Assembly (NCBI RefSeq): GCF_900090275.1
Contig: NZ_LT607755.1
Coordinates: forward strand, 4,588,001-4,652,000
DNA length: 64,000 bases
Reading direction: 5' to 3'
From: Micromonospora zamorensis
GTDB lineage: Bacteria > Actinomycetota > Actinomycetes > Mycobacteriales > Micromonosporaceae
Both the position numbers and the translations under genes were made by a program. Shown in pieces: positions 1 through 64,000 of this stretch. Position 1 is the stretch's first letter, and the number at the start of each line of letters is the position of its first letter. The notes under the pieces are model-generated. The model saw only the letters and a list, made by a program, of their open reading frames with translations. It had not been told where the DNA came from and searched no databases.

Positions 1-915
1 AACCGTGGTTACAAGACCGCCTACAAGGGCGGCTACTTCCCGGTGCCGCCGGTCGACCACTACGCCGACCTGCGCGACTCCATCGTGCGCCGCCTCGTCG
101 ACACCGGCTTCAACGTGGAGCGCTCGCACCACGAGGTGGGCACGGCCGGCCAGTCCGAGATCAACTACCGGTTCTCCACCCTGCTGCACGCCGGTGACCA
201 GCTCCAACTCTTCAAGTACATCGTGAAGAACGAGGCCTGGGCCAACGGCAAGACCGCGACGTTCATGCCCAAGCCGCTCTTCGGCGACAACGGCTCCGGC
301 ATGCACACCCACCAGAGCCTCTGGCTCAACGGTGAGCCGCTGTTCTACGACGAGACCGGCTACGCCGGCCTGTCCGACATGGCCCGCTGGTACATCGGTG
401 GTCTGCTGCACCACGCGCCGTCGCTGCTGGCCTTCACCAACCCGACGATCAACTCGTACCGTCGTCTGGTGCCGGGCTTCGAGGCGCCGGTCAACCTGGT
501 CTACTCGCAGCGCAACCGCTCGGCCTGCACCCGCATCCCGGTGACCGGCAGCAACCCGAAGGCCAAGCGCGTCGAGTTCCGCGTCCCGGACCCGTCGGCC
601 AACGTCTACCTGGCCTTCTCGGCCATGATGATGGCCGGCCTCGACGGCATCAAGAGCAAGATCGAGCCGCCGACGCCGATCGACAAGGACCTCTACGACC
701 TTCCGCCGGAGGAGTGGGGCGACGTCAAGCAGGTGCCGGGCTCGCTGTCGGCCGTGCTCGACTCGCTCGAGGCCGATCACGACTACCTGCTCGACGGCGG
801 CGTCTTCACGCCCGACCTGATCTCCACCTGGGTCGACTGGAAGCGCGCCAACGAGGTCGACCCGGTGCGCCTGCGCCCGACCCCGCACGAGTTCGCCATG
901 TACTACGACTGCTGA
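1..915 (+). CDS. glnA: Glutamine synthetase type I, C-terminal part (5' truncated by window)
   Basis: The reading frame is open from base 1, so the N-terminus lies outside the window; 304 codons are visible. GS makes glutamine from glutamate, ammonia and ATP as a cytoplasmic dodecamer. The visible part carries family motifs: GGYFPVPP at the start, the [12 protein letters not shown] metal/glutamate region, FMPKP, GSGMHTH, and the ATP-binding NRSAC segment. Near the C-terminus, [11 protein letters not shown] contains the tyrosine (codon 694-696) in the position adenylylated in type I-beta enzymes. This fits with glnE lying just downstream on the other strand. Arrangement matches glnA1/glnE of mycobacteria. 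The gene ends with TGA at 913-915. Confidence 0.97.
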
Positions 916-957
916 GCAGTCTGGGCACGACGACTGCTGAGTAGTCACCGCACCACC

Positions 958-995
958 GGCCGGGCCGGCTCCGCGATCGCGGAGCCGGCCCGGCC
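958..995 (+). terminator. Terminator-like hairpin after glnA
   Basis: A perfect 38-bp palindrome centred between 976 and 977, very G+C-rich, about 42 bases after the glnA stop. There is no clear T-run, as is usual in actinobacteria. It sits between convergent genes and could stop transcription from either side. Confidence 0.7.
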
Positions 996-1104
996 CCGTT
1001 ACGCGCCCACCCCCGCACCCCGCAGGCCCCCGCGCCCCACGTCCCACAGGCCCCGCGCCCCACGTCCAACAGGCCCCGCGCCCCACGTCCCACAGGCCCC
1101 GCGT

Positions 1105-1199
<95 letters not shown>

Positions 1200-1232
1200 C
1201 CGGATCTTGGACTGGGCCGGGACGGGGATCGC

Positions 1233-1293
1233 GCTCGATCATGGTTGTAGTGGCCACCAGGGCGGCTCGAAGCCCCTATATCCATGATCGAGC
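1233..1293. repeat. 12-bp-armed dyad GCTCGATCATGG
   Basis: Arms at 1233-1244 and 1282-1293 are perfect reverse complements, separated by 37 bases. The core GATCATG is shared with the next dyad. Function unknown. Confidence 0.6.
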
Positions 1294-1314
1294 ACGATCT
1301 TGGCCGCCCAGACA

Positions 1315-1377
1315 CGTCGATCATGATCTTGGCCGGGCGTTCCGTCCGAATTGTCCCCGCCAACCTCATGATCGACG
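1315..1377. repeat. Dyad CGTCGATCATGA overlapping a stop codon
   Basis: Arms 1315-1326 and 1366-1377 are perfect reverse complements. The right arm contains the TGA stop (1366-1368, minus strand) of the upstream glycosyltransferase gene, so the repeat forms the gene's end. Confidence 0.6.
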
Positions 1378-2997
1378 GGTTGGACCCGGGCGGTGGGTGG
1401 TGCGCGGGAGGACGATCACGGTCAGGGTCAGGAGCAGGGCGGTCATCGCCAGGGCGCCGGGTGCCTTGGTGAAGCGGGCCAGGTTCGTGCCGTCGGGCAG
1501 GGCCAGGAAGGCCGCCACCGCCACTGGCAGCACAAACCACGTCGTTCGGGCGGCGGTGAGTGCGAGCAGCGCCAACGGCCAGGTCGCGTACCAGGGGTGG
1601 AAGACCGGGGACAGGACGACGGTGGCGACCAGCGCCAACGCGGCGCCGTGCAGCACCACCCGAGGGCGCGCAACCTCGACCCGCGCCACATCGACCCGTG
1701 CGCCCTCGACCCGCGCCCCATCCACCCGCGCGCCCTCGACCCGCGCCCCATCGACCCGCGCCCCATCCATCCGCGCGCCCTCGACCCGTGCCACCCGCCG
1801 GGCATCGCTGAAGCCGCGCAGTGCCCGCCAGGCCCGCCACCAGAGCACCACCAGCACCCCGGCCAGCAGCAGCAGGGCGACTGCCCGGACCACCGGCACC
1901 GCCTGCGGGTCCCGGCCGACCAGCGCACCGGCGTAGTCCACCACGAACCCGACGGCGGTGGGTGGTGACGTCCACTGTTCCGAGTCGCCGCTGTGGGTCA
2001 GCCCGCCCACCCAGCCGAACCCGAGCCCGGACACCGCCGAGGTGACCAGCACCGCTCCGAGCAGCCCACCGACCAGCCAGCCGCCGTCGCGCAGCAATGC
2101 CCGTACGGTGTGACGACCACGGACTGCGGCCAGTGCGGCGAACGGCACCACCACGACCGCGCTGGCCTTCACCGTCACCGCCAACCCGAGCAGCGCCCCG
2201 GCCAGGAGCAGTGCCGCAGGCCAACCCGGTCGCCGGATCGCCACCAGCAGCCCACACAGCAACAGGCCCAGCATCACGGCGTCGTTGTGCGCGCCGGCAA
2301 TGAGGTGCACCCCGACCAGCGGGGCGGCCAACGCCAGCCACGCGGCCCGCCGGGTCGGCACCCCGGCTGCCCGTGCCAGGCCGGGCAGGCAGATCGCGGC
2401 CAGCACCAGCCCCGCCACGGCGATCACCCGCAGCAGCACCACAGTGCCGGTGAGCCCGCCGCCGAGCGTGACCGCGAGTGCCGCGAGTAGGACGAAGACC
2501 GGCCCGTACGGTGCCGGAGTGTCCCGCCAGATCGGTGCAACCGTGTCCAGCCACGGGCAGCCCGCCGCCGCCACCCCCACCGCGTACGGGTCGACGCCGT
2601 GCGCGTACGTCCAGCCCTGGCAGGCGTACGAGTAGACGTCCCGGCTGCCCAGCGGTGGCGCGACGAGTAGCGGCAGCGCCCACACCCCGGCCGTGACGTA
2701 CGCCCAACGGGTCGACGGCACACCCTCGCGCAGCGACCACCAGGCACCGACCAGCAGCGCGGTGCCGACCAGCCAGCAGATCAGCGTCGCCGGGCCGTCC
2801 GGGGTTCGCCAGATCGACGCCGGTGTCGCGCCGAGCGGGGCGTCGGGCAGCGCCCCGCCGAGGTAGCCGGCCACGGTCAGCAGGACCGCGCCGGCCAGGC
2901 CCGCGTACCGGGCGAGGCGTGCCGACAGAGGCCCAGGCGGCGACGGAACACGCGAGGGCGGAACAGGCGGCGGAACAGGCGCGCCGGAAGCGGTCAC
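1366..2997 (-). CDS. MptB-like polyprenol-phosphomannose-dependent mannosyltransferase (GT-C, paralogue B)
   Basis: A 543-aa multi-membrane protein (about 11-13 hydrophobic segments). It resembles MptB-type GT-C enzymes that move sugars from polyprenyl-phosphate to lipoglycans outside the membrane. It shares FGSRDVY-type (here LGSRDVYSYACQG), CPWLD, IWRDTPAPYGP, TSPPTAVG and HPWY-region motifs with the gene directly upstream, so the two are tandem paralogues. The GTG start at 2997 was chosen because GGGAAGG lies 7 bases upstream and it begins 14 bases after the previous stop. Between two late membrane segments is a run of eight 5-residue repeats (R-V-E/D-G-A) encoded by 15-bp repeats, absent from the paralogue. 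The exact sugar acceptor is unknown. Confidence 0.8.
   Translation of the reverse strand: MTASGAPVPPPVPPSRVPSPPGPLSARLARYAGLAGAVLLTVAGYLGGALPDAPLGATPASIWRTPDGPATLICWLVGTALLVGAWWSLREGVPSTRWAYVTAGVWALPLLVAPPLGSRDVYSYACQGWTYAHGVDPYAVGVAAAGCPWLDTVAPIWRDTPAPYGPVFVLLAALAVTLGGGLTGTVVLLRVIAVAGLVLAAICLPGLARAAGVPTRRAAWLALAAPLVGVHLIAGAHNDAVMLGLLLCGLLVAIRRPGWPAALLLAGALLGLAVTVKASAVVVVPFAALAAVRGRHTVRALLRDGGWLVGGLLGAVLVTSAVSGLGFGWVGGLTHSGDSEQWTSPPTAVGFVVDYAGALVGRDPQAVPVVRAVALLLLAGVLVVLWWRAWRALRGFSDARRVARVEGARMDGARVDGARVEGARVDGARVEGARVDVARVEVARPRVVLHGAALALVATVVLSPVFHPWYATWPLALLALTAARTTWFVLPVAVAAFLALPDGTNLARFTKAPGALAMTALLLTLTVIVLPRTTHRPGPTRRS
1674..1793 (-). repeat. Eight in-frame 15-bp tandem repeats
   Basis: Eight consecutive 15-base units from 1674 to 1793 differ at only a few positions (alternating CCTCGACCCGCGCCC and CATCGACCCGCGCCC types). 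On the minus strand they encode R-V/M-E/D-G/V-A pentapeptides, a charged linker at about residues 402-441 of the glycosyltransferase. A length-variable minisatellite is likely. Confidence 0.85.
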
Positions 2998-3011
2998 CGG
3001 CGCACCTTCCC

Positions 3012-4421
3012 TCAGTCGGCGGCGACCGGCTGACGGGCCGCCCGAGCCGACCGTACCAACCGGACGACCACCACGATCACCAACAGCGTCATCAGCGGCG
3101 CCCCGACCGTCTTGGTGAACCGGGGCAGCCCGGTGCCGTCCGGCAGCACCAGGAACGACGCGACGAGGGCGACCACTGTGAACCAGCCGGTACTGCGGGC
3201 GGTGGCGGCCAGCACGAACAACGGCCACGTCCAGTACCAGGGGTGCACCACTGGAGAGAGCGCGACGGTGACGGCGAGCGCGAGGCCGGCGTAGTACAGG
3301 GGGTCGCGGGTGCGGGCCCGCCACCAGAGCCAGACGAGGAGGACGGCCAGGACCACCACGGCTATCCCGCGTGTCACCGGCAACGCGTCGATGTGAGCGC
3401 CGAACAGCGCGGCGACGTAACCGACGGTCTGACCGACGGCGGTCGGCGGGGACGTCCAGGCGACGGCGGCGCCGCCCCCGGACAGCCCGCCGACCCAGCC
3501 GAAGTCCAGTCCGCCGGCGATTGTCACTCCCAGCACGGCGGCGACCGTGCCGCCGACCACCCAGCCGCCGTCGCGGATCAGCGTCCGGAGCCGGTACGGG
3601 CCGGCGGTGGCCGCCAGCGCGGCGAACGGGACCACCACCACGGCGGTGACCTTGATCGACACGGCGACTCCGAGGAGCAGCCCGCCGACCAGCAGCATGC
3701 CGCGTCGGCGCGGGTGTGCGGCCACCACGGCCAGCCCGCCCACCAGCGCGGCGAGCATCAGTATGTCGTTGTGTGGACCACCGATGAGGTGCGCGGCGAC
3801 CAGCGGGGAGCCCAGCGCCAGCCAGACCGCCCGCTTGGCCGGCACCCCGGCCCGGCGCGCCAGCACCGGCAGCGCCCACGCGCTCAACACCACGCCGAGC
3901 AGCGCCAGCGCCCGGAACAGCACGATGCTGGCGGTCAGCGAGCCGGCGACCTTGACCACCGCAGCCGCGACGAGCACGAAGAGCGGCCCGTACGGCGCGG
4001 GGGTGTCCCGCCAGATGTAGGAGACCGAGTCCAGCCAGGGGCAGGGCAGCGCGGAGACGCCCTGCTCGTACGGGCTGATGCCACCGGCGAAGCTGGCGCC
4101 CTGACACGCGTACGCGTACACGTCGCGGCTGCCGAAGGGCGGCGCGACCAGCAGCGGCAGCAGCCACAGCCCCACGGTGAGCAGCGCCCAGCGAGTCGAC
4201 GGGCCGCCGTCGCGCAGCGCCCACCAGGCGTACGCCATCAGGCCGGTGCCGACCGCCCAGGCGGCCAGGATCAGCGGGCCGTTGGTGCCCTGCCAGATGC
4301 TGACCGGGGTGCTGCGCAGGGGGCCGCTGGGAAACGCGCCGCCGAGGAACGCGGACAGCGCGAGCAGCATCGAGCCGGCCAGGCCGGTCCAGCGCGCGAG
4401 GTGGGGAGGCACGCCCGACAT
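3012..4421 (-). CDS. MptB-like polyprenol-phosphomannose-dependent mannosyltransferase (GT-C, paralogue A)
   Basis: A 469-aa polytopic membrane protein, first of the tandem pair. Motifs include PPFGSRDVYAYACQG, CPWLDSV, IWRDTPAPYGP, IRDGGW, TSPPTAVG and a late HPWYWTWP. This is the pattern of MptB-type alpha-1,6-mannosyltransferases of actinobacteria (GT-C fold, extracytoplasmic active site using lipid-linked sugar). The ATG at 4421 is the first start after the upstream stop (38-bp gap); no strong ribosome binding site is visible, so coupling to the upstream gene is plausible. It sits in the glnE operon. It lacks the pentapeptide linker of its paralogue. Confidence 0.8.
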   Translation of the reverse strand: MSGVPPHLARWTGLAGSMLLALSAFLGGAFPSGPLRSTPVSIWQGTNGPLILAAWAVGTGLMAYAWWALRDGGPSTRWALLTVGLWLLPLLVAPPFGSRDVYAYACQGASFAGGISPYEQGVSALPCPWLDSVSYIWRDTPAPYGPLFVLVAAAVVKVAGSLTASIVLFRALALLGVVLSAWALPVLARRAGVPAKRAVWLALGSPLVAAHLIGGPHNDILMLAALVGGLAVVAAHPRRRGMLLVGGLLLGVAVSIKVTAVVVVPFAALAATAGPYRLRTLIRDGGWVVGGTVAAVLGVTIAGGLDFGWVGGLSGGGAAVAWTSPPTAVGQTVGYVAALFGAHIDALPVTRGIAVVVLAVLLVWLWWRARTRDPLYYAGLALAVTVALSPVVHPWYWTWPLFVLAATARSTGWFTVVALVASFLVLPDGTGLPRFTKTVGAPLMTLLVIVVVVRLVRSARAARQPVAAD

Positions 4422-4459
4422 GCTGCCAGCACGCCGGTGGGTGACCGACGGCAGGACCG

Positions 4460-6082
4460 TCAGCAGTGGTTGGCCGGTGCCAGGCTGCTGGAGATCGAGT
4501 AGTCGCCGGCCGCGCGTACCCGCACCTCGGTCCACCCGTCCGCGCCGGGTCGCAGGCAGCCGTCCGGGCCATCGAGCGACAGCCACCGTGACCACCGCAC
4601 CTTGACCGGCACGTCGCCGGGCGTGGCCGTCAGCCGGACCGCGCCCCGGTCGGCGGTGACGAGCCGGCCGGGGGCTCCGACCAGCGGCGTCGGATCGACC
4701 ACCTCGTACAGGTGCCAGGTCGGATCGCGCCAGACCTCCCGCAGGTACGGCAGGTCGCCGCGGATCAACGCGGCCTCGTCGCGGCCCCACCGGTCGGCGG
4801 GAGCGTCCGGAGCGACCACCACGTAGGTGACCGCCTTGTCGCGGAGCCACTGCTCGTAGGTCTGGGCGCTCAGGGTGCCGTCGTAGAACAGCGCGTTGCG
4901 GTCGCTGTCGACCTGGCGCTCCCAGCCACGGGCCAGCGGCACGGTCGGTGGCAGGTACGCGGACTCCCAGTGGTCGCGCAGCGGCACCACCTCGACCCGC
5001 CCGACGGGCTGCCGTCGGTCGAGTTCCGCGACGAGCGGGCGGTAGAAGGCCGGGGCGCTCTCGGCGGCGCCGGCCCGGGTGACGTCACTCAGCATCACCG
5101 GGGACTGCCACCAGACCGTCGCGGCGAGCAGCCCGGCAAGCCACGGGCCGGGCAGCGGCGCGTACCCGGCCAGCACGGGCAGCGCGAAGAGCAGCGGCAG
5201 GCGCAGCGCGTTGGATCCGATCGGGCTGGGCACGTAGTACGCGCCGACCAGGAGCAGCACGGTGAGCAGCGCGCCGACGCGCAGCACCCGGCGACGACGC
5301 GGCAGCACGACCGCCACCAGCACCGCGAGCGCGACGTTGATCCGCATCGACTCGGCCGAGTACGGCTGGGTGCCCCCGTTGCCGAAGAGCAACGCGATCG
5401 GCGCCAGGGTGACGGCGGGCGCCACGGCCAGCACGAGCCCCTCCGCCAGTGGTCGCTCCGAGCGCCACCCACCGGGCAGTGCACGGCCGGGCCCGTCGCC
5501 TCGGCGCAGGGCGGCCAGCAGCAGCGCCGCGCCGGCCAGACCGGTGAACAGGCCGGCGACCGGGCTCGCCGCCGTCGCCAGGGCGGCGCAACCGGCGGCG
5601 AGTGCCAGGCGAACCGGGCGTGGCGGGCGTTCCGCGCTGACCGCGCAGAGCGCCAGCAGCCCGAACGCCAGCCCGACGGCGAAGGTGACCCGACCGCTCG
5701 CCAGGTTGCCGACGAGGACCACGGCACCGAGGACGCCGGCCAGCAACGACCGGCGGGCCCGGCCCCGGACGAACAGCCAGCCCAGCGCCGCCGCGCCGAG
5801 CACGGCGGCGACGGCCCCCAGCGGACGCATCCCGATCAGCGCGCCCAACCTGGCCGTGAACAGGCTGTAGCCGTACTGGTTGACGCCGCCGTACCAGCCG
5901 AGGTCGATCGGCGCGGCACCGTACCGGTCGGCGAACTCGGCGCGGGCCACCTGGGCCGCGAGGTCCGTGCCCATCCGCGGCGCGAGCAGGAACGCGGCGG
6001 CGAGCACGACCGCGGCCCCGGTCGCCGCCGCCCAGACCACCTGCGGGGACCGCGTGGCCGGGCGGGTCGACGCGTCAGGCAT
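4460..6082 (-). CDS. Multi-membrane protein with C-terminal extracytoplasmic domain, function unknown
   Basis: 540 aa. About ten to twelve hydrophobic segments fill residues 15-330. A soluble C-terminal part of about 200 residues follows, with WYGGVNQYGY and CLRPGADG-type sequences around it. The architecture resembles GT-C-like or PTPS-related membrane proteins of actinobacteria, and its place before two MptB-like glycosyltransferases suggests a cell-envelope sugar role, but no catalytic motif is recognised with certainty. The ATG at 6082 overlaps the end of glnE by 8 bases, so the two are translationally coupled. Confidence 0.75.
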   Translation of the reverse strand: MPDASTRPATRSPQVVWAAATGAAVVLAAAFLLAPRMGTDLAAQVARAEFADRYGAAPIDLGWYGGVNQYGYSLFTARLGALIGMRPLGAVAAVLGAAALGWLFVRGRARRSLLAGVLGAVVLVGNLASGRVTFAVGLAFGLLALCAVSAERPPRPVRLALAAGCAALATAASPVAGLFTGLAGAALLLAALRRGDGPGRALPGGWRSERPLAEGLVLAVAPAVTLAPIALLFGNGGTQPYSAESMRINVALAVLVAVVLPRRRRVLRVGALLTVLLLVGAYYVPSPIGSNALRLPLLFALPVLAGYAPLPGPWLAGLLAATVWWQSPVMLSDVTRAGAAESAPAFYRPLVAELDRRQPVGRVEVVPLRDHWESAYLPPTVPLARGWERQVDSDRNALFYDGTLSAQTYEQWLRDKAVTYVVVAPDAPADRWGRDEAALIRGDLPYLREVWRDPTWHLYEVVDPTPLVGAPGRLVTADRGAVRLTATPGDVPVKVRWSRWLSLDGPDGCLRPGADGWTEVRVRAAGDYSISSSLAPANHC

Positions 6083-9000
6083 TCAGGACCCGTTCCGTCG
6101 CGGCACGGGAGCGGCGGCCGACGCGCAGGTACTCGTCGAGGAACTCCCCCGGGTCGTCCCGCCCGAGGAGTCGGACCACGCCGGCCAACTCCACCCCGTG
6201 CCGGGGCAACTGGTCGCCGGCCCGGCCCCGGACCAGCATCAACGCGTTGCGGACCTGCGCGGCCAGGGACCACCCGGCGGCCATCTCCGCGGCGTCCGTC
6301 GGGTCGATCAGGCCGGCCCGCTCGGCGGCCGCGAGGGCATCGAGGGTACGCGTGCCGCGCAGCGACGGGACCCTGCCCGCGTGCCGGAGCTGGACGAGTT
6401 GCACGGCCCACTCCACGTCTGCCAGCCCGCCGCGCCCCAGCTTGGTGTGGGTGGCCGGGTCGGCGCCCCGGGGCAGCCGCTCGGTCTCCACCCGGGCCTT
6501 GATCCGCCGGATCTCGACGACCTGCTCGCGGGTCAGCCCCTCGGCCGGGTAACGCACCGGGTCGATCATCGCCTCGAACTCGGCGCCCAGCTCGGCGTCG
6601 CCGCAGACGAACCGGGCGCGCAGCAGGGCCTGTGCCTCCCACACCCGCGACCAGCGGGCGTAGTACGCCGCGTACGCGGCGAGGCTGCGGACCAGCGGAC
6701 CCTGCCGGCCCTCCGGGCGCAGGTCGGCGTCGACGCCCAGCGGCGGGTCGGGGGCGGGCACGCCGAGCAGTCGGCGCAGCTCCTCGGCGATCGCGTGGGC
6801 GGCGGCGCTGGCGGCGCTCTCGCTGGACCCGGCGGGTGGGTCGTAGACGAAGAGCACGTCGGCGTCGGAGAGGTAGTTCGACTCGTACCCGCCGAGCCGT
6901 CCCATGCCGATCACCGCGAACCGCAGCCCTTCCGGGGCCGGCTGGCTGGCCTGGGCGGCGCGCAGTGCGGCGGCCAAGGTGGCGTCGGTGACGTCGGCGA
7001 GGGCCGTGCCGACCTGGGTGATGTCGGCCAGCCCCGGTGCCGGCCGGTTCGCGCCGTCCGGTCGGGTGGGTGTGGGTGCGAGCGCGCCCGCCCGGCAGAG
7101 CACGTCGGCGCAGGCCACCCGGACCAGCTCCCGGCGCCGCAGTGCGCGTACCGCGCGGGTGGCCTCGACCGGGTCGGCGTGCCGGGCCGCTGCGGCGAGG
7201 AACCCCTCCCGGAGCACCTCGCGGGAGCGGGGCGCCAGCTCGTTCTCCTCGGCCAGCAGCCGCAGTGCCTCCGGGTCGCGGGCGAGCAGGTCGGCGACGT
7301 ACCGGGACAGGGCCAGGACCCGGGCCAGCCGACGGGCGACCGGGCCACCGTCGCGCAGCAGCCGCAGATACCAGGGGGTGCTGCCCAGCTTGTCGGAGAC
7401 CTTCCGGTAGTTGAGCAGCCCCCGGTCCGGTTCCGGCGCGTCCGCGAACTCGCTGAGCAGCACCGGCAGCAGGGTCCGCTGGATGGCCGCCGTGCGGCTC
7501 ACCCCGCCGGTGAGCGCCTGGAGGTGCCGCAGCGCCCCGGCCGGGTCGGCGAACCCGAGGATCTCCAGCCGGTGCCTGGCCGCCTCCGGGGTGAGGCGCA
7601 GCCCGTCGGCCGGCACCCGGGCCACCGACTCCAGCAGCGGCCGGTAGAGCAGCTTGGCGTGCAGCCGGCGTACCTCGGTGGCGTGGGTGACCCACTCGGC
7701 CCGGAAGCTCTCCACGGCGCTGCGCCCCGGCGCCGCCGTGAAACCCAGCGCGGCGGCGAGCCACCGCAGCGCGCCCGGCTCGGTGGGAACGGTGTGCGTA
7801 CGACGCAGGCCCTGTAGTTGCAGCCGGTGCTCGACGCTGCGCAGGAAACGGTAACCGCGCAGCAGCGCCTCGCCGTCGGCCCGGCCGACGTAGCCACCGG
7901 CGACCAGCGCGCGCAGCGCCGGGATGGTGCCCGGCGCCCGCAGCGTCTCGTCCCCGCGACCGTGTACGAGTTGCAGCAACTGGACGGCGAACTCGATGTC
8001 GCGCAGCCCGCCGGGGCCGCGCTTGATCTCGCGCTCCAATTCCTTCGGCGGGATGTGGTCGATGATCCTGCGCCGCATGGCGCGGACGTCCTCGACCGCC
8101 TCGGGTCGCTCGGCCGCCCGCCAGACCAGCGGCGCGAGCTGGTCGATCCACTCCTGGGCCAGCGGGAGGTCACCTGCGGCCGGGCGGGCCTTGAGCAGCG
8201 CCTGGAACTCCCAGGTGCGCGCCCACCGCTGGTAGTAGGCCAGGTGGCTGGCGAGGGTCCGCACCAGCGGGCCCCGGTTGCCCTCTGGGCGCAGGGCGGC
8301 GTCCACCGGCCAGGCGACCAGCCCGCAGATGTGGATCAGCCGGGTCGCCACCAGGGTCGCGGCGGCCAGGTCGGCGTCCTCGGCGGCCACGAAGATGACG
8401 TCCACGTCGGAGACGTAGTTCAGCTCGCCGCCGCCGCACTTGCCCATCGCCACCACCGCGAGCCGAGGCCGCTCGGTGCCCTCCGCCAGTTCCGCGACGG
8501 CCACCTCGTAGGCGGCGGCCAACGTCGCGTCGGCCAACGCGGAGAGCGCGGCCATCGTCTGCTCCAGACCGCGCCCGCCGGTCAGGTCGGCCGCCGCGAT
8601 CCGCAGCAGCGCCAACCGGTACGCGGTCCGCAGCACCGCCACCGGGTTGCCACCGGCGGCCGGCTCCAACCGCCCCTCGGCGATCGGCGCGAGCCCGTCC
8701 GGGGCGGTCCGCAGTGCCGTGCAGTGGTCGGGATGGGCCACCAGGTGATCGCCGAGCGCCGACGAGGCACCCAGCACCGCGATCAGCCGCCGCCGCAGCC
8801 CCGGGTCGGCGTGCAGCTCCGCGAGCAGCGGCGAGTCGACGGCGCCGTCGGTCGTGCGGCGTTCGGCCTCGACGATGCGGTGCAGTTGGCGCAGCGCCAG
8901 GTCCGGGTCGGCGGCCCGGGACATCGCGGCGAGCAGCTCACCGGCCGGCTCGTCGGCCGGCTCCTGCTCCTCCAGCCGCCACAGCCGCAGCCCGTCCGGG

Positions 9001-9095
9001 CCGAGCAGGTCGGCGGCACGGGCGCCGCCGTCGCCCTCGGCGGTGCCGAAGCCGTACCGGGCGAGCCGGCCCGTTGCCCTGGTCGGCCGGCTCAT
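6075..9095 (-). CDS. glnE: Bifunctional glutamine synthetase adenylyltransferase / adenylyl-removing enzyme
   Basis: 1006 aa, the normal size. It attaches and removes AMP on the GS tyrosine, tuning GlnA activity to nitrogen supply. Two nucleotidyltransferase domains are visible. The N-terminal, adenylyl-removing half has GKCGGGELNYVSDVDVIFV (about residues 218-236). The C-terminal, adenylylating half has GMGRLGGYESNYLSDADV (about 730-747). Each carries the DxD metal pair. It starts with ATG at 9095, overlapping the stop of the upstream amidotransferase by one base (TGATG), and its end overlaps the next gene by 8. It lies convergent to its substrate gene glnA, as in mycobacteria. Confidence 0.97.
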   Translation of the reverse strand: MSRPTRATGRLARYGFGTAEGDGGARAADLLGPDGLRLWRLEEQEPADEPAGELLAAMSRAADPDLALRQLHRIVEAERRTTDGAVDSPLLAELHADPGLRRRLIAVLGASSALGDHLVAHPDHCTALRTAPDGLAPIAEGRLEPAAGGNPVAVLRTAYRLALLRIAAADLTGGRGLEQTMAALSALADATLAAAYEVAVAELAEGTERPRLAVVAMGKCGGGELNYVSDVDVIFVAAEDADLAAATLVATRLIHICGLVAWPVDAALRPEGNRGPLVRTLASHLAYYQRWARTWEFQALLKARPAAGDLPLAQEWIDQLAPLVWRAAERPEAVEDVRAMRRRIIDHIPPKELEREIKRGPGGLRDIEFAVQLLQLVHGRGDETLRAPGTIPALRALVAGGYVGRADGEALLRGYRFLRSVEHRLQLQGLRRTHTVPTEPGALRWLAAALGFTAAPGRSAVESFRAEWVTHATEVRRLHAKLLYRPLLESVARVPADGLRLTPEAARHRLEILGFADPAGALRHLQALTGGVSRTAAIQRTLLPVLLSEFADAPEPDRGLLNYRKVSDKLGSTPWYLRLLRDGGPVARRLARVLALSRYVADLLARDPEALRLLAEENELAPRSREVLREGFLAAAARHADPVEATRAVRALRRRELVRVACADVLCRAGALAPTPTRPDGANRPAPGLADITQVGTALADVTDATLAAALRAAQASQPAPEGLRFAVIGMGRLGGYESNYLSDADVLFVYDPPAGSSESAASAAAHAIAEELRRLLGVPAPDPPLGVDADLRPEGRQGPLVRSLAAYAAYYARWSRVWEAQALLRARFVCGDAELGAEFEAMIDPVRYPAEGLTREQVVEIRRIKARVETERLPRGADPATHTKLGRGGLADVEWAVQLVQLRHAGRVPSLRGTRTLDALAAAERAGLIDPTDAAEMAAGWSLAAQVRNALMLVRGRAGDQLPRHGVELAGVVRLLGRDDPGEFLDEYLRVGRRSRAATERVLNA

Positions 9096-9862
9096 CAGTG
9101 CCCGAGCAGCGGCAGGCCACGCCGCATCGTGCTGTCGTCCAACTCACCGAGGGCCAGCGCGGCGAACCGGGCGGCGAACGGCTGCCAGACCTCCTCGATG
9201 TCGGGCAGCACCGAGGCGCAGGCCGCGACCACCAGCTCCGGGTCGTAGCCCAGCTCGGCGAGTTGGGCCGAGTCGGTGGCCCAGTCGGCGATCATCGCGG
9301 CGTCGCACTCGATGTGGAACTGCAGACCCCAGGCCCGGTCACCGAGCCGGAACGCCTGGTGCGGGTAGCGGGTGGACGCGGCCAGCAGGGTGGCACCCCG
9401 GGGCAGCTCGGTGATCTCGTCGGCGTGCCACTGGAGCACGTCCGGGATCAACGGCACGTACCGGAACAGCGGGTCGTTCTCGGCGGCGTCGCGCCGGCCG
9501 ACCACACCCGGGCCGATCTCCGGCCCGGATGGACTCCGCTCGACCAGGCCGGCATGCGCGGTGGCGAGCAGTTGCGCGCCCAGGCAGACGGCCAGGGTCG
9601 GCACCCGGTAGCGGACCGCCTTGCGCAGCAGGCCCTCCACCGCCGGAAACCACTGTGCGCCGGGCGAGCCGTCCGGCAGCGGGTACGCCTGCTGGTCGCC
9701 GCCGAGCACCACCAGCGCCGCGTATCCCTCCAGGTCGGCGGGGAGCTCGTCGCCGGCGTGCGGGCGAACCACCCACAGCTCCAGCCCAGCCTCGGTCAGC
9801 CACTCGCCCAGCCGGCGTGCGTCGTCGGTCGGGTCGTTCTCGATCACCAGCGCGGTTGCCAC
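9095..9862 (-). CDS. Class I glutamine amidotransferase-like protein
   Basis: 255 aa single GATase1 domain. The catalytic triad is visible: Cys93 in AVCLGAQLLA, His183 and Glu185 in LQFHIEC. Members of this GMP-synthase-like family hydrolyse glutamine (or related amides) to release ammonia, or act on gamma-glutamyl compounds. The substrate here is unknown. It starts with GTG at 9862 and is the first gene of the glnE operon, coupled to glnE by a one-base overlap, which suggests a role tied to glutamine metabolism. Confidence 0.88.
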   Translation of the reverse strand: MATALVIENDPTDDARRLGEWLTEAGLELWVVRPHAGDELPADLEGYAALVVLGGDQQAYPLPDGSPGAQWFPAVEGLLRKAVRYRVPTLAVCLGAQLLATAHAGLVERSPSGPEIGPGVVGRRDAAENDPLFRYVPLIPDVLQWHADEITELPRGATLLAASTRYPHQAFRLGDRAWGLQFHIECDAAMIADWATDSAQLAELGYDPELVVAACASVLPDIEEVWQPFAARFAALALGELDDSTMRRGLPLLGH

Positions 9863-9976
9863 AGGTCGAGGCTAGCCGGTGCGCCGCGCGGCGCAGCGCC
9901 CCGCCACAGGCCCATGCTTCCGGTGGTGTCCCTCTGCGGCGGCCGGGACCTGGCGTGGTCGTTAGGCTCAGCGGTT

Positions 9977-10912
9977 GTGATCAGCGACGACACCGCAGCC
10001 GTCCGCCCGCCCGTGCTGCTCCCGGGCGACGCGGTGCTGCTGGTGTCGCCGTCCGGCCCGACCTCGCCCGAGCGGGTGGCCCGGGGCATGGAGCTGCTCA
10101 CCGGGTGGGGCCTGCGCCCGATGCCGGCGCCGAACGCGTACGCCCGCCACGGCTACCTCGCCGGCACCGACGACCTACGGGCCGCCGACCTGAACACGGC
10201 CTTCACCGACCCGGAGATCCGCGGGGTGATCTGCACCCGGGGCGGGTACGGCGTCCAGCGGGTCGTGGACGCCATCGACATGGCCGCCGTCCGCCGCGAC
10301 CCGAAGGTGGTGGCCGGATTCTCGGACATCACCGCGTTGCAGTTCGCACTGTGGCGGGGTGCCCGGCTGACCGGAGTGCACGGCCCGGGAGCGGCCTGGC
10401 GCGACGAGCGGACCCCGCTGCGCTCCGCCGAGTCCCTGCACGCGGCGCTCATGACGACCGAACCGGTGTCGATCACCGCGGTGCCCACCGAGGAGACCTT
10501 CGGCGTACGCGTCCCGGGCCTCGCCACCGGCACCCTGCTCGGCGGCAACCTGTGCATGATCGCCGCCTCGATCGGCACACCGGACCTGCCCGACCTGACC
10601 GGGGCGGTGCTGTTGATCGAGGACGTGCAGGAGCCCCCGTACAAGGTCGACCGGATGCTCACCCAGCTGCGCCGGGCCGGCGCGCTGGACGGGCTGGCCG
10701 GGGTGGCGGTCGGGCAGTTCACCGACTGCGGTGACGGCTGGGACACCACGATCGTCGACGTGCTCACCGAACGCCTCGGCGACCTGGGCGTACCGGTCCT
10801 CGGCGGCCTCCCCATCGGCCACGGCCCCAACCAGCTGACCGTCCCGGTGGGCACCCAAGCGACCCTCAATGCCGAAAACGGCACCCTGACCGCATCCCCC
10901 GCAGTCCAGTAA
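9977..10912 (+). CDS. LD-carboxypeptidase, peptidase family S66
   Basis: 311 aa. S66 enzymes trim the terminal D-alanine from murein tetrapeptides during cell-wall recycling; some relatives hydrolyse microcin C7-type compounds. The family Ser-Glu-His triad is present: Ser116 (GFSDIT), Glu215 (LIEDV) and His282 (LPIGHG), with spacing close to the Pseudomonas LdcA triad (about 115/217/285). RGGYG at 89-92 is also typical. The GTG at 9977 gives full length; it is divergent from the amidotransferase with about 115 bases between them. No signal peptide is visible, consistent with a cytoplasmic recycling role. Confidence 0.9.
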   Translation: MISDDTAAVRPPVLLPGDAVLLVSPSGPTSPERVARGMELLTGWGLRPMPAPNAYARHGYLAGTDDLRAADLNTAFTDPEIRGVICTRGGYGVQRVVDAIDMAAVRRDPKVVAGFSDITALQFALWRGARLTGVHGPGAAWRDERTPLRSAESLHAALMTTEPVSITAVPTEETFGVRVPGLATGTLLGGNLCMIAASIGTPDLPDLTGAVLLIEDVQEPPYKVDRMLTQLRRAGALDGLAGVAVGQFTDCGDGWDTTIVDVLTERLGDLGVPVLGGLPIGHGPNQLTVPVGTQATLNAENGTLTASPAVQ

Positions 10913-10989
10913 CGCACCCCCACACCCACCCCTGCCCTCCCCGCGCTCCCCCGCCCCTCCCCGCGCTCCCCCGCCCTTCCCCGCCCCGG

Positions 10990-11045
10990 TGATCAAGAGG
11001 TTTGCGTCAACTTCGGGCGGGATTCTGACGCAAACCTCTTGATCA
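10990..11045. repeat. 20-bp perfect inverted repeat TGATCAAGAGGTTTGCGTCA
   Basis: Arms 10990-11009 and 11026-11045 are perfect reverse complements with a 16-base loop. It sits between convergent genes (S66 peptidase stop 10912, lyase stop 11079), so it may end transcription for both, but its long, A+T-richer stem without a T-run suggests a repeat element rather than a plain terminator. Confidence 0.75.
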
Positions 11046-11076
11046 ACCAGGCGGCGCGGGGAGGGCGGGGCGGGGG

Positions 11077-11958
11077 TCAGGGGATCAGGTGGGCTACTGC
11101 TCCTATTTCCAGGGCGGCCCAGACGCCCTGGGGGGTCAGGGTGATGCCGTGGGGTTCGGCGTTGGCGGTGGGCAGGTCGTGGCCGTCGAACCGGCCCGTG
11201 CCGTCGATGTGGCCGATCCGGTTGGCACCCCACTCGGTGAACCAGGCGCCGCCGTCCGGGTCGGCCACGATCGCGTGTGGGCGGGCCGCCCGGTCCGGCA
11301 GCGGGAACTCGGTCATCTCGCCATCCGGGGTGATCCGGCCGAGCTGACCGGCGGCGATCTCCACGAACCAGATCGCGCCGTCACCGCCGAGGGTGATGCC
11401 GACCGGGCCGGCGTTCGCGGTGGGCACCGGATGCAGCGTCACCCGGCCGTCGAGGTCGATCCGGCCGATCGCGTTCGCCTGGTTGAGGGTGAACCAGAGC
11501 GCCTGGTCCGGGCCAGCGGTGATCATCGAGGCGAACCCGCCGGTCACCGGCAGCGGGAAGATCTCGACGGTGCCGTCGGTGCCCACCCGGCCGATCGTGT
11601 CGGAGTTCATTCCGGCGTACCAGAGTGCGCCGTCGGGGCCGGCCGCGATGCCGCACGGCCCAGTGTCGGTTGGCAGGACGACCACGCGCTGCTCGCCGTC
11701 GACGCTGATCCGGCCGATCCGGTCATCCCCGGAGCGGGTGAACCAGAGGGCGCCGTCCGGTCCCGTGGTGATGATCAGCGGTCGGCCACCGGCCGGGTCC
11801 AACGGGTAGGTCCGGATCCCGCCGTCGGGGGCCAACCGGGCGATCGCACCGGCGTGGACCAGCGTCAGCCAGAGCGCGCCGTCCGGGCCGGCAGTGATGC
11901 CGTACGGGCCGGCGCCCGGCGCGGCGAGTGGGATCTCACGAATCTCGGCGGTCGTCAC
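11077..11958 (-). CDS. vgb: Virginiamycin B lyase-like beta-propeller (streptogramin B lyase family)
   Basis: 293 aa, a seven-bladed propeller with repeated GPDGALWFT-type blades. Vgb enzymes open the ring of type B streptogramins by a lyase reaction. Counting from the GTG at 11958 (AAAGGA 9 bases upstream), residues fall at His228 (RPHAI), Trp243 (TEWG), Glu268 and His270 (AEPHGI) and Glu284 (AALE). From memory of the staphylococcal enzyme these are the active-site and metal positions. Many family members in soil actinobacteria have no tested activity, so resistance remains inferred. Upstream ATG starts would add a basic tail without a better ribosome site. Confidence 0.85.
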   Translation of the reverse strand: MTTAEIREIPLAAPGAGPYGITAGPDGALWLTLVHAGAIARLAPDGGIRTYPLDPAGGRPLIITTGPDGALWFTRSGDDRIGRISVDGEQRVVVLPTDTGPCGIAAGPDGALWYAGMNSDTIGRVGTDGTVEIFPLPVTGGFASMITAGPDQALWFTLNQANAIGRIDLDGRVTLHPVPTANAGPVGITLGGDGAIWFVEIAAGQLGRITPDGEMTEFPLPDRAARPHAIVADPDGGAWFTEWGANRIGHIDGTGRFDGHDLPTANAEPHGITLTPQGVWAALEIGAVAHLIP

Positions 11959-12142
11959 GAGGCGTGGTCCTTTCGTCGGGGTTTTCCCACCCTGATCGCA
12001 GGGACGTCGACGTTGCAACCGGTTTGTCCGGCCGCTGGTCGCAGATTGTCAGCCCGCTGACAGGTTCGCCATGGGCCGCGCCCAGACTTTCCGGTCACTG
12101 TCGGTGACGTCATCGCAGCATCAACGACAACCTGGAGGACTG

Positions 12143-12625
12143 ATGTTCCGCACGATGTCGAAGAAGCACCTGCTGGCCAGCGTGGCCGCCGCCGGTGTGC
12201 TCGGCGTGGGGATCGCCGCCCCCACGATGGCGTTCGCCGCTGACGGCAGCACCCCGACGCCGAGCCCCAGCAGCAGTGAGCAGCCGCAGCAGCAGGACCG
12301 GCAGGGCGACAAGAAGGGCGAGCGGCAGGGCGAGTTCGCCGAGAAGCTCGCCACCGAGCTGGGCGTCCCCACCGACAAGGTGACCGCCGCGCTGGAGAAG
12401 CTGCGCGAGCAGCACAAGCCGGCCGAGCGGCCGGAGCGCCCGTCAGCCGAGGACCGGCAGGCCGCGCTCAAGGAGCGGCTGGACCAGGCGGTCAAGGACG
12501 GCAAGCTCACCCAGGAGCAGGCCGACGCCATCACCAAGGCCGTCGAGGCCGGCGTCTTCCCCGGCCCCGGCGGCCACCGCGGTCCGGGCGGTCACGGCGG
12601 TCCCGCGGGTACGCCGGGCAAGTAA
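12143..12625 (+). CDS. Small secreted Glu/Lys-rich protein, function unknown
   Basis: 160 aa. ATG at 12143 follows GGAGG by 7 bases. The N-terminus is a signal peptide (KKH, then an Ala/Val/Gly core) with a likely cut at AFA-ADG. Next comes a Ser/Pro/Gln linker, then a charged helical part with KLATELGVPTDKV and KLTQEQADAI segments, the kind of repeat found in small exported actinobacterial proteins. A Gly/His-rich tail (GGHRGPGGHGGP) could bind metal. No enzyme motif is seen. Confidence 0.8.
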   Translation: MFRTMSKKHLLASVAAAGVLGVGIAAPTMAFAADGSTPTPSPSSSEQPQQQDRQGDKKGERQGEFAEKLATELGVPTDKVTAALEKLREQHKPAERPERPSAEDRQAALKERLDQAVKDGKLTQEQADAITKAVEAGVFPGPGGHRGPGGHGGPAGTPGK

Positions 12626-12669
12626 CCCCGGCAGACCCGCGGGTAGGCCGGGCAGGTAACCCCGGCAGC
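12602..12669 (+). repeat. 34-bp tandem duplication spanning a stop codon
   Basis: Bases 12602-12635 and 12636-12669 are near-identical. The first copy encodes the end of the small secreted protein, including its TAA (12623-12625); the second lies in the 3' untranslated part. Confidence 0.75.
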
Positions 12670-12695
12670 CCTCTGGTCGAACCGGGCCCACCCCG

Positions 12696-12774
12696 GCTTG
12701 ATCCACTCGGGTTTCGTGAAGTGGCGGTGTCCGGCGCACCCGGACACCGCCATTTCCTTGAGCCGGAGTTGATC
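12696..12774. repeat. Intergenic long hairpin, family 1 copy A
   Basis: Left arm GGCTTGATCCACTCGGG, right arm ending in GGAGTTGATCA, with an inner stem TGGCGGTGTCCG/CGGACACCGCCA (12722-12733, 12741-12752). The same ends occur at 19179-19263 and 31734-31818. It lies between two convergent genes. Confidence 0.8.
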
Positions 12775-12869
12775 ATCACTGCCGAGCCCCAGCGAGGCAG
12801 GTACGCCAGCCCCGAGCCGCACCGGCACCGACGCAACGGGTCAACCCCGAGGCGCCGGCCGGGAGCGCA

Positions 12870-13247
12870 TCAGCCCTGGGCGGGCGGAGGGCTGAACACA
12901 CCCAGGTGGTTTCCGGCCGGGTCGAGCAGGTGGGCGAGGGTGAGGCCGCTCGGTGCCGTACGGGCCGCCACCAGCACCTTGCCGCCGGCCGCCTCCGCTC
13001 GCCGGCAGGTTTCCGACACGTCGGTGACCTCGGCGTAGAACACCGCGTAGTTCGGTGACGTCCCGTCGGTGGCCCGGATCGCCCCGCCGATCCCGGTGTC
13101 GCCACCGGCGCCGGTCACCCGGTAGGACCCGCCGCTGCCTGCGCCCTGCTCCTCGAAGGTCCAGCCGAACAGCTCTCCGTAGAAGCGCTCCGCCTCCTCC
13201 GGCCGGTCGGTGCCGATCTCGAACCAGGTGATGGGCGTCGTGGACAT
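12870..13247 (-). CDS. VOC (glyoxalase/dioxygenase superfamily) protein
   Basis: 125 aa, one VOC module with the paired beta-alpha-beta pattern: start TPITWFEIGTDRPEEAERFYGELFGW and end HLLDPAGNHLGVF. Such small proteins act on or bind small electrophiles or antibiotics in dimers; the substrate is unknown. ATG at 13247 follows GGAGG. The WYL-type regulator gene lies just upstream on the same strand (127-bp gap), a common pairing, and may control it. Confidence 0.88.
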   Translation of the reverse strand: MSTTPITWFEIGTDRPEEAERFYGELFGWTFEEQGAGSGGSYRVTGAGGDTGIGGAIRATDGTSPNYAVFYAEVTDVSETCRRAEAAGGKVLVAARTAPSGLTLAHLLDPAGNHLGVFSPPPAQG

Positions 13248-13374
13248 TCTGCTGCCTCCAGAGTTTCCGTGCCGGCCGTTCGGCCGTCGTCTGGAGCAGT
13301 CTCTGGGTCGTCCGCGACACCGTCCTGTCGGTGTTTCCGGATCACCCGACGGAGACCCGCTACCGGAAACCCGG

Positions 13375-14067
13375 TCAGACCAGGCTCAGTGAGCGGACCC
13401 GCTCGCGCGGAATGTCCAGGTCGGTCGGGCGCAGCTCGCGGGACACCACGTCGGGCAGCGCCTGGACGCTTTCGATCCGGTCGGTGCGGAAGCAGCGCAG
13501 CTCGTCGCGCAGTCGGCACCAGGCCAGCAGATACCAGTGTCGCGGGTTACCGAGGTAGCCCAGCGGCTCGACGTCACGGACCGAGCCGGCGCCGGCCCGG
13601 TCCGCGTACCTGATGCGCAGCACCCGCCGCGCGGCGACCGCGTCGGCGACGAGGGCCGGGACGGGCGTGGCTGGCCCGTCGCCGACCAGGTGCACGCGGC
13701 CGGCGAGGCGGTGCGCCTCGACGGCGTCGGCGGCCGGCAGCACCGCCATCAACTTGCGCAGCGCGGTGCCACCCGGCCCGGCGAACGGCGTGCCGGCGAG
13801 CCGGCGTAGCGCGACGGCCATCGCGACCGCCTCGGCCGCGGTCAGGTTGACCGGCGGCAGAGTGCGGGCGCGATCCACCACGTAACCGCCGGTGCGCCCA
13901 GGCTCGGCCCAGATCGGCACCCCGGCCTCCTGTAGCGCGCCGATGTCCCGTTCGATGGTGCGGCTGCTCACCTCGAAACGCGCGGCCAACCAGCGGGCGC
14001 TGCGCGGCCTCGGCGACACCGCCCGCAGCTCCTCGACCAGCGCGTAGAGACGGTCCGTACGGTTCAT
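13375..14067 (-). CDS. YafY-type transcriptional regulator (HTH-11 + WYL domain)
   Basis: 230 aa. An N-terminal winged helix (about residues 1-60: RLYALVEELRA, SSRTIERDIGALQEAG, GRTGGYVV) is followed by a WYL sensor domain (about 130-200) with RHWYLLAWCRLRDELRCFRTDRI, the segment that gives the family its name. WYL domains bind small ligands or nucleic acid. It probably regulates itself and the downstream VOC gene. ATG at 14067. Confidence 0.9.
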   Translation of the reverse strand: MNRTDRLYALVEELRAVSPRPRSARWLAARFEVSSRTIERDIGALQEAGVPIWAEPGRTGGYVVDRARTLPPVNLTAAEAVAMAVALRRLAGTPFAGPGGTALRKLMAVLPAADAVEAHRLAGRVHLVGDGPATPVPALVADAVAARRVLRIRYADRAGAGSVRDVEPLGYLGNPRHWYLLAWCRLRDELRCFRTDRIESVQALPDVVSRELRPTDLDIPRERVRSLSLV

Positions 14068-14120
14068 GCCCGGCACGCTACGGCCGGGGTACGACGCCCG
14101 TCGGCGACCGCCCGCACTGC

Positions 14121-14209
14121 GACGCGGACGGCCGCCACAGCAAGACGCGGACGGCCGCCACAGCGAAGCGGACAGCCGCCACAGCGAAGCGGACAGCCGC
14201 CTCAGGCGA
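14121..14209. repeat. Four tandem 21-23-bp repeats
   Basis: Units at 14121-14143, 14144-14166, 14167-14187 and 14188-14209, all with the core GCGGAC(A/G)GCCGCCACAGC. The last unit runs over the TGA stop (14202-14204, minus strand) of the DUF350 gene. Confidence 0.7.
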
Positions 14210-14627
14210 TGCAGGCGCAGACGATCAGCGCGGCGCCGAAGTGGGTGGCGGCGCTGACCCGGGCCGCCGGGTGCGGCTCGTCCGAGCAGATGACCTCGCC
14301 GAGCTTGCCCGGGGTGAGCAGGTCGAGCACGAAGAAGGCCAACGCCATGATGGCCAGCCCGACGATGCCGAAGACCACCGTGGAGGCGAGCCCCCTGCCG
14401 AAGTCGCTGTAGCTGGTCAGGATCGCGGTGAACACGATCCCGGCGATGCCGAGCTGGTTGGCGGCCAGCAGCAACCCCGCGTTGGAGTTGCGCTGCACCC
14501 AGATCAGGTCGCGCAACCGACCGGGCGTGAGCAGGTCGACCAGCACGAAGCCAGCCGCCATGAGCCCCACGCCGACGATCCCGAACACGACGCTCTGCCA
14601 AGCACCGCTGAGCAGATCCTCCAGCAC
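14202..14627 (-). CDS. DUF350 family membrane protein
   Basis: 141 aa with four membrane segments in two similar halves: VLVDLLTPGRLRDLI in the first and FVLDLLTPGKLGEVI in the second. This internal duplication is the DUF350 signature. Function unproven; homologues often neighbour polyamine or membrane-stress genes. GTG at 14627 follows GGGAGG by 6 bases. The 3' end runs into short tandem repeats. Confidence 0.88.
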   Translation of the reverse strand: MLEDLLSGAWQSVVFGIVGVGLMAAGFVLVDLLTPGRLRDLIWVQRNSNAGLLLAANQLGIAGIVFTAILTSYSDFGRGLASTVVFGIVGLAIMALAFFVLDLLTPGKLGEVICSDEPHPAARVSAATHFGAALIVCACIA

Positions 14628-14700
14628 CGACTGCCTCCCGACTCTCCGCCCGGAGGGGGTACCGGCGCGGTGATCGAGACGATAGCGGCAGCGCGCAAGC

Positions 14701-14793
14701 GCGTCAGCCCCGCGGTTACAGCGCCAGGTAGCGCTGCCGCTGCAACCGCGTCAGCCCGCGGTTACAGCGCCAGGTAACGCTGCCGCTCGTACG
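14701..14793 (-). repeat. About 47-bp tandem duplication of the glnA2 3' end
   Basis: Bases 14748-14787 include the last codons and TAA of the glutamine synthetase. A near-identical copy lies directly downstream at 14701-14740, with one extra C and a G/A change. The second copy is untranslated. Confidence 0.8.
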
Positions 14794-16111
14794 GGGTGAC
14801 CTCGCGCCGGTACTGCTCCCACTCGGCCCGCTTGTTGCGCAGGAAGAAGTCGAAGACGTGCTCGCCGAGCACCTCGGCGACCAGCTCGGAACCGGCCATC
14901 ACGTCGATCGCCTCGGCGAGGTTCTCCGGCAGCGCTTCGTATCCCATGGCACGCCGCTCGGCGCTGGTCAGCGACCAGACGTCGTCCTCGGCGCCCGGCG
15001 GCAGCTCGTAGCCCTCCTCGATGCCCTTCAGGCCGGCGCCGAGCAGCACCGCGAAGGCCAGGTAGGGGTTGGCCGCCGAATCGGGTGAGCGGACCTCGAC
15101 GCGGGCCGAGTTGGGCTTGCCGTACGCGGGAACCCGGACCAGCGCGGACCGGTTGAGGTGACCCCAGCAGACGTACGCGGGGCTCTCGGTGATCCGGTCC
15201 GGCAGGGCCTGCGGGAAGAGCCGCTTGTACGAGTTGACCCACTGGTTGGTGACCGCTGTGTATTCCCGGGCGTGCACCAGGAGGCCGGCGATGAACGACT
15301 TGGCCACCTTGGAGAGCTTCATCGGGTCACCGCTGTCGTGGAAGGCGTTGCGCTCCCCCTCGAACAGCGACAGGTGGGTGTGCATCCCGCTGCCCGGCTG
15401 GTCGGTGAACGGCTTCGGCATGAAGCTGGCCTGCACTCCGGTGGAGAGCGCCACCTCCTTGACGACGTGCCGGAAGGTCATGATGTTGTCGGCGGTGGTC
15501 AGCGCGTCGGCGTAGCGCAGGTCGATCTCCTGCTGGCCGGGCGCGACCTCGTGGTGGCTGAACTCCACCGAGATGCCGATGCGCTCCAGGGCCAGCACGC
15601 CCTGGCGGCGGAAGTCGCGAGCCACGGCGTGCGTGGTGTGCTCGAAGTAGCCGCCGGTGTCGACCGGGGTGGGCACCGAGCCGTCCTGCGGGCCGTTCTC
15701 CAGGAGGAAGAACTCGATCTCGGGGTGTGTGTAGAAGGTGAAGCCCTTCTCGGCGGCCTTGGACAGCGCCCGGCGCAGCACGTGCCGGGGGTCGGCCCAG
15801 GACGGACCGCCGTCGGGCAGCAGGATGTCGCAGAACATCCGGGCGCTCTCGCCGCTGACCCCGCCCTCGAACGGGAAGACCTGGAAGGTGGTCGGGTCGG
15901 GCATGGCCACCATGTCCGATTCGAAGACCCGGGCGAAGCCCTCGATCGCCGAACCGTCGAAGCCGATGCCCTCCTCGAAGGCCGCCTCCAACTCCGCCGG
16001 CGCCACCGAGACGCTCTTGAGCGTGCCCAGCACGTCGGTGAACCACAGCCGGACGAACCGGATGTCCCGCTCTTCCAGCGTGCGGAGGACGAACTCCTGC
16101 TGACGGTCCAC
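14762..16111 (-). CDS. glnA2: Glutamine synthetase, second paralogue (GlnA2 type)
   Basis: 449 aa, the length of mycobacterial GlnA2. Family motifs are intact: FDGSAIEGF, THPEIEFFLL, EFSHHEVAPGQQEIDLRYADAL, FMPKP, GSGMHTHLSL, LNRSALVRVP and EVRSPDSAANPYLAF. The segment where GlnA has the modifiable tyrosine reads EDDVWSLTSAERR, without that tyrosine, so GlnE control by adenylylation is unlikely. GTG at 16111 follows GGGGAA closely. It is separated from glnE by about 5 kb of other genes, whereas in mycobacteria the two adjoin. Whether it makes glutamine or a gamma-glutamyl product cannot be told from sequence. Confidence 0.93.
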   Translation of the reverse strand: MDRQQEFVLRTLEERDIRFVRLWFTDVLGTLKSVSVAPAELEAAFEEGIGFDGSAIEGFARVFESDMVAMPDPTTFQVFPFEGGVSGESARMFCDILLPDGGPSWADPRHVLRRALSKAAEKGFTFYTHPEIEFFLLENGPQDGSVPTPVDTGGYFEHTTHAVARDFRRQGVLALERIGISVEFSHHEVAPGQQEIDLRYADALTTADNIMTFRHVVKEVALSTGVQASFMPKPFTDQPGSGMHTHLSLFEGERNAFHDSGDPMKLSKVAKSFIAGLLVHAREYTAVTNQWVNSYKRLFPQALPDRITESPAYVCWGHLNRSALVRVPAYGKPNSARVEVRSPDSAANPYLAFAVLLGAGLKGIEEGYELPPGAEDDVWSLTSAERRAMGYEALPENLAEAIDVMAGSELVAEVLGEHVFDFFLRNKRAEWEQYRREVTPYERQRYLAL

Positions 16112-16372
16112 TTCCCCAACCCCTCGCGACGCTCTGCTGTCCGCCTTGGTCGGGCTGCGCGCCCGACCTGATCGCCCAGTCTTACCGGGCCTGGTTACGC
16201 AGACGTTACGCGAACTGCCGCCCGCCGTCCCCTCGCATCCCGCCCGGCGGGCGGGGGCCCTGCCGCCGACGAGCCCGTGCCCCGCCGGACGGCGGGCGCC
16301 GTCGCCGCAGCGTGGCGGCCATCTCGTCGGAGGGTGGGGATTGTCCCGTTGGGGCTGGGGCAAGATGAGGAC

Positions 16373-18130
16373 ATGCCCACCCTGCGTCTCGCCCTGTCCC
16401 AGGTCAACCCGAGCGTCGGCGACCTCGCCGGAAACGCCGACCTGGTCCGCAGCTGGACTCGCCAGGCCGCCGATGCCGGTGCCCAGCTGGTGCTCTTCCC
16501 GGAAATGATGCTCACCGGTTACCCGGTGGAGGACCTGGTCTTCCGGCGCTCCTTCGTGGCCGCGTCCCGGGCCGCCGTGGAACGGCTCGCGGCCGACCTC
16601 GCCACGGACGGCCTCGGCGAGGTGCCGGTGGTGGTCGGCTACCTGGACGCCGACGGGCCGCCGCAGGTCAGCGGCGACGCCGAGCCGGGCCGGGGTGCCC
16701 GCAACGCCGCCGCGCTGCTGCACCGGGGGGTCGTCGCCGCCCGCTACTTCAAGCACCACCTGCCCAATTACGGGGTCTTCGACGAGGACCGCTACTTCCT
16801 CCCCGGCGACACGCTGACGGTGGTGCGGATCGGTGGCGTGGACGTCGCGCTGACCATCTGCGAGGACCTGTGGCAGGCCGGCGGCCCGTTCGCCGCCGCC
16901 CGGCAGGCCGGCGTCGGCCTCGTGGTCAACATCAACGGCTCGCCGTACGAGCTGAACAAGGACGACATCCGGCTGCCGCTGGTCCGCCGCCGGGCCGCCG
17001 AGGCGGGCGCCGCCATCGCGTACGTCAACATGATCGGCGGACAGGACGAGCTGGTCTTCGAGGGCGACTCGATGATCGTGACCGCCGACGGTGAGCTGCT
17101 CACCCGCGCCCCGCAGTTCGTCGAGCACCTGCTCGTGCACGACGTCGAGCTGCCGGCCGCCACCGCCACGACGACCACGGAGGCCGTCGCGGACGGCATG
17201 CGCATCGTGCACAGCACGCTGGACGGCATTCCGGCCGCGCCGACCGGCCCGGGCGCCACCGGCGGTCTGATCGAGCCGGTGGCCGACGAGGCCGAGGTGT
17301 GGCAGGCCCTGGTGTTGGGTCTGCGCGACTACGTCAACAAGAACCGGTTCCCGTCGGTGGTGCTCGGCCTCTCCGGCGGCATCGACTCGGCGGTGGTGGC
17401 CGCGTTGGCCGTCGACGCGCTCGGACCGGACCGGGTGGTCGGTGTGTCGCTGCCCAGCCAGCACTCCTCGGAGCACTCCCGGGAGGACGCCGCCGACCTG
17501 GCCAAGCGCACCGGCCTGGACTACCGCGTCGAGCCGATCCAGCCGATGGTGGACGGCTTCCTGGCCAACCTGTCGCTGTCCGGTGTGGCCGTGGAGAACC
17601 TCCAGGCCCGGGTCCGTGGCGTGATCCTGATGGCGCTGTCGAACCAGGAGGGCCACCTGGTGCTGACCACCGGCAACAAGAGTGAGCTGGCGGTCGGCTA
17701 CTCCACCCTGTACGGCGACTCGGTGGGCGGCTTCAACCCGGTCAAGGACGTCTGGAAGACCCTGATCTGGCGGCTCGCGAAGTGGCGCAACCGGGACGCG
17801 GCCCGGCGCGGCGAGACCGCCCCGATCCCGGAGAACTCGATCGGCAAGCCGCCGAGCGCCGAGCTGAGCCCGGGCCAACTGGACAGCGACAGCCTGCCCG
17901 ACTACGACGTACTGGACCCGATCCTGATCGGCTACGTCGACGGCGACCTCGGCCGCGACGGGCTGGTCGAGTCGGGTCACGACCCGGCGATCGTGGACAA
18001 GGTGCTGCGGCTGGTGGATACCGCCGAGTACAAGCGGCGGCAGTCGGCACCGGGCACGAAGATCTCCATGAAGGCGTTCGGTCGGGACCGCCGTCTGCCG
18101 ATCACCAACCGGTGGCGCGAGCACGGCTGA
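16373..18130 (+). CDS. nadE: Glutamine-dependent NAD+ synthetase
   Basis: 585 aa with two domains. The N-terminal nitrilase-like amidase (about 1-270) releases ammonia from glutamine; its triad is Glu44 (FPEMM), Lys127 (FKHHLPNYG) and Cys163 (TICEDLW). The C-terminal synthetase (about 300-585) has the ATP-pyrophosphatase loop LSGGIDSA (333-340). The enzyme converts deamido-NAD to NAD, the last step of cofactor synthesis. ATG at 16373 has GAGG just upstream. It is divergent from glnA2 and followed by panB, so glutamine and cofactor genes cluster here. Confidence 0.97.
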   Translation: MPTLRLALSQVNPSVGDLAGNADLVRSWTRQAADAGAQLVLFPEMMLTGYPVEDLVFRRSFVAASRAAVERLAADLATDGLGEVPVVVGYLDADGPPQVSGDAEPGRGARNAAALLHRGVVAARYFKHHLPNYGVFDEDRYFLPGDTLTVVRIGGVDVALTICEDLWQAGGPFAAARQAGVGLVVNINGSPYELNKDDIRLPLVRRRAAEAGAAIAYVNMIGGQDELVFEGDSMIVTADGELLTRAPQFVEHLLVHDVELPAATATTTTEAVADGMRIVHSTLDGIPAAPTGPGATGGLIEPVADEAEVWQALVLGLRDYVNKNRFPSVVLGLSGGIDSAVVAALAVDALGPDRVVGVSLPSQHSSEHSREDAADLAKRTGLDYRVEPIQPMVDGFLANLSLSGVAVENLQARVRGVILMALSNQEGHLVLTTGNKSELAVGYSTLYGDSVGGFNPVKDVWKTLIWRLAKWRNRDAARRGETAPIPENSIGKPPSAELSPGQLDSDSLPDYDVLDPILIGYVDGDLGRDGLVESGHDPAIVDKVLRLVDTAEYKRRQSAPGTKISMKAFGRDRRLPITNRWREHG

Positions 18131-18322
18131 GGCGTACCCCTGGGGGTGTCGGGTCGGTGGCGGGACCCGGCGCCGCCTCGCGGGGGCCGCGCGGCGCGGG
18201 CCTCGCGGTTTCGCTGTGGAGTGACATCTTGCACTGGGCCCTGCCGTCACCCCGTCTCACGGTGCGACGATCGCGACGGAACCCGGGGACCGCGCAGGCG
18301 GCCTCGAGGAAGGGAGACAGAG

Positions 18323-19168
18323 ATGGTGGAGTCCACTCCGAACGAGGTGACCGCGCTGTACGGCGGCCCGGCCACCCGACGGGTCCGCACCCGGGACCTG
18401 ATCGCCGCGAAGGAGCGCGGTGAGCGGTGGCCGATGCTGACGTCGTACGACCAGTACACGGCGTCGATCTTCGACCAGGCCGGTGTGCCGGTGCTGCTGG
18501 TCGGCGACTCGGCCGCGAACAACGTGTTCGGCTACGAGACGACTCTGCCGGTCACGGCCGACGAGTTGCTTCCGCTGGTGCGCGCCGTGGTGCGGGCGAC
18601 CCGGCAGGCGCTGATCGTCGGTGACCTGCCGTTCGGCTCGTACGAGGAGGGGCCGGCGCAGGCGCTGCGCACCGCCGTCCGGTTCATGAAGGAGGGTGGC
18701 TGCCACGCGGTGAAGCTGGAGGGTGGCCGCCGCTGCGCCGAGCAGATCGCGGCGATCGTCGGCGCCGGCATTCCGGTGATGGCGCACATCGGTTTCACCC
18801 CGCAGAGCGAGCACACGCTGGGCGGCTACCGGGTGCAGGGCCGGGGTGACGCCGCCGACGAGGTGCTCGCCGACGCGCGGGCGGTCACGGAGGCGGGGGC
18901 GTTCGCTGTGGTGCTGGAGATGGTGCCCGGCGAGGTGGCCAAGCGGATCACCCACGAGCTGCCGATCCCGACGGTGGGCATCGGCGCCGGCCCGGACACC
19001 GACGCGCAGGTGCTGGTCTGGCAGGACATGGCGGGCCTGCGGACCGGAAAGGCGCCCCGCTTCGTCAAGCGGTACGCGGACCTGGCCGGCGTGCTCACCG
19101 ACGCCACCCGGCGTTTCGCCGACGAGGTCCGGGGCGGCGAGTTCCCGGCCGCGGAGCACACCTTCTAG
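18323..19168 (+). CDS. panB: 3-methyl-2-oxobutanoate hydroxymethyltransferase
   Basis: 281 aa, full length. PanB adds the hydroxymethyl group from methylene-tetrahydrofolate to ketoisovalerate, the first committed step of pantothenate and CoA synthesis. Seen: [24 protein letters not shown] with metal-binding aspartates, [23 protein letters not shown] and the catalytic-site [12 protein letters not shown] at 18323 follows AAGGGAGA by 6 bases. It is about 190 bases after nadE. The 3' side carries a long repeat hairpin. Confidence 0.97.
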
Positions 19169-19178
19169 GAATGCTCAC

Positions 19179-19263
19179 GGCGTGATCCACTCGGGTTTGC
19201 CGAAAACGCGGTGTCCCTGACCTCGGGACACCGCGTTTTCACGAAACCGGAGTGGATCACGCC
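19179..19263. repeat. Intergenic long hairpin, family 1 copy B
   Basis: The best-formed copy. Outer arms GGCGTGATCCACTCGGGTTT and its near-complement ending GAGTGGATCACGCC enclose a perfect 16-bp inner stem (19202-19217 with 19225-19240). It lies between panB and the convergent F420 oxidoreductase gene, where it could also end transcription. Confidence 0.85.
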
Positions 19264-19276
19264 GCCAGAGAATGAC

Positions 19277-19975
19277 TCAGATGTCGGTGACGCGGATGCC
19301 CGCGTGTGCCTTGTAACGCTTGTTGATCGCGATCAGGTTCGCGGTGAACGCCTCGATCTGGTGGGCGTTGCGCAACCGCCCGGCGTAGATGCCGCGCATC
19401 CCCGGGATCCGGGCAGCGAGCGCGCCGACCACGTCGACCAGCTCCCGGTCCTCGGTGCAGATCAGCACGTCCAGGTCGATCCGGTCGACCTCCGGGTCGG
19501 CCAGCAGCGGGGCGCTGACGTGATTGAACGCCGAGCAGACCCGGGAGTCGGGCAGCAACGCGGCGGCCTGCTGCACGGCGCTGCCCTCGGCGACGGTCAG
19601 CGCGTACGGGCCCTGCTTGTCGAAGCCGAGCGGGTTGACGCAGTCGACGACGATCTTGCCGGCGAGTGGCTCGGCGAGGGCGGCGACGGTGGCGGCGTGT
19701 CCGTCCCACGGCACCGCGATGATCACCACGTCGCTGCGTCGGGCCACCTCGTCGTTGGCCGCGCCCGTGACACTGCCGGTGGCTGGCACACCGGGCAGGG
19801 CGGCGATCTCGGCTGCGGACTCGGCGGCCCGCTCAGCGTTGCGGGAGCCGATCAACACCGTCTGCCCGGCCCGCGCGAACCGGTAGGCGAGACCTCGCCC
19901 CTGGTCGCCGGTGCCACCGATGATGCCGACCGTCAGCCCGGACACGTCGGGGAGCGTGCTCGCGTCGTATGCCAT
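19277..19975 (-). CDS. F420H2:NADP+ oxidoreductase (NADPH-dependent F420 reductase)
   Basis: 232 aa. It moves hydride between coenzyme F420 and NADP, feeding F420-dependent reductases. The N-terminus has a Rossmann motif GIIGGTGDQGRGLAYRFA and the NADP-selective IGSRNAERA. Then come VIIAVPWDG and DCVNPL, all typical of the Fno family. ATG at 19975. Its presence shows the host uses F420, as expected for actinobacteria. Confidence 0.92.
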   Translation of the reverse strand: MAYDASTLPDVSGLTVGIIGGTGDQGRGLAYRFARAGQTVLIGSRNAERAAESAAEIAALPGVPATGSVTGAANDEVARRSDVVIIAVPWDGHAATVAALAEPLAGKIVVDCVNPLGFDKQGPYALTVAEGSAVQQAAALLPDSRVCSAFNHVSAPLLADPEVDRIDLDVLICTEDRELVDVVGALAARIPGMRGIYAGRLRNAHQIEAFTANLIAINKRYKAHAGIRVTDI

Positions 19976-20062
19976 GGGTTCATCCTCGCAAACCGACCGG
20001 TCCGGCAGCAGCGCGGAGCACTGTGACGATCCCCGCTGCCCCCGAGGGCCGCGACCGCAGGG

Positions 20063-21493
20063 TCAGGCCAGCTCGAACAGGACCGTGCGGGCCGTCGGGT
20101 CCGCGGTGACCAGCCGGACGCGGACTCGTTCGCCGAGCGGCAGGTCGCCGAGGCAGCGGCTGCGCACCGGCGGGGCGTCCAGCGCGACAGTGCCGCCGGG
20201 CGGTCGGGTGCGGGCCCGACCGTTGGGCGGCGCGTCGACGTCCAGCACTGCCGCGTCGAAGGTCTCACCCACCCGGTGCTCCAGCAGCACCGCCTCGGCC
20301 AGCTCGACGGCGCCCCGGGTGGCCGTCGAGGCGATCCGGTCGGTGCTGGCCATCACCTCGGGCAGCCGGGGCAGCGCGGCGCGGGCCCAGTCGGGCACCG
20401 GCTGGCCCGCGTGCAGGGCCAGGCAGACCTCCGTGGCGTACCGGTCGGCCAGACGCCGCAACGGCGCCGTGACGTGGGCGTACGTGGCTGCCACGCCCCC
20501 ATGCTCCGGTTGCTCCGGCACCGTCCCGTCGAAGGCGGTGTACGCGGCGCCGCGCATCAACTCGGCCGCCTGGTCGATGAACGCGGCGGCGCGCGGCTGG
20601 GAGGCGTCCAGGCCGGCGATCACCTGACCCGGGCCCACGTCGTCTGGCCAGTGCACGCGCAGCGGCGCGGCGGCGGCCCGCAGCCGCTGCACGGCCTCCG
20701 GTTTCGGCGCGGGCATCGTCCGCAGCAACCCGATCCGGCCGGCCAGCATGATGTCGGCGGCGGCCATCCCGGTCAGCAGGGAGATCTGGGCGTTGTGCTC
20801 CTCCATCGGCACCGGCGCGCGCAGCACCAGTTGCCAGCCGTCGCCGTCGGGCTCCAGATCCTGCTCGGGCAACGGCAGGTTGATGGCGCCCCGGCGCAAC
20901 CCGCGTGCCGTCAGCCGGTCGCCGATCTCGGGCAGCAGTGCGATCGGCTCGGGCAGCCGCCCGGCGTCGGCTGCCGCCTGCACCCCGGTGTAGTCGAGTT
21001 TGGCCCGGCTGCGAACCAGGGCACGTTCCAGCTCCACGGCCACGGTGCCGCCGTCGGCGTCCAGGTCGATGGTCCAGACCACCGCGGCCCGGTCGTCGTC
21101 GGGCAGCAGGCTGGCCGCACCCTCGCTGAGCGTGTGTGGGTGCAGCGGCACGTTCCCGTCGGGCAGGTAGATGGTCTGCCCGCGCCGCCAGGTCTCCGCC
21201 TCCAACGCGCCGCCCGGGGCGACGTGGGCGGCGACGTCGGCGATCGCGTACCGCACCCGGTAGCCGCCACCTGGACGGCGGGCGAGGTGCATCGCCTGGT
21301 CCAGGTCGCGGGAGGTGGCCGGGTCGACAGTGACGAACGGTACGTCGGTGCGGTCGACGGGCGGGCGCGGCGGCGCGCCGGCCGCCTCGTCGGCCTCACG
21401 TTGGGCGTCGGCCGGGAACTCCCCGGGCAGGCCGAGTTCGCGGCGCAGTGCGCCGAAGTCGATGCGGGGCGCGAGTACGCGTCGAATGACCAC
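20063..21493 (-). CDS. RNB-domain ribonuclease (RNase II/R family)
   Basis: 476 aa. The catalytic RNB domain fills about residues 45-380, with the metal-binding VDPATSRDLDQAMHL, YAIADVAAHV, LPLHPHTLSEG-like (VPLHPHTLSEG) and MILAGR-type (IMLAGRIG) stretches, and TAPLRRLADRY at the end. It degrades single-stranded RNA 3' to 5'. The N-terminal cold-shock RNA-binding domains of full RNase R are missing, so this is the short actinobacterial form. GTG at 21493 has AGGA 8 bases upstream. Confidence 0.92.
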   Translation of the reverse strand: MVIRRVLAPRIDFGALRRELGLPGEFPADAQREADEAAGAPPRPPVDRTDVPFVTVDPATSRDLDQAMHLARRPGGGYRVRYAIADVAAHVAPGGALEAETWRRGQTIYLPDGNVPLHPHTLSEGAASLLPDDDRAAVVWTIDLDADGGTVAVELERALVRSRAKLDYTGVQAAADAGRLPEPIALLPEIGDRLTARGLRRGAINLPLPEQDLEPDGDGWQLVLRAPVPMEEHNAQISLLTGMAAADIMLAGRIGLLRTMPAPKPEAVQRLRAAAAPLRVHWPDDVGPGQVIAGLDASQPRAAAFIDQAAELMRGAAYTAFDGTVPEQPEHGGVAATYAHVTAPLRRLADRYATEVCLALHAGQPVPDWARAALPRLPEVMASTDRIASTATRGAVELAEAVLLEHRVGETFDAAVLDVDAPPNGRARTRPPGGTVALDAPPVRSRCLGDLPLGERVRVRLVTADPTARTVLFELA

Positions 21494-21579
21494 GGGTCAA
21501 TCCTGACAGCGCCGCCGGTGATCCGCTTCCGGTGACCGGCCGAGATATCTCTCCCCGGGCGAGCCGGGTCGACCTGCGC

Positions 21580-22419
21580 TCAGCCGGTCGCCTTCCGGGC
21601 AGCGCTGCGCGGGCTCCGGGGCGCGGTGGCCCGTGCGGCGGCAGGGCGGGCCGGTGACTTGCGGGCGGTCACCTTGCGGGCCGGGGCCTTGGCCGCGACG
21701 GTCTTCTTCGCCGGGGCCTTCTTGGCCGCCGCCTTGCGCGCGGTGGTCGACGAGGTGCCCGTCGCCTTCGCGGCCGGGGCCTTCTTCGCCGGAGCCTTGC
21801 GAGCACCGCCGCTGGGACCGGTCGACGCGGTCTTCTTCGCCGGCGCCTTCTTGGCGGCCGTCTTCGTCGCCGCCGTCCTCTTCGCCGCTGTCTTCTTGAC
21901 GGCGGACGCCTTGGTCGCGGTCTTACGCGCCGGCGCCTTCGCCGCTGCGGTGGTCTTCTTCGCCGCCGAGGTGGTGGTCTTCTTCGCGGCGCCCACGGTC
22001 TTCTTCGCGGCGCTGGTGGTCTTCTTCGCCGTACCCGTGGTCTTCTTCGCCGTGCCCGTCGTCTTCTTCGCGGCTGCGGTGGTCTTGCGCGTCGCGGACG
22101 CCGGGGCCCGCTTCGCCGCGACAGTTGTCGAGCGGGTGGTGGTCTTCTTCGCGGGGGCCTTCTTGGCCGTCGTGGTGGCCTTGGTCGTGGTCTTCTTCGC
22201 GGGAGCCTTCGTGGCCGCCGTGGTGGTCTTCTTCGCCGGGGCACGTCCCGCGCCGCCGGCGGCCTTCCTCGCCGGGGCCTTCGCCGCCTTCGCACCCGCC
22301 GTGGACTTGCGGACGGGGGTGGTCCGGCTCGCGGCCGTGTTGCGCTCCGCCGCGGCGGTCTTCTTCGCGGTGGTGCGTCGGGCGGCCGGGCGGGTGGTGG
22401 CCTGCTGTGCTTCGGCCAT
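21580..22419 (-). CDS. Histone H1-like Lys/Ala/Pro-rich DNA-binding protein
   Basis: 279 aa made almost entirely of Lys, Ala, Thr, Pro and Arg in APAKKTT, AAKKTTG and APARK repeats, with no acidic domain. Such tails resemble eukaryotic histone H1 and the basic C-terminal domain of actinobacterial HU (HupB), and are expected to bind and compact DNA. Unlike HupB no N-terminal HU fold is present. ATG at 22419 follows a perfect AAGGAGGG by 8 bases, suggesting strong expression. The repeats make its length likely to vary among strains. Confidence 0.85.
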   Translation of the reverse strand: MAEAQQATTRPAARRTTAKKTAAAERNTAASRTTPVRKSTAGAKAAKAPARKAAGGAGRAPAKKTTTAATKAPAKKTTTKATTTAKKAPAKKTTTRSTTVAAKRAPASATRKTTAAAKKTTGTAKKTTGTAKKTTSAAKKTVGAAKKTTTSAAKKTTAAAKAPARKTATKASAVKKTAAKRTAATKTAAKKAPAKKTASTGPSGGARKAPAKKAPAAKATGTSSTTARKAAAKKAPAKKTVAAKAPARKVTARKSPARPAAARATAPRSPRSAARKATG

Positions 22420-22501
22420 CGTGGTTCCCTCCTTGGGGACGTGCTCTCGCGTGCGTCCTCGCGGAGCACGAAATGCCTCGGCGCGGGCCGTCCCGCGCCG
22501 C

Positions 22502-22705
22502 CTACTTGTTCTCCCCGGCCCAACGAGCGTCCTCGGCATCCCACGCCTCGTTCCGCTCCTGCACGCGTTGCAGGGCGTTCTCCGCGTCGGCCGCCGAGTT
22601 GTACGGGCCGAGAACGTGCTTCGCCGGACACACGTCGGCGTCCGTCTCGACCCGGTGATGCCGGGTGCACCAGTAGAACTGCCCACCACGTTCGCTGTCG
22701 CTCAT
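22502..22705 (-). CDS. Small conserved-looking protein with Cys/His cluster, unknown function
   Basis: 67 aa from ATG 22705. Contains FYWCTRHHRVETDADVCPAKH, two cysteines and three histidines suggesting a small metal site or a knuckle, then LGPYNSAADAENAL and a charged helix. It is just upstream of the H1-like gene on the same strand (82-bp gap). No family recognised with confidence. Confidence 0.7.
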   Translation of the reverse strand: MSDSERGGQFYWCTRHHRVETDADVCPAKHVLGPYNSAADAENALQRVQERNEAWDAEDARWAGENK

Positions 22706-22879
22706 GGGAATCACTGTGCACCGCGAACCGTCAGGCCGCCACCGGATCGCACAAGTCGCCGACCCTCTCCACAGTAGATATGCATGGGGCCCGTGGGGCC
22801 CGAACAGCGAAACGCGTGGGACTGGAGACCGAAAAGATGCGCAGGTCAGTCTCCCCGCGCAGCGGCCTATGATCGCCGG

Positions 22880-23377
22880 ATGGGGACACCGGACTACATC
22901 GTGGGGATGCGCAAGCACGTCGGCAACGACCTGCTCTGGCTGCCCAGCGTCAGCGCGGTGGTCCGCAATGACGCCGGTGAGCTGCTGCTGGGCCAGCGTT
23001 CCGACGACGGGCGCTGGTCGGTGATCAGCGGGTTCGTCGAGCCGGGCGAACAGCCAGCCACCGCGCTGGTCCGCGAGGTGCGGGAGGAGACGGGCCTGGA
23101 CGTCGCGCCGGTGCGGATGTCCAGCGCCGTGTCGCACCCGCACACCTACCCCAACGGGGACCAGTGCGAATACCTGAACCTGGGCTTCCTCTGCCGGGTG
23201 GTGGCCGGCACCGCCCGGGTCAACGACGACGAGTCGCTGGCCGTGCGGTGGTTCGGATTGGACCAGCTGCCAGAGTTGGACAAGCACGCCCTGCTGGTCA
23301 TCGCCTACGCCCTGCGCGACAACCAGTCGGCCGGTTACCTGGAGCCGGGCGTGACGTGGGACGACGTGCCCGACTGA
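22880..23377 (+). CDS. NUDIX hydrolase
   Basis: 165 aa. The Nudix box GFVEPGEQPATALVREVREE (about residues 50-69) followed by TGL fits the family pattern of metal-binding glutamates, so it cleaves a nucleoside-diphosphate-linked substrate, unidentified. The N-terminus MRKHVGNDLLWLP is typical of the actinobacterial subgroup. ATG at 22880 was chosen; no strong ribosome site is seen. It is divergent from the 67-aa gene and convergent with the membrane protein gene 6 bases later. Confidence 0.92.
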   Translation: MGTPDYIVGMRKHVGNDLLWLPSVSAVVRNDAGELLLGQRSDDGRWSVISGFVEPGEQPATALVREVREETGLDVAPVRMSSAVSHPHTYPNGDQCEYLNLGFLCRVVAGTARVNDDESLAVRWFGLDQLPELDKHALLVIAYALRDNQSAGYLEPGVTWDDVPD

Positions 23378-23383
23378 AGGGGT

Positions 23384-24343
23384 TCACGCCGGGGTGGACG
23401 CGAGCACGACCGGAGCGGTCGGCGCCGACCGGGCCGCCCGGATGGTGTACGCGAGCGCGTACGGCGTGCAGGCCAGGTAGAGCATGGGTTCCGTCGGCAC
23501 CCGGTTGCTGATGATTCCAAAGATCTCCCATGGAATCGTGGGTCGGGGTAGGCCGATGTTCCAGTCTGTCCAGGCGGCGAGGAGCCACAGCGGCGCGGAG
23601 ATCCGGTCGATGCTCTCCACCGGCGTCGGACCGATGACCGGGCCAGCGCGATAGCCCGCCGAGATGGCGTCGACAACGGCGAGAATCATCGCGAGGTCGG
23701 CGGCGGCGAGTGCGCCGAGGCCGCCCACCCACCAGGCCGCGTGGAGGCGATGCCGAACGGCGAGGCTCGCCGCGGCCCAGAGGGCCAGCGTCAGACCGGC
23801 CAACCAGAGCAGCAGCCCGGGTACGAAGGTGGCCAGGTCATCCGGGGAGATGGCCGACAGGAACACGACTGCGGCCGCCCCGATGGGGAGCACCACCCCG
23901 AGCGCGATGCGTAGCGGTCCGTCGAGTGCGGTGTGCCGGGCCCAGCGCGCGGCGAACACCGCCAGCAGCAGCGCCAACCCGACGGTGAACGCCGACCAGA
24001 GCGGCCTCTGCGCCCGCTCCGACCAGCTCTCGGCCAACACGCGCTCGATCGGGTACAGGGCGTACGCACCGACGAGCACGATCCCGACGCAGGCGATCGG
24101 GGACAGCAGCAACGCGGCCGCGGTGCGGCCGATCCGACCGCGCATCACTGTGCGGTCGACGATCGGGGCGCCGGCCCGGCCGACGGCCAGGCTCACCGCG
24201 AAGCCGAGCATCTTCGTCCGGTGACCGCTCTCGGCGAGCACGTGCAGCTCGGCGGCCCACTCGCGGCGCAGGTCGACGCGGACGTCGGCCGGCCAGCGGC
24301 GCGCGGCCATCTCCAGCAGCAGTTCGGCGGCCCGGCGGGTCAC
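23384..24343 (-). CDS. PadR-associated membrane protein (permease-prefix type N-terminus)
   Basis: 319 aa. The first 60 residues are a helical, cytoplasmic RRAAELLLEMAARRWP / REWAAELHVL segment like the prefix found beside PadR regulators. About seven membrane segments follow. Start GTG at 24343 overlaps the PadR stop by 4 bases (GTGA), so the two are coupled and probably act together, the regulator controlling a membrane-stress or transport function that is not identifiable. Confidence 0.8.
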   Translation of the reverse strand: MTRRAAELLLEMAARRWPADVRVDLRREWAAELHVLAESGHRTKMLGFAVSLAVGRAGAPIVDRTVMRGRIGRTAAALLLSPIACVGIVLVGAYALYPIERVLAESWSERAQRPLWSAFTVGLALLLAVFAARWARHTALDGPLRIALGVVLPIGAAAVVFLSAISPDDLATFVPGLLLWLAGLTLALWAAASLAVRHRLHAAWWVGGLGALAAADLAMILAVVDAISAGYRAGPVIGPTPVESIDRISAPLWLLAAWTDWNIGLPRPTIPWEIFGIISNRVPTEPMLYLACTPYALAYTIRAARSAPTAPVVLASTPA

Positions 24344-24672
24344 CACGCTGGCGCTCCGGTGGGCTCGGTGCCGCCCCACGAGGGACGAGCGTCGGGGATC
24401 GCGGCGCGCAGGTCGGCGAGAGCCTGGCGGGCCTGCGTCACCCCGACGGCGGTCAACCGGTAGTAGCGACGGGCCGGCCGGCCGGCCGCGACGGGGTCGA
24501 TCGCCTCCCAGTCGGCGTCCAGCCAGCCGGCCGCGCTCAGCCGGTGCAGCACCGGGTAGAGGGTGCCGCTGGGCAGGCCGGTCAATCGCATCAGGTCCAG
24601 CCCGTAGCGCTGCTCGTCGGGTTCGGCGAGCAGCGCCGCGAGCACCTTCGCGACCGGAATGGTCATCCGCAT
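24340..24672 (-). CDS. PadR family transcriptional regulator
   Basis: 110 aa. A winged-helix core: VAKVLAALLAEPDEQRYGLDLMRLTGLPSGTLYPVLHRL, then GRPARRYYRLTAVG forming the wing. The C-terminal dimer helix is short. ATG at 24672 (a second ATG at 24666 is possible). It lies 20 bases after the AraC/GyrI gene and is coupled to the membrane protein after it. A TGTA-N9-TACA dyad just upstream may be its operator. Confidence 0.9.
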   Translation of the reverse strand: MRMTIPVAKVLAALLAEPDEQRYGLDLMRLTGLPSGTLYPVLHRLSAAGWLDADWEAIDPVAAGRPARRYYRLTAVGVTQARQALADLRAAIPDARPSWGGTEPTGAPAW

Positions 24673-24680
24673 CCGACCAC

Positions 24681-24697
24681 TGTATCGGAACTCTACA
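24681..24697. promoter_or_regulatory. Possible PadR operator (TGTA-N9-TACA)
   Basis: The dyad TGTATCGGAACTCTACA sits immediately before the PadR start and overlaps the last codons of the upstream AraC-type gene. PadR proteins often autoregulate at similar short inverted repeats. Inference only. Confidence 0.35.
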
Positions 24698-25565
24698 TAG
24701 GGGTGTGTGCCCGTTCGACGGGAATCCACAGCTCGGCGTCCGCCTCGGTGCCGTCCGCGGACACCCGGACCCGGGAGATCTCCGGTCCAGGTCGGCTCCG
24801 GTACGGGTTGGACGGAAACCACTGGGTGAACACGTCACGCCACAGGTGCTGCACCGCCTGCGGGAACGCTCCGGAGGTGGTGAACACCGCCCACGTCCCG
24901 GCCTGCACCGGCAGCGCGTCCAGGTCCTCCGGTGGCACGGCACCGGTCACCACCCCGTGCCAGTAGTCCAGCTCGGTGCCCTCCTCCCGGCTGTCGGCGA
25001 GGTTGTCGCTGACGTTGACGATCCCCGCCGGCTCCTGATCGGAGAGCGCCTCGATCCGTGCGGTCGTCTCCTTGTCGATGCTCCGGATGAACGCGACGAT
25101 CGCCGGGTTCATCCCCTCGTGCACCAGCGGGACCCGTGCCTTGCGCCCCACCAGCGCGAACGCGTCCTTGCTGACGATTCGGTACTCCATGCTGCCGCTC
25201 CCTTCGACGGTGAGTCGGAAGGACATCCGGGGCTGGGCACGCAGCGCTGCCCCCGTACGCCGAGCCTCTCCGGGCCCCACGCCGTGCACGGCGTGGAACG
25301 CCCGCGCGAACGCCTCGGCGGACCCGTAGCCGTAGTGCACAGCGACGTCGAGCAACGTCCGCTCCCCCGCGAGCACGTCCGCGCCGGCGACCGTGAGCCG
25401 ACGCCGCCGGATGTACTCCGACAGCGGCATCCCGGCCAGTGCGGAGAACAGCCGCCGGAAGTGGTACTCCGACGTCAGCGCGATCCGCGCAAGGTCGGCC
25501 ACCTCGATCTTCTGGTCGAGGTGACGCTCGATGTAGGCCATCGCCTCGTTGAGCCGATCCAGCAC
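24693..25565 (-). CDS. AraC-family regulator with GyrI-like ligand-binding domain
   Basis: 290 aa. Residues 1-105 are a double helix-turn-helix AraC domain (IERHLDQKIEVADLARIALTSEYHFRRLFSALAG and the second helix YGSAEAFARAFHAVHGVGP). The rest is a GyrI-like effector-binding domain (EYRIVSKDAFALVGRKARVP to AELWIPVE), the Rob/SoxS-style layout that senses hydrophobic drugs. GTG at 25565 follows AAGGAGG by 5 bases. It heads a three-gene minus-strand run with PadR and the membrane protein. Confidence 0.92.
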   Translation of the reverse strand: MLDRLNEAMAYIERHLDQKIEVADLARIALTSEYHFRRLFSALAGMPLSEYIRRRRLTVAGADVLAGERTLLDVAVHYGYGSAEAFARAFHAVHGVGPGEARRTGAALRAQPRMSFRLTVEGSGSMEYRIVSKDAFALVGRKARVPLVHEGMNPAIVAFIRSIDKETTARIEALSDQEPAGIVNVSDNLADSREEGTELDYWHGVVTGAVPPEDLDALPVQAGTWAVFTTSGAFPQAVQHLWRDVFTQWFPSNPYRSRPGPEISRVRVSADGTEADAELWIPVERAHTPM

Positions 25566-25708
25566 CCGGGCCTCCTTCCCTTTCGAGCACTGACGCTAGG
25601 TCGCGGGGTCGGTGGCCCACCCGACATCCGATGCCCGCATCGGTCGGGTGCGCCCGCACCAGTCGTCGTGTCGTAGCCTGGCGGACTTTGCTTCTCCAGG
25701 AGGTTGAC

Positions 25709-26299
25709 GTGGCCGAGTATCCGCAGGACGTCGTGCAGCGCTTCCACGGCAGCCCCGAACAGGTCGACGCCGGCCTGGTGGGCGACCCGCCGCGCACGTG
25801 GGAGTCCGTCGTCATCGAGGAGTACGACAGGGCCTGGGCGCAGCGGTTCACCGCAGTCCGGTCGTCGCTCACCGAGGCGTTGGGCGCTCTGATCATCGCG
25901 GTCGAACACGTCGGGTCCACGGCGGTGCCGGGGCTCGCTGCCAAACCCGTCATCGACATCGACCTGGTCATCGAGGACACCGCCGAGGAGTCCGGCTATC
26001 TCCCCGCCCTGGAACGGCTCGGCTACCGGCTCGTCCTACGGGAGCCCTGGTGGCACGGGCACCGGATGCTGCTCAGCGCCGCCGAGGACGTCAACCTGCA
26101 CGTCTGGCCGCAGGGTGCGCCCGAACCGGTCCGGCACCGGCTGTTCCGCGACTGGCTGCGCTCGCATCCACACGACCGGGAGCTCTACGCCGCGACCAAA
26201 CGACGCCTCGCGCAGGACACCGCGCCCCGACCCCGCGACTACAGCCTGGCGAAGAACGACGTCATCGACGAGATCTACGCGCGCATCTTCGCCGCCTGA
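25709..26299 (+). CDS. GrpB family protein (nucleotidyltransferase fold)
   Basis: 196 aa. GrpB/UPF0157 proteins have the DNA polymerase beta-like fold. Seen: VEHVGSTAVPGLAAKPVIDIDLVI, with GS and the DxD metal pair, then a late KNDVI segment. Substrate unknown. GTG at 25709 has AGGAGG at 25698-25703, which fixes the start. Divergent from the AraC gene with about 140 bases between. Confidence 0.9.
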   Translation: MAEYPQDVVQRFHGSPEQVDAGLVGDPPRTWESVVIEEYDRAWAQRFTAVRSSLTEALGALIIAVEHVGSTAVPGLAAKPVIDIDLVIEDTAEESGYLPALERLGYRLVLREPWWHGHRMLLSAAEDVNLHVWPQGAPEPVRHRLFRDWLRSHPHDRELYAATKRRLAQDTAPRPRDYSLAKNDVIDEIYARIFAA

Positions 26300-26353
26300 A
26301 GCTGGTCGGCGATCCGGGGCCGAGCGCGACGAGTTGGCCTGCGCGGGTGGCTC

Positions 26354-26932
26354 TCAGCGGGGCGACTGCTGCATGACCCAGGTGGGCACGGGCTCCGGCA
26401 GGAAGCCCGCCACCTCCCAGCCGGCGCGGCGGTACAGCTCGACGTTGGCCGGTTTGCTGGTTTCCAGGATCGCCGGCAGACCGTCGGCGGCGGCGCGCTC
26501 CAGCCCGGCCCGCATGACGGCGCGGCCCCAACCGCGTCCGGCGCTGTCGGGGTGGGTGCCCAGGACGCCGAGATACCAGAACGGGAACGCGGGCAGGGCT
26601 GCGTGCACGGCATCGTCGTAGCTCTGCACCCGAGCCTGCACGTCAGCGGGGTATCGAGCTGGCGTTGTGTGGCCGGCCGCCGGCTCGGCCGGTGGCTCCC
26701 AGATTGCGACCGACGCTCCCCCAGCGATCGTCCAGATCGACGACCGGTGCACCCGCTTGTCGAAGAGGTTCCCGAAGAAGGTGGCGGCGTACTCGGGATA
26801 GGTCTCATCGTCGGGAAACAGGTGCCGCAGCACGGGATCCTTGACGAACGCGGCGACCAGCGTGTCGACCACTGCTCGACGGTCCGCTGGGGTGGCGATG
26901 GTGATCTCGGGCGCTGTCACAGCAGTCGACAC
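26354..26932 (-). CDS. GNAT family N-acetyltransferase
   Basis: 192 aa. The acetyl-CoA loop is in LGVLGTHPDSAGRGWGRAVM (about residues 121-140), followed by LETSKPANVELYRRAGWEV, the usual C-terminal strand of GNATs. The start is uncertain: GTG 26932 has a weak CGGA, while GTG 26920 is in the same frame. Substrate unknown. Convergent with the GrpB gene. Confidence 0.85.
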   Translation of the reverse strand: MSTAVTAPEITIATPADRRAVVDTLVAAFVKDPVLRHLFPDDETYPEYAATFFGNLFDKRVHRSSIWTIAGGASVAIWEPPAEPAAGHTTPARYPADVQARVQSYDDAVHAALPAFPFWYLGVLGTHPDSAGRGWGRAVMRAGLERAAADGLPAILETSKPANVELYRRAGWEVAGFLPEPVPTWVMQQSPR

Positions 26933-26985
26933 TATCCGGAAAAGCGCCTTGACCCTGACACGGTGGCGGACCGGAGACTGGCCCC

Positions 26986-27870
26986 ATGGACCTCGATGAC
27001 TACCGGAGACACTCCCCCTACAGCGACCCCGGTCGGCACGGTGGGCTTCTCGACGCCGTGGCGACCGACATCCCCACCGTGGCGGCGACCGCCCGCAACG
27101 TGATCGTCCACTACCGGGCCGGCGGCGTAGAGCTGCCCGACGATCGGCTGGACGAGGTGAACTGCCGCTGGGTGGACCGCATCCTGGACACGGACCAGTC
27201 CCGCTTTCCCCTGCCACTCACCGCTGAGCGCCCGGTCGTCGACCGGGTGGCCGGCTGCTGCCGGGACCACACGTTGCTCTCGGTGGCGGTGCTGCGCCAA
27301 CACGGCATTCCCAGCCGCAGCCGGGTCGGGTTCGCCTCCTACTTCACGCCCGGCTGGCACCACGATCACGTGCTGCTGGAGTACTGGAACGGCGAACGAT
27401 GGGTCTGGGCCGACCCGGAGATCGACCCTGCCGGCGACTGGCGGTTCGACGGCTACGACATCGACCCGACGGCAGGGCTCTTCGACTCGGCAGCACGGGT
27501 GTGGTCGGCGTACCGGGCCGGGGCGATCGACCCCGACGTCTACGGCGTGGCCCCGGAATCGCCGATCCGTGGTGCCTGGTTCATCCACGGCTACGTCATC
27601 CAGGAGCTGGCTCACCGGCAGAAGGACGAGCTGTTGCTGTGGGACAGCTTCGGCGCGATGACCGACGACCTCACCGACGCCGACCTCACTCTCGCCGACG
27701 AGATCGCCGCCCTGCTGCTCGCCGCCGACGACGGCGACGAGGGCGCGGAGAAGGCGCTCGCCGACCGGTACGCGACGGACAGCCGCCTGCGTCCCGGCGC
27801 TCAGGTACAGAGCTTTTCACCGGTCTCCAACACGGTGAGCACAGTCGATCTGCGCCTCAGCCGAACGTGA
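26986..27870 (+). CDS. Transglutaminase-like domain protein
   Basis: 294 aa. A transglutaminase-like core with catalytic triad candidates: Cys in GCCRDHTLLSVAVLRQHGIPSRSR, His in GWHHDHVLLE and Asp in WADPEID. The Cys-His-Asp order and the GIPSRSRVG strand match bacterial transglutaminase-like cysteine proteases. Cytoplasmic, with no signal peptide. ATG at 26986 has GGAG upstream. Its last 14 bases overlap the convergent redoxin gene. Confidence 0.85.
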   Translation: MDLDDYRRHSPYSDPGRHGGLLDAVATDIPTVAATARNVIVHYRAGGVELPDDRLDEVNCRWVDRILDTDQSRFPLPLTAERPVVDRVAGCCRDHTLLSVAVLRQHGIPSRSRVGFASYFTPGWHHDHVLLEYWNGERWVWADPEIDPAGDWRFDGYDIDPTAGLFDSAARVWSAYRAGAIDPDVYGVAPESPIRGAWFIHGYVIQELAHRQKDELLLWDSFGAMTDDLTDADLTLADEIAALLLAADDGDEGAEKALADRYATDSRLRPGAQVQSFSPVSNTVSTVDLRLSRT

Positions 27871-28798
27871 AGGCGTACGCCTGGGCGCCCGGCTCGCCGA
27901 ATGTGATCTCCAGGGTCCGCTCCCGGACCGCGCCGGCCTGGCGGACGAGCTGGTAGAGGCGGCCGTCCTGGAGCACGCCGTTGCCGTCTTCGTCGACGTC
28001 GACGCCGTGTGACGGGCCGGGTGCTTCGCCGTCGAGGAGCACCCGGAACGGGATCGACCGTCCCGTCCCGGGGGCCAGCACGAGATGCGCGTCGCGGCCG
28101 TGGAACCGGAAGGCGATGCTGCCGCCGGCCCGATCGGCCACGACGCTCTCCGACCCGATCGTCCACTCGCCCGCCAGGGCCCACTGGTTGAGGCCCAGGC
28201 TCTCCGGCAGCTCGTAGGCGCGGCGTTCGTCGAGTGCCGGGCCGTTCGGCGACGCGAAGTGTTCGCCACGACTGAATCCGAGGTACGTCTCGGGCGTCCG
28301 CAGTTCGCCCCAGTCGGCCTCCGCCTCCGGGCCAAGACCCTTCACGGGTACGGGGGCGCGCTCGATGCCGAGCAGTTGCTGGAGAACCCGCTCGGACTGC
28401 TCGTAGCGCCCTTCACCGAAGTGCTCGTCGCGGATGACCCCGTCGGTGTCGACGAAGTACAGCGCCGGCCAGTACTGGTTGCCGAAGGCGCGCCAGATCG
28501 CGTAGTCGTTGTCGACCGCCACCGGATAGTCGATCGATCGCGCCGCGACCGCCCGCCGCACCCCGTCGACGTCGTGCTCGAACGAGAACTCGGGCGTGTG
28601 CACGCCGATGACGACCAGCCCGTCGTCGCGGTAGGCCTGCGACCAGGCACGGACGTACGGCTCCTGGCGCAGCCAGTTGATGCAGGTCAGCGTCCAGAAG
28701 TTCACCAGGACGACGCGCCCGCGCAGGTCGGCGGGGCCGAGTGGCTCGGAGTTGAGCCACTCGGCCGCCCCGTTCAGCGGGGGCAGGTGCACGGCCAT
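27857..28798 (-). CDS. TlpA/DipZ-like redoxin with one cysteine and C-terminal beta domain
   Basis: 313 aa. A thioredoxin-fold domain (about 1-150) has NFWTLTCINWLRQEP at the active site. The normal CxxC is C-I-N-W here and no other cysteine exists in the protein, so a classical disulfide exchange is not possible unless a partner supplies the second thiol. The C-terminal 150 residues are a beta-rich DipZ-type domain. It lies directly after the epoxide hydrolase gene (ATG at 28798 touches that gene's TAG), so both are made together. No membrane part, unlike full DipZ. Confidence 0.85.
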   Translation of the reverse strand: MAVHLPPLNGAAEWLNSEPLGPADLRGRVVLVNFWTLTCINWLRQEPYVRAWSQAYRDDGLVVIGVHTPEFSFEHDVDGVRRAVAARSIDYPVAVDNDYAIWRAFGNQYWPALYFVDTDGVIRDEHFGEGRYEQSERVLQQLLGIERAPVPVKGLGPEAEADWGELRTPETYLGFSRGEHFASPNGPALDERRAYELPESLGLNQWALAGEWTIGSESVVADRAGGSIAFRFHGRDAHLVLAPGTGRSIPFRVLLDGEAPGPSHGVDVDEDGNGVLQDGRLYQLVRQAGAVRERTLEITFGEPGAQAYAFTFG

Positions 28799-30025
28799 CT
28801 AGCGAAGCGACCGGAAGGCGGTGCGAAGCTCTTCGGAGAAGATCTTCGGCTGTTCCCAGGCCGCGAAGTGCCCGCCCACGTCGAGCTTGTTGTAGTAGAT
28901 GAGGTTCGAGTACGCCTGCTCGGCCCAGCTCTGCGGCGCCTCGTACAGCTCGTCGGGAAAGACGCTCACGGCGACCGGGACCTTGACGCCCTTGGCGGCG
29001 AAGAACGAGAGCTTGTTCTCCGCGTACAGCCGGGCGGCGGAAATCGCGGTGTTCGTCAACCAGTAGAGCGAGATGTTGTCCAGGATGTCGTCGCGGGTGA
29101 GACCGGCCTTGGCCCCGTCGAAGACCTGCGCGATCAGTGCCAGGCTCTTCGCGTCGTGGTCGAGCAGGAAGGACGCCAGGCCGACCGGAGAGTCCGCCAG
29201 CCCGGTCAGCGTCTGCGGTCGCGTCGCCATCATGAGGGCGTACGCGACGTGCTTCCAGACGTAGTTGGCTTCCTCGGCGGCACGCATCTCATCGTCGGAC
29301 AGGCCGGATGGCAGCGAGCCCATGGCGTTGTTCGCGCCGGTGGTGTCGCCCTGGAACAACAGGTCGATCTCCGGTGGGATCGCACCGGGCATGTTGGTGT
29401 GGATGCCGAGCAGTTCCGGGGGCGCCTGGATGCCCATCTGGTCGACGATGACCGCGCCCCAGTCGCCGCCCTGCGCGACGAACCGCGAGTAGCCGAGACG
29501 CTTCATCAGCTCGGTCCAGGCGGTCGCGATCTTCTGCGGGTTCCATCCCGACGTTGTCGGTTTGCCGGAGAAGCCGTGGCCCGGCAGCGACGGGATCACC
29601 AGGTGGAAGGCGTCCGACGCGCTGCCGCCGTGCGCGGTGGGGTCGGTCAGCGGCTCGATGATCTTCATTTGCTCGATGATCGACCCGGGCCACCCGTGGG
29701 TGACGATCAGCGGCAGCGCGTCCTCGTGCTTCGAGCGCACGTGGATGAAGTGGATGTCGACGCCGTCGATGGTGGTCATGAACTGCGGCACCGAGTTCAT
29801 TCGTGCCTCGGCCTTGCGCCAGTCGTACTCCTTTTCCCAATAGCGGGCGACGGCCTGAATCGTCGCGAGTGGCACGCCCTGCGACTGGTCGTCAACCGTT
29901 TCCTTGTCCGGCCAGCGGGTGGCCGCGATGCGCCGTTTCAGGTCGTCCAGGTCCGCCTGGGGAATGTCGACCGAGAACGGCCGAATCTCCGTGGTGCCGG
30001 GGCGAGTCTTGGTTTTGACAGCCAT
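28799..30025 (-). CDS. Epoxide hydrolase (alpha/beta hydrolase, EHN type)
   Basis: 408 aa. The N-terminal EHN segment (IRPFSVDIPQADLDDLKRRI... TRWPD) precedes an alpha/beta hydrolase core with the oxyanion HGWPGS, the nucleophile Asp in QGGDWGA and the catalytic His in GGHFAAWEQP. It opens epoxides to diols by a covalent ester. ATG at 30025 follows GAGAGGA by 6 bases. The stop abuts the redoxin start. Natural substrate unknown. Confidence 0.93.
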   Translation of the reverse strand: MAVKTKTRPGTTEIRPFSVDIPQADLDDLKRRIAATRWPDKETVDDQSQGVPLATIQAVARYWEKEYDWRKAEARMNSVPQFMTTIDGVDIHFIHVRSKHEDALPLIVTHGWPGSIIEQMKIIEPLTDPTAHGGSASDAFHLVIPSLPGHGFSGKPTTSGWNPQKIATAWTELMKRLGYSRFVAQGGDWGAVIVDQMGIQAPPELLGIHTNMPGAIPPEIDLLFQGDTTGANNAMGSLPSGLSDDEMRAAEEANYVWKHVAYALMMATRPQTLTGLADSPVGLASFLLDHDAKSLALIAQVFDGAKAGLTRDDILDNISLYWLTNTAISAARLYAENKLSFFAAKGVKVPVAVSVFPDELYEAPQSWAEQAYSNLIYYNKLDVGGHFAAWEQPKIFSEELRTAFRSLR

Positions 30026-30181
30026 GCGTGTTCCTCTCCGTCTAGGTTTGCGCCTCGTGAGGGGAATCATGGGGTGAAGGCACTGCCCGGACCTGTGTGC
30101 CAATTCGAGATGGGCACGCCGCCGCCATATCTCGGAGCCTAGAACGCCGCGCCCCGGGCTCGTGGCGATACGAGCAGTCCC

Positions 30182-31018
30182 TCACTGGTCCTGCCCGGGG
30201 GCGGCTACCGCGTGCTCGGCGGCTCGGCTGATCTGCTCCCAGCCCGCCCAGGTGTCCATCCGCCGACGGGAGACGTCGAACGCCAGGTCGTACACCATGC
30301 TCCCGAGCAGGAGCCGCAGCGGCGGGTCGTCGCTGTCGACCAGGCGCAGCAACGCCTCGGCGGCCAGCCGGGGCTCGCTGTCGATCGAACCCTCCGCCCA
30401 CTGTCGTTCCAGTTCGGCGCGCAGCGGCGCGTACGCCTCCATCGGGGTGGTGGCGCTCAAACTGGTGTAAAGGTCGGTCCAGTAACCGCCCGGCTGCACG
30501 ATGCTGAGCTTGATGTCGAAGGCCGCCGCCTCCATTGCCAACGCCTCACTCATGCCTTCCAGGGCGAATTTGCTCGCGCTGTACATGCCGGTGCTCGGAA
30601 AACCACCCAACGCGGCGATGCTGGACACCTGCACGATGTGGCCGGACCGTTGGGCGCGCAGATGCGGCAGCACCGCCTGACTGACCCACAGCGCGCCGAA
30701 GAGGTTTACCTCGAACTGGGCTCGCGCCTCCGCCTCGGTGAACTCTTCGACCATTCCCATCGACAGGGTCCCGGCGTTGTTGACGACGATGTCGAGCCGT
30801 CCGAAGTGCTCGACGGCGGTGGCCACGGCGGCGAAGACCGCAGCCCGGTCGGTCACGTCGAGGGTCAGCGTCAGCAGCCGGTCGCCGTGGCGCTCGTCGA
30901 AGTCGTCCCGGGCGATGGTCCGGGCGGCGGCGACCACCCGGTCCCCACGGTCGAGCGCGGCGTCGGTGAAGGCGCGGCCCAGGCCGCGGCTGGCGCCGGT
31001 GATGAACCAGGTGCGCAT
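30182..31018 (-). CDS. Short-chain dehydrogenase/reductase
   Basis: 278 aa classical SDR: TGASRGLG nucleotide motif (residues 8-15), NNAG, and catalytic Ser-Tyr-Lys in SSIAALGGFPSTGMYSASKFALEG. It oxidises or reduces an unknown alcohol/ketone with NAD(P). ATG at 31018 has GGATGGAG upstream. Divergent from a TetR regulator, with a perfect palindrome between the two starts, so expression is very likely repressed by that TetR. Confidence 0.93.
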   Translation of the reverse strand: MRTWFITGASRGLGRAFTDAALDRGDRVVAAARTIARDDFDERHGDRLLTLTLDVTDRAAVFAAVATAVEHFGRLDIVVNNAGTLSMGMVEEFTEAEARAQFEVNLFGALWVSQAVLPHLRAQRSGHIVQVSSIAALGGFPSTGMYSASKFALEGMSEALAMEAAAFDIKLSIVQPGGYWTDLYTSLSATTPMEAYAPLRAELERQWAEGSIDSEPRLAAEALLRLVDSDDPPLRLLLGSMVYDLAFDVSRRRMDTWAGWEQISRAAEHAVAAPGQDQ

Positions 31019-31041
31019 GTCGGAGCTCCATCCCTTAGCGA

Positions 31042-31062
31042 GACGAGACGGTCCGTCTCGTC
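31042..31062. promoter_or_regulatory. TetR operator 1 (perfect 21-bp palindrome)
   Basis: GACGAGACGG-T-CCGTCTCGTC, 10-bp perfect arms about one centre base. It lies 24 bases upstream of the SDR ATG. A second near-copy lies 59 bp away. Confidence 0.85.
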
Positions 31063-31100
31063 ATGAAGGCAAGATTAAGCCGCGTCATCCCGGCCGTCAA

Positions 31101-31121
31101 GACGAGACGGTTCGTCTCGTC
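31101..31121. promoter_or_regulatory. TetR operator 2 (near-perfect 21-bp palindrome)
   Basis: GACGAGACGG-T-TCGTCTCGTC, one mismatch from operator 1, ending 19 bases before the TetR ATG. The pair probably lets the regulator repress itself and the divergent SDR. Confidence 0.85.
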
Positions 31122-31140
31122 ACTGATATCGTGGCGCCCC

Positions 31141-31740
31141 ATGACCCCCAACACGGCCCGCCGGAGAGAGACCTCCCGGCGCGCCATCCTCACCGCGGCC
31201 TTCGACCTGCTCCAGGAGATCGGGTACGCGAAGGTCAGCATCGAGGGCATCGCCGCGCGCGCCGGCGTCGGCAAACAGACCATCTACCGCTGGTGGCCGT
31301 CCAAGGGCGCGGTCATCTTCGACGCGTTCCTCATGCTCAGCGAGGCCACCGAGGGCGGGCCGCCGACCCTGCCGGACACCGGCGACCTGGCCGCCGACCT
31401 GACCCTGGTGCTTCGCGCCACGGTCGAGGAGATGAACGATCCCCGGTACGAGCAACCGATGCGCGCCCTGGCCACCGAGATCGCGCTCGACCCCGAGCTG
31501 GCGGTGGCCTACGCCGAACGGCTGGACGGGCCGCTGAAGGAGGCCAAACGGCAGCGCCTACGCAGCGCCCAGCAGGCCGGGCAACTCGCCGACGACATCG
31601 ACCTCGACGCGGCGGTGGACCTGATCTGGGGACCGTTGTTCAGCCGATGGCTGCAACGCAGCGGACCGCTCACCGCCGAGTACGCCGACCTCGTCGTCAC
31701 CACCGCCCTCGACGGGTTGCGCCCCCGCCGGCCGGCTTGA
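31141..31740 (+). CDS. TetR family transcriptional regulator
   Basis: 199 aa. The N-terminal HTH reads RRAILTAAFDLLQEIGYAKVSIEGIAARAGVGKQTIYRWWPSK; the C-terminal helices form the ligand pocket (TetR_C_16-like fold). It starts with ATG at 31141, and divergent operators lie just upstream. Its TGA stop (31738-31740) lies inside the left arm of a family 1 repeat. Confidence 0.92.
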   Translation: MTPNTARRRETSRRAILTAAFDLLQEIGYAKVSIEGIAARAGVGKQTIYRWWPSKGAVIFDAFLMLSEATEGGPPTLPDTGDLAADLTLVLRATVEEMNDPRYEQPMRALATEIALDPELAVAYAERLDGPLKEAKRQRLRSAQQAGQLADDIDLDAAVDLIWGPLFSRWLQRSGPLTAEYADLVVTTALDGLRPRRPA

Positions 31741-31818
31741 TCCACTCGACTTCCGTGAAACCGGTCCATCCCCGGCCCCAGGAAACCCCGCTTTCCTTGA
31801 AGCCGAGTGGACCAAGCC
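31734..31818. repeat. Intergenic long hairpin, family 1 copy C
   Basis: Outer arms GGCTTGATCCACTCG and CGAGTGGACCAAGCC pair with one mismatch. Inner parts CCGTGAAA and TTTCCTTGAAG match copy A. The left arm contains the TetR gene's stop codon. The unit lies 41 bases before a convergent gene's stop. Confidence 0.8.
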
Positions 31819-31859
31819 GGGTCGACGTGGCTCCCGGCTCGGGGCACATGCTCCCGATG

Positions 31860-32375
31860 TCAGGCGAACGACAGCTCGGCGAAGCTGATCCCGGCGCGCT
31901 CGGCGGGGGTGAGGATCTGCTGGGCGACGTGCTGCGGCGGCATCCGAAGGAACTGGGTGTAGCCAGGAGCTCGGAGGCGGAGATCAAAATTCTGACCCTC
32001 GATGTGCCACAACGGCTCCGGGTTGTTGTCAGGGGATTCGAGGCGGTGAAGGTCGGCGATCTCCATGACGTCGTGGAGCGGGCCGAGCCGGCCGTCGATG
32101 CCCCACGCACCGTCGAACACGAGCGTCGCGGGCGCGATCCAGAAGGTGAAGCGCTGGTCTTCTTCCGCAGGTTGCACCCACCGCACGATGTAGTCGAGAT
32201 CGAGCAGCATCCTGGCAGGCGGAAGGGTGTCGTCCACACAGTCGGCAATGCTCAGCGCATGGATCCGGCAGTCGTGCCAACCCATGCTCAGGAAGTCGGC
32301 GTCGGTCCAGGTGGCCTTGGACAGACCTGACGGACCGTGCGGCAAGCTGATCACCGGATCAGTATCCGGGACCAC
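31860..32375 (-). CDS. Hypothetical protein, no family recognised
   Basis: 171 aa from GTG 32375. Soluble, acidic, with FLSMGWHDCRIHALSIAD, WIAPATLVFDGAWGIDG, DLHRLES and a C-terminal MPPQHVAQQILTPAER. The layout (a hydrophobic beta-rich body) recalls small immunity or Imm-like proteins but that is a guess. GACGAGG is a possible ribosome site. Divergent from an expansin-like gene. Confidence 0.7.
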   Translation of the reverse strand: MVPDTDPVISLPHGPSGLSKATWTDADFLSMGWHDCRIHALSIADCVDDTLPPARMLLDLDYIVRWVQPAEEDQRFTFWIAPATLVFDGAWGIDGRLGPLHDVMEIADLHRLESPDNNPEPLWHIEGQNFDLRLRAPGYTQFLRMPPQHVAQQILTPAERAGISFAELSFA

Positions 32376-32490
32376 GACGACCTCGTCGCCCCCACCGCCC
32401 TGAACGGACTGCTACCCCACCGGTGCGGTGAGTGAAATTTTGCTCGACGATTTTGCGCTGCCGCAGCACGCTGCGGCAACATCAGGCGCC

Positions 32491-33405
32491 GTGACGGCAC
32501 CAGGCTCGGCCCCCTTCAACGACACCCCGGTCGGCACACTCCGGTCGCGTCGGCGGGTCAGACACTGGTTGGCCGGCGCCGGGGTCACCGCCCTGGCCGC
32601 CGTACTCGGCATCACCCTCGCCGTACGCGGTGGTGCCACCCCGGCCTGCGCCGCGCCACCAACCGGAAACGCCGTCCACAAAGCAAAGGCCAGCTTCTAC
32701 GACGCCGGCCGCTCGGGCGGCAACTGCTCCTTCCCCGGCCCACCCGCGGACCGGCTGTACGTGGCCCTCGGCTCATCGGCGTACTCCGGGTCCGCGGCTT
32801 GCGGCAGCTATTTGGACGTGACCGGCCCGAAGGGCACCGTCCGCGTCATGGTCATGGACCAGTGCGGCGGGTGCGGGACCGGCAAGATCGACCTCTCCGA
32901 CGAGGCGTACGCCAAGATTGCCGACCGGGCGCAGGGCATCGCGCAGGTGACGTACCGGGCGGTGGTGAACCCGCCGCTCGACGGAGGCCTCACCTTCCGG
33001 ATGAAGGGCGGCGCCTCGCGGTACTGGTTCGCGGTGCAGGTCGGCAACCACGGCAACCCACTCCGCTCGGTCGAGGCACAGGGGCCCGGCGGCGGCTTCC
33101 ACAAGGCGGCCCGCGAGAGCGACAACTACTGGACCGTCGAAGGCGGGATCGGCCCCGGGCCCTACAACATCAGGGTCACCGACCTGTACGGACGCCAGGC
33201 GACCGCCACCGCGATCCGGCTGGTCACGAAGCAGGTCCAACGCAGCACGGCCGCACTCGCCTCTCCCACGCCGCCCAGCAGTTCACCGTCGGCTCCGCCG
33301 TCCCCCAGCATCGCGCCCTCGCCGACCCCGTCCGAATCGGTCGCACCAACGGCGACCATCGAAGCGCTCGCCGGTGCCGCCCCGCTCAACGCCCCTCGCT
33401 GCTGA
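32491..33405 (+). CDS. Expansin/RlpA-like secreted protein (double-psi beta-barrel)
   Basis: 304 aa from GTG 32491. A membrane/signal segment at about 25-55 (HWLAGAGVTALAAVLGITLAV) is followed by a double-psi barrel: ASFYDAG, ALGSSAYSGSAACGSYLDVT, and VMDQCGGCGTGKIDLSDEAYAKI with the catalytic-region Asp. A second beta domain ends near WTVEGGIGPGPYNIRVTDLYG, as in bacterial expansins that loosen cell walls without hydrolysis. The C-terminus is a Ser/Pro/Thr linker. An in-frame GTG at 32428 exists, but a hairpin and A+T-rich stretch lie between it and 32491. Confidence 0.85.
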   Translation: MTAPGSAPFNDTPVGTLRSRRRVRHWLAGAGVTALAAVLGITLAVRGGATPACAAPPTGNAVHKAKASFYDAGRSGGNCSFPGPPADRLYVALGSSAYSGSAACGSYLDVTGPKGTVRVMVMDQCGGCGTGKIDLSDEAYAKIADRAQGIAQVTYRAVVNPPLDGGLTFRMKGGASRYWFAVQVGNHGNPLRSVEAQGPGGGFHKAARESDNYWTVEGGIGPGPYNIRVTDLYGRQATATAIRLVTKQVQRSTAALASPTPPSSSPSAPPSPSIAPSPTPSESVAPTATIEALAGAAPLNAPRC

Positions 33406-33424
33406 CCCGCCCACCGGCGCCGAC

Positions 33425-33874
33425 TCAGGAGGTGTCGGCACGGTCGTTCCTCTCCACCATTTCAGTGAAGGGCAGGGGGCAGCGGGTGCTTTCGGCGCAG
33501 GCGACCAGGTCGTCGCAACCGGCCGAGATGGCGTCCCGCAGGGTGTCGCGGATGTCGGTCAGGTCCGTCAGCCTCTGCTCGACCTCGATGAGCTTCTCCC
33601 TGGCACGCGCCTGAAGACCGGTGTCGGTTCGGGCCCTCTGCTGGTGCCGGCCGGCGTCGAGCAGATCGGCAACCTCGTTGAGGGTGAAGCCCAGGCGTTG
33701 CGCGGTCTTGATGACTCGCAGCAGGGTGACCGTCTCGGCCGGGTATAGCCGGTGCCCGCCCGGCGACCGCTGCGGCGAGTCGAGCAGGCCCCGGTGCTCG
33801 TAGTAGCGCAACGTCTGCTGGTTGACTCCTGCCGCGTCGGCCAGTTGACCGCTGCGCAGGCCCGACCCGGTCAC
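33425..33874 (-). CDS. MerR family regulator (metal-type, with three C-terminal cysteines)
   Basis: 149 aa. The winged helix reads RSGQLADAAGVNQQTLRYYEHRGLLDSPQRSPGGHRLYP, then a long dimer helix. The C-terminus has GCDDLVACAESTRCPLPF, with three cysteines in the position where MerR/ZntR-type sensors bind metal. Starting at 33874 it overlaps the preceding gene's stop by 4 bases, so the pair is coupled. Likely a soft-metal or thiol-stress sensor. Confidence 0.9.
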   Translation of the reverse strand: MTGSGLRSGQLADAAGVNQQTLRYYEHRGLLDSPQRSPGGHRLYPAETVTLLRVIKTAQRLGFTLNEVADLLDAGRHQQRARTDTGLQARAREKLIEVEQRLTDLTDIRDTLRDAISAGCDDLVACAESTRCPLPFTEMVERNDRADTS

Positions 33875-34227
33875 CTCTGATCTCGCAGAGACACGGCCCG
33901 CTCGGCGAGGGCGTCGAGCACGGCGACGTGGGCTGCCGGCACCCGGACGTCCAGCGAGAGCGAGTCGGGGCCCGGCCGGGAGAGGCCGAACGTGAAGAAG
34001 GAGCAGCAGGACGACTCACGGGCCGTCAGGTCCCGCACCATCTCCTCGACCTGCGCACCACCATCGAGCCGCAACCGCAGGTGCTGCGCCGACACGCGGT
34101 CGAGGCCCCGCACCGCATCGGTGAAGAACTGGTCAAACTCGGCGAGCCGCAGCGGCTGTTCAGCCGTCGGAAGGGTGCAGGCGTCCGGCACCCAGGCGTC
34201 GTCCGTCGTGATGTGGCGATCACTCAT
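33871..34227 (-). CDS. Small Cys-pair protein co-transcribed with a MerR regulator
   Basis: 118 aa from ATG 34227. A helical protein with the motif ARESSCCSFFTFGL; the adjacent cysteines could bind a soft metal. Proteins with such ECC/SCC-FF motifs often neighbour MerR-type metal regulators, but the function is unknown. The stop overlaps the MerR start. The ATG lies about 7 bases after a TACCGT -10-like box, so the transcript may be leaderless. An alternative start is ATG 34266. Confidence 0.75.
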   Translation of the reverse strand: MSDRHITTDDAWVPDACTLPTAEQPLRLAEFDQFFTDAVRGLDRVSAQHLRLRLDGGAQVEEMVRDLTARESSCCSFFTFGLSRPGPDSLSLDVRVPAAHVAVLDALAERAVSLRDQR

Positions 34228-34234
34228 ATCGTCG

Positions 34235-34266
34235 ACGGTAAGCCTGTACCCAGATATCAGATGCAA
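34235..34266 (-). promoter_or_regulatory. Possible MerR-type promoter with long spacer
   Basis: On the minus strand TTGCAT and TACCGT are about 20 bases apart, the stretched spacing that MerR-family activators need, with a weak dyad in the spacer and a GATATC core. It precedes the Cys-pair gene directly. Inference from spacing only. Confidence 0.35.
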
Positions 34267-34270
34267 GCCC

Positions 34271-34306
34271 GACGCCTGGCTGGGCTGGAATCCCCCGCCA
34301 GGCGTC
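34271..34306 (-). terminator. Hairpin GACGCCTGGC/GCCAGGCGTC
   Basis: A perfect 10-bp stem (34271-34280, 34297-34306) with a 16-base loop. It lies just after the small open frame following the SDR gene and before the MerR operon promoter, so it fits a terminator. Confidence 0.6.
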
Positions 34307-34312
34307 GTGTGG

Positions 34313-34450
34313 TTACCAGGCTCGACCGGACCGGCGGGGCCGTCGGGCCAGGGACAACCACCCGAGGAACCGCGCGGGCATCGCCGGCAGGTTAGGACGC
34401 AGACCCAGACCGTGTACGTCGTCGATCGGAGCAGTTCGCGGAGTCCTCAT
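34313..34450 (-). CDS. Possible 45-aa protein coupled to the SDR gene
   Basis: ATG at 34450 overlaps the SDR stop (ATGA). The frame gives 45 residues, basic, containing LGLRPNLPAMPARF and GWLSLARRPRR, and ends with TAA at 34313-34315, just before a terminator-like hairpin. The coupled start and position support it. There is no homology I recognise; it could also be a fragment of a larger gene. Confidence 0.35.
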   Translation of the reverse strand: MRTPRTAPIDDVHGLGLRPNLPAMPARFLGWLSLARRPRRSGRAW

Positions 34451-35322
34451 CGGCCGACGGCTCCCTTCGGGTAGTGGCGGCGCAGGTTGGCGGCGAGGAC
34501 GCGGTCGAGCGTGCGGTCGGAGAGCATCGGGCCCAGGCGCATGATCAGGGCGGCATCCCGGCCGGCGGTGTAGCGGGTGCGCGGTCTACGCGTCGTCACA
34601 GCCCTCGCGATGACCCGGGCGGCGGCGTCGGCGGTCAGCCCTGAAGCAGTGCCCGAGGTCATCAACTTGTTGTTGGCCTGGACGAGGCTGCCGTAGCGCT
34701 CGTCCTGCTCCGGCGTCATCTGGGCGGCCAGGTGGTTCGCCGCCTCGACCCCGCGGGCAGCCATCTCCGTGCGGACGCCGCCGGGCTCGACCACCACCAC
34801 CTGTACGCCAAGTGGAGCGACCTCCCGGCGAAGCGAGTCGCTGACCGCCTCCAGGGCGAACTTGGCGCCGGCGTACGCGCCGTATGTGGCCATGGCGAAC
34901 TTGCCGCCCACCGAGCTGATGTTGATTACACGACCCTTGCTGCGTAGCAGCGCGGGTAGGAGCGCTTGAGTGACAGCGATGTGGCCGAACAGGTTGACTT
35001 CGAACGCCCGCCGCCACTCCGTCATCGGCAGGACTTCGACTGGAGCGTTCACCTGAACGCCAGCGTTGTTGACGAGCGCGTGCAGTGCACGGGGGTCATC
35101 GGCGACCCGCGCGGCGAGTGCCTCCACGTGCTCGGACTTGGTGATGTCGAGGATGACCGGCTCGATGTCTGTCGATCGGATGACGTCGGCGTCACGGTCG
35201 CGTCGCACACCGGCCAGGACGTGAAATCCCTGGCGAGCCAGCTCGCGGGCGGCTGACGCGCCCACGCCCGTGGACGCTCCAGTCACGACGACCAGCCTTT
35301 GGATTTCAGATGACGTTGTCAT
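34447..35322 (-). CDS. Short-chain dehydrogenase/reductase
   Basis: 291 aa. TGASTGVGASAA nucleotide loop, NNAGVQV, and SSVGGKFAMATYGAYAGAKFALE catalytic region, typical of classical SDRs. ATG at 35322 lies within a palindrome matching the adjacent TetR operator. Divergent from that TetR gene. Same gene pairing as at 30182-31740, with a different operator. Confidence 0.92.
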   Translation of the reverse strand: MTTSSEIQRLVVVTGASTGVGASAARELARQGFHVLAGVRRDRDADVIRSTDIEPVILDITKSEHVEALAARVADDPRALHALVNNAGVQVNAPVEVLPMTEWRRAFEVNLFGHIAVTQALLPALLRSKGRVINISSVGGKFAMATYGAYAGAKFALEAVSDSLRREVAPLGVQVVVVEPGGVRTEMAARGVEAANHLAAQMTPEQDERYGSLVQANNKLMTSGTASGLTADAAARVIARAVTTRRPRTRYTAGRDAALIMRLGPMLSDRTLDRVLAANLRRHYPKGAVGR

Positions 35323-35324
35323 CT
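35308..35324. promoter_or_regulatory. TetR operator A (AGATGAC-N3-GTCATCT)
   Basis: A perfect 7-bp inverted repeat with a 3-base centre. It covers the ATG of the SDR gene. Confidence 0.75.
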
Positions 35325-35342
35325 TAGCTACCCTACTGTTTC

Positions 35343-35359
35343 AGATGACACTGTCAACC
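35343..35359. promoter_or_regulatory. TetR operator B (AGATGAC-N3-GTCAacc)
   Basis: An imperfect copy of operator A, 35 bp away centre to centre, just upstream of the TetR start codons. Each is preceded by TTTC. Confidence 0.7.
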
Positions 35360-35373
35360 CTATGATGGGCGTC

Positions 35374-36021
35374 ATGACCACCCGTGCGGAGTCCGCCGCC
35401 GCCACCCGTCGCGCTCTGCTCGACGCGGCCGCCGAACTCCTCGACCTCGGCGGCCCCGACGCGGTCACCTTGCGCGAGGTGGGCGCGCGGGCAGGCGTGA
35501 CCCGGGGAGCGCCGTACCGGCACTTCACTGGCAAGGACAGCCTGCTGACCTCCGTCGCGGCCGAAAGCTGGGAACGCATCGGCGACCAGGTGCACGCCCT
35601 TCGGACCGACCCGGCCCTGTCCGCCTCCGATAAGCTGCGCGGCGCTCTCCGTACCCTCATCGACGTCGGCCGGAAGCAGCCGCACCTGTACCAGGTGTTG
35701 TTCAGGCGACGCGCAAACCTTCCTGGGCAACTCGGCGACGGGATGGATCGCATCCGGCGTCAGCTATGCGGGCCGGAAGGCGACCCGGCCGTGGCCGACC
35801 GCGCGGCCGAACGCTTTCAGGGCGAGTTCCTGAACATCGTCGCGGACCTCGTGGGAGAGCGAAACGCACGGCGCCATGGCGCCCTGCTGCTGACCAGCGC
35901 CCACGGCATCGCGAGCATGGAGATCAGCGGCTACCTCGACACAGGCAAGTGGCACACCACCGCCGACGAACTCGTCGACACCCTCGTCCGCATGGTCACG
36001 GACGCCGGCGAAATGCCATAG
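35374..36021 (+). CDS. TetR family transcriptional regulator
   Basis: 215 aa. HTH: RRALLDAAAELLDLGGPDAVTLREVGARAGVTRGAPYRHF. C-terminal TetR_C domain with GALLLTSAHGIASMEISG. ATG at 35374 gives the family-like N-terminus; ATG 35362 and 35365 are in frame. Controls itself and the divergent SDR gene through operators A and B. Confidence 0.9.
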   Translation: MTTRAESAAATRRALLDAAAELLDLGGPDAVTLREVGARAGVTRGAPYRHFTGKDSLLTSVAAESWERIGDQVHALRTDPALSASDKLRGALRTLIDVGRKQPHLYQVLFRRRANLPGQLGDGMDRIRRQLCGPEGDPAVADRAAERFQGEFLNIVADLVGERNARRHGALLLTSAHGIASMEISGYLDTGKWHTTADELVDTLVRMVTDAGEMP

Positions 36022-36095
36022 CAACGCCCACGCCCCCTCGACGGCAGACGCCCTGTGCGGATCCGCGGCGAGCGACCCCCTTGTCGGGAGCCATC

Positions 36096-36286
36096 ATGGA
36101 CATCAGCAACGCCCTGTGGCACAAGTCCACCCGCAGCGGTGCGAGCGGCGGGAACTGCGTCGAGTGGCAAGCAACCTGCGCGGTGTCGTGGCCGTCCGCG
36201 ACTCGAAGCCCGCCGCCGGGCCGGCATTGACCTTCGCCCCAGTAGCCTGGGCAAGGTTCGTCGTCCAGGTCGCCGAGCGGCCGTAA
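36096..36286 (+). pseudogene. DUF397 gene with a frameshift
   Basis: Frame 1 from ATG 36096 reads ALWHKSTRSGASGGNCVE, the start of DUF397. From about 36164 the domain continues in another frame (NLRGVVAVRDSKPAAGPALT, then FAPVAWARFVV) to TAA at 36284-36286. Adding one G after 36164 (GAG-GTG) restores the whole domain, so one base is missing: a real mutation or a sequencing error. DUF397 genes usually sit beside Scr1/WhiJ-type helix-turn-helix regulators; none is adjacent here. Confidence 0.8.
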
Positions 36287-36327
36287 CCGCGCCGAACGCG
36301 CGCCAATCGGCCCGGCCCGTTTGGTGA

Positions 36328-36355
36328 CTGGAGCGCGGGTCGAAGCCCGCTCCAG
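36328..36355 (+). terminator. Terminator-like hairpin
   Basis: CTGGAGCGCGGG pairs with CCCGCTCCAG (one bulged base) around loop TCGAAG, after the DUF397 remnant and before the low-G+C genes of the opposite strand. Confidence 0.55.
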
Positions 36356-36413
36356 GGAGTGCGGTCGACGGGATGCCGATCAGTGGCGACGGACTGGTTG
36401 ACTGCCTAAATGC

Positions 36414-37094
36414 TTAACGTCCAAGGTCGCGCCTAAGTCGCGCCGAGGTTTGGGCTTGGGTTGCCATTCCCAGGACTGAAGACATGATAGACACGAGAAT
36501 GCCAATGACGATCGACGGAAGTAACCAGATATAGCTCAGCGCCCAGCAGAAAATGATTACTATGCCGATGACGCCAGCCGCCAGTAGGTCGATTTTCTGG
36601 GCGGCCTCGTAATTTTTGAAGGCACTACCTCGAATCTCTCTCTTACGAACGACTGAAGCGTGCCAGTTAGCTATGACGGCCGCGAACGAGAAGGCCGAGT
36701 AAAACAGTAGCCAGTGCCGTAGGTCTCTAACCACCGCCACTGATGTGGCAGCCTCCCTGCTGAGCACGTAAGTAGGCCAGAGGAAGAGGGCTAGCTGCGC
36801 CCCAGCGATCGAGAAGGAGGCGAGGACCTGCGTAAGGCGCAGTGGTCCAAATAGAAGCAGAGTGCCAACTTGGATACTATAATAGGCAAGAACGGCACCC
36901 AATATGGAGGCAGCAGCAACTCCGAATGAGATGTACTCCACCGAAGTGGACTGCTTACCCATAACGACGCGACCAAGCAGTACAATGGCAAGCAGGATGT
37001 TGGCACTCGCTACGATTACTGAAAATTCATGCCAATGATTGCTGGCTTGATTCTCAAGTCGTTCTCGTACTCGTCTTACCGAATCCTCTTCCAT
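36414..37094 (-). CDS. Unknown six- to seven-span membrane protein, low G+C island gene 2
   Basis: 226 aa. A basic, Glu-rich cytoplasmic N-terminus (EEDSVRRVRERLENQ) is followed by about six to seven membrane segments and a short basic tail. G+C is about 47-52% in stretches I counted, far below the surrounding 70%. No family motif recognised. ATG at 37094 has AGGGGCG upstream, 74 bases after the other membrane gene's stop, so the two form a unit. Probable recent acquisition. Confidence 0.75.
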   Translation of the reverse strand: MEEDSVRRVRERLENQASNHWHEFSVIVASANILLAIVLLGRVVMGKQSTSVEYISFGVAAASILGAVLAYYSIQVGTLLLFGPLRLTQVLASFSIAGAQLALFLWPTYVLSREAATSVAVVRDLRHWLLFYSAFSFAAVIANWHASVVRKREIRGSAFKNYEAAQKIDLLAAGVIGIVIIFCWALSYIWLLPSIVIGILVSIMSSVLGMATQAQTSARLRRDLGR

Positions 37095-37168
37095 CTCGCC
37101 CCTAGCATAGGTCTAAGCACGGCACGAGCAGGCAAGTTGGGGCACCCGCTTGGTCGGACCAACCGCCG

Positions 37169-38158
37169 CTAGTCACTGGGCATTCGTGGCACGGTAGTTC
37201 TGCGCGCACGCCCACCGCGTCGGAATACCGCCGACCGCACACGCGAAGGAACGACATCTCTCTCGCCTTCGACTTGGCCGCTCCCCGGATAGTCCCCGCT
37301 TGACCGGACGTCTGGGAAGTAGTGGCAGCTACGGGCAGCCAAGACGGCGAATGAGGTGAGGATGGCAAAACTCAAAGCCAGCACGCCAAAAAGGGCAGGG
37401 TCGGGCAGCAGGTACGTTACAGGTTTCGTGCCCACGAACACCGTACCGGCAATCATGGTAACCGCCGATCCGATGATGAGGCGGGCCATCACCTTTGGAA
37501 TCCACAGTGGCGGGGGCGTGCGCGGCTTGCGAAACACGACCAGCGCGAGCACTCCTATCAGCACGGTGAGCGCACTGAGCAAAAGGCCGAACCCATAGGG
37601 ACGAGTAAGCGCGACCTCCTTGTTGACTCGGCACACGTCGGAGACACCCTGGCCGACCGCTGCTTGGCCGATACAGCCTCTTATATCAATGTCCAACGCT
37701 GCAGCGGCGATAAGGGTCATTGCTACAACGGGGCCGATCACCCCGACCAAGATCCGGGCCGACGCCAGCATCGGCAATAGATGGCCAAACGGCGCAGCTG
37801 CGAGCGCCGTAGCGTAGAACATTCCGAGAATCGCCAGACAGAACGCGGGACCGTGAAGAAATATAGCAGAAAAGGCGATCTCAGAATCAGGTGGATGACT
37901 CGCGAGTATCCCGTATGATACCGCACATATAATCAAGGAGCCGAGCGTATTGAATAGGACCACTGTAACCTGCTGGTGGACCTGTGAGCCTTCGTCGGGA
38001 CGCCGCTTGTTCACCGACTGCACATGTTCCGACGCTCCAGGCGTTCGGTTGAGGTATAGGAGAAGCGCACTAAAGGCGAAACCGGCGAGAACGCCGGCGA
38101 CCTGGGAATACGAGGCCGCAGTTGCGCCGATGTCTATGACCGAACTTGCGAGGATCAC
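37169..38158 (-). CDS. Unknown seven- to eight-span membrane protein, low G+C island gene 1
   Basis: 329 aa. Begins ASYSQVAGVLAGFAFSALLLYL, a start seen in poorly known actinobacterial membrane proteins. It has about seven or eight membrane segments and a Ser/Arg-rich cytoplasmic tail of about 60 residues. No catalytic motif. GTG at 38158 follows AGGA by 6 bases. G+C near 52% in a counted line. With the next gene it forms a two-gene foreign cassette beside rnpB. Confidence 0.75.
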   Translation of the reverse strand: MILASSVIDIGATAASYSQVAGVLAGFAFSALLLYLNRTPGASEHVQSVNKRRPDEGSQVHQQVTVVLFNTLGSLIICAVSYGILASHPPDSEIAFSAIFLHGPAFCLAILGMFYATALAAAPFGHLLPMLASARILVGVIGPVVAMTLIAAAALDIDIRGCIGQAAVGQGVSDVCRVNKEVALTRPYGFGLLLSALTVLIGVLALVVFRKPRTPPPLWIPKVMARLIIGSAVTMIAGTVFVGTKPVTYLLPDPALFGVLALSFAILTSFAVLAARSCHYFPDVRSSGDYPGSGQVEGERDVVPSRVRSAVFRRGGRARRTTVPRMPSD

Positions 38159-38744
38159 CAGAGTTCCTGCCCTTCGCAGTTACGAAGTGCAACCTCCCTC
38201 AGTCTGCTCTGCTCGCATCGACAGGGCAACCGCCCCGCCGAGTCAACTTCGCCGAAAAGCAGCGCCACAGCAGATGATGCGCCTCAATGTAGAGAGGGAA
38301 TTGTCCGATCATCTCGCAGAAGTAGACGGACAGGCGTTCGACGTGTCGGGCGTGCATCCGGTCGGCTAACCTGGTCAGACGGTTACGGAGCTGCCGCTCG
38401 GGATCACTGGCCCTGCCGCAGCGGCCGCAGCTGGAGGGTAGTGCCGCGGCGGGCCTCGGCGACGACCAGGTTGTCCGGTCACCGTCGGTCCAACCCCGGG
38501 ACTGGCTTGCCACCGTGTGACGGGGTCGAGGCACCAGCTCCACCGCCAGGACGTGCCCAGCATTCGCGGCAGCCGGCGGCACAGCGGCAGAGCCCACACG
38601 TCGCCGAAAGGCCCTCAGGACGACGCAGGGCGTAGCCGGATCCGAGGTTGACTGAGCCCCCGCTCAGGCCGTCCCAGGCCGTGGCCAGGCCGTCAAACGC
38701 CACCCAACGATGACCAAGGTCAACCAACTGCACCCAATAGACGA
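38159..38744. other. Gap between the low-G+C pair and rnpB; possible gene remnant
   Basis: No convincing intact gene. On the minus strand 38199-38597 can be read as 132 residues with a plausible half (RLADRMHARHVERLSVYFCEM), and neighbouring frames also carry protein-like pieces (LCRRLPRMLGTSWRWSWCLD at about 38520-38590), suggesting a decayed, frameshifted gene, but no family is recognised. Confidence 0.4.
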
Positions 38745-38778
38745 CCAGCTCAGAGCCTTGATCACGGCTCTGAGCTGG
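38745..38778 (-). terminator. rnpB terminator
   Basis: A perfect 13-bp stem CCAGCTCAGAGCC/GGCTCTGAGCTGG (38745-38757, 38766-38778) with loop TTGATCAC, 3 bases past the last paired base of the RNA gene in the direction of transcription. Confidence 0.85.
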
Positions 38779-38781
38779 TGG

Positions 38782-39209
<428 letters not shown>

Positions 39210-39333
39210 GCTCCTATCCTAACGACGGACGGTCCGTCGGCACTCCCGCCCCACCTGGGCAAGATCGCGCAGGTCAGGAGGGGTCGAGGGCGAGGTCTTC
39301 GCCCTCCGAGGGGACGGCTAGCCTCGTGGGGCT

Positions 39334-40095
39334 ATGGATCTCTCCCACGCCGCGCTGCTGCTCGCCGCCGGTGTCGCCGCTGGCACGGTCAACGCGGTGG
39401 CCGGTGGTGGCTCTCTGATCACCTTCCCGGCGATGATCGCGGTCGGGTTGCCCCCGGTGCCGGCGAACGTCAGCAACTCGGTGGCCGTGTTCCCCGGCTA
39501 CCTGGCCAGCGTGGCGGGTAGCCGGCAGGACCTGCCGCGTCCCCGCGCGTTGGCCACTCTGGTTCCCACCACGATCGTCGGCACGATCCTCGGGGCGCTG
39601 TTGCTGCTGGCCACGCCGGCCCGCGCGTTCGAGCTGGTCGTACCGTTTCTGGTCCTCGGCGCGACAGCGGTCCTGGCCTTCCAGGACCCGCTGCGCCGGC
39701 TGGTCGGTCACCCCCGGGACATGTCGCCCCGCCAGCGGACGGTCGCGGTGCAGACGATGGTCGGGCTCGGTGCGGTGTACGGCGGGTACTTCGGTGCGGC
39801 GCTCGGGGTGATGCTGGTCGCCGGCTTGGCCCTGGTGTTGGACGCGACCCTGGCGCGGGTGAGCGCGATCAAGAATCTGCTGTCCGCGGTGGTGGGGTTC
39901 ACGACGCTGGTGGTGTTCGCCCTGTTCGGCCCGGTGAACTGGGCGGCCGTCGCGGTGGTCGCGCCAGCCACGTTGATCGGGGGGTACGCGGGTGCCCGAC
40001 TGGTCCGCCGGCTGCCGCCGGTGCTGCTGAAGACGCTGATCGTGGTGTTCGGTACGACGATCGGCCTCTACCTGCTCTGGCGCGCGTTGAGCTGA
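39334..40095 (+). CDS. TSUP family (TauE/SafE) anion/sulfite exporter
   Basis: 253 aa with about eight membrane segments in two repeated halves. GTVNAVAGGGSLITFPAM near residues 17-34 and YGGYFGAALGVML in the second half are the family's internal-repeat motifs. Probably exports sulfite, sulfonate or organic anions; the exact substrate is unknown. ATG at 39334. A family 2 hairpin follows the stop. Confidence 0.9.
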   Translation: MDLSHAALLLAAGVAAGTVNAVAGGGSLITFPAMIAVGLPPVPANVSNSVAVFPGYLASVAGSRQDLPRPRALATLVPTTIVGTILGALLLLATPARAFELVVPFLVLGATAVLAFQDPLRRLVGHPRDMSPRQRTVAVQTMVGLGAVYGGYFGAALGVMLVAGLALVLDATLARVSAIKNLLSAVVGFTTLVVFALFGPVNWAAVAVVAPATLIGGYAGARLVRRLPPVLLKTLIVVFGTTIGLYLLWRALS

Positions 40096-40104
40096 CGTCA
40101 GGAG

Positions 40105-40172
40105 CCGCGCAACTTCGGGGAAACTGCTGCCTCAGCGCGCGTCGAGGCAGCAGTTTCCCGGAAGGTGCGCGG
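40105..40172. repeat. Intergenic hairpin, family 2 copy 2
   Basis: Left arm CCGCGCAACTTCGGGGAAAC (with TGCTGCCTC) and right arm GAGGCAGCAGTTTCCC (with GGAAGGTGCGCGG) pair over about 29 bases with few mismatches, 10-base loop. Followed by ATCTTG. Same design as 1140-1199. Lies between convergent genes. Confidence 0.8.
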
Positions 40173-40186
40173 ATCTTGAGACGGGG

Positions 40187-41419
40187 TCAGTACACCTCGC
40201 CCACCGGCTCCTCGGCAGTCTTCTCGGTGTCGGCGGCGGCTCGGTTCCAGCGGGACCAGAGGACACGCTCGCCGTAGCCGGCGGCCATCAGGTGCGCGAA
40301 GGCCAGGTAGACCAGCACGCCGACGGCGAGCACCCCGAAGCCGACCCAGAACGGCAGCGACAGCGAGTGCTCGGCGAGCTTGCCGGAGATGATCGGCGCT
40401 GGCGCGGCGGCGCCCCAGCGGACCAGGTTGAACGCGCCGGTGGCGACGCGCCGGTCGCTGGAGCCGAGGCCGAGCGCCAGGTCGGTGAGGTTGGCGTTGG
40501 CCAGGCCCATGCAGAGTCCGGCGAGCACCAGCACCACGAGCGCTTCGGCTGTGCTGCTGGAGGTGGCGAAGAGGACCATGCAGACCAGCAGCCCGGCAAT
40601 GGCCACGCCGACGGTCTGCACGGCGCCGATCCGGTGGGCCAGTCGGTGGCCGATCACCATGATGCCGGCGGCCAGGCCGAGCCCCCAGCCGGTGAAGGCG
40701 AGCCCCAGCGGGATGACGTCCAGGCCGAGGAAGAGCGGCGTGTAGCCGAGCACCACGAAGAACACGAAGTTGTACGCGCCGGTCACCACGCAGAGGACGA
40801 TGAACGCCGGCCGGCGGTAGGTGGCGAAGATCTGGCCGACGCGTACCGGGGCCTGGCGGTTGGTTGGCTCGCGCAGCTTGCGGGAGGCCACGCCGAGGGC
40901 GAGGACCATGAAGACGCCGCAGACGAAGAACGGCAGCCGCCAGCTGATCTCACCGAGCAGGCCGCCGATCAGCGGGCCGACGGCGAAGCCCATGCCCAGG
41001 GCGGTCTCGAAGAGGCCGACCACCCATTCCCGGTCGACGGCCAGGTTGACCAGCACCACCATGGCGGTGGCGAAGAACATCGCGTTGCCCAGACCCCAGA
41101 CGCCGCGCAGCACGGAGAGCTGCACGATGTTGTCGCTGAACGAGGCGAGGATCGCGGCGAGGCCGACCACGGAGACGCCGGTGATGAGCACCGGTTTGAA
41201 GCCGAAGCGGCCGCTGGCCAGGGTCGCGGGGATCATGCCCAGGGCCATGACCGCGATGTACGCGGTGAACAGCAGCTCGACCTGCCAGGCGGTGACGCCG
41301 ATCGCCTCGCCGATGGCGGGCAGGATCGGGTCGACGACGGCGATGCCGGCGATGGCGAGGAAGGCCACCAGCGTGGTGGCGTAGATGGCACTGCGGTTCG
41401 GTTCGGAACGCCGATCCAC
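40187..41419 (-). CDS. MFS transporter (drug-efflux type)
   Basis: 410 aa, twelve membrane segments. Motif A-like MALGMIPATLASGRFGFKPVLI after the second helix, and GVWGLGNAMFFATAMVVLV in helix four region. Probably pumps out a toxic compound. GTG at 41419 follows GAGGAGT. Divergent from a MarR repressor that shares a 43-bp palindrome with it, the standard layout of a drug-inducible efflux pair. Confidence 0.9.
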   Translation of the reverse strand: MDRRSEPNRSAIYATTLVAFLAIAGIAVVDPILPAIGEAIGVTAWQVELLFTAYIAVMALGMIPATLASGRFGFKPVLITGVSVVGLAAILASFSDNIVQLSVLRGVWGLGNAMFFATAMVVLVNLAVDREWVVGLFETALGMGFAVGPLIGGLLGEISWRLPFFVCGVFMVLALGVASRKLREPTNRQAPVRVGQIFATYRRPAFIVLCVVTGAYNFVFFVVLGYTPLFLGLDVIPLGLAFTGWGLGLAAGIMVIGHRLAHRIGAVQTVGVAIAGLLVCMVLFATSSSTAEALVVLVLAGLCMGLANANLTDLALGLGSSDRRVATGAFNLVRWGAAAPAPIISGKLAEHSLSLPFWVGFGVLAVGVLVYLAFAHLMAAGYGERVLWSRWNRAAADTEKTAEEPVGEVY

Positions 41420-41432
41420 TCCGACTCCTCAG

Positions 41433-41475
41433 ATAGCTGTATGGTACAGGTACTTATCCTGTATCATACAGCTAT
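41433..41475. promoter_or_regulatory. 43-bp palindromic operator between MFS and MarR genes
   Basis: Arms ATAGCTGTATGGTACAGG (41433-41450) and CCTGTATCATACAGCTAT (41458-41475) match with a single mismatch around TACTTAT. The right arm reaches into the MarR ATG. TATCAT (41462-41467) is a good -10 for MarR, which would place its start of transcription at or near the ATG. Confidence 0.85.
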
Positions 41476-41932
41476 GAGTGACGACGACGAGATCACCCTC
41501 GGCCGCATCGAGACCGAGGTTGCCCTGCTGATGCGCTTCGGCGAGGCGACCCGGCGGGCCACCGGCACCGCCGAGCACCGGGTGCTCGACCGGGCGGCGT
41601 ACGTGATCCTGCGTCACCTGGACACCGCCGGCCCGCAGAACGTCTCCGCGCTCGCCGCCCGGCTCAACCTGGACGGCTCGACCGTCACCCGGCAGGTGTC
41701 CGCGCTGCAACGCGACGGCCTGATCGCGCGCGCCCCCGACCCGACGGACGGCCGAGGCACGGTCATCTCTCCGACCCCGGCCGGGCTCCAGCGGATGGCC
41801 GCCGTGCAGAACGCCCGCACCCGGCTCTACGGCGACATGCTGGCCGACTGGAGCGCCGAGGACCGCACCTCCCTGGCGACCCTGCTGGGCCGTCTCAACC
41901 AGGCCCTGGTCTCCCGCAGCCGCCCCCGCTGA
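41474..41932 (+). CDS. MarR family transcriptional regulator
   Basis: 152 aa. Winged helix with NVSALAARLNLDGSTVTRQVSALQRDGLIARAPDPTDGRGTVISPT, the classic MarR recognition helix and wing. ATG at 41474, immediately after the palindrome, with no room for a ribosome site, so the message is probably leaderless. Likely represses itself and the divergent efflux pump until a drug binds. Confidence 0.92.
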   Translation: MSDDDEITLGRIETEVALLMRFGEATRRATGTAEHRVLDRAAYVILRHLDTAGPQNVSALAARLNLDGSTVTRQVSALQRDGLIARAPDPTDGRGTVISPTPAGLQRMAAVQNARTRLYGDMLADWSAEDRTSLATLLGRLNQALVSRSRPR

Positions 41933-42069
41933 GTGCCGAAACGCGCCTGAGCCGAACGCGCCTGAGCGGCGGGAAACGCCCTGATTCGTTTACGACATCA
42001 GCTCCACAGCGTCCGAGCAACACCCGCAGCGCCCGGACGGCACCCCGCACGATCGCGGCGGAAAAGGTG

Positions 42070-42102
42070 CGCCCGGGCACCGACCACGTCGGCACCCGGG
42101 CG
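42070..42102. terminator. Hairpin between MarR and symporter genes
   Basis: CGCCCGGGCACCGA pairs with TCGGCACCCGGGCG (two mismatches), loop CCACG, between two convergent genes. Could serve both. Confidence 0.6.
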
Positions 42103-42113
42103 CGTACCCGATC

Positions 42114-43763
42114 TCAGGCGACCGGCTCCCGGGCGGAGTCGGCGTCGCGGTCGGTGCCGGGGGTGACGCGGGGGTCGCCCTCGTCGGCGAAGTAGTCGTC
42201 CGGCTCGGTGCCGTCGACTCCCTCGTCCACCTTCGCGGCCCGCAGCGCCAGCGTCACCAGTGCCGCGACGGCCAGGTTGACCGCCACCGCCACGATGCCG
42301 ACGTAGATCGTCCTGGTGGTGTCGAACCCGAACTCCGACAACGGGAACGCCGAGCCACCGAAGTGCTTCCGGGTCGGGCTGGCCACCTGGTAGAGCATCC
42401 ACATGCCCAACCCCATGCCGACCGCCCAGCCGACGATCAGGCCGGTGCGGTGGAACCAGCGGGTGTAGAGACCCAGCGCCACCGCCGGCAGCGTCTGAAG
42501 GATGATCACGCCACCGATCAGCTGAAGGTCGATGGAGAACTGCGGGTCGAGGAAGACGATGCAGGCCACCGCACCGACCTTCACCACCAGCGAGGTGATC
42601 TTCGAGACGTTGGCTTCCTGCGCCGGGGAGGCGTCCCTCTTCAGGTACTCCTTGTAGATGTTGCGGGTGAACAGGTTCGCCGCCGCGATCGACATGATTG
42701 CCGCGGGCACCAGCGCCCCGATGCCGATCGCCGCGTACGCGACACCGGCGAACCAGTCCGGGAACTGCTGGTCGAACAGCAGCGGCACGACGGTGTTGCT
42801 GTCGACCGTGCCCTCCTTCGAGCCGGGCAACGGCTTCACCCCGGCCGCGATGGCCATGTAGCCGAGCAGCGCGATCAGCCCGAGCAGCAGGCTGTACGCC
42901 GGCAGCGCCGACATGTTCCGCTTGATCACGTCGCGGTTCCGGCTGGCCAGCACACCGGTGATGCTGTGCGGATAGAGGAAGAGCGCCAACGCCGAACCGA
43001 GCGCCAACGTCACGTACTGAAGCTGGTTGTTGCCGTTGAGCAGGATGCCGTCGTTCGGATTGGGCGAGGCGTCGAACTTCGCGTCCGCGGCGGCGAAGAT
43101 GTCACCCCAGCCGCCCAGCTTGTAGGGCAGGTAGACGACCGCCACCAGGATGACGATGTAGATCAGGCTGTCCTTGACGAACGCGATCAGCGCCGGCGCG
43201 CGCAGCCCCGACTGGTAGGTGTACGCGGCCAGGATGGCGAACGCGATGATGATCGGCAGGTGCCGGGCCAGCGCGTTGTCGCCGGTGACCCCCATCGTCT
43301 TGAGCACCGCCTCGATGCCGACCAGCTGCAACGCGATGTACGGCATGGTGGCGACGATTCCGGTGATCGCGATCAGCAGCGCCAGCACCGGCGAGTCGAA
43401 TCGGTTGCGGACGAAGTCGGCTGGCGTGACGAACCCATGCCGGTGCGACACCGACCAGAGCCGGACCAGCACCAGGAAGACCAGCGGGTAGATCACGATG
43501 GTGTACGGCACGGCGAAGAACCCGGCCGCTCCGGCACCGAACATCAGCGCCGGCACCGCCACGAACGTGTACGCCGTGTAGAGGTCACCGCCGACGAGGA
43601 ACCAGGTGATCCAGCCGCCGAAGCTGCGACCGCCCAACCCCCACTCGTCCAGGTGCGCCATGTCCTTCGGTGCCCGCCAGCGCGCGGCCACGAAGCCCAT
43701 CACGCTCACCAGCAGGAAGAGGAACGAGAAGACGATGATCTCGGTGAGATGGTCACGCCACAT
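42114..43763 (-). CDS. Sodium:solute symporter, monocarboxylate (MctP-like)
   Basis: 549 aa with about thirteen membrane segments. Family cues: LGGRSFGGWITWFLVGGDLYTAYTFVAVPAL, HGFVTPADFVRNRF, PHSITGVLASRNRDVIKRN, and ALVPAAIMSIAAANLFTRNIYKEY. It resembles symporters for acetate, pyruvate or lactate. C-terminal tail is acidic. The ATG at 43763 overlaps the DUF3311 stop by one base (TGATG), so the small protein is its likely partner subunit. Confidence 0.9.
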   Translation of the reverse strand: MWRDHLTEIIVFSFLFLLVSVMGFVAARWRAPKDMAHLDEWGLGGRSFGGWITWFLVGGDLYTAYTFVAVPALMFGAGAAGFFAVPYTIVIYPLVFLVLVRLWSVSHRHGFVTPADFVRNRFDSPVLALLIAITGIVATMPYIALQLVGIEAVLKTMGVTGDNALARHLPIIIAFAILAAYTYQSGLRAPALIAFVKDSLIYIVILVAVVYLPYKLGGWGDIFAAADAKFDASPNPNDGILLNGNNQLQYVTLALGSALALFLYPHSITGVLASRNRDVIKRNMSALPAYSLLLGLIALLGYMAIAAGVKPLPGSKEGTVDSNTVVPLLFDQQFPDWFAGVAYAAIGIGALVPAAIMSIAAANLFTRNIYKEYLKRDASPAQEANVSKITSLVVKVGAVACIVFLDPQFSIDLQLIGGVIILQTLPAVALGLYTRWFHRTGLIVGWAVGMGLGMWMLYQVASPTRKHFGGSAFPLSEFGFDTTRTIYVGIVAVAVNLAVAALVTLALRAAKVDEGVDGTEPDDYFADEGDPRVTPGTDRDADSAREPVA

Positions 43764-44005
43764 CAGCGGTCACCCCGCTTCTTCGTCATCTGGTAGACCA
43801 GCGTCGTGGTGCTGACGCCGAGCAGGATGAACGCCAGTTGCAGCCAGTAGAAGCGTGGGAAGCCGAAGACCCGGGGCGAGTCGCCATTGAAGAAGACCGG
43901 GATCAGCGGCACCACGATGGGAATGAAGAGCAACCAGTTCCAGGGACTGTGGTCCTTCGCCCTGGTTGGCGCCGTGGTCGGCGCCTCCGGTTCCGGTGCA
44001 GCCAT
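43763..44005 (-). CDS. DUF3311 small membrane protein, symporter partner
   Basis: 80 aa with two membrane segments (LLFIPIVVPLIPVFFN and FYWLQLAFILLGVSTTTLVYQM). DUF3311 proteins precede SSS-type symporters, similar to the YhdT-PanF pair. ATG at 44005 follows GGAGGTG by 6 bases. The stop overlaps the symporter start. Confidence 0.9.
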   Translation of the reverse strand: MAAPEPEAPTTAPTRAKDHSPWNWLLFIPIVVPLIPVFFNGDSPRVFGFPRFYWLQLAFILLGVSTTTLVYQMTKKRGDR

Positions 44006-44176
44006 CTGACACACCTCCGGGGAGTCGTGGCTCTCGATGTAACGGCCGGAGGCTACGACTCTGTGACGGCGGTCACCCGACCCGCCCGGAAGGTGCTGCG
44101 CCGAACGGCCGACCGGCTGCGCCGAACGGCGGCCCAGGTGATCTGACGGATGAGCGGGTGCACCTGGCCGACGACG

Positions 44177-44215
44177 GTGTGGGGCCCGGGTGCCGACGGC
44201 ACCCGGGCCCCACAC
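44177..44215 (-). terminator. Strong terminator after the M14 peptidase
   Basis: A perfect 18-bp stem GTGTGGGGCCCGGGTGCC/GGCACCCGGGCCCCACAC with loop GAC, 32 bases past the peptidase stop. Confidence 0.85.
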
Positions 44216-44246
44216 ATCTGTCGATCGTCGGCTCACCCGGTCGGGG

Positions 44247-46703
44247 TCACCGCTGTGCCGCCCAGAGCACGGCCCGGCCGAGCTGCGACTGCAAACCCTT
44301 CGGGTGCAGGCGGAACGTCGGGTCGGTGCCGAACAGCACCACGCCGTTTCCGGCAGCGGAGACGCCCCGCACGATGCTGGCCTGGTTGGCCGCAGACACC
44401 TGCCCGTTGGCGCCGTCGGTGGCCCACCAGCCGGAGAGCAGCGGGTCGGCAGCGTACGACTGGTCGACCTCGACGCCTGCGCCCAGGTCGGTGAACCAGA
44501 CGGGCTGGCTGATGAACGCGTGCGGGATGGCGGAGGTGGTGACCGGTCCCCCGTTGTTGACGATGTTGGCCACCCCACTCGCCAGGCTCGGCGCCGCGGT
44601 GGCGGTCACGGTCAGCAGCCCTGCGGCGTTGCTGAGGGACGCCCCGGCGGTGCCCAGGCCGACCACGCCGCCGCCCCGGGCAAGGAACCGGTCCAGGGCC
44701 GCCCGGTTCTCGGCGGTCAGGGTCGCCAGGTTGACGTTGTTGGCGACCAGCAGCACGTCGACGTCGTCGGTCAGCGTGCCGACCAGCGTCGCGGTGGTCA
44801 GTTCCCGGCCCTCGAAACCGAGGTCGGCGAGGGTGTCCCGCTCCTCGACCGTACCGAGATAGCCGACCACGACCCGGTCCAGCGGGGTTCCCTGCCAACG
44901 GGCCGGCGCGCGTTCGAAGCTGACCGCGTGGGCGCGAACCTCGGCAGCGGCCAGCTTCCGGTTGGCCGGGGTGCCGGGGACGACCACCGACCCGTCCGCG
45001 AGCCGGTGGACCTCGACGCCCTTCGCGAGCAGCGAGTTCACGGCCAGCAGGTCTGCCGCGTCGCGCAGGTCCAGGCGCAGGTCGGACCGACCGGCGGGCA
45101 GAGTGCCCTTGGCCCGCCCGTCGTAGGTCCGCTCCAGGCGTACCCGGGGCAGGTTGTCCCACACGGTGTCCACAGTGGCGCCCCAGGTGAGCCCCTGGCT
45201 CCAGGCCGCCGGGCCCGCGTACAGGTCGTTCACCCGGTCGGTGATGTCGGCACCCGGTTCGAGCAGCGAGTTGACCAGGCCGCGCTTGGGTTGTTGCAGG
45301 TCGACGACGTACGAGCCGGCCTGGTAGCGGTTGCCGCCAGCGGTGAAGTTCGTCTTCGCCCGCCACACCCGGCCACCGCTGTCGATCAGCAGGTCGACCA
45401 GGCGGGCCGCGGCCGGCTCGGAGCGCTGCCCGGCGCCGCTCGGGATGACGTACGCCCGGGGGAAGGTGGTGTTGTAGTTGTCCTCCGGACCCCAGCCCGG
45501 CACATAGCCGTCGGGGATGTCGCGCAACGGCTCACCGGCCAGGCCCCGCCGGTAGACCTCGGCCTGGTCGTGCAGCACCTCGGCCCGGTGGTCCTGGATG
45601 TAGCGCAGCGAGGTGCGGATGGCCACCTCGTGCACGTCGGTGTTGATACCGGAGCGACGGACCCGTTCGGCGGGGGTGAGCGTGCTGCCGCGCGGGTTCA
45701 GCGGGGCCTCGATCGTGTACGGGATGCTGCTCTGCAACATGGCGAAGGACGGCACGTAGATCGGTGGGAAGTCGTCCCAGACGCCCGGTTCGTCGTCGCG
45801 GAAGGGGATCCGGGCCCGCTGGGTCTCGGCGTACCCGAGACCGCGCAGGTCCTCCTCGATCGCCAACGCGTTGGGCAGGCCGTGCTTGATGTACAGGTCG
45901 TACTCGTTGTTGACGTTGTGCGGCGGGGTGCTGGGGTGCAGCAGGGTCGGGTTGACGTACCCGTGCAGGTCCAGCGTGATGATCGGCTTGGTGTCGATGA
46001 TCAGGTCACGGATGAGGTTGGTCTCGGGCTGCGCGACGATGGTCAGGTCGCGGTTGAGGTCGTAGCCGGCCGAGTTGGCCCGGGTGCCGGCAACCCGACC
46101 GTCCGGGTTCGAGGTGATGTTGAAGACCAGCCGGTTGCGCCGCAGCAGCTCGGCGACCTCCGGGCTGCGGTCGGTGGCGAACTCCTCGATGACCCGCAGC
46201 GCCGCGTCGGTGCCCTCCCATTCGTTGCCGTGGATGTTGGCGTTGACGAAGAGCGGGGTCTTGTAGCCGGCGAGCAGCCTGCGGTCCCGCTGCGCTCGGG
46301 CGGGTTCGTCCTCGATGAGCCGTTTCCAGGTCTCCTGCTGCCGCGCCTCGGCGCGACTCTCCGGCGCGGTCACGGTGACCGCGTACAGGTCGTAACCGCC
46401 AGCGGACTTCCCCGCGACCCGGGCGGAGACCCGGTCGCTGGCCCGCTGGAGCGCGTTCAGCTTCGGTGCGATCTCGTCGTACGGAATCACGCCGATCGGA
46501 ATGGAAGCGTCGGCCGGGTTGTCCGGCCAGACCGGGAGGGTGCTCTGCCGGGGATAGCCCCGGACGTCGGAGAGGTCGACGGGGACCGACGGCACCGTGG
46601 GCAGCGCGCTGGCGGACACCGGCCCGGTCAGGGCCATGGTCGCGAGCAGCGCGGTGCTCACCGCGGTCGCGGTGAGGCGGGCGAGAGGTCTTGCGGACAG
46701 CAT
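44247..46703 (-). CDS. Secreted M14 family zinc carboxypeptidase
   Basis: 818 aa. A signal peptide (about 1-32, ARLTATAVSTALLATMALT... ASA) leads a M14 domain (about 70-400) with NIHGNEWEG (zinc ligands His/Glu), NSAGYDLNRDL, the third ligand in TLDLHGYV, and the catalytic Glu in YTIEAPLN. The C-terminal about 400 residues form beta-rich and GATase-like segments of unknown role. It likely digests proteins outside the cell. ATG at 46703 follows AGGAGA. Confidence 0.9.
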   Translation of the reverse strand: MLSARPLARLTATAVSTALLATMALTGPVSASALPTVPSVPVDLSDVRGYPRQSTLPVWPDNPADASIPIGVIPYDEIAPKLNALQRASDRVSARVAGKSAGGYDLYAVTVTAPESRAEARQQETWKRLIEDEPARAQRDRRLLAGYKTPLFVNANIHGNEWEGTDAALRVIEEFATDRSPEVAELLRRNRLVFNITSNPDGRVAGTRANSAGYDLNRDLTIVAQPETNLIRDLIIDTKPIITLDLHGYVNPTLLHPSTPPHNVNNEYDLYIKHGLPNALAIEEDLRGLGYAETQRARIPFRDDEPGVWDDFPPIYVPSFAMLQSSIPYTIEAPLNPRGSTLTPAERVRRSGINTDVHEVAIRTSLRYIQDHRAEVLHDQAEVYRRGLAGEPLRDIPDGYVPGWGPEDNYNTTFPRAYVIPSGAGQRSEPAAARLVDLLIDSGGRVWRAKTNFTAGGNRYQAGSYVVDLQQPKRGLVNSLLEPGADITDRVNDLYAGPAAWSQGLTWGATVDTVWDNLPRVRLERTYDGRAKGTLPAGRSDLRLDLRDAADLLAVNSLLAKGVEVHRLADGSVVVPGTPANRKLAAAEVRAHAVSFERAPARWQGTPLDRVVVGYLGTVEERDTLADLGFEGRELTTATLVGTLTDDVDVLLVANNVNLATLTAENRAALDRFLARGGGVVGLGTAGASLSNAAGLLTVTATAAPSLASGVANIVNNGGPVTTSAIPHAFISQPVWFTDLGAGVEVDQSYAADPLLSGWWATDGANGQVSAANQASIVRGVSAAGNGVVLFGTDPTFRLHPKGLQSQLGRAVLWAAQR

Positions 46704-46979
46704 GACGGATCTCCTGTCGGAGGGTACGCGCAGGCGAACGCGCCGCCGGGCCGGAGACCAGCGGGGATGGGAAACGCCTGCAGCGTGCGAGGGAGGGAGG
46801 AACCCGGCGTCAGAGGGAGCGTCGACAGGCCGCGCTGGCGACGCGCAGGAGGTCGATGTGACCTCGCTTCGTCAGGTGAACGCTTCGCACGAACCGATCT
46901 TGAAGCGGGGTCCATCCACTGTCAACAGGTTCCCCACAGGTTCGGGCCCTCGACCCGAAACCCTCCCGACAGATGGGAA

Positions 46980-48125
46980 CTAGTCGATCTTCGTGAGGTG
47001 GGCGGTGTCGTTGACCGTCCGGACGGCGACGCCGCCGTCGGGCCACATGTCGAGCACCGAGATGCCGGCCGCGTCCAGGAAGAGCCGGTGCAGGAACCCG
47101 TCGCCGGCAGCGAGCGCGTCGCGCAGCATCAGCTTGATCGGCGAGACGTGCGAGACGACCACCACGGTCTCCCCGGGGTACGCGGTGAGCAGCCCGGTGA
47201 CGACGCGGTGCGCGCGTTCGGCGACGTGGGTGAACGACTCGCCGCCCGGCGGGGCGATCCGGGGTGAGGCGAGCCAGGCGTCCATCTCCCCCGGCCACCG
47301 CTCGCGGACCTCGGTGAAGGTGCGACCCTCCCACTGGCCGAAGTCGCACTCGATCAGGTCGTCCTCGGTGCGCACCGGCACGTCGCCGCCGAGCGCTTCG
47401 GCGATCGACGCCGCGGTGGCCGTACACCGGGACAGCGGTGAGCTGAGCACGGCCCCGACGGACGGGGCCAGCTCGGCCACCCGGGCGCCGGTGGCGCGGA
47501 CCTGGGCGCGGCCCTTCTCGGAGAGCGGCACGTCGCCGCGGCCGGAGTAGCGCCGCTGCTCGGTGTACTCGGTCTCGCCGTGCCGGACCAGGATGAGCCG
47601 GGTGGCCGTGAAGCTCGGCCGGGGCTCCCAGGACGCCGGCGCTGTGGCCGGGTCACTGCCGGTCGCGGGCGTCGCCGGCGGCTGGCCCGTCTTCGGGGCC
47701 GACGGGGGCCGGCCGGCGGCGGCGTCCATGGCGGCGTTGGCGAGCGCGTCGGCGTGCCGGTTCTGCTCGCGGGGGATCCAGGCGAACCGGACCGCGGCGA
47801 AGCGGCCCACCAGCCCGGCCGCCTTGGCGGCGAGGGGCCGCAGGCCGGGGTGCTTGATCTGCCACCGGCCGCACATCTGCTCGACCACCAGCTTGGAGTC
47901 CATCCGGACGTCCACCTCGGCGGCGCCCAGCTCGGCGGCGGCGGTCAGCCCGGCGATCAGCCCCTGGTACTCGGCGACGTTGTTGGTCGCCGTGCCGAGC
48001 GACTCGGAGCGCTCGGCGAGCACCTCGCCGGTCTCCGCGTCACGCACCACCGCGCCGTAGCCGGCAGGGCCGGGATTGCCCCGGGACCCGCCGTCGGCCT
48101 CGACGCTGACCACCCGCGGTGCCAC
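46980..48125 (-). CDS. Bifunctional RNase H / acid phosphatase (histidine phosphatase)
   Basis: 381 aa fusion, as in mycobacterial Rv2228c. N-terminal RNase HI domain (about 1-135): EADGGSRGNPGPAGYG, NNVAEYQGLIAGL, RMDSKLVVEQM, and REQNRHADALAN give the DEDD metal residues. A Pro/Ala linker leads to a phosphatase domain with LILVRHGETEYTEQRRYSGRGDVPLS and VVVSHVSPIK. It removes RNA in hybrids, while the phosphatase half acts on small phosphate esters (alpha-ribazole phosphate-like). GTG at 48125, 3 bases after the zinc-ribbon gene. Confidence 0.95.
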   Translation of the reverse strand: MAPRVVSVEADGGSRGNPGPAGYGAVVRDAETGEVLAERSESLGTATNNVAEYQGLIAGLTAAAELGAAEVDVRMDSKLVVEQMCGRWQIKHPGLRPLAAKAAGLVGRFAAVRFAWIPREQNRHADALANAAMDAAAGRPPSAPKTGQPPATPATGSDPATAPASWEPRPSFTATRLILVRHGETEYTEQRRYSGRGDVPLSEKGRAQVRATGARVAELAPSVGAVLSSPLSRCTATAASIAEALGGDVPVRTEDDLIECDFGQWEGRTFTEVRERWPGEMDAWLASPRIAPPGGESFTHVAERAHRVVTGLLTAYPGETVVVVSHVSPIKLMLRDALAAGDGFLHRLFLDAAGISVLDMWPDGGVAVRTVNDTAHLTKID

Positions 48126-48128
48126 GAC

Positions 48129-48866
48129 CTACAGACCCGACTCGTTGGTGCGGACCATGATCCGCCGGCAGTCCTCGCAGCGGACCACGTCGTCCGGGGC
48201 GGCCTTGCGGATGCGGGCCAGGTCGGCGCCGGAGATATCCAACCGGCACCCGCCGCAGCGGCCCGCGGTGAGCAGGGCGGCACCCAGCCCGGTGTCCGCG
48301 CGGATCTTGTCGTAGAGGTTGACCAGGTCGCTCGGGAGGTCAGCGGCGAGTGGCTGACGGGCCCCGCGCTTGAACTCCTCCTCCTTCGCGATCTCGGCCA
48401 TCGCCTCGTCGCGGCGCTGCTCGGTGGCGGCCCGCTTGTCGCGGGTGTCGGCCAGCCGCTGCTCCACGCCGTCCAGTACGCCCTGCGCGGTCTCCCGCTG
48501 CTCCATCAGCTCCAGCTCGGCGTCCTCCAGGTCACCCTGGCGCCGGTTCAGCGAGACCAGCTCGTGCTGGAGGGCCTCCAGCTCCCGGGCCGGGCCGGTG
48601 CCGGCGGCCAGCCGGTTCTCGTCCTTCTGCTTACGGACCCGGACCTGCTCGACGTCCTTCTCCAGCCGGGCGATGTCCCGGTCGAGGTCGTCGACCGCCA
48701 CCTGGGCGCGGACCCGCTCGTCCTCCAGCGACGACAACTCCCGGGCCAGCGACTCCAGCTCGGCCCGCTCGGGCAGCGTCCGCCGGCGGTGGGCGAGCTG
48801 GGCGAGGTTGGTGTCGATCGCCTGGAGGTCGAGCAGGCGGCGCTGCACCTGAGGGTCAGCCTTCAC
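48129..48866 (-). CDS. Coiled-coil protein with C4-type zinc ribbon
   Basis: 245 aa, the same length as the mycobacterial homologue Rv2229c. A long antiparallel coiled coil (about 5-180) is followed by a zinc ribbon with CGGCRLDIS and CEDCRRIMV, four cysteines in two CxxC pairs. Function unproven; it may bind nucleic acid or act as an adaptor. GTG at 48866 follows AAGGAGC by 7 bases and overlaps the Nif3 gene's end by 11 bases. Confidence 0.92.
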   Translation of the reverse strand: MKADPQVQRRLLDLQAIDTNLAQLAHRRRTLPERAELESLARELSSLEDERVRAQVAVDDLDRDIARLEKDVEQVRVRKQKDENRLAAGTGPARELEALQHELVSLNRRQGDLEDAELELMEQRETAQGVLDGVEQRLADTRDKRAATEQRRDEAMAEIAKEEEFKRGARQPLAADLPSDLVNLYDKIRADTGLGAALLTAGRCGGCRLDISGADLARIRKAAPDDVVRCEDCRRIMVRTNESGL

Positions 48867-49728
48867 GGTCGGGCTCCTTGTCGTCCACAACGGGTGCGGC
48901 GGCGTGCACGGTCCACGGGTCGGTGTCCAGGTCGGACACCAGCGTCTCGACGCCCAGCGCCTCCCGGAGGAGGGCGGCCAGGTCGTCCAGCCACGGTCGT
49001 TCGGTCGCCCAGTGGGCGGCGTCGATCAGGGCGGGACCATCGGCGGCGAGGTGCTCGCCGGCCGGGTGGTGCCGCAGGTCGGCGGTGAGGAAGGCGTCCA
49101 CCCCGGCGGCGGTCGCGGCGCCGAGGAAGCTGTCCCCCGACCCGCCGCTGACGGCGAGGGTACGAACCATACGCCCGGGATCCCCCGCGGCGCGAACTCC
49201 CCAGGACGTGACGGGAAGCACGGCGGCGGCGTGCCGGGTCAGCTCGGCGAGGGTCATCGGGTGGGGCAGCTCGCCGATCCGCCCGAAGCCCCGGTCGTCG
49301 CCGTGGGCGGGCGAGCCGGGCGCGGGGCGCAGCAGCGGGCGCAGCCCGGTCAGCCCGAACCGGGCAGCGAGGGCGTCCGAGACGCCCGGGGAGGCGACGT
49401 CGGCGTTGGTGTGCGCCGCGTAGAGCGCCACCCCGGCCCGGATCAGCTGGTGGATGATCCGCCCCTTGAAGGTCGTCGGAGCGACCGACGAGACCCCGCG
49501 CAGCAGCAGGGGGTGATGCGCGACGATCATGTCGGCGTCGACGGCCAGCGCCTCGGCGACCGTCTCGGGCACCACGTCGACGACGCAGAGCACCCGGCGC
49601 ACCGGGGCGGACGGCTCACCGAGCACCAGGCCCACCCGGTCCCACTCCTCGGCCCAGACCGGCGGAAAGCGCCGTTCCAGCTCGGCCACGACGTCGGTCA
49701 CCGTCGGCGCGGATCCGCTTGTGCTCAC
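48856..49728 (-). CDS. Nif3-like dinuclear metal centre protein
   Basis: 290 aa. NIF3/UPF0135 proteins form toroidal hexamers with two metal ions per subunit; the substrate is unknown, with a GTP cyclohydrolase I type 2-like role proposed. Seen: DRVGLVLGE, DMIVAHHPLLLRG, AHTNADVA, and in the C-terminal part FLTADLRHHPAGEHL and IDAAHWATERP. GTG at 49728. Coupled to the zinc-ribbon gene, giving the RNase H/zinc-ribbon/Nif3 order found in mycobacteria. Confidence 0.95.
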   Translation of the reverse strand: MSTSGSAPTVTDVVAELERRFPPVWAEEWDRVGLVLGEPSAPVRRVLCVVDVVPETVAEALAVDADMIVAHHPLLLRGVSSVAPTTFKGRIIHQLIRAGVALYAAHTNADVASPGVSDALAARFGLTGLRPLLRPAPGSPAHGDDRGFGRIGELPHPMTLAELTRHAAAVLPVTSWGVRAAGDPGRMVRTLAVSGGSGDSFLGAATAAGVDAFLTADLRHHPAGEHLAADGPALIDAAHWATERPWLDDLAALLREALGVETLVSDLDTDPWTVHAAAPVVDDKEPDREG

Positions 49729-49810
49729 GGCGGCCCAGCTTACCGGCGCGGGGACCGTGGGGCGGCGACGCCCGGCCCGGCCGCGCCGAGTGAGAGCCCT
49801 GCCGGGAGCG

Positions 49811-50383
49811 CTAGGCGGCGCTCACCGAGACGGCGCGCAGCGCGGCCAGCGGCTTCGCCCACGGGAAGGCGGGCAGGTGCTGCTCCCCCGTTCCCGGCGG
49901 GTGCAGGGCGATCACGTGATCCCCGAAGAGCACCGTGACACCCCACTCGGCCAGCCGAGCCACCCCGGCCCGAAACGCCGGGTGGGCGGCCATCGCCGCA
50001 TTGGTGTAGGGCACCGCCACGATGGGGACGCCCTTGCCCTGCGCCTCGATCAGCAGCCCGAGCGCGAGGGTGTCGGTGATCCCGGCCGCCCATTTGTTGA
50101 CCGTGTTGACGGTGGCCGGGCAGACGATCATGGCGTCGGCGGGCGGCAGCACGTCCGGGTCACCGGGATTCTTGTAGTGCGTCCGCACCGGGTGGCCGGT
50201 CTGCCGAACCAGTGCCGACTGGTCGACGAACTTCGCGCCGTCCGGCGTGGTGACCACGCAGACGTCCCAACCATCCTGCTGGGCAAGGTCGACCAGACGG
50301 CCGACGTGCCGTGCCAACGGCGAACCGCAGGCGATGACGTAGAGCACCTCGCGGTGCCCGCTGGTGCACGGTGGGCCGGCCAT
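49811..50383 (-). CDS. Flavoprotein of the HFCD (CoaC-like) family
   Basis: 190 aa. ACGSPLARHVGRLV matches the FMN-binding N-terminus and PATVNTVNKWAAGITDTLALG is the phosphate/FMN region of flavin-dependent cysteine decarboxylase-type proteins. The substrate is unknown. ATG at 50383, 16 bases after the regulator stop, so it is the second gene of the HTH-TPR operon. Confidence 0.88.
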   Translation of the reverse strand: MAGPPCTSGHREVLYVIACGSPLARHVGRLVDLAQQDGWDVCVVTTPDGAKFVDQSALVRQTGHPVRTHYKNPGDPDVLPPADAMIVCPATVNTVNKWAAGITDTLALGLLIEAQGKGVPIVAVPYTNAAMAAHPAFRAGVARLAEWGVTVLFGDHVIALHPPGTGEQHLPAFPWAKPLAALRAVSVSAA

Positions 50384-50399
50384 CAAGCCGGCTCCGCGC

Positions 50400-51629
50400 T
50401 CATACCCCTACTCCCATGTGCTCAGCCAACTCCGCTACCGGAGAAGGCGGCGCACCACGTGTGCGACGCAGGATGTCCGACATCACCTCGTGCGCGATCG
50501 GACGGCAACGGATCTCGGACGGAGCGAGTCGATCACCGAGCAGCAGCATCTCGCCGGCGTTCGCCACGTCGCCGATCTGGGCGTACCCGCGGGCGATGTC
50601 GAGCAGGTGGTGGGCGCGACGTTCGGGCAGCAGCGCGTTGAAGGAGGGCTCGGCGATGCGCAGCTGGTGCACCTCCACGGCCCGACCGCCGTCGCCCAGC
50701 TCCACCGCGGCGGCGGCCCGGTGCAGCTCGACATTCGTCGGGCCGAACGACGTCCAGTAGTGGTTGTGGTCGCCGCCGAGCAGGATGGCGGCCTCCTGCG
50801 CGCAGTTGATCAGGTCGTCGACGCTGGCCGTGTCACCGATGCGGGAGGCGGCCATCGCACCCTGGAGCAGCAGCATCCCGTAGACGGACAGCCGGGCCGG
50901 GGAGACCTCGTTGCTGCCGCCCGGTGCCAGCCGGTTGGCGATCTGGACGTTCAACTCCAGCGCGGGACGAGCCCGGCCCATCGCGACCAGGGCGGCGCAC
51001 ACCCGGGTGGTGGCGATCCCGGCCAGCAGCGGGTCGTTGGCCCGCTGGGCCACCGCCATCGACCGGTCGGCGGCCAGCCAGGCCAGCTCACACTCGCCGA
51101 GCTTGCGCAGCACCGACGAGGCGATCTGGTAGACCTGCCCGAGCAGGTGGGCCGCCTCGGGGGCCCGCTCACCGCCGTACGCGGCGTCGGCCGCCTGTGC
51201 GTCGCGCAGCAGCTTGGGCAGCGCCCGGGTGAGCATCCCGTAGCGGCCGTACTGGTAGGTGAGCCACGCGTGGTTGACGGCCTTGCGCATGTCGTCCAGC
51301 GGCGGCGGGGAGGGCGCCGCGTCGAAGTACGCGCTCATCGAGTCGTAGCGTTCCAGCGCCGCCCGGATCTCCTGCACCTCGATCTGGTCGATGCAGTTCA
51401 GCGCGTCGGTGCGGCGTTCCGGGTCCTTGCCCATGAGCAGTTGGACGTCCACCTGGAGGATGTCGGCGATCTCGTACAGGACGGAGAACTTGTCCAGTCG
51501 ACGAACGCCGCGTTCGACCTTGTCCACCCAGCTCTTCGACTTGCCGAGCCGGTCGGCGAAGACCTGCTGCGACATCTTGCGTCGCCCCCGCCAGTAGGCC
51601 ACTCGCCGTCCTATGGGTAGCTCGTCCAT
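50400..51629 (-). CDS. HTH-XRE regulator with TPR-like C-terminal domain
   Basis: 409 aa. An N-terminal XRE helix-turn-helix (about 5-65: YWRGRRKMSQQVFADRLGKSKSWVDKVERG) and a long helical-repeat part (about 110-400) with TPR-style pairs. This is the family of actinobacterial signal regulators that sense peptides or small molecules through the repeats. ATG at 51629 follows GGAGGA by 7 bases. Operon with the flavoprotein; divergent from a Prim-Pol-like gene. Confidence 0.9.
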   Translation of the reverse strand: MDELPIGRRVAYWRGRRKMSQQVFADRLGKSKSWVDKVERGVRRLDKFSVLYEIADILQVDVQLLMGKDPERRTDALNCIDQIEVQEIRAALERYDSMSAYFDAAPSPPPLDDMRKAVNHAWLTYQYGRYGMLTRALPKLLRDAQAADAAYGGERAPEAAHLLGQVYQIASSVLRKLGECELAWLAADRSMAVAQRANDPLLAGIATTRVCAALVAMGRARPALELNVQIANRLAPGGSNEVSPARLSVYGMLLLQGAMAASRIGDTASVDDLINCAQEAAILLGGDHNHYWTSFGPTNVELHRAAAAVELGDGGRAVEVHQLRIAEPSFNALLPERRAHHLLDIARGYAQIGDVANAGEMLLLGDRLAPSEIRCRPIAHEVMSDILRRTRGAPPSPVAELAEHMGVGV

Positions 51630-51877
51630 CTGCCCATCCTCCCCTGCCGCCCAGGACCCATTGAGTCGAGGCGATGTCCGCGGGTGCGGCGACTGTCGTT
51701 CACTTTCAGGTTTTCGCTGGTCGCACACGATGTACGTCAGCCGTACAGCCAGTCCTCGTACTTTTCGTGCAAGTTGCACGAGCCGTTCGTCAACCTCAAC
51801 GATCGTGGGTTACGGCAGTGACGGTGCTCGACATGCGACCTGGCGACCGCCGGGCCAGAAGAGGGGAGATGGCACAC

Positions 51878-52549
51878 ATGTGGGGAAATGTCGCACCGCG
51901 CGTGGCCGAACTGTCGCCGCTGGAACGGGTCCGGCTGCGCCGGGTCGCCATGCGGTACGCCGCACACGGCTGGGAGGTGACCCCGGGTGCCTGCCTGGCC
52001 CGCAGTCGCTTCGTCTGCGGCCGGGCCGGCTGTCCCACAGTGGGCTGCCACCCCGCCCTGGAGAACTGGGAGCTGGCTGCCAGCGCCGACCCGGCCCGGG
52101 TGGCGACCTGGTGGCGCAGTCGCCCGCACGGGGTGCTGCTGCCCACCGGCCGGGCCTTCGACGTGCTGGAGGTGCCCGCCCACCTCGGCCGGCACGTGCT
52201 CGACGCGGTGCAGATCCACCCCGCCGGCACCGGCGTACGCGGGCCGGTGCTGGTCACTCCCACCGGGCGGTGGATGTTCCTGGTCCGCCCCGGCGACCCG
52301 CTCCGACCGGAGCTGGAGCACTGCTTCCACGTGGTCCGGCACGGCCCCGGCTCGTGGATCCCCGCGCCGCCGACCCGGCTGCCCGAGGGCACTGTCCGCT
52401 GGGCGGTCGCCCCCGAGCAGGCCCGCTGGCAACTCCCGGATTCGTACCTGGTGCAGAACACGTTGATCGGGGCGCTGCGCGCCACCGGGGTGACGCTCAC
52501 CCCCGACCTGCTCCCCGGTCACCTGCCCCTGCCCCGACGAGGCATGTGA
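51878..52549 (+). CDS. Bifunctional DNA primase/polymerase-like (Prim-Pol) protein
   Basis: 223 aa. VAMRYAAHGWEVTPGACL is the usual Prim-Pol opening; FDVLEV replaces the DxD catalytic strand, so polymerase activity is doubtful. A cysteine cluster (C-X7-C-X4-C-X4-C, around residues 40-60) may hold a zinc. Family members in actinobacteria sit beside HTH-TPR regulators and DUF397 genes, with unknown roles. ATG 51878 has GAGGGGAG 9 bases upstream; ATG 51869 is in frame but too close to it. Confidence 0.8.
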   Translation: MWGNVAPRVAELSPLERVRLRRVAMRYAAHGWEVTPGACLARSRFVCGRAGCPTVGCHPALENWELAASADPARVATWWRSRPHGVLLPTGRAFDVLEVPAHLGRHVLDAVQIHPAGTGVRGPVLVTPTGRWMFLVRPGDPLRPELEHCFHVVRHGPGSWIPAPPTRLPEGTVRWAVAPEQARWQLPDSYLVQNTLIGALRATGVTLTPDLLPGHLPLPRRGM

Positions 52550-52654
52550 AACAGGCCCGGTCGACGATTCCATCCGGTGCCCGACAGCGTCGCCGGAGCG
52601 CCGGTCCTCGTTGACAGGGGGACGGCGCGAACGCGCGCCACGAACGGGGGAACG

Positions 52655-52816
52655 ATGTCCACGGACGACAGAGCCTCTCATCCCGGCGGCACCGAGCCGC
52701 CCCGGCGCAACCACCCACGACACCGCTGGGCCGGCACCCGACCGTCCGGCTCGCGCCCCGGCCGCCCACGCCCCACCGGGTCCCGCCCGGCCGGCACCCA
52801 CCGCCCGGTCCGCTAG
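52655..52816 (+). CDS. Possible 53-aa Arg/Pro-rich protein
   Basis: ATG at 52655 has GGGGGAAC just upstream. The product is STDDRASHPGGTEPP followed by Arg/Pro-rich text (RPGRPRPTGSRPAGTH), disordered. The stop overlaps the ApbE gene's stop by 3 bases on the other strand. No homology known; could be non-coding. Confidence 0.35.
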   Translation: MSTDDRASHPGGTEPPRRNHPRHRWAGTRPSGSRPGRPRPTGSRPAGTHRPVR

Positions 52817-53586
52817 TCGGTCAGCGGGATGGCGGCGGAGTAGTACTGGCGGCCGTCGTCGGTGACGACGGCGTGGGTGTGGCCGTCGTCCAGACGGTCC
52901 AGCCAGCCCAGCCCGGTGGTCCCCATGGCCAGGGCGGCGGTGGCGTACGCGTCGGCCACCCCCAGGTCGGTGCCGACCACGGTCACCGAGCGCAACCCGC
53001 TGGCCGGCGCGCCCCGACGCGGGTCCAGCACGTGCCGGCCCCTCTCGTAGACGCCGGACGTTGCCACGGCCAGGTCGGTCCCGGTGAGCACCAGGCAGGT
53101 CGACATCGCGTCCCACGGGTGCCGGATGCCGATCCGCCAGGGCTCCCCCGACGGCGAGAGACCCCGTACGCGCACGTCACCGCCGGCGTTCACGCAGTGG
53201 TTCGCGGCACCGGCGGCGAGCAGGCGATCCGAGGCGACCTGGGCCGCCCAGCCCTTGACGAAACCGGACGGGTCGAGCCGCCCGGTGGCGTACGCGTCGA
53301 AGAACCCGTCGGTGGCGCCCCACAGGTCGGCGCAGGCCTCCAGCACGAACCGCAGATCCGCGGACGCCTCGGAGAGCAGCACCTCACCCCGGTCGAAGCG
53401 GCACACCTCGCTGTCCGGCTTGTAGGTGCTGAACCGGGCGTCCACCTCACGCATCCAGGCGAAGACCTCGTCCGCAAGCTCGCGGAGGGTCGCCGGTGGC
53501 AGGTCGTCGGCGAGATCCAGGGTGATCGCCGTACCCATGATCTGTTCGACCCGGCACAGCCCGGGTCGGGTCAGCGCGGCCGGCAC
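52813..53586 (-). CDS. apbE: FAD:protein FMN transferase
   Basis: 257 aa. ApbE attaches FMN to a Ser/Thr of exported proteins. Motifs: MGTAITLDL, FSTYKPDSEVCRF, DPSGFVKGWAAQ, CVNAGGDVRVRG and VATSGVYERGRHVLDP, the last holding the metal and FMN-phosphate sites. No signal peptide or lipobox is clear from the GTG at 53586, 1 base after the FMN-binding protein gene. It is the last gene of the five-gene operon and should flavinylate the protein just before it. Confidence 0.93.
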   Translation of the reverse strand: MPAALTRPGLCRVEQIMGTAITLDLADDLPPATLRELADEVFAWMREVDARFSTYKPDSEVCRFDRGEVLLSEASADLRFVLEACADLWGATDGFFDAYATGRLDPSGFVKGWAAQVASDRLLAAGAANHCVNAGGDVRVRGLSPSGEPWRIGIRHPWDAMSTCLVLTGTDLAVATSGVYERGRHVLDPRRGAPASGLRSVTVVGTDLGVADAYATAALAMGTTGLGWLDRLDDGHTHAVVTDDGRQYYSAAIPLTD

Positions 53587-53587
53587 G

Positions 53588-54205
53588 TCAGAATGCCTGC
53601 TCGATGGCGGACCGCAGGGACTGCTTGTAGGCGTTGCTGGTCTCGGTGGCGCCGGAGACGGTGTTGAGATTGGCGCTCTGCTTCTGCACCACCTCGCCGC
53701 CGGTGCCGTCGTAGCGGTTGCTGACGTCGCCGCTGTGGATGTCGGACTCACCCCCGGTGGGCAGCGACAGTGCGACGGCCTCGATGATCCGGTTACCGGA
53801 GACCACGATCTGCACCTGCACGGACCCGTAGATCTCGCGGTCGTTCTTCGCGTCGAAGGGGGCGCCGGTGACCCGGCGGGTGGTCGACTGGGGCGCCTTG
53901 GTGGTGGTCCGCGGAGCGCTGGGGGCCTTCGTCGTCCTGGTGGCCGACGGGCGGGCGGTGGTCTTGCCGGGTTTGGGCGACGTCGACGGCCCGGCGCTGG
54001 CCGACGACGAAGGCGCTACGCCCGCCGGATCGGCACCCGGTGCGTCCGGGGCGGCGCTGGGATCGGTGCCCGGCCCGGCGGGGTTGACCGGCTGGGCGGT
54101 CGGCAGGTTCTGGGCGACCGGGGTGGCGCTCGTCGAGCCCTTGAACACCACCAGCGCGGTGGTGCTGGCGGCCAGACCGGTGATCGCGAGGAACGCGCGA
54201 CGCAT
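53588..54205 (-). CDS. Exported FMN-binding domain protein (ApbE substrate)
   Basis: 205 aa. A signal or anchor at 1-25 (RRAFLAITGLAASTTALVVF), a long Ser/Thr/Pro/Ala linker (about 28-110), then an FMN-binding domain whose SGATETSNAYKQSL carries the Thr that ApbE normally loads with FMN. ATG at 54205 follows AGGAGA by 9 bases. It is the likely electron carrier outside the membrane, fed by the ferric-reductase-like protein encoded just upstream. Confidence 0.92.
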   Translation of the reverse strand: MRRAFLAITGLAASTTALVVFKGSTSATPVAQNLPTAQPVNPAGPGTDPSAAPDAPGADPAGVAPSSSASAGPSTSPKPGKTTARPSATRTTKAPSAPRTTTKAPQSTTRRVTGAPFDAKNDREIYGSVQVQIVVSGNRIIEAVALSLPTGGESDIHSGDVSNRYDGTGGEVVQKQSANLNTVSGATETSNAYKQSLRSAIEQAF

Positions 54206-54217
54206 GGGATGCCTCTC

Positions 54218-55636
54218 CTACAACTCGAACGTGGCCAGGTGGATCTGCCGTCGGGGCACGCCGGCTCGGCGCAGCGCGCGCACCGACTGTTCCACCAGCC
54301 CGGGTGGCCCGCACAGGTAGACGTCGCGCCGGGCCACGTCGGGCACCAGCTGACGCAACCCGTCCGGGCTCATCAACTGACGGGGGCCGGGGTCGTCGCG
54401 GGAGCCGATGACGTACCAGACGGAGGTGTCCCGCTCCTGGGCCAGCCAGTCCAGCTCACGGCTGAGCAGCACGTCGGCCGGGGTACTCGCGCGGTAGATC
54501 AGGGCCGCACCCGGAGGCAGCTCCTCCAGCATGGCCCGGATGGGGGTGATGCCGCTGCCGCCGGCGATCAGCAGGGCCCGTTCGCGGACCCGGTGCGCGG
54601 CGGTGAAGGTACCCGACGGACCTTCGGCCCAGACCCGGGTGCCCGGCTCCAGGTCGCGCAGGTCGGCGGTGTGGGTGCCGACCACCTTGACGGTGACCCG
54701 CAGCCAGCGGCCGTTGGTGGCGGCCGAGACGGAGAACGGGTGCGACTGCCACCAGCAGCCCCGGGTGAGGAACCGCCACCGGAAGTGCTGGCCGCCGAGC
54801 ATCGCCAGCCGGCCGAGCCGCTCCCCGGTGAGGTAGACGGAAATGGTGTCCGGGCTCTCGGCGACCACGTCGGCGACCCGCAGCTTGTAGCGCAGGTTGA
54901 ACGCCAGCGGCGCGATCACGCGACCCCAGAGCAGGGCGGCGACCACCAGCAGGTAGAGCGCGATCCAGCCGGTGCGCACCGGGCCGGGCCGGTACAGCTG
55001 CGCGCCGTGGGTGAACTGGTGGCCGAAGCCGAGCAGCAGCACCAGATAGCTGGACAGGTGCAGCAGGTGCCACATCTCGTAGGGCAACGCCCGCCGGATC
55101 GCCCGGATGCTGCTGAACCCGACCAGCATCATGATGCCGGCGGCGACGAACGCCGAGACCATGTCCTCGTACTCGCCGAGCAACGTGCCGACCTCGGCGA
55201 GGACCGACTGCTTACGCAGGTCGGCGTAGCCGACGAGGATCAGCGACACGTGCGCCAGCACGGTGACCAGCAGGGTGGCACCGATGTCCCGGTGCCAGCG
55301 TGCCGTCTGCTCGCCGCCGATCCACCGTTCCAGCACCGGCAGTCGGCTCATCATCAGCACCTGCACCAGCAGCAGGTAACCGGCGATCAGACCGGAGATC
55401 CGACCCGCCGCCGTGACGGTCGCCGCGGTGGTCTTCAACGAGCCGGCGGACGTGCCCAGCCACCACGGCAGCACGCTGGCGACCAGGCCGACCAGGAGCA
55501 GCACGCCCAGCAGCCGCCGGCCGCCGGGTCCGCGCCGGTCCGGGATCTGCGGGGGTACGGGCGCAGCCGACCGGCCGCCGTGCCGGGACGAAGTCCCGGT
55601 ACGACGGCCGGCGGCGTGGGTGTGCGGGTACGTCAC
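54218..55636 (-). CDS. Ferric-reductase-like membrane flavoprotein (NOX/FRE type)
   Basis: 472 aa. About six to seven membrane segments (45-235) contain histidines for haem (ARWHRDIGA, LAHVSLI, MWHLLHLSSY, GFGHQFTHG). A cytoplasmic FAD/NAD domain has SHPFSVSAA (FAD), GGSGITPIRAMLEE (NAD) and LCGPPGLVEQ. It should pass electrons from NAD(P)H through FAD and haem to the outside. GTG 55636 overlaps the DUF1501 stop by 4 bases (GTGA). Confidence 0.93.
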   Translation of the reverse strand: MTYPHTHAAGRRTGTSSRHGGRSAAPVPPQIPDRRGPGGRRLLGVLLLVGLVASVLPWWLGTSAGSLKTTAATVTAAGRISGLIAGYLLLVQVLMMSRLPVLERWIGGEQTARWHRDIGATLLVTVLAHVSLILVGYADLRKQSVLAEVGTLLGEYEDMVSAFVAAGIMMLVGFSSIRAIRRALPYEMWHLLHLSSYLVLLLGFGHQFTHGAQLYRPGPVRTGWIALYLLVVAALLWGRVIAPLAFNLRYKLRVADVVAESPDTISVYLTGERLGRLAMLGGQHFRWRFLTRGCWWQSHPFSVSAATNGRWLRVTVKVVGTHTADLRDLEPGTRVWAEGPSGTFTAAHRVRERALLIAGGSGITPIRAMLEELPPGAALIYRASTPADVLLSRELDWLAQERDTSVWYVIGSRDDPGPRQLMSPDGLRQLVPDVARRDVYLCGPPGLVEQSVRALRRAGVPRRQIHLATFEL

Positions 55637-57027
55637 GCGTACAGCTTCATCGGGGCGTACTTCTGGCGGGGGAAGACCTTCTCGACCTCCGCGTTCGTGA
55701 GCCCGAACCGGCCCTGAGCCACAGCGCCGTAGACGTTGAACATGTTGTTGTACTCCGGCACGTCACCGGAATCCAGCTTGTCGAGGCCGTTCCAGGTGCC
55801 GAGCAGCGAGCCTGCCAGCTTCTTGCCGGACAGCACTGTGACAACCCCGCCGTGCCCGTGGTCGGTGCCGCCGGTGTTGGAGCCGACCCGACGGCCGAAC
55901 TCGCTGGACACCATGATCGTCACGTCGGCGGCCTGCGGGCCGAGGTCGGTGAAGAACGCGGCCATGGCACTGGCCAGGTCGTTCAACCGGCGGTGCAGTT
56001 GGCCGCCCGCACTGGTGCCCTGGTTCTCGTGGGTGTCGTAGCCACCCATGCCGACGGTGGCGACCCGGACGTTGGCGCCGCCCTTGATCAGCTGGGCGAG
56101 CTGCTTGAACGCGTTGCCGACGCCCTCGTACGTGACGCCCTCGACGGGCTGGTACGGCTTGGCGGCGAGCTTCTGGGCGGTGGCCAACGCGCCCATGCCC
56201 TCCTGCACGGCTTCCTCGACCGGGTGGTTGATCCCGGTGAACAGCCCCTTGATGGCCTTCTCGGTGGCGGCCCGGAACCGCTCGTCACCGTTGAGCCGCA
56301 ACGATCCGATGCTGTTCAGCGAGATCGCGCCGTTGTTGCCGACCAGCGAGCGGGGCAGGGTGCTGCCGATGCCGACGCTGCGGAACGCGGTGCCCTTGCC
56401 CAGGTTGTCGACCAGACCGTCCAGCCAACCGCGACCGCCGGTCTCGTTGGGCAGCCCGCCCAGGTTGCAGGCGTCCGCGGCCTGGAAGTGGCTGCGCGAC
56501 AGCCGCTCGTCCGAGACCGCCGGGATGAAGCCCAACTGGCCGGCGCCGAGCCACTTCTCCAACGGCTTGAACGCGCTGGTCAGCTTGAAGCCGCGGCCCA
56601 GGGCCAGCGAATCGTTGCCGAGCAGCAGGTCGGGGCGGGCCTTGGCGAGCACCGGGTCGTTGTCCGGTGCGATCAGGCTCAGCCCGTCCAGCCCGCCGTA
56701 GAGGAAGACGTGGATCAGGGTACCCGTCTTGGTCGCCGCGAACGACGCCGATGTGGTGACGAACTGGGCGGTGGCCAGGGCGGTGGCGGTGGCCGCGGCA
56801 CCGGCGACGAAGGTACGCCGGGTGACGCCACGACCGTCCTGCTGGGCCTCCTCCAGGTTCTCCAGGGTGCGGTAGCGGTCGAGCTCCGCGGCGTTCTCGG
56901 CGGCGACGATGTCCGCCTCCGCGCGCAGCAACGCCTCGGCCGGGTTGTCGGCCAGCCGGCGCACGTCGGGGCATTCGGGGTGCAGGGGGAAAGAGTTGTA
57001 CACAGTCTTCTCCATCGGGTGCCTCAC
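55633..57027 (-). CDS. DUF1501 family protein, Tat-exported
   Basis: 464 aa. A Tat signal begins near residue 66: VTRRTFVAGAAATATALA. The body holds the alkaline-phosphatase-like DUF1501 fold: VFLYGGLDGLSLIAP, GYDTHENQG, SSEFGRRVGSN and TDHGHGG, metal-binding Asp/His residues in the last two. The enzymatic activity is unknown. GTG 57027 overlaps the DUF1800 stop by 4 bases; ATG 57015 is an alternative. Confidence 0.9.
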   Translation of the reverse strand: MRHPMEKTVYNSFPLHPECPDVRRLADNPAEALLRAEADIVAAENAAELDRYRTLENLEEAQQDGRGVTRRTFVAGAAATATALATAQFVTTSASFAATKTGTLIHVFLYGGLDGLSLIAPDNDPVLAKARPDLLLGNDSLALGRGFKLTSAFKPLEKWLGAGQLGFIPAVSDERLSRSHFQAADACNLGGLPNETGGRGWLDGLVDNLGKGTAFRSVGIGSTLPRSLVGNNGAISLNSIGSLRLNGDERFRAATEKAIKGLFTGINHPVEEAVQEGMGALATAQKLAAKPYQPVEGVTYEGVGNAFKQLAQLIKGGANVRVATVGMGGYDTHENQGTSAGGQLHRRLNDLASAMAAFFTDLGPQAADVTIMVSSEFGRRVGSNTGGTDHGHGGVVTVLSGKKLAGSLLGTWNGLDKLDSGDVPEYNNMFNVYGAVAQGRFGLTNAEVEKVFPRQKYAPMKLYA

Positions 57028-59123
57028 CGGAGGTGGTGCTGGGGGGAAGCGAGGATCGCCCGCGCGACGGCGGTGATGGCCCCGTTGAACGTGGCGTCGA
57101 CCTTGGCGGTCGCCGGCACGCCGGCCACGCCGAGGATCAGATTCTTTTCCCGCGTGCTCAGCTTCTGACCCACCAGCCGCTGGGAGAGCGCGTCCACGTA
57201 CGCCCCGGCGGTGGCCGGCGGCTTGGCGACCAGCTTCTCCGGCGCCGTGTACGTGAAGGCGGTGCGGTAGCCGGCGAGGACCTCGCCCGCCTCGTTCCAG
57301 CCGTTGACCATGGTGCCGGCCGACGTCCAGGCGACGTAGACGTCCGGGTAGCCGTCCGGGGTGGGATGACCCATCGGGTAGTGGCCCAGCTCGCGCAGCT
57401 TGTCGTGGATCTGCCGCAGGCCGCGGGCGTACGGGGTGCGCTTGCTGTCACCGTTGTTGTGCTTCGGCGACGCGTCCGGCGAGACACCCAGGGTGCGGTA
57501 CGTGGCGACCAGGTACTCCATCGGCCGGCGCACCTTCTGGCCCACGCCGGCCCAGAACTCGGAGGAGCAGAACATCGCCATCAGCACGGGCTTGATCAGG
57601 CCGTTGTTGGTGATGTAGATCTTGGCCAGCCGGTCCACCAGGGACTTCGGCGGGGTGTCCGAGACGAAGCGGGTCGCCAGGCTCTGCGCGACGTACTTCG
57701 CGGTCGACGGGTGCAGCGCGATGTACGTGATGTACGCGTCGATCGCCGCGTCGGCCTTCTTCGGGTCCGTCGAGTTGTTCGCGTGGGTGAAGCCGAGGAT
57801 CTTCACCTTGCCGACGTAGTGCTGCTCGGGCTTGAAGACGTACTTGCCGTCCTTGTCGATGCCGCGGCCGGTCTGGAGCATGGCCGCCTGGCGCACGTCC
57901 GGCTCCTTGTAGCCGCCGTCGACGCCCACCGAGTAGAGCTCGAGGTTCTCCCGGGCGAGGTTCTCGTTGATCGCGTCCTTGCGGGAGTCCTTCTGGTTCA
58001 GGTAGATCAGCAGCGCGGGGTGCTTGTTCGCGGCGACCAGCATCTCCGGGTAGCTGCCCAGCGCGTGCTTGCGCACCACGTCCTGGTCGAACGAGTTGCG
58101 GTACACCTCGCCACCGTCGAAGTCGGCGGCGACGTGCAGGAAGTCGTTCCAGAAGTCGACCATCACCTCGAACAGTTGGCGCTTCGACCAGATCTGCCGG
58201 GCGATGGTGGCGTCGATCATCTCCCGTTCCGGCTGGGCGCCCTGCTCGTTGAGCTGGTCCCGCTGGGTGCGCAACTGCTGCACGTTGAGCTTCTGGGTCG
58301 GCAGCTCGGCGAGCTTCAGCTCGGCCTTGCTCGGCGCGATCTTCTCCGGGTCCATCTGGGCGCGGATCCAGGCGTCGATGCCCTGGTTCTTGATGTCGGC
58401 GATCACCGCGGGCGTCGGCCCGAAGGTGGTCCGCCGGGCCAGGTGCAGGATCGGATCCTTGGCCAGCACCGTCTTCACTGTCACCTGGGTCGCCGCGGCG
58501 GCGGCGGCCGGCCCGGAGAAGCTCCGTCCACCGGCCGGCGCGTTCTTCTTCAGCGCCTCGCCGGCCCGGGAGCCCATGTAGCTTTCGTTCTGCTCGGTGT
58601 AGGTACGCACCGTGCTGGGCTGCTGGCCACTGGGCCGCGCCGCGGTGCCGTCGGTCACCGTGCTGCCGGTGGCGTCACCGGCCGCCGCCTCGTCACCGAA
58701 GAGGCCGCGGATCTGCGGGGTCATGGCGAGCGCCGCACCACCGGCGACGACGGCGGCGGTGCCGCCGAGAGCCACCATGGCCTTGCGCCGGCCGACCTTG
58801 CGGCCCGGCTCGTCGTCATCGTCCAGGGTGGGCAGTCCGCTGCCGGCGGGCCGCGCCGGGGCCGGGCGTCCGAGCCCTTCCGGGCCGACCCACTGCGGCC
58901 CGCGCGGGGCGGGGGCGGGGTGCCCGGCGGGCGGGTAAGCCTCGCCGTACTGCTCGCGCGGGTCGGCCTGCGCCGGGTAGCCGCCCTGGTAGGGGTGGGG
59001 CGAGTCGTACCCGTAGGGCGCGGGCGTGTTGGGGTCGCCGTAACCGTCCGCGTTGTGGTGCTGGCGTCCGTCCCAACCGCGGTCGTCCCGCGGTCGACGT
59101 GGTGGCACATTCTGGTCGGCCAT
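57024..59123 (-). CDS. DUF1800 family protein with Pro/Gly-rich N-terminus
   Basis: 699 aa. Residues 1-110 are a disordered Pro/Tyr/Gly tract; a membrane anchor or Tat-like segment follows (GRRKAMVALGGTAAVVAGGAALAM). The DUF1800 domain (about 220-690) has LARRTTFGP at its start, MVDFWNDFLHV, NENLARENLELYSVG and the late LVATYRTLG. DUF1800 and DUF1501 genes almost always come in pairs; both are exported and uncharacterised. ATG at 59123. First gene of the operon. Confidence 0.9.
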   Translation of the reverse strand: MADQNVPPRRPRDDRGWDGRQHHNADGYGDPNTPAPYGYDSPHPYQGGYPAQADPREQYGEAYPPAGHPAPAPRGPQWVGPEGLGRPAPARPAGSGLPTLDDDDEPGRKVGRRKAMVALGGTAAVVAGGAALAMTPQIRGLFGDEAAAGDATGSTVTDGTAARPSGQQPSTVRTYTEQNESYMGSRAGEALKKNAPAGGRSFSGPAAAAAATQVTVKTVLAKDPILHLARRTTFGPTPAVIADIKNQGIDAWIRAQMDPEKIAPSKAELKLAELPTQKLNVQQLRTQRDQLNEQGAQPEREMIDATIARQIWSKRQLFEVMVDFWNDFLHVAADFDGGEVYRNSFDQDVVRKHALGSYPEMLVAANKHPALLIYLNQKDSRKDAINENLARENLELYSVGVDGGYKEPDVRQAAMLQTGRGIDKDGKYVFKPEQHYVGKVKILGFTHANNSTDPKKADAAIDAYITYIALHPSTAKYVAQSLATRFVSDTPPKSLVDRLAKIYITNNGLIKPVLMAMFCSSEFWAGVGQKVRRPMEYLVATYRTLGVSPDASPKHNNGDSKRTPYARGLRQIHDKLRELGHYPMGHPTPDGYPDVYVAWTSAGTMVNGWNEAGEVLAGYRTAFTYTAPEKLVAKPPATAGAYVDALSQRLVGQKLSTREKNLILGVAGVPATAKVDATFNGAITAVARAILASPQHHLR

Positions 59124-59554
59124 GTACCAATCCCGATTTCTGATGAGCGCCGGAAGCTGCGACCGGACAGGTGCGGCAGGTGCGGCGACTGTTGCCTGAG
59201 GGGGTTGCTACGGCAAGGTAACCAAGGCCCCATGGGCCTTCAAGGTGGGTCGAACACCATCGTGAGGGCACTTAAGACAGCGCTCAGTACGACGTCGGCG
59301 ACCAATGTCTGACCGGGCACCGGCGCGGACCTCCCCAGCAGGGCGTACGCGCGGCAGCCGGGCACGGAACGGACCACGCGGCAGTACGCGACACTTTCCG
59401 CGCCGTTCACCACCACAGACAAACTTAAGGTTCAGATAAGCCGGACATGAGGTGCCCTCACGTGGAGGAAAAGTAGCAGCGGCGGTCGAGCGTGAGCCGC
59501 CACCGCAGCGGGTATGCCGCCGAACCGCTGAACGCGTGAGGGGAAGGCAGCGCC
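59124..59554. other. Divergent control region, nothing else certain
   Basis: 431 bases between two divergent genes. It holds a 7-bp-armed dyad AAGGCCC-CAT-GGGCCTT (59224-59240) and A+T-richer stretches near 59405-59450 that may carry promoters. No gene or further repeat is seen. Confidence 0.5.
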
Positions 59555-59812
59555 ATGCTCAGCAAAGAGGATCAGCGCAGGTTCGACCAGATCACCCGTC
59601 AGCTCCGGGAGAGTGACCCGGCCTTCTTCGCCCGGCTGGACCACCGGGTCCGGGCCCGCAGGGGCCGCTATCTGATGTTGTTGACCATCGTGCTGTGGGC
59701 GTCGCTGCCGGCGATCGCCGTGTTCGCCGGTCGGATGACCGGTGCGATCTGCGCGGTGGTGCTCGTGGTCAACGCCGCGATCATGTGGCGGTTCCGCCGC
59801 CGCTGGACGTGA
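59555..59812 (+). CDS. DUF3040 small membrane protein
   Basis: 85 aa. MLSKEDQRRFDQITRQLRESDPAF is the typical DUF3040 head, followed by two membrane segments (LMLLTIVLWASLPAIAVFAG and ICAVVLVVNAAIMW). Function unknown. ATG at 59555 follows GAGGGGAAGG. Convergent with the SWIM gene 4 bases later. Confidence 0.88.
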   Translation: MLSKEDQRRFDQITRQLRESDPAFFARLDHRVRARRGRYLMLLTIVLWASLPAIAVFAGRMTGAICAVVLVVNAAIMWRFRRRWT

Positions 59813-59816
59813 CGGC

Positions 59817-60725
59817 TCACCGCTCACCCGGGCCGAACGCCCGGTACGCGCGGCGCAGCCGTTCGAGCAGTCCCGGCCCGCCGATGGCCGGGGCTGGCGC
59901 CCCGAGCTGGCGTAGCAGCAGGTCGGGACCGGTCGCCAGTCGCGGCGGCCGATCAGGCAACGGCACCGGCGGCAGCCAGAACCGGTCTGCCGCCTCCGGT
60001 AGCGGCGTCGTCGACAGCCCGGCGAGCGCGCGGGCCGCGCCGACCGGGGCCGCGACGTCCACTGTCGACTTGTCAGTGTCCGGTTCGGACACCGCGAGGA
60101 CCGGCTGGGGCTGTGGGGCGGCGCCGGTGGCCTGCACCCGACGGGCGCGCAGCTCGGCGAGCAGCTCGGCGCGGGACCGTCCGCGCCAGTGCAGCAGCTC
60201 GAACGGGTCCGCGTCGAAGGCCTCGGCCAGCAGATAGAACGTCGCTGCGAGGTGCTTGCACGGCACCGCGAAGTCGGGGCAGTTGCACCGCTGGGTCAGC
60301 TCGTCCACGGCGGCCGGGAAGAGCGGCGCGCCAGCGGCGACGAACAGCTCCTCCAGCTCGTCGGGGAGGTCCCCGGCGAGCAGCCGGGCGCTGAAGAACG
60401 CCTGCCCGGCCAACTCCTCCTCGATTCGGGACCAGAGCGCCGCCGGGAACGGCCGCAGCGCGATGGACACCTGGTACGGCTGCGGCCGGGAGCCCTGCAC
60501 CACCGCGCTGACCAGCCCGGGTGTGATGTCGAGCGAGAGCACCTGACCGGCCCGCGCGTACGACCGGCCGCGGGTCAACCGGGTGCCGAGCGCGAACGAC
60601 TCCAGCACCTCCAGGAAACGCCGGGACCACCAGGACCGGCCGATCGCGCCCCGGGCGCTGCGCGCCCGCAGACCCCCGTCGACCTTGCGAGGGCGGCCGT
60701 AGTCGGCGAACCTGTCGGTGCTCAC
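59817..60725 (-). CDS. SWIM zinc-finger protein
   Basis: 302 aa. The SWIM motif is CNCPDFAVPCKHLAATFYLLAEAF (CxC...CxH) at about residues 145-168; it binds zinc and nucleic acid or protein. The C-terminal part is Pro/Ala-rich and disordered. GTG 60725 has AGGGAAG 7 bases upstream; GTG 60746 also fits and overlaps the helicase stop by one base. It is coupled to the SNF2 helicase, and the two probably act as a unit. Confidence 0.9.
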   Translation of the reverse strand: MSTDRFADYGRPRKVDGGLRARSARGAIGRSWWSRRFLEVLESFALGTRLTRGRSYARAGQVLSLDITPGLVSAVVQGSRPQPYQVSIALRPFPAALWSRIEEELAGQAFFSARLLAGDLPDELEELFVAAGAPLFPAAVDELTQRCNCPDFAVPCKHLAATFYLLAEAFDADPFELLHWRGRSRAELLAELRARRVQATGAAPQPQPVLAVSEPDTDKSTVDVAAPVGAARALAGLSTTPLPEAADRFWLPPVPLPDRPPRLATGPDLLLRQLGAPAPAIGGPGLLERLRRAYRAFGPGER

Positions 60726-60745
60726 GCCAGAGCTTCCCTCGCTCA

Positions 60746-63700
60746 CTACTCCACCACCGCCCCGGCCTCCAGGGCGAACAGCTCGCGCAACTGGCCGGTG
60801 GACAGCTCGGTGATCCACTGCTCGCCGGTGCCCACCACCCGCTGGGCGAGGGCACGCTTGTCGGCGATCATCGCGGCGACCTTCTCCTCCACAGTGCCGG
60901 CGCAGACGAACTTGCGAACCTGCACCCGTCGGCGCTGCCCGATCCGGAACGCCCGGTCGGTGGCCTGGTCCTCCACCGCCGGGTTCCACCACCGGTCCAC
61001 GTGCACCACGTGGTTGGCGGCGGTCAGGGTGAGCCCGGTGCCACCGGCCTTGAGGGAGAGGACGAACAGCGGTGGGCCGTCCGCCGACTGGAAGCGCTGC
61101 ACCATGGCGTCCCGCTCGGCCTTACCGAGGCCGCCGTGCAGGAACAGCACCTCCCGGCCGAAGCGCGCCGACAGGTGACCGCGCAGCATCGCCCCGAACT
61201 CGGCGTACTGCGTGAACAGCAACGCCCGCTCCCCCGCCGCCAGCACCTCCTCCACGATCTCGGTCAGCCGGGAAAGCTTGCCGGAGCGGCCCTCCAGCGC
61301 CGAACCGTCGCGGAGCAACTGCGCCGGGTGGTTGCAGACCTGCTTGAGCCGGGTCATGGTGGCCAGCACCAGGCCACGTCGCTCGATGCCGTCGCTGGTC
61401 TCGATCCGGGTGAGCATGTCGTCGACCACCACCCGGTACAGGGCTGCCTGCTCGGCGGTGAGGTTGCAGAGAACCTCCATCTCCAGCTTCTCCGGCAGGT
61501 CCGAGATGATCGACGAGTCGGTCTTGAGTCGGCGCAACACGAACGGGCCGGTGATCCGGCGCAGCCGCTCGGCGGCCTCGGCGTCGCCGTGCCGCTCGAT
61601 CGGCTCGGCGAACCGCTTGCGGAACGTCGCCGCCGGCCCGAGCAGACCCGGGTTGGCGAACTGCATGATCGACCACAGGTCGGCGAGCCGGTTCTCCACC
61701 GGCGTACCGGTCACCGCCACCCGCTGCCGGGCCGGCAGCGCGCGGACCGCCTCGGCCTGCCGGGTCGACGCGTTCTTGATGGCCTGCGCCTCGTCCACCA
61801 CCACCCGGTGCCAGTCGATGCCGGCCAGGTCGACGGCGTCGCGGGCCGCCACCGAGTAGGTGGTGAGAACCAGGTCCGCGCCGTGCGCTGCCGCGGTGAA
61901 CTCTGCCCCCCGCGCCCGCTCCGCCCCGTGGTGTACGTGCACACGCAGCGTCGGCGTGAACCGTGCCGCCTCCCGCTGCCAGTTGCCGACCAGCGACATC
62001 GGACAGACCAGCAGGGTCGGGCCGGCCTCCGGTGGGTCCCCGGCGAGCAACGCGAGCAGTTGGACGGTCTTGCCCAGCCCCATGTCGTCGGCGAGCACAC
62101 CACCCAGCCCGAGCGAGCGCAGGAAGGCCAGCCACGCCAACCCACGCTGCTGGTACGGCCGCAGCGTTCCCACGAAGCTCGGCGGCGGATCCAACGGGGT
62201 GAGCCGGCGCTCGACCGCACCGGCGAGCAGGTCGCCGAGCGCCCCGTCGGCGCTCACCTCCAGCACCGGTAGCGCCCCGGTGGCCTCGCCGTCGGCCAGC
62301 CCCAGGCGGAGCAGGTCGGCGACGGTCAACTCACCCGCGGAACGGAGCAGGCGCAGACCGGCGGCGAGCCGCCCCGGGTCCAGCTCCACCCACCGGCCGC
62401 GCAGCCGCACCAGCGGGGTCTTCAACTCGGCCAGCGTCGCCAACTCGTCGGCGGACAGCGGATGGTCACCGAGGGCGACCTCCCAGCGGTAGTCGACCAG
62501 GGCGTCCAGACCGACGCCGGCTTCGGTGCCACCCACAGTGCCGGGCGCGGTGCGACTGCGGGCACGCAACCGGGCGCCGAGCCGCGCCGACGGGCGCTGC
62601 CACCAGGACGGCAGCAGCACCCCGAAACCGGCCGCGTGCAGCACCGGAGCGCCCTCGCTGAGAAACCGGTGCGCCCCCTCGACGTCGAGGTCCATCGCCT
62701 CCGGGGCGGCGGTCCGCAGCGCGGCGTCCAGATCCGGCCAGAGCCGGCTGGCCCGCCCCAGCTCGGCGAGCAGCGTCTCCTGCGGGCTGGTCGTCCGACC
62801 GGCCAGGCCGCCGAGCGTCTGCGGCGCCCGCCAGACCTGCCCGGCGTCGACGTGCAGGCCGGGTTCGTCGGCGGCCTGCAACCCGAACTCCAACCGCCAG
62901 CGCCCACCGCCGGTCGGCTCGACCGACGCCGGGACGACGTCGGTCGGCGCCGGGCGGGTGGCCAGGATCGGTTCGGTGACCTCGTCGGGGGCCGGTTCCA
63001 CCAGCCGGAAACTGGCTCGCACCGGGCCGCCCGCGGCGTCGCGCTGCCAGTTGTCCAGCTCGTCGCGCAGGGTGGCCAACGCGGTCGGGTCGACGGTGAA
63101 GTCGCGCCGGGGGCCGGCGAGCGCGGCCAACCACGCCGGTGCCGGGCCACCCGGCCGCAGCCCACGCGCCAGGGTGGTGGTCGCCAGAGCGGCCCGCGCG
63201 GCGGCGTCGGTCAGCGCGTCCAGCGCATCCGCTACCACGTCGGCAGCGGTCAGCTCACCATCACCCGGGCCGGTGGTCCCGGTGGTGGTGACGGCTCGGG
63301 TGGCTGGTGGCAGGGCCAGTGCCAGCGAACGGGCCCATGCGGCGTCGGTGCCGGTCAGCAGGGGACGCCAGACCGCCAGCGCCGGCACCTGCGCCCCGGC
63401 TTCCAACGGCGCTTCGGCGGCCGACCGCGTTTCGGCGGCTGACGGTGTGCTCGGCTCCGTCGTGCGGACGCCGGGGAGGACACGGCCACGGGTCACCAGG
63501 TCGGCGGCGAAGTCAGCCAGCTCGGCGAGGTGACGCAGGGTGGCCCCGGGCACCGCCGGGAGTTCGTCCAGGGCGCGCAGGAGCGGCAGCGCGTCGTCCG
63601 GGGCGTACACCAGCACGGGGACCCGCCACCCGGCCAGGGTGAGCCGGCCGCGGGTCGGGGGTGCGACGGCGGTCCGGATCAGCTCGGGTGAGTCGGTCGG

Positions 63701-63934
63701 CGCGCCGGCCCGGGTGGGCAGGGTGAGCAGCGCGGTGTCCGGGCGGGCGGGCTCGGCGGCGTCGGCGAGGACGGCGACCAGGTCGGTGTGCCCGGCGGCG
63801 AAGGGATGCGGGCGTTCCCGGGGTGACCGACCGGAACGGGTCGGTGCGGAAGGCGCGGCGCTGTCCTCGGCCCAGACGGCGAGACCGCCGGTTGGGCTGT
63901 CGCCGGGCAGCCACAGCCCGTGGATGACCAGCAC
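60746..63934 (-). CDS. SNF2-family DNA translocase/helicase
   Basis: 1062 aa. An N-terminal about 550-residue region with a start typical of actinobacterial members (VLVIHGLWLP) precedes two RecA-like lobes: DDMGLGKT (about 617) as Walker A, VVVDEAQAIKN (DEAQ) near 715, TGTPVENRLADLWSI, and GGTGLTLTAANHVVHVDRWW near 965 with DRAFRIGQRR. It uses ATP to move on DNA and remodel protein-DNA complexes. GTG 63934 has GGGGGAG upstream. The window ends 66 bases further. Confidence 0.93.
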   Translation of the reverse strand: MLVIHGLWLPGDSPTGGLAVWAEDSAAPSAPTRSGRSPRERPHPFAAGHTDLVAVLADAAEPARPDTALLTLPTRAGAPTDSPELIRTAVAPPTRGRLTLAGWRVPVLVYAPDDALPLLRALDELPAVPGATLRHLAELADFAADLVTRGRVLPGVRTTEPSTPSAAETRSAAEAPLEAGAQVPALAVWRPLLTGTDAAWARSLALALPPATRAVTTTGTTGPGDGELTAADVVADALDALTDAAARAALATTTLARGLRPGGPAPAWLAALAGPRRDFTVDPTALATLRDELDNWQRDAAGGPVRASFRLVEPAPDEVTEPILATRPAPTDVVPASVEPTGGGRWRLEFGLQAADEPGLHVDAGQVWRAPQTLGGLAGRTTSPQETLLAELGRASRLWPDLDAALRTAAPEAMDLDVEGAHRFLSEGAPVLHAAGFGVLLPSWWQRPSARLGARLRARSRTAPGTVGGTEAGVGLDALVDYRWEVALGDHPLSADELATLAELKTPLVRLRGRWVELDPGRLAAGLRLLRSAGELTVADLLRLGLADGEATGALPVLEVSADGALGDLLAGAVERRLTPLDPPPSFVGTLRPYQQRGLAWLAFLRSLGLGGVLADDMGLGKTVQLLALLAGDPPEAGPTLLVCPMSLVGNWQREAARFTPTLRVHVHHGAERARGAEFTAAAHGADLVLTTYSVAARDAVDLAGIDWHRVVVDEAQAIKNASTRQAEAVRALPARQRVAVTGTPVENRLADLWSIMQFANPGLLGPAATFRKRFAEPIERHGDAEAAERLRRITGPFVLRRLKTDSSIISDLPEKLEMEVLCNLTAEQAALYRVVVDDMLTRIETSDGIERRGLVLATMTRLKQVCNHPAQLLRDGSALEGRSGKLSRLTEIVEEVLAAGERALLFTQYAEFGAMLRGHLSARFGREVLFLHGGLGKAERDAMVQRFQSADGPPLFVLSLKAGGTGLTLTAANHVVHVDRWWNPAVEDQATDRAFRIGQRRRVQVRKFVCAGTVEEKVAAMIADKRALAQRVVGTGEQWITELSTGQLRELFALEAGAVVE

Positions 63935-64000
63935 CTGCTCCCCCTCGTCGCCGCCCGCGCCCAGGATAGGCGGCCCCCTGCGGGTCCGGCGCATCCCACC

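Follow-up and report, generated by a model that had tools for sequence, protein, structure and literature searches.

An old and separable join of a DUF1800/DUF1501 gene pair to a predicted flavin electron chain in Micromonospora

Why do genes for DUF1800 and DUF1501 proteins lie directly ahead of those for a putative flavin electron chain, and does this arrangement mean that the two sets of proteins work together? The question arises from a 64,000-nucleotide stretch of DNA (hereafter the window, whose numbering is used throughout) in the 7.10-Mb, single-contig genome of a Micromonospora-like soil actinomycete; its nearest named DUF1800 relative among the matches listed belongs to Micromonospora chokoriensis (95% across the region used in the search). 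All five frames are on the minus strand, in the order DUF1800 (57024..59123, 699 residues, 380 bits with Pfam), DUF1501 (55633..57027, 464 residues, 69 bits), an FRE or MsrQ-like protein, hereafter called FRE (54218..55636, 472 residues), an FMN_bind protein (53588..54205, 205 residues) and the flavin transferase ApbE (52813..53586, 257 residues, 153 bits). The Pfam matches of the five proteins exceed the curated cut-offs. With NCBIfam none has a match above the curated cut-offs: DUF1800, DUF1501 and FMN_bind have no match at all, and those of FRE and ApbE are far below. Reading the junctions confirmed the coordinates and spacing proposed in a first-pass annotation, namely GTGA overlaps between DUF1800 and DUF1501 and between DUF1501 and FRE, a 12-base gap between FRE and FMN_bind and a 1-base gap between FMN_bind and ApbE. 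For ApbE we took the GTG start at 53586, which fits the latter gap; the start in the ORF list, at 53751, is inside the FMN_bind gene. That annotation also held that the genes must be co-translated; the conservation of the GTGA overlaps favours this, with 'probably' in place of 'must', as conservation is no demonstration. In the genus of the window's host (own genus), the operon is located between PrimPol/HTH and SWIM/SNF2 genes.

According to its Pfam domains, FRE associates a transmembrane two-haem domain with FAD- and NAD(P)-binding domains (Ferric_reduct, PF01794, 52.4 bits for a cut-off of 28; FAD_binding_8, 25 bits; C-terminal NAD_binding_1, PF00175, 39.2 bits for a cut-off of 22). The membrane residues His115, His129, His193 and His206, at least 97% conserved in 41 sequences, are putative haem ligands. 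Genes for FMN_bind and ApbE proteins are present in the same cluster, as in the MsrQ-like clusters described in the main text of Meheust et al. 2021 (PMC8238504), in which ApbE and an FMN-binding protein are typically encoded beside a PF01794 protein whose C-terminal domain is often PF00175. The same text reports a broad conservation of such clusters among Actinobacteria, with 1797 of them in 1468 genomes. These shared features support the reading of the trio as a flavin chain. The flavin half is thus of a described kind, and the locus is not wholly a 'redox system not yet described', as had been suggested; DUF1800-DUF1501 is a separate, widespread and uncharacterised pair. Relative to the clusters of that main text, the locus differs by the presence of DUF1800 and DUF1501 upstream under one leader, and it is set apart by an ApbE without visible signal peptide and an FMN_bind protein with an RR signal. 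Neither DUF family is named in the main text of PMC8238504, and a literature search for Micromonospora and flavinylation found no paper.

The FMN_bind protein scores barely above its Pfam family cut-off (25 vs 22 bits). It harbours the SGAT flavinylation motif claimed earlier, with Thr187 as the predicted FMN site, and a [ST]xA[ST] motif is found in 40/40 relatives, in the form [ST]GA[ST] in 36 of them, SQAT in 2 and SDAT in 2. Arg2-Arg3 followed by a hydrophobic stretch (MRRAFL.. in the window) is likewise present in all 40, and the protein is presumably exported or membrane-anchored. A signal-like start was found in none of 38 ApbE relatives, for which we chose the start codon nearest to that of the window, so that longer N-termini are possible. 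From these N-termini we infer that flavinylation takes place in the cytosol, before Tat export of the FMN_bind protein. Cytosolic ApbEs are reported beside secreted ones in the main text of a 2025 ApbE review, in which the word 'Tat' does not occur.

In DUF1501, an N-terminal extension just short of 70 residues precedes an RR motif (residues 70-71). This motif is invariant in the DUF1501 alignment, and the Pfam TAT_signal profile scores 11 bits for a cut-off of 22.7. DUF1800 consists of a Pro-rich disordered N-terminus, an RR motif (residues 112-113, invariant in 16 sequences) with a hydrophobic segment, and an all-helical DUF1800 domain (residues 227-696), the core of which is modelled by AlphaFold with pLDDT values mostly above 85; TAT_signal is not among the matches listed for it. 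RR-type export signals, as annotated, are thus supported at the sequence level, and with FMN_bind the operon would encode three putatively exported RR-signal proteins. A structure model predicts an alkaline-phosphatase-superfamily fold for DUF1501, supporting the phosphatase-like fold proposed before, and alignments show conserved D, H and S residues, at the sequence level only. Identity is 12-14% to the two members compared of this superfamily, which includes PafA, NPP and sulfatases, the predicted fold being common to them. Cys187, eight residues past the invariant Ser179, is present in 8/8 close DUF1501 members (at least 59% identity to the window) vs 0/12 others aligning at that position, and it does not vary among 44 aligned sequences.

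The predicted phosphatase-type fold of DUF1501 also fits a reading of the trio as an assimilatory iron reductase, with the pair as an accessory to surface iron or phosphate release, and a VIT1 iron transporter is reported in 153 MsrQ-like clusters in the main text of PMC8238504. However, no transporter was found among the scanned flanks HTH, PrimPol, SWIM and SNF2, a further short plus-strand frame lying at 59555-59812, and we regard this reading as unlikely.

We also considered the company kept by the pair elsewhere. PMC5122149 predicts that DUF1800 and DUF1501 share an operon and notes a twin-arginine motif in DUF1501; the proteobacterial pair is linked there to a chitin synthase and a sugar epimerase. 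The setting thus differs from the flavin chain here, and the function is uncharacterised in both. Ten proteins encoded near the pair in other genomes were scanned, yielding a penicillin-binding protein, a radical SAM protein, an enoyl-CoA hydratase, a fatty acid hydroxylase, pentapeptide repeats, a LuxR-type regulator, GLTT repeats, an amylase and one protein without match. No functional theme was found among these ten, a multicopper oxidase excepted; the latter precedes the pair in two of the three loci of family f13.

Is the join of pair and trio peculiar to one genome? In a family sample of 200 genomes, 52 harbour the close DUF1501 subtype (best rows listed, at least 522 bits). An FRE match is found at most 204 bases from this DUF1501 in 39 of the 52, in seven genera (26 genomes of the own genus, 6 of g269, 3 of g262, and one each of g288, g255, g266 and g289). 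We read 33 of these 39 genomes in DNA and matched all five genes in order in 30 (25 of the own genus and 5 of other genera), including G564, whose best DUF1800 match spans residues 1-497 only. The genes are split and the ApbE match is absent in G435, the locus ends at a contig edge in G499, and the ApbE match is absent in G469; in G446, the ordered set of five lacks its customary flanks. Among 61 named loci retrieved with a DUF1501 query from Kitasatospora, 54 had all five genes in order, a count that is conditional on the presence of DUF1501 and includes some genomes shared with the family sample; 6 loci are cut by contig ends, and the remaining one is a remote Brevifollis match. The search for conserved gene order that the first-pass annotation had called for supports such conservation in relatives, and the join is old. 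An adjacency by chance in a single genome is ruled out by these three counts (39/52, 30 read and 54/61).

That annotation added that the link would be chance if the two sets of genes were never adjacent in most relatives. Within the family this fails, as most genomes with the subtype have them adjacent, whereas beyond the genus the result is different. In an order sample of 121 genomes, with proximity judged from coordinates by eye, FMN_bind is located within 5 kb of DUF1800 in 10/10 own-genus genomes and in 0/38 genomes of other genera, 23 of which have FMN_bind somewhere. FRE, FMN_bind and ApbE matches were absent from 15 DUF1800 neighbourhoods outside the genus in this sample, one of them only 3.5 kb long. 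The lack of proximity in the 38 genomes speaks for operon hitch-hiking, in which two unrelated modules would have in common an address and a promoter, with no shared process. Irrespective of distance, and ignoring kinship, co-occurrence of DUF1800 and FMN_bind is enriched in the order sample (33/48 vs 23/73; 23/38 vs 23/72 with the own genus removed). A phylum sample of 326 genomes reveals no excess, kinship again ignored (6/28 vs 99/298), which also favours hitch-hiking. In the latter sample, 26 genomes outside the genus have DUF1800, and 4 of them also FMN_bind (G208, G303, G322 and G344; one of their six FMN_bind matches is listed, on another contig of G322).

The region upstream of DUF1800 bears on what the two modules share. 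We aligned the leaders, defined as the 260 bases before DUF1800, of 29 five-gene genomes, and composed patterns after viewing the alignment. All 29 contain CTTAAG, found in 26 of 2000 mononucleotide shuffles; in the window it is part of the conserved element GTCTTAAGTGC (59268..59278, minus strand), a candidate operator or activator site. A putative sigma-70-like promoter, TTGAAG - 17 nt - TACCTT, lies at 59215..59243 on the same strand. Its loose version, CTTG - 16 to 22 nt - TA[ACT][CT][TGA]T, occurs in 29/29 leaders vs 15/2000 shuffles, and the strict pattern in 24/29 vs 1/2000. The exact GYCTTAAGTGC is found once in the own genome and its backward control twice, a count that by itself indicates no enrichment.

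Similar leaders were recognized by eye before DUF1800 genes without an adjacent trio in L063, L064, L065, L066, L045 and L046. By the same reading none was found before DUF1800 in L049, L062 and L035, or before the separate FRE of L074, and L061 has CTTAAG alone of the leader elements. In seven trio-only loci, where we took the 260 bases before FRE, CTTAAG is present in three and TTTAAG in a fourth, and the same four (L067, L068, L069 and L071) harbour the loose promoter. In L070, CTTAAG occurs some 700-800 bases upstream and is followed by a DUF1800-like start, MADEHAPPR; neither CTTAAG nor the loose promoter precedes FRE in L072 and L073. The strict pattern has no match in the loci with the pair without the trio and in 0/7 trio-only leaders, so that beyond five-gene loci the apparent conservation of the leader is that of the looser pattern and of the reading by eye. 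We read the promoter as the pair's own. Because a similar leader precedes pairs devoid of the trio, and because the leader is retained before FRE in 5/7 trio-only genomes, the flavin genes seem to be driven by the promoter of the pair. Even so, co-transcription of pair and trio would be no proof of a shared process.

How separable the two modules are is evident from their losses. The family sample contains 38 genomes of the own genus, of which 26 have both modules, 5 have the trio but no complete pair (G597, G588, G611, G561 and G579, FRE being split in the last one) and 7 have neither, all 7 with an empty site at that address. Two genomes of two other genera (G063 and G451) also have the trio without a whole pair. 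Conversely, 13 genomes (6 of g282 and 7 of g295) have the pair without FRE beside it among the matches listed, and the trio genes are absent from the 4 neighbourhoods read of these 13. In the two g282 genomes read, the pair is beside PrimPol/HTH without the trio; in the seven g295 genomes, the listed FRE match is located elsewhere (reading covered two of their pair loci and a single FRE locus). The host genome itself contains a second DUF1800/DUF1501 pair, without flavin genes beside it. Adjacency of pair and trio is thus not obligate. A role of the DUF proteins as users or suppliers of the chain's electrons, as proposed, is conceivable but has no direct support here: the trio persists in 7 genomes with the pair deleted or broken, and pairs occur without flavin neighbours, both in the 13 genomes and at the second locus of the host.

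Traces of the missing pair are visible. In L067-L069, a 12-codon ORF starts with MADQ, like DUF1800, and its end overlaps FRE by GTGA; an ORF of 19 codons in L071 is comparable and has the same overlap. G561 and G579 (L072 and L073) have kept the final DUF1501 codons, with the GTGA overlap with FRE. We read these remnants as repeated losses of the pair with retention of the translational coupling and, mostly, of the promoter, although L071 may have the reverse history, the pair having been inserted into a leader ORF. In trees of the flanking genes (39/46 rows for SNF2 and 43/46 for HTH), counting changes on well-supported branches, the 'neither' state requires at least 5 changes with SNF2 and at least 3 with HTH, and the 'trio only' state at least 3 and at least 5, respectively. 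In the SNF2 tree 'neither' is nearly as scattered as shuffled labels (124/500 as low).

The trio alone in 7 genomes, the pair alone in the g282 and g295 genomes and the second pair of the host all favour hitch-hiking. Against it are the retention of order and coupling in seven genera, once with other flanks, together with the conserved leader, and the absence of both modules from the same address in 7 own-genus genomes, through several changes on both trees. We give hitch-hiking a modest probability only, and consider it fairly probable that the locus is one co-expressed cell-envelope operon of two separable modules, which would serve the same envelope process with neither needing the other. 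As each half also occurs alone, a working link between pair and flavin chain is only suggested; such a link is plausible as a facultative one.

In this favoured, facultative arrangement, NAD(P)H would reduce the FAD that FRE holds on its cytosolic side, and electrons would cross the membrane through its two haems b to a covalent FMN of the exported FMN_bind protein, to which ApbE would attach it, probably in the cytosol before Tat export. DUF1501 would be an exported metallo-hydrolase-like protein of alkaline-phosphatase fold, with DUF1800 as its partner, both carrying Tat-like RR signals. The flavin genes would have come under the promoter of the pair in an ancestor within the family, and since then both modules would be made under the same condition, probably for a common envelope process without mutual need.

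A closer integration can be imagined, in which the reduced FMN protein feeds DUF1501/DUF1800, for instance by maintaining the reduced state of Cys187 or of a metal (Fe) in DUF1501. The distribution of Cys187, the three RR-signal proteins of the operon and the multicopper oxidase ahead of the pair in two f13 genomes are consistent with it. However, loci lacking an adjacent trio have Cys187 too (L063, L065, L045, L046 and L049) and the trio outlives the loss of the pair; we regard this integrated system as quite improbable. More speculative still, and to our minds very improbable, is that DUF1501/DUF1800 of the Cys187 subfamily form a redox-gated surface hydrolase, whose active-site metal or Cys187 is kept reduced by the flavin chain or, where the trio is not adjacent, by another redox partner (a flavin chain encoded elsewhere or the f13 multicopper oxidase), the NAD(P)H state switching hydrolysis of a phospho- or sulfo-substrate at the surface. 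If true, the NAD(P)H state of the cell would turn surface hydrolysis on or off.

DUF1800 and DUF1501 are widespread families without known function, and the conserved Micromonospora operon gives a concrete setting for testing both. Natural deletions of the pair in which promoter and coupling are both retained represent ready comparison strains.

The five-gene operon is flanked on one side by a divergent HTH/PrimPol gene pair (50400-52549 of the window) and on the other by a SWIM and SNF2 pair (59817-63994), and both flanks keep their position in genomes that have lost the operon. At one of the loci compared (L058, genome G435), the DUF1800 and FRE matches are each made up of several separate pieces, and no ApbE match was found there. 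These broken matches reflect either an operon in decay or assembly errors.

Upstream of the operon, a second CTTAAG element (CCTTAAGTTT) is present at 59421-59430, approximately 150 bases 5' of the conserved one in the DUF1800 leader; similar copies, CTTAAGTTTCGC, occur at loci L070 and L101 of the genomes compared. The interval separating the SWIM gene from the operon contains an 85-residue frame with hydrophobic stretches (59555-59812, plus strand), which is oriented divergently from DUF1800 and may resemble DUF3040 proteins.

Among 40 relatives of the FMN_bind protein, four (at L044, L102, L097 and L100) harbour SQAT or SDAT in place of the SGAT flavinylation motif.

The M. zamorensis genome encodes a second, diverged DUF1800-DUF1501 pair (L035, G000:C1:6959277-6961741), with no flavin genes adjoining it in that neighbourhood. 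In two of the three genomes fetched from family f13 that carry the close DUF1501 subtype of the window, the DUF1800-DUF1501 pair is immediately preceded, on the same strand, by a gene for a multicopper oxidase with Cu-oxidase_2/_3 domains (L046:6592-8352 and L049:6122-8401, both on the plus strand).
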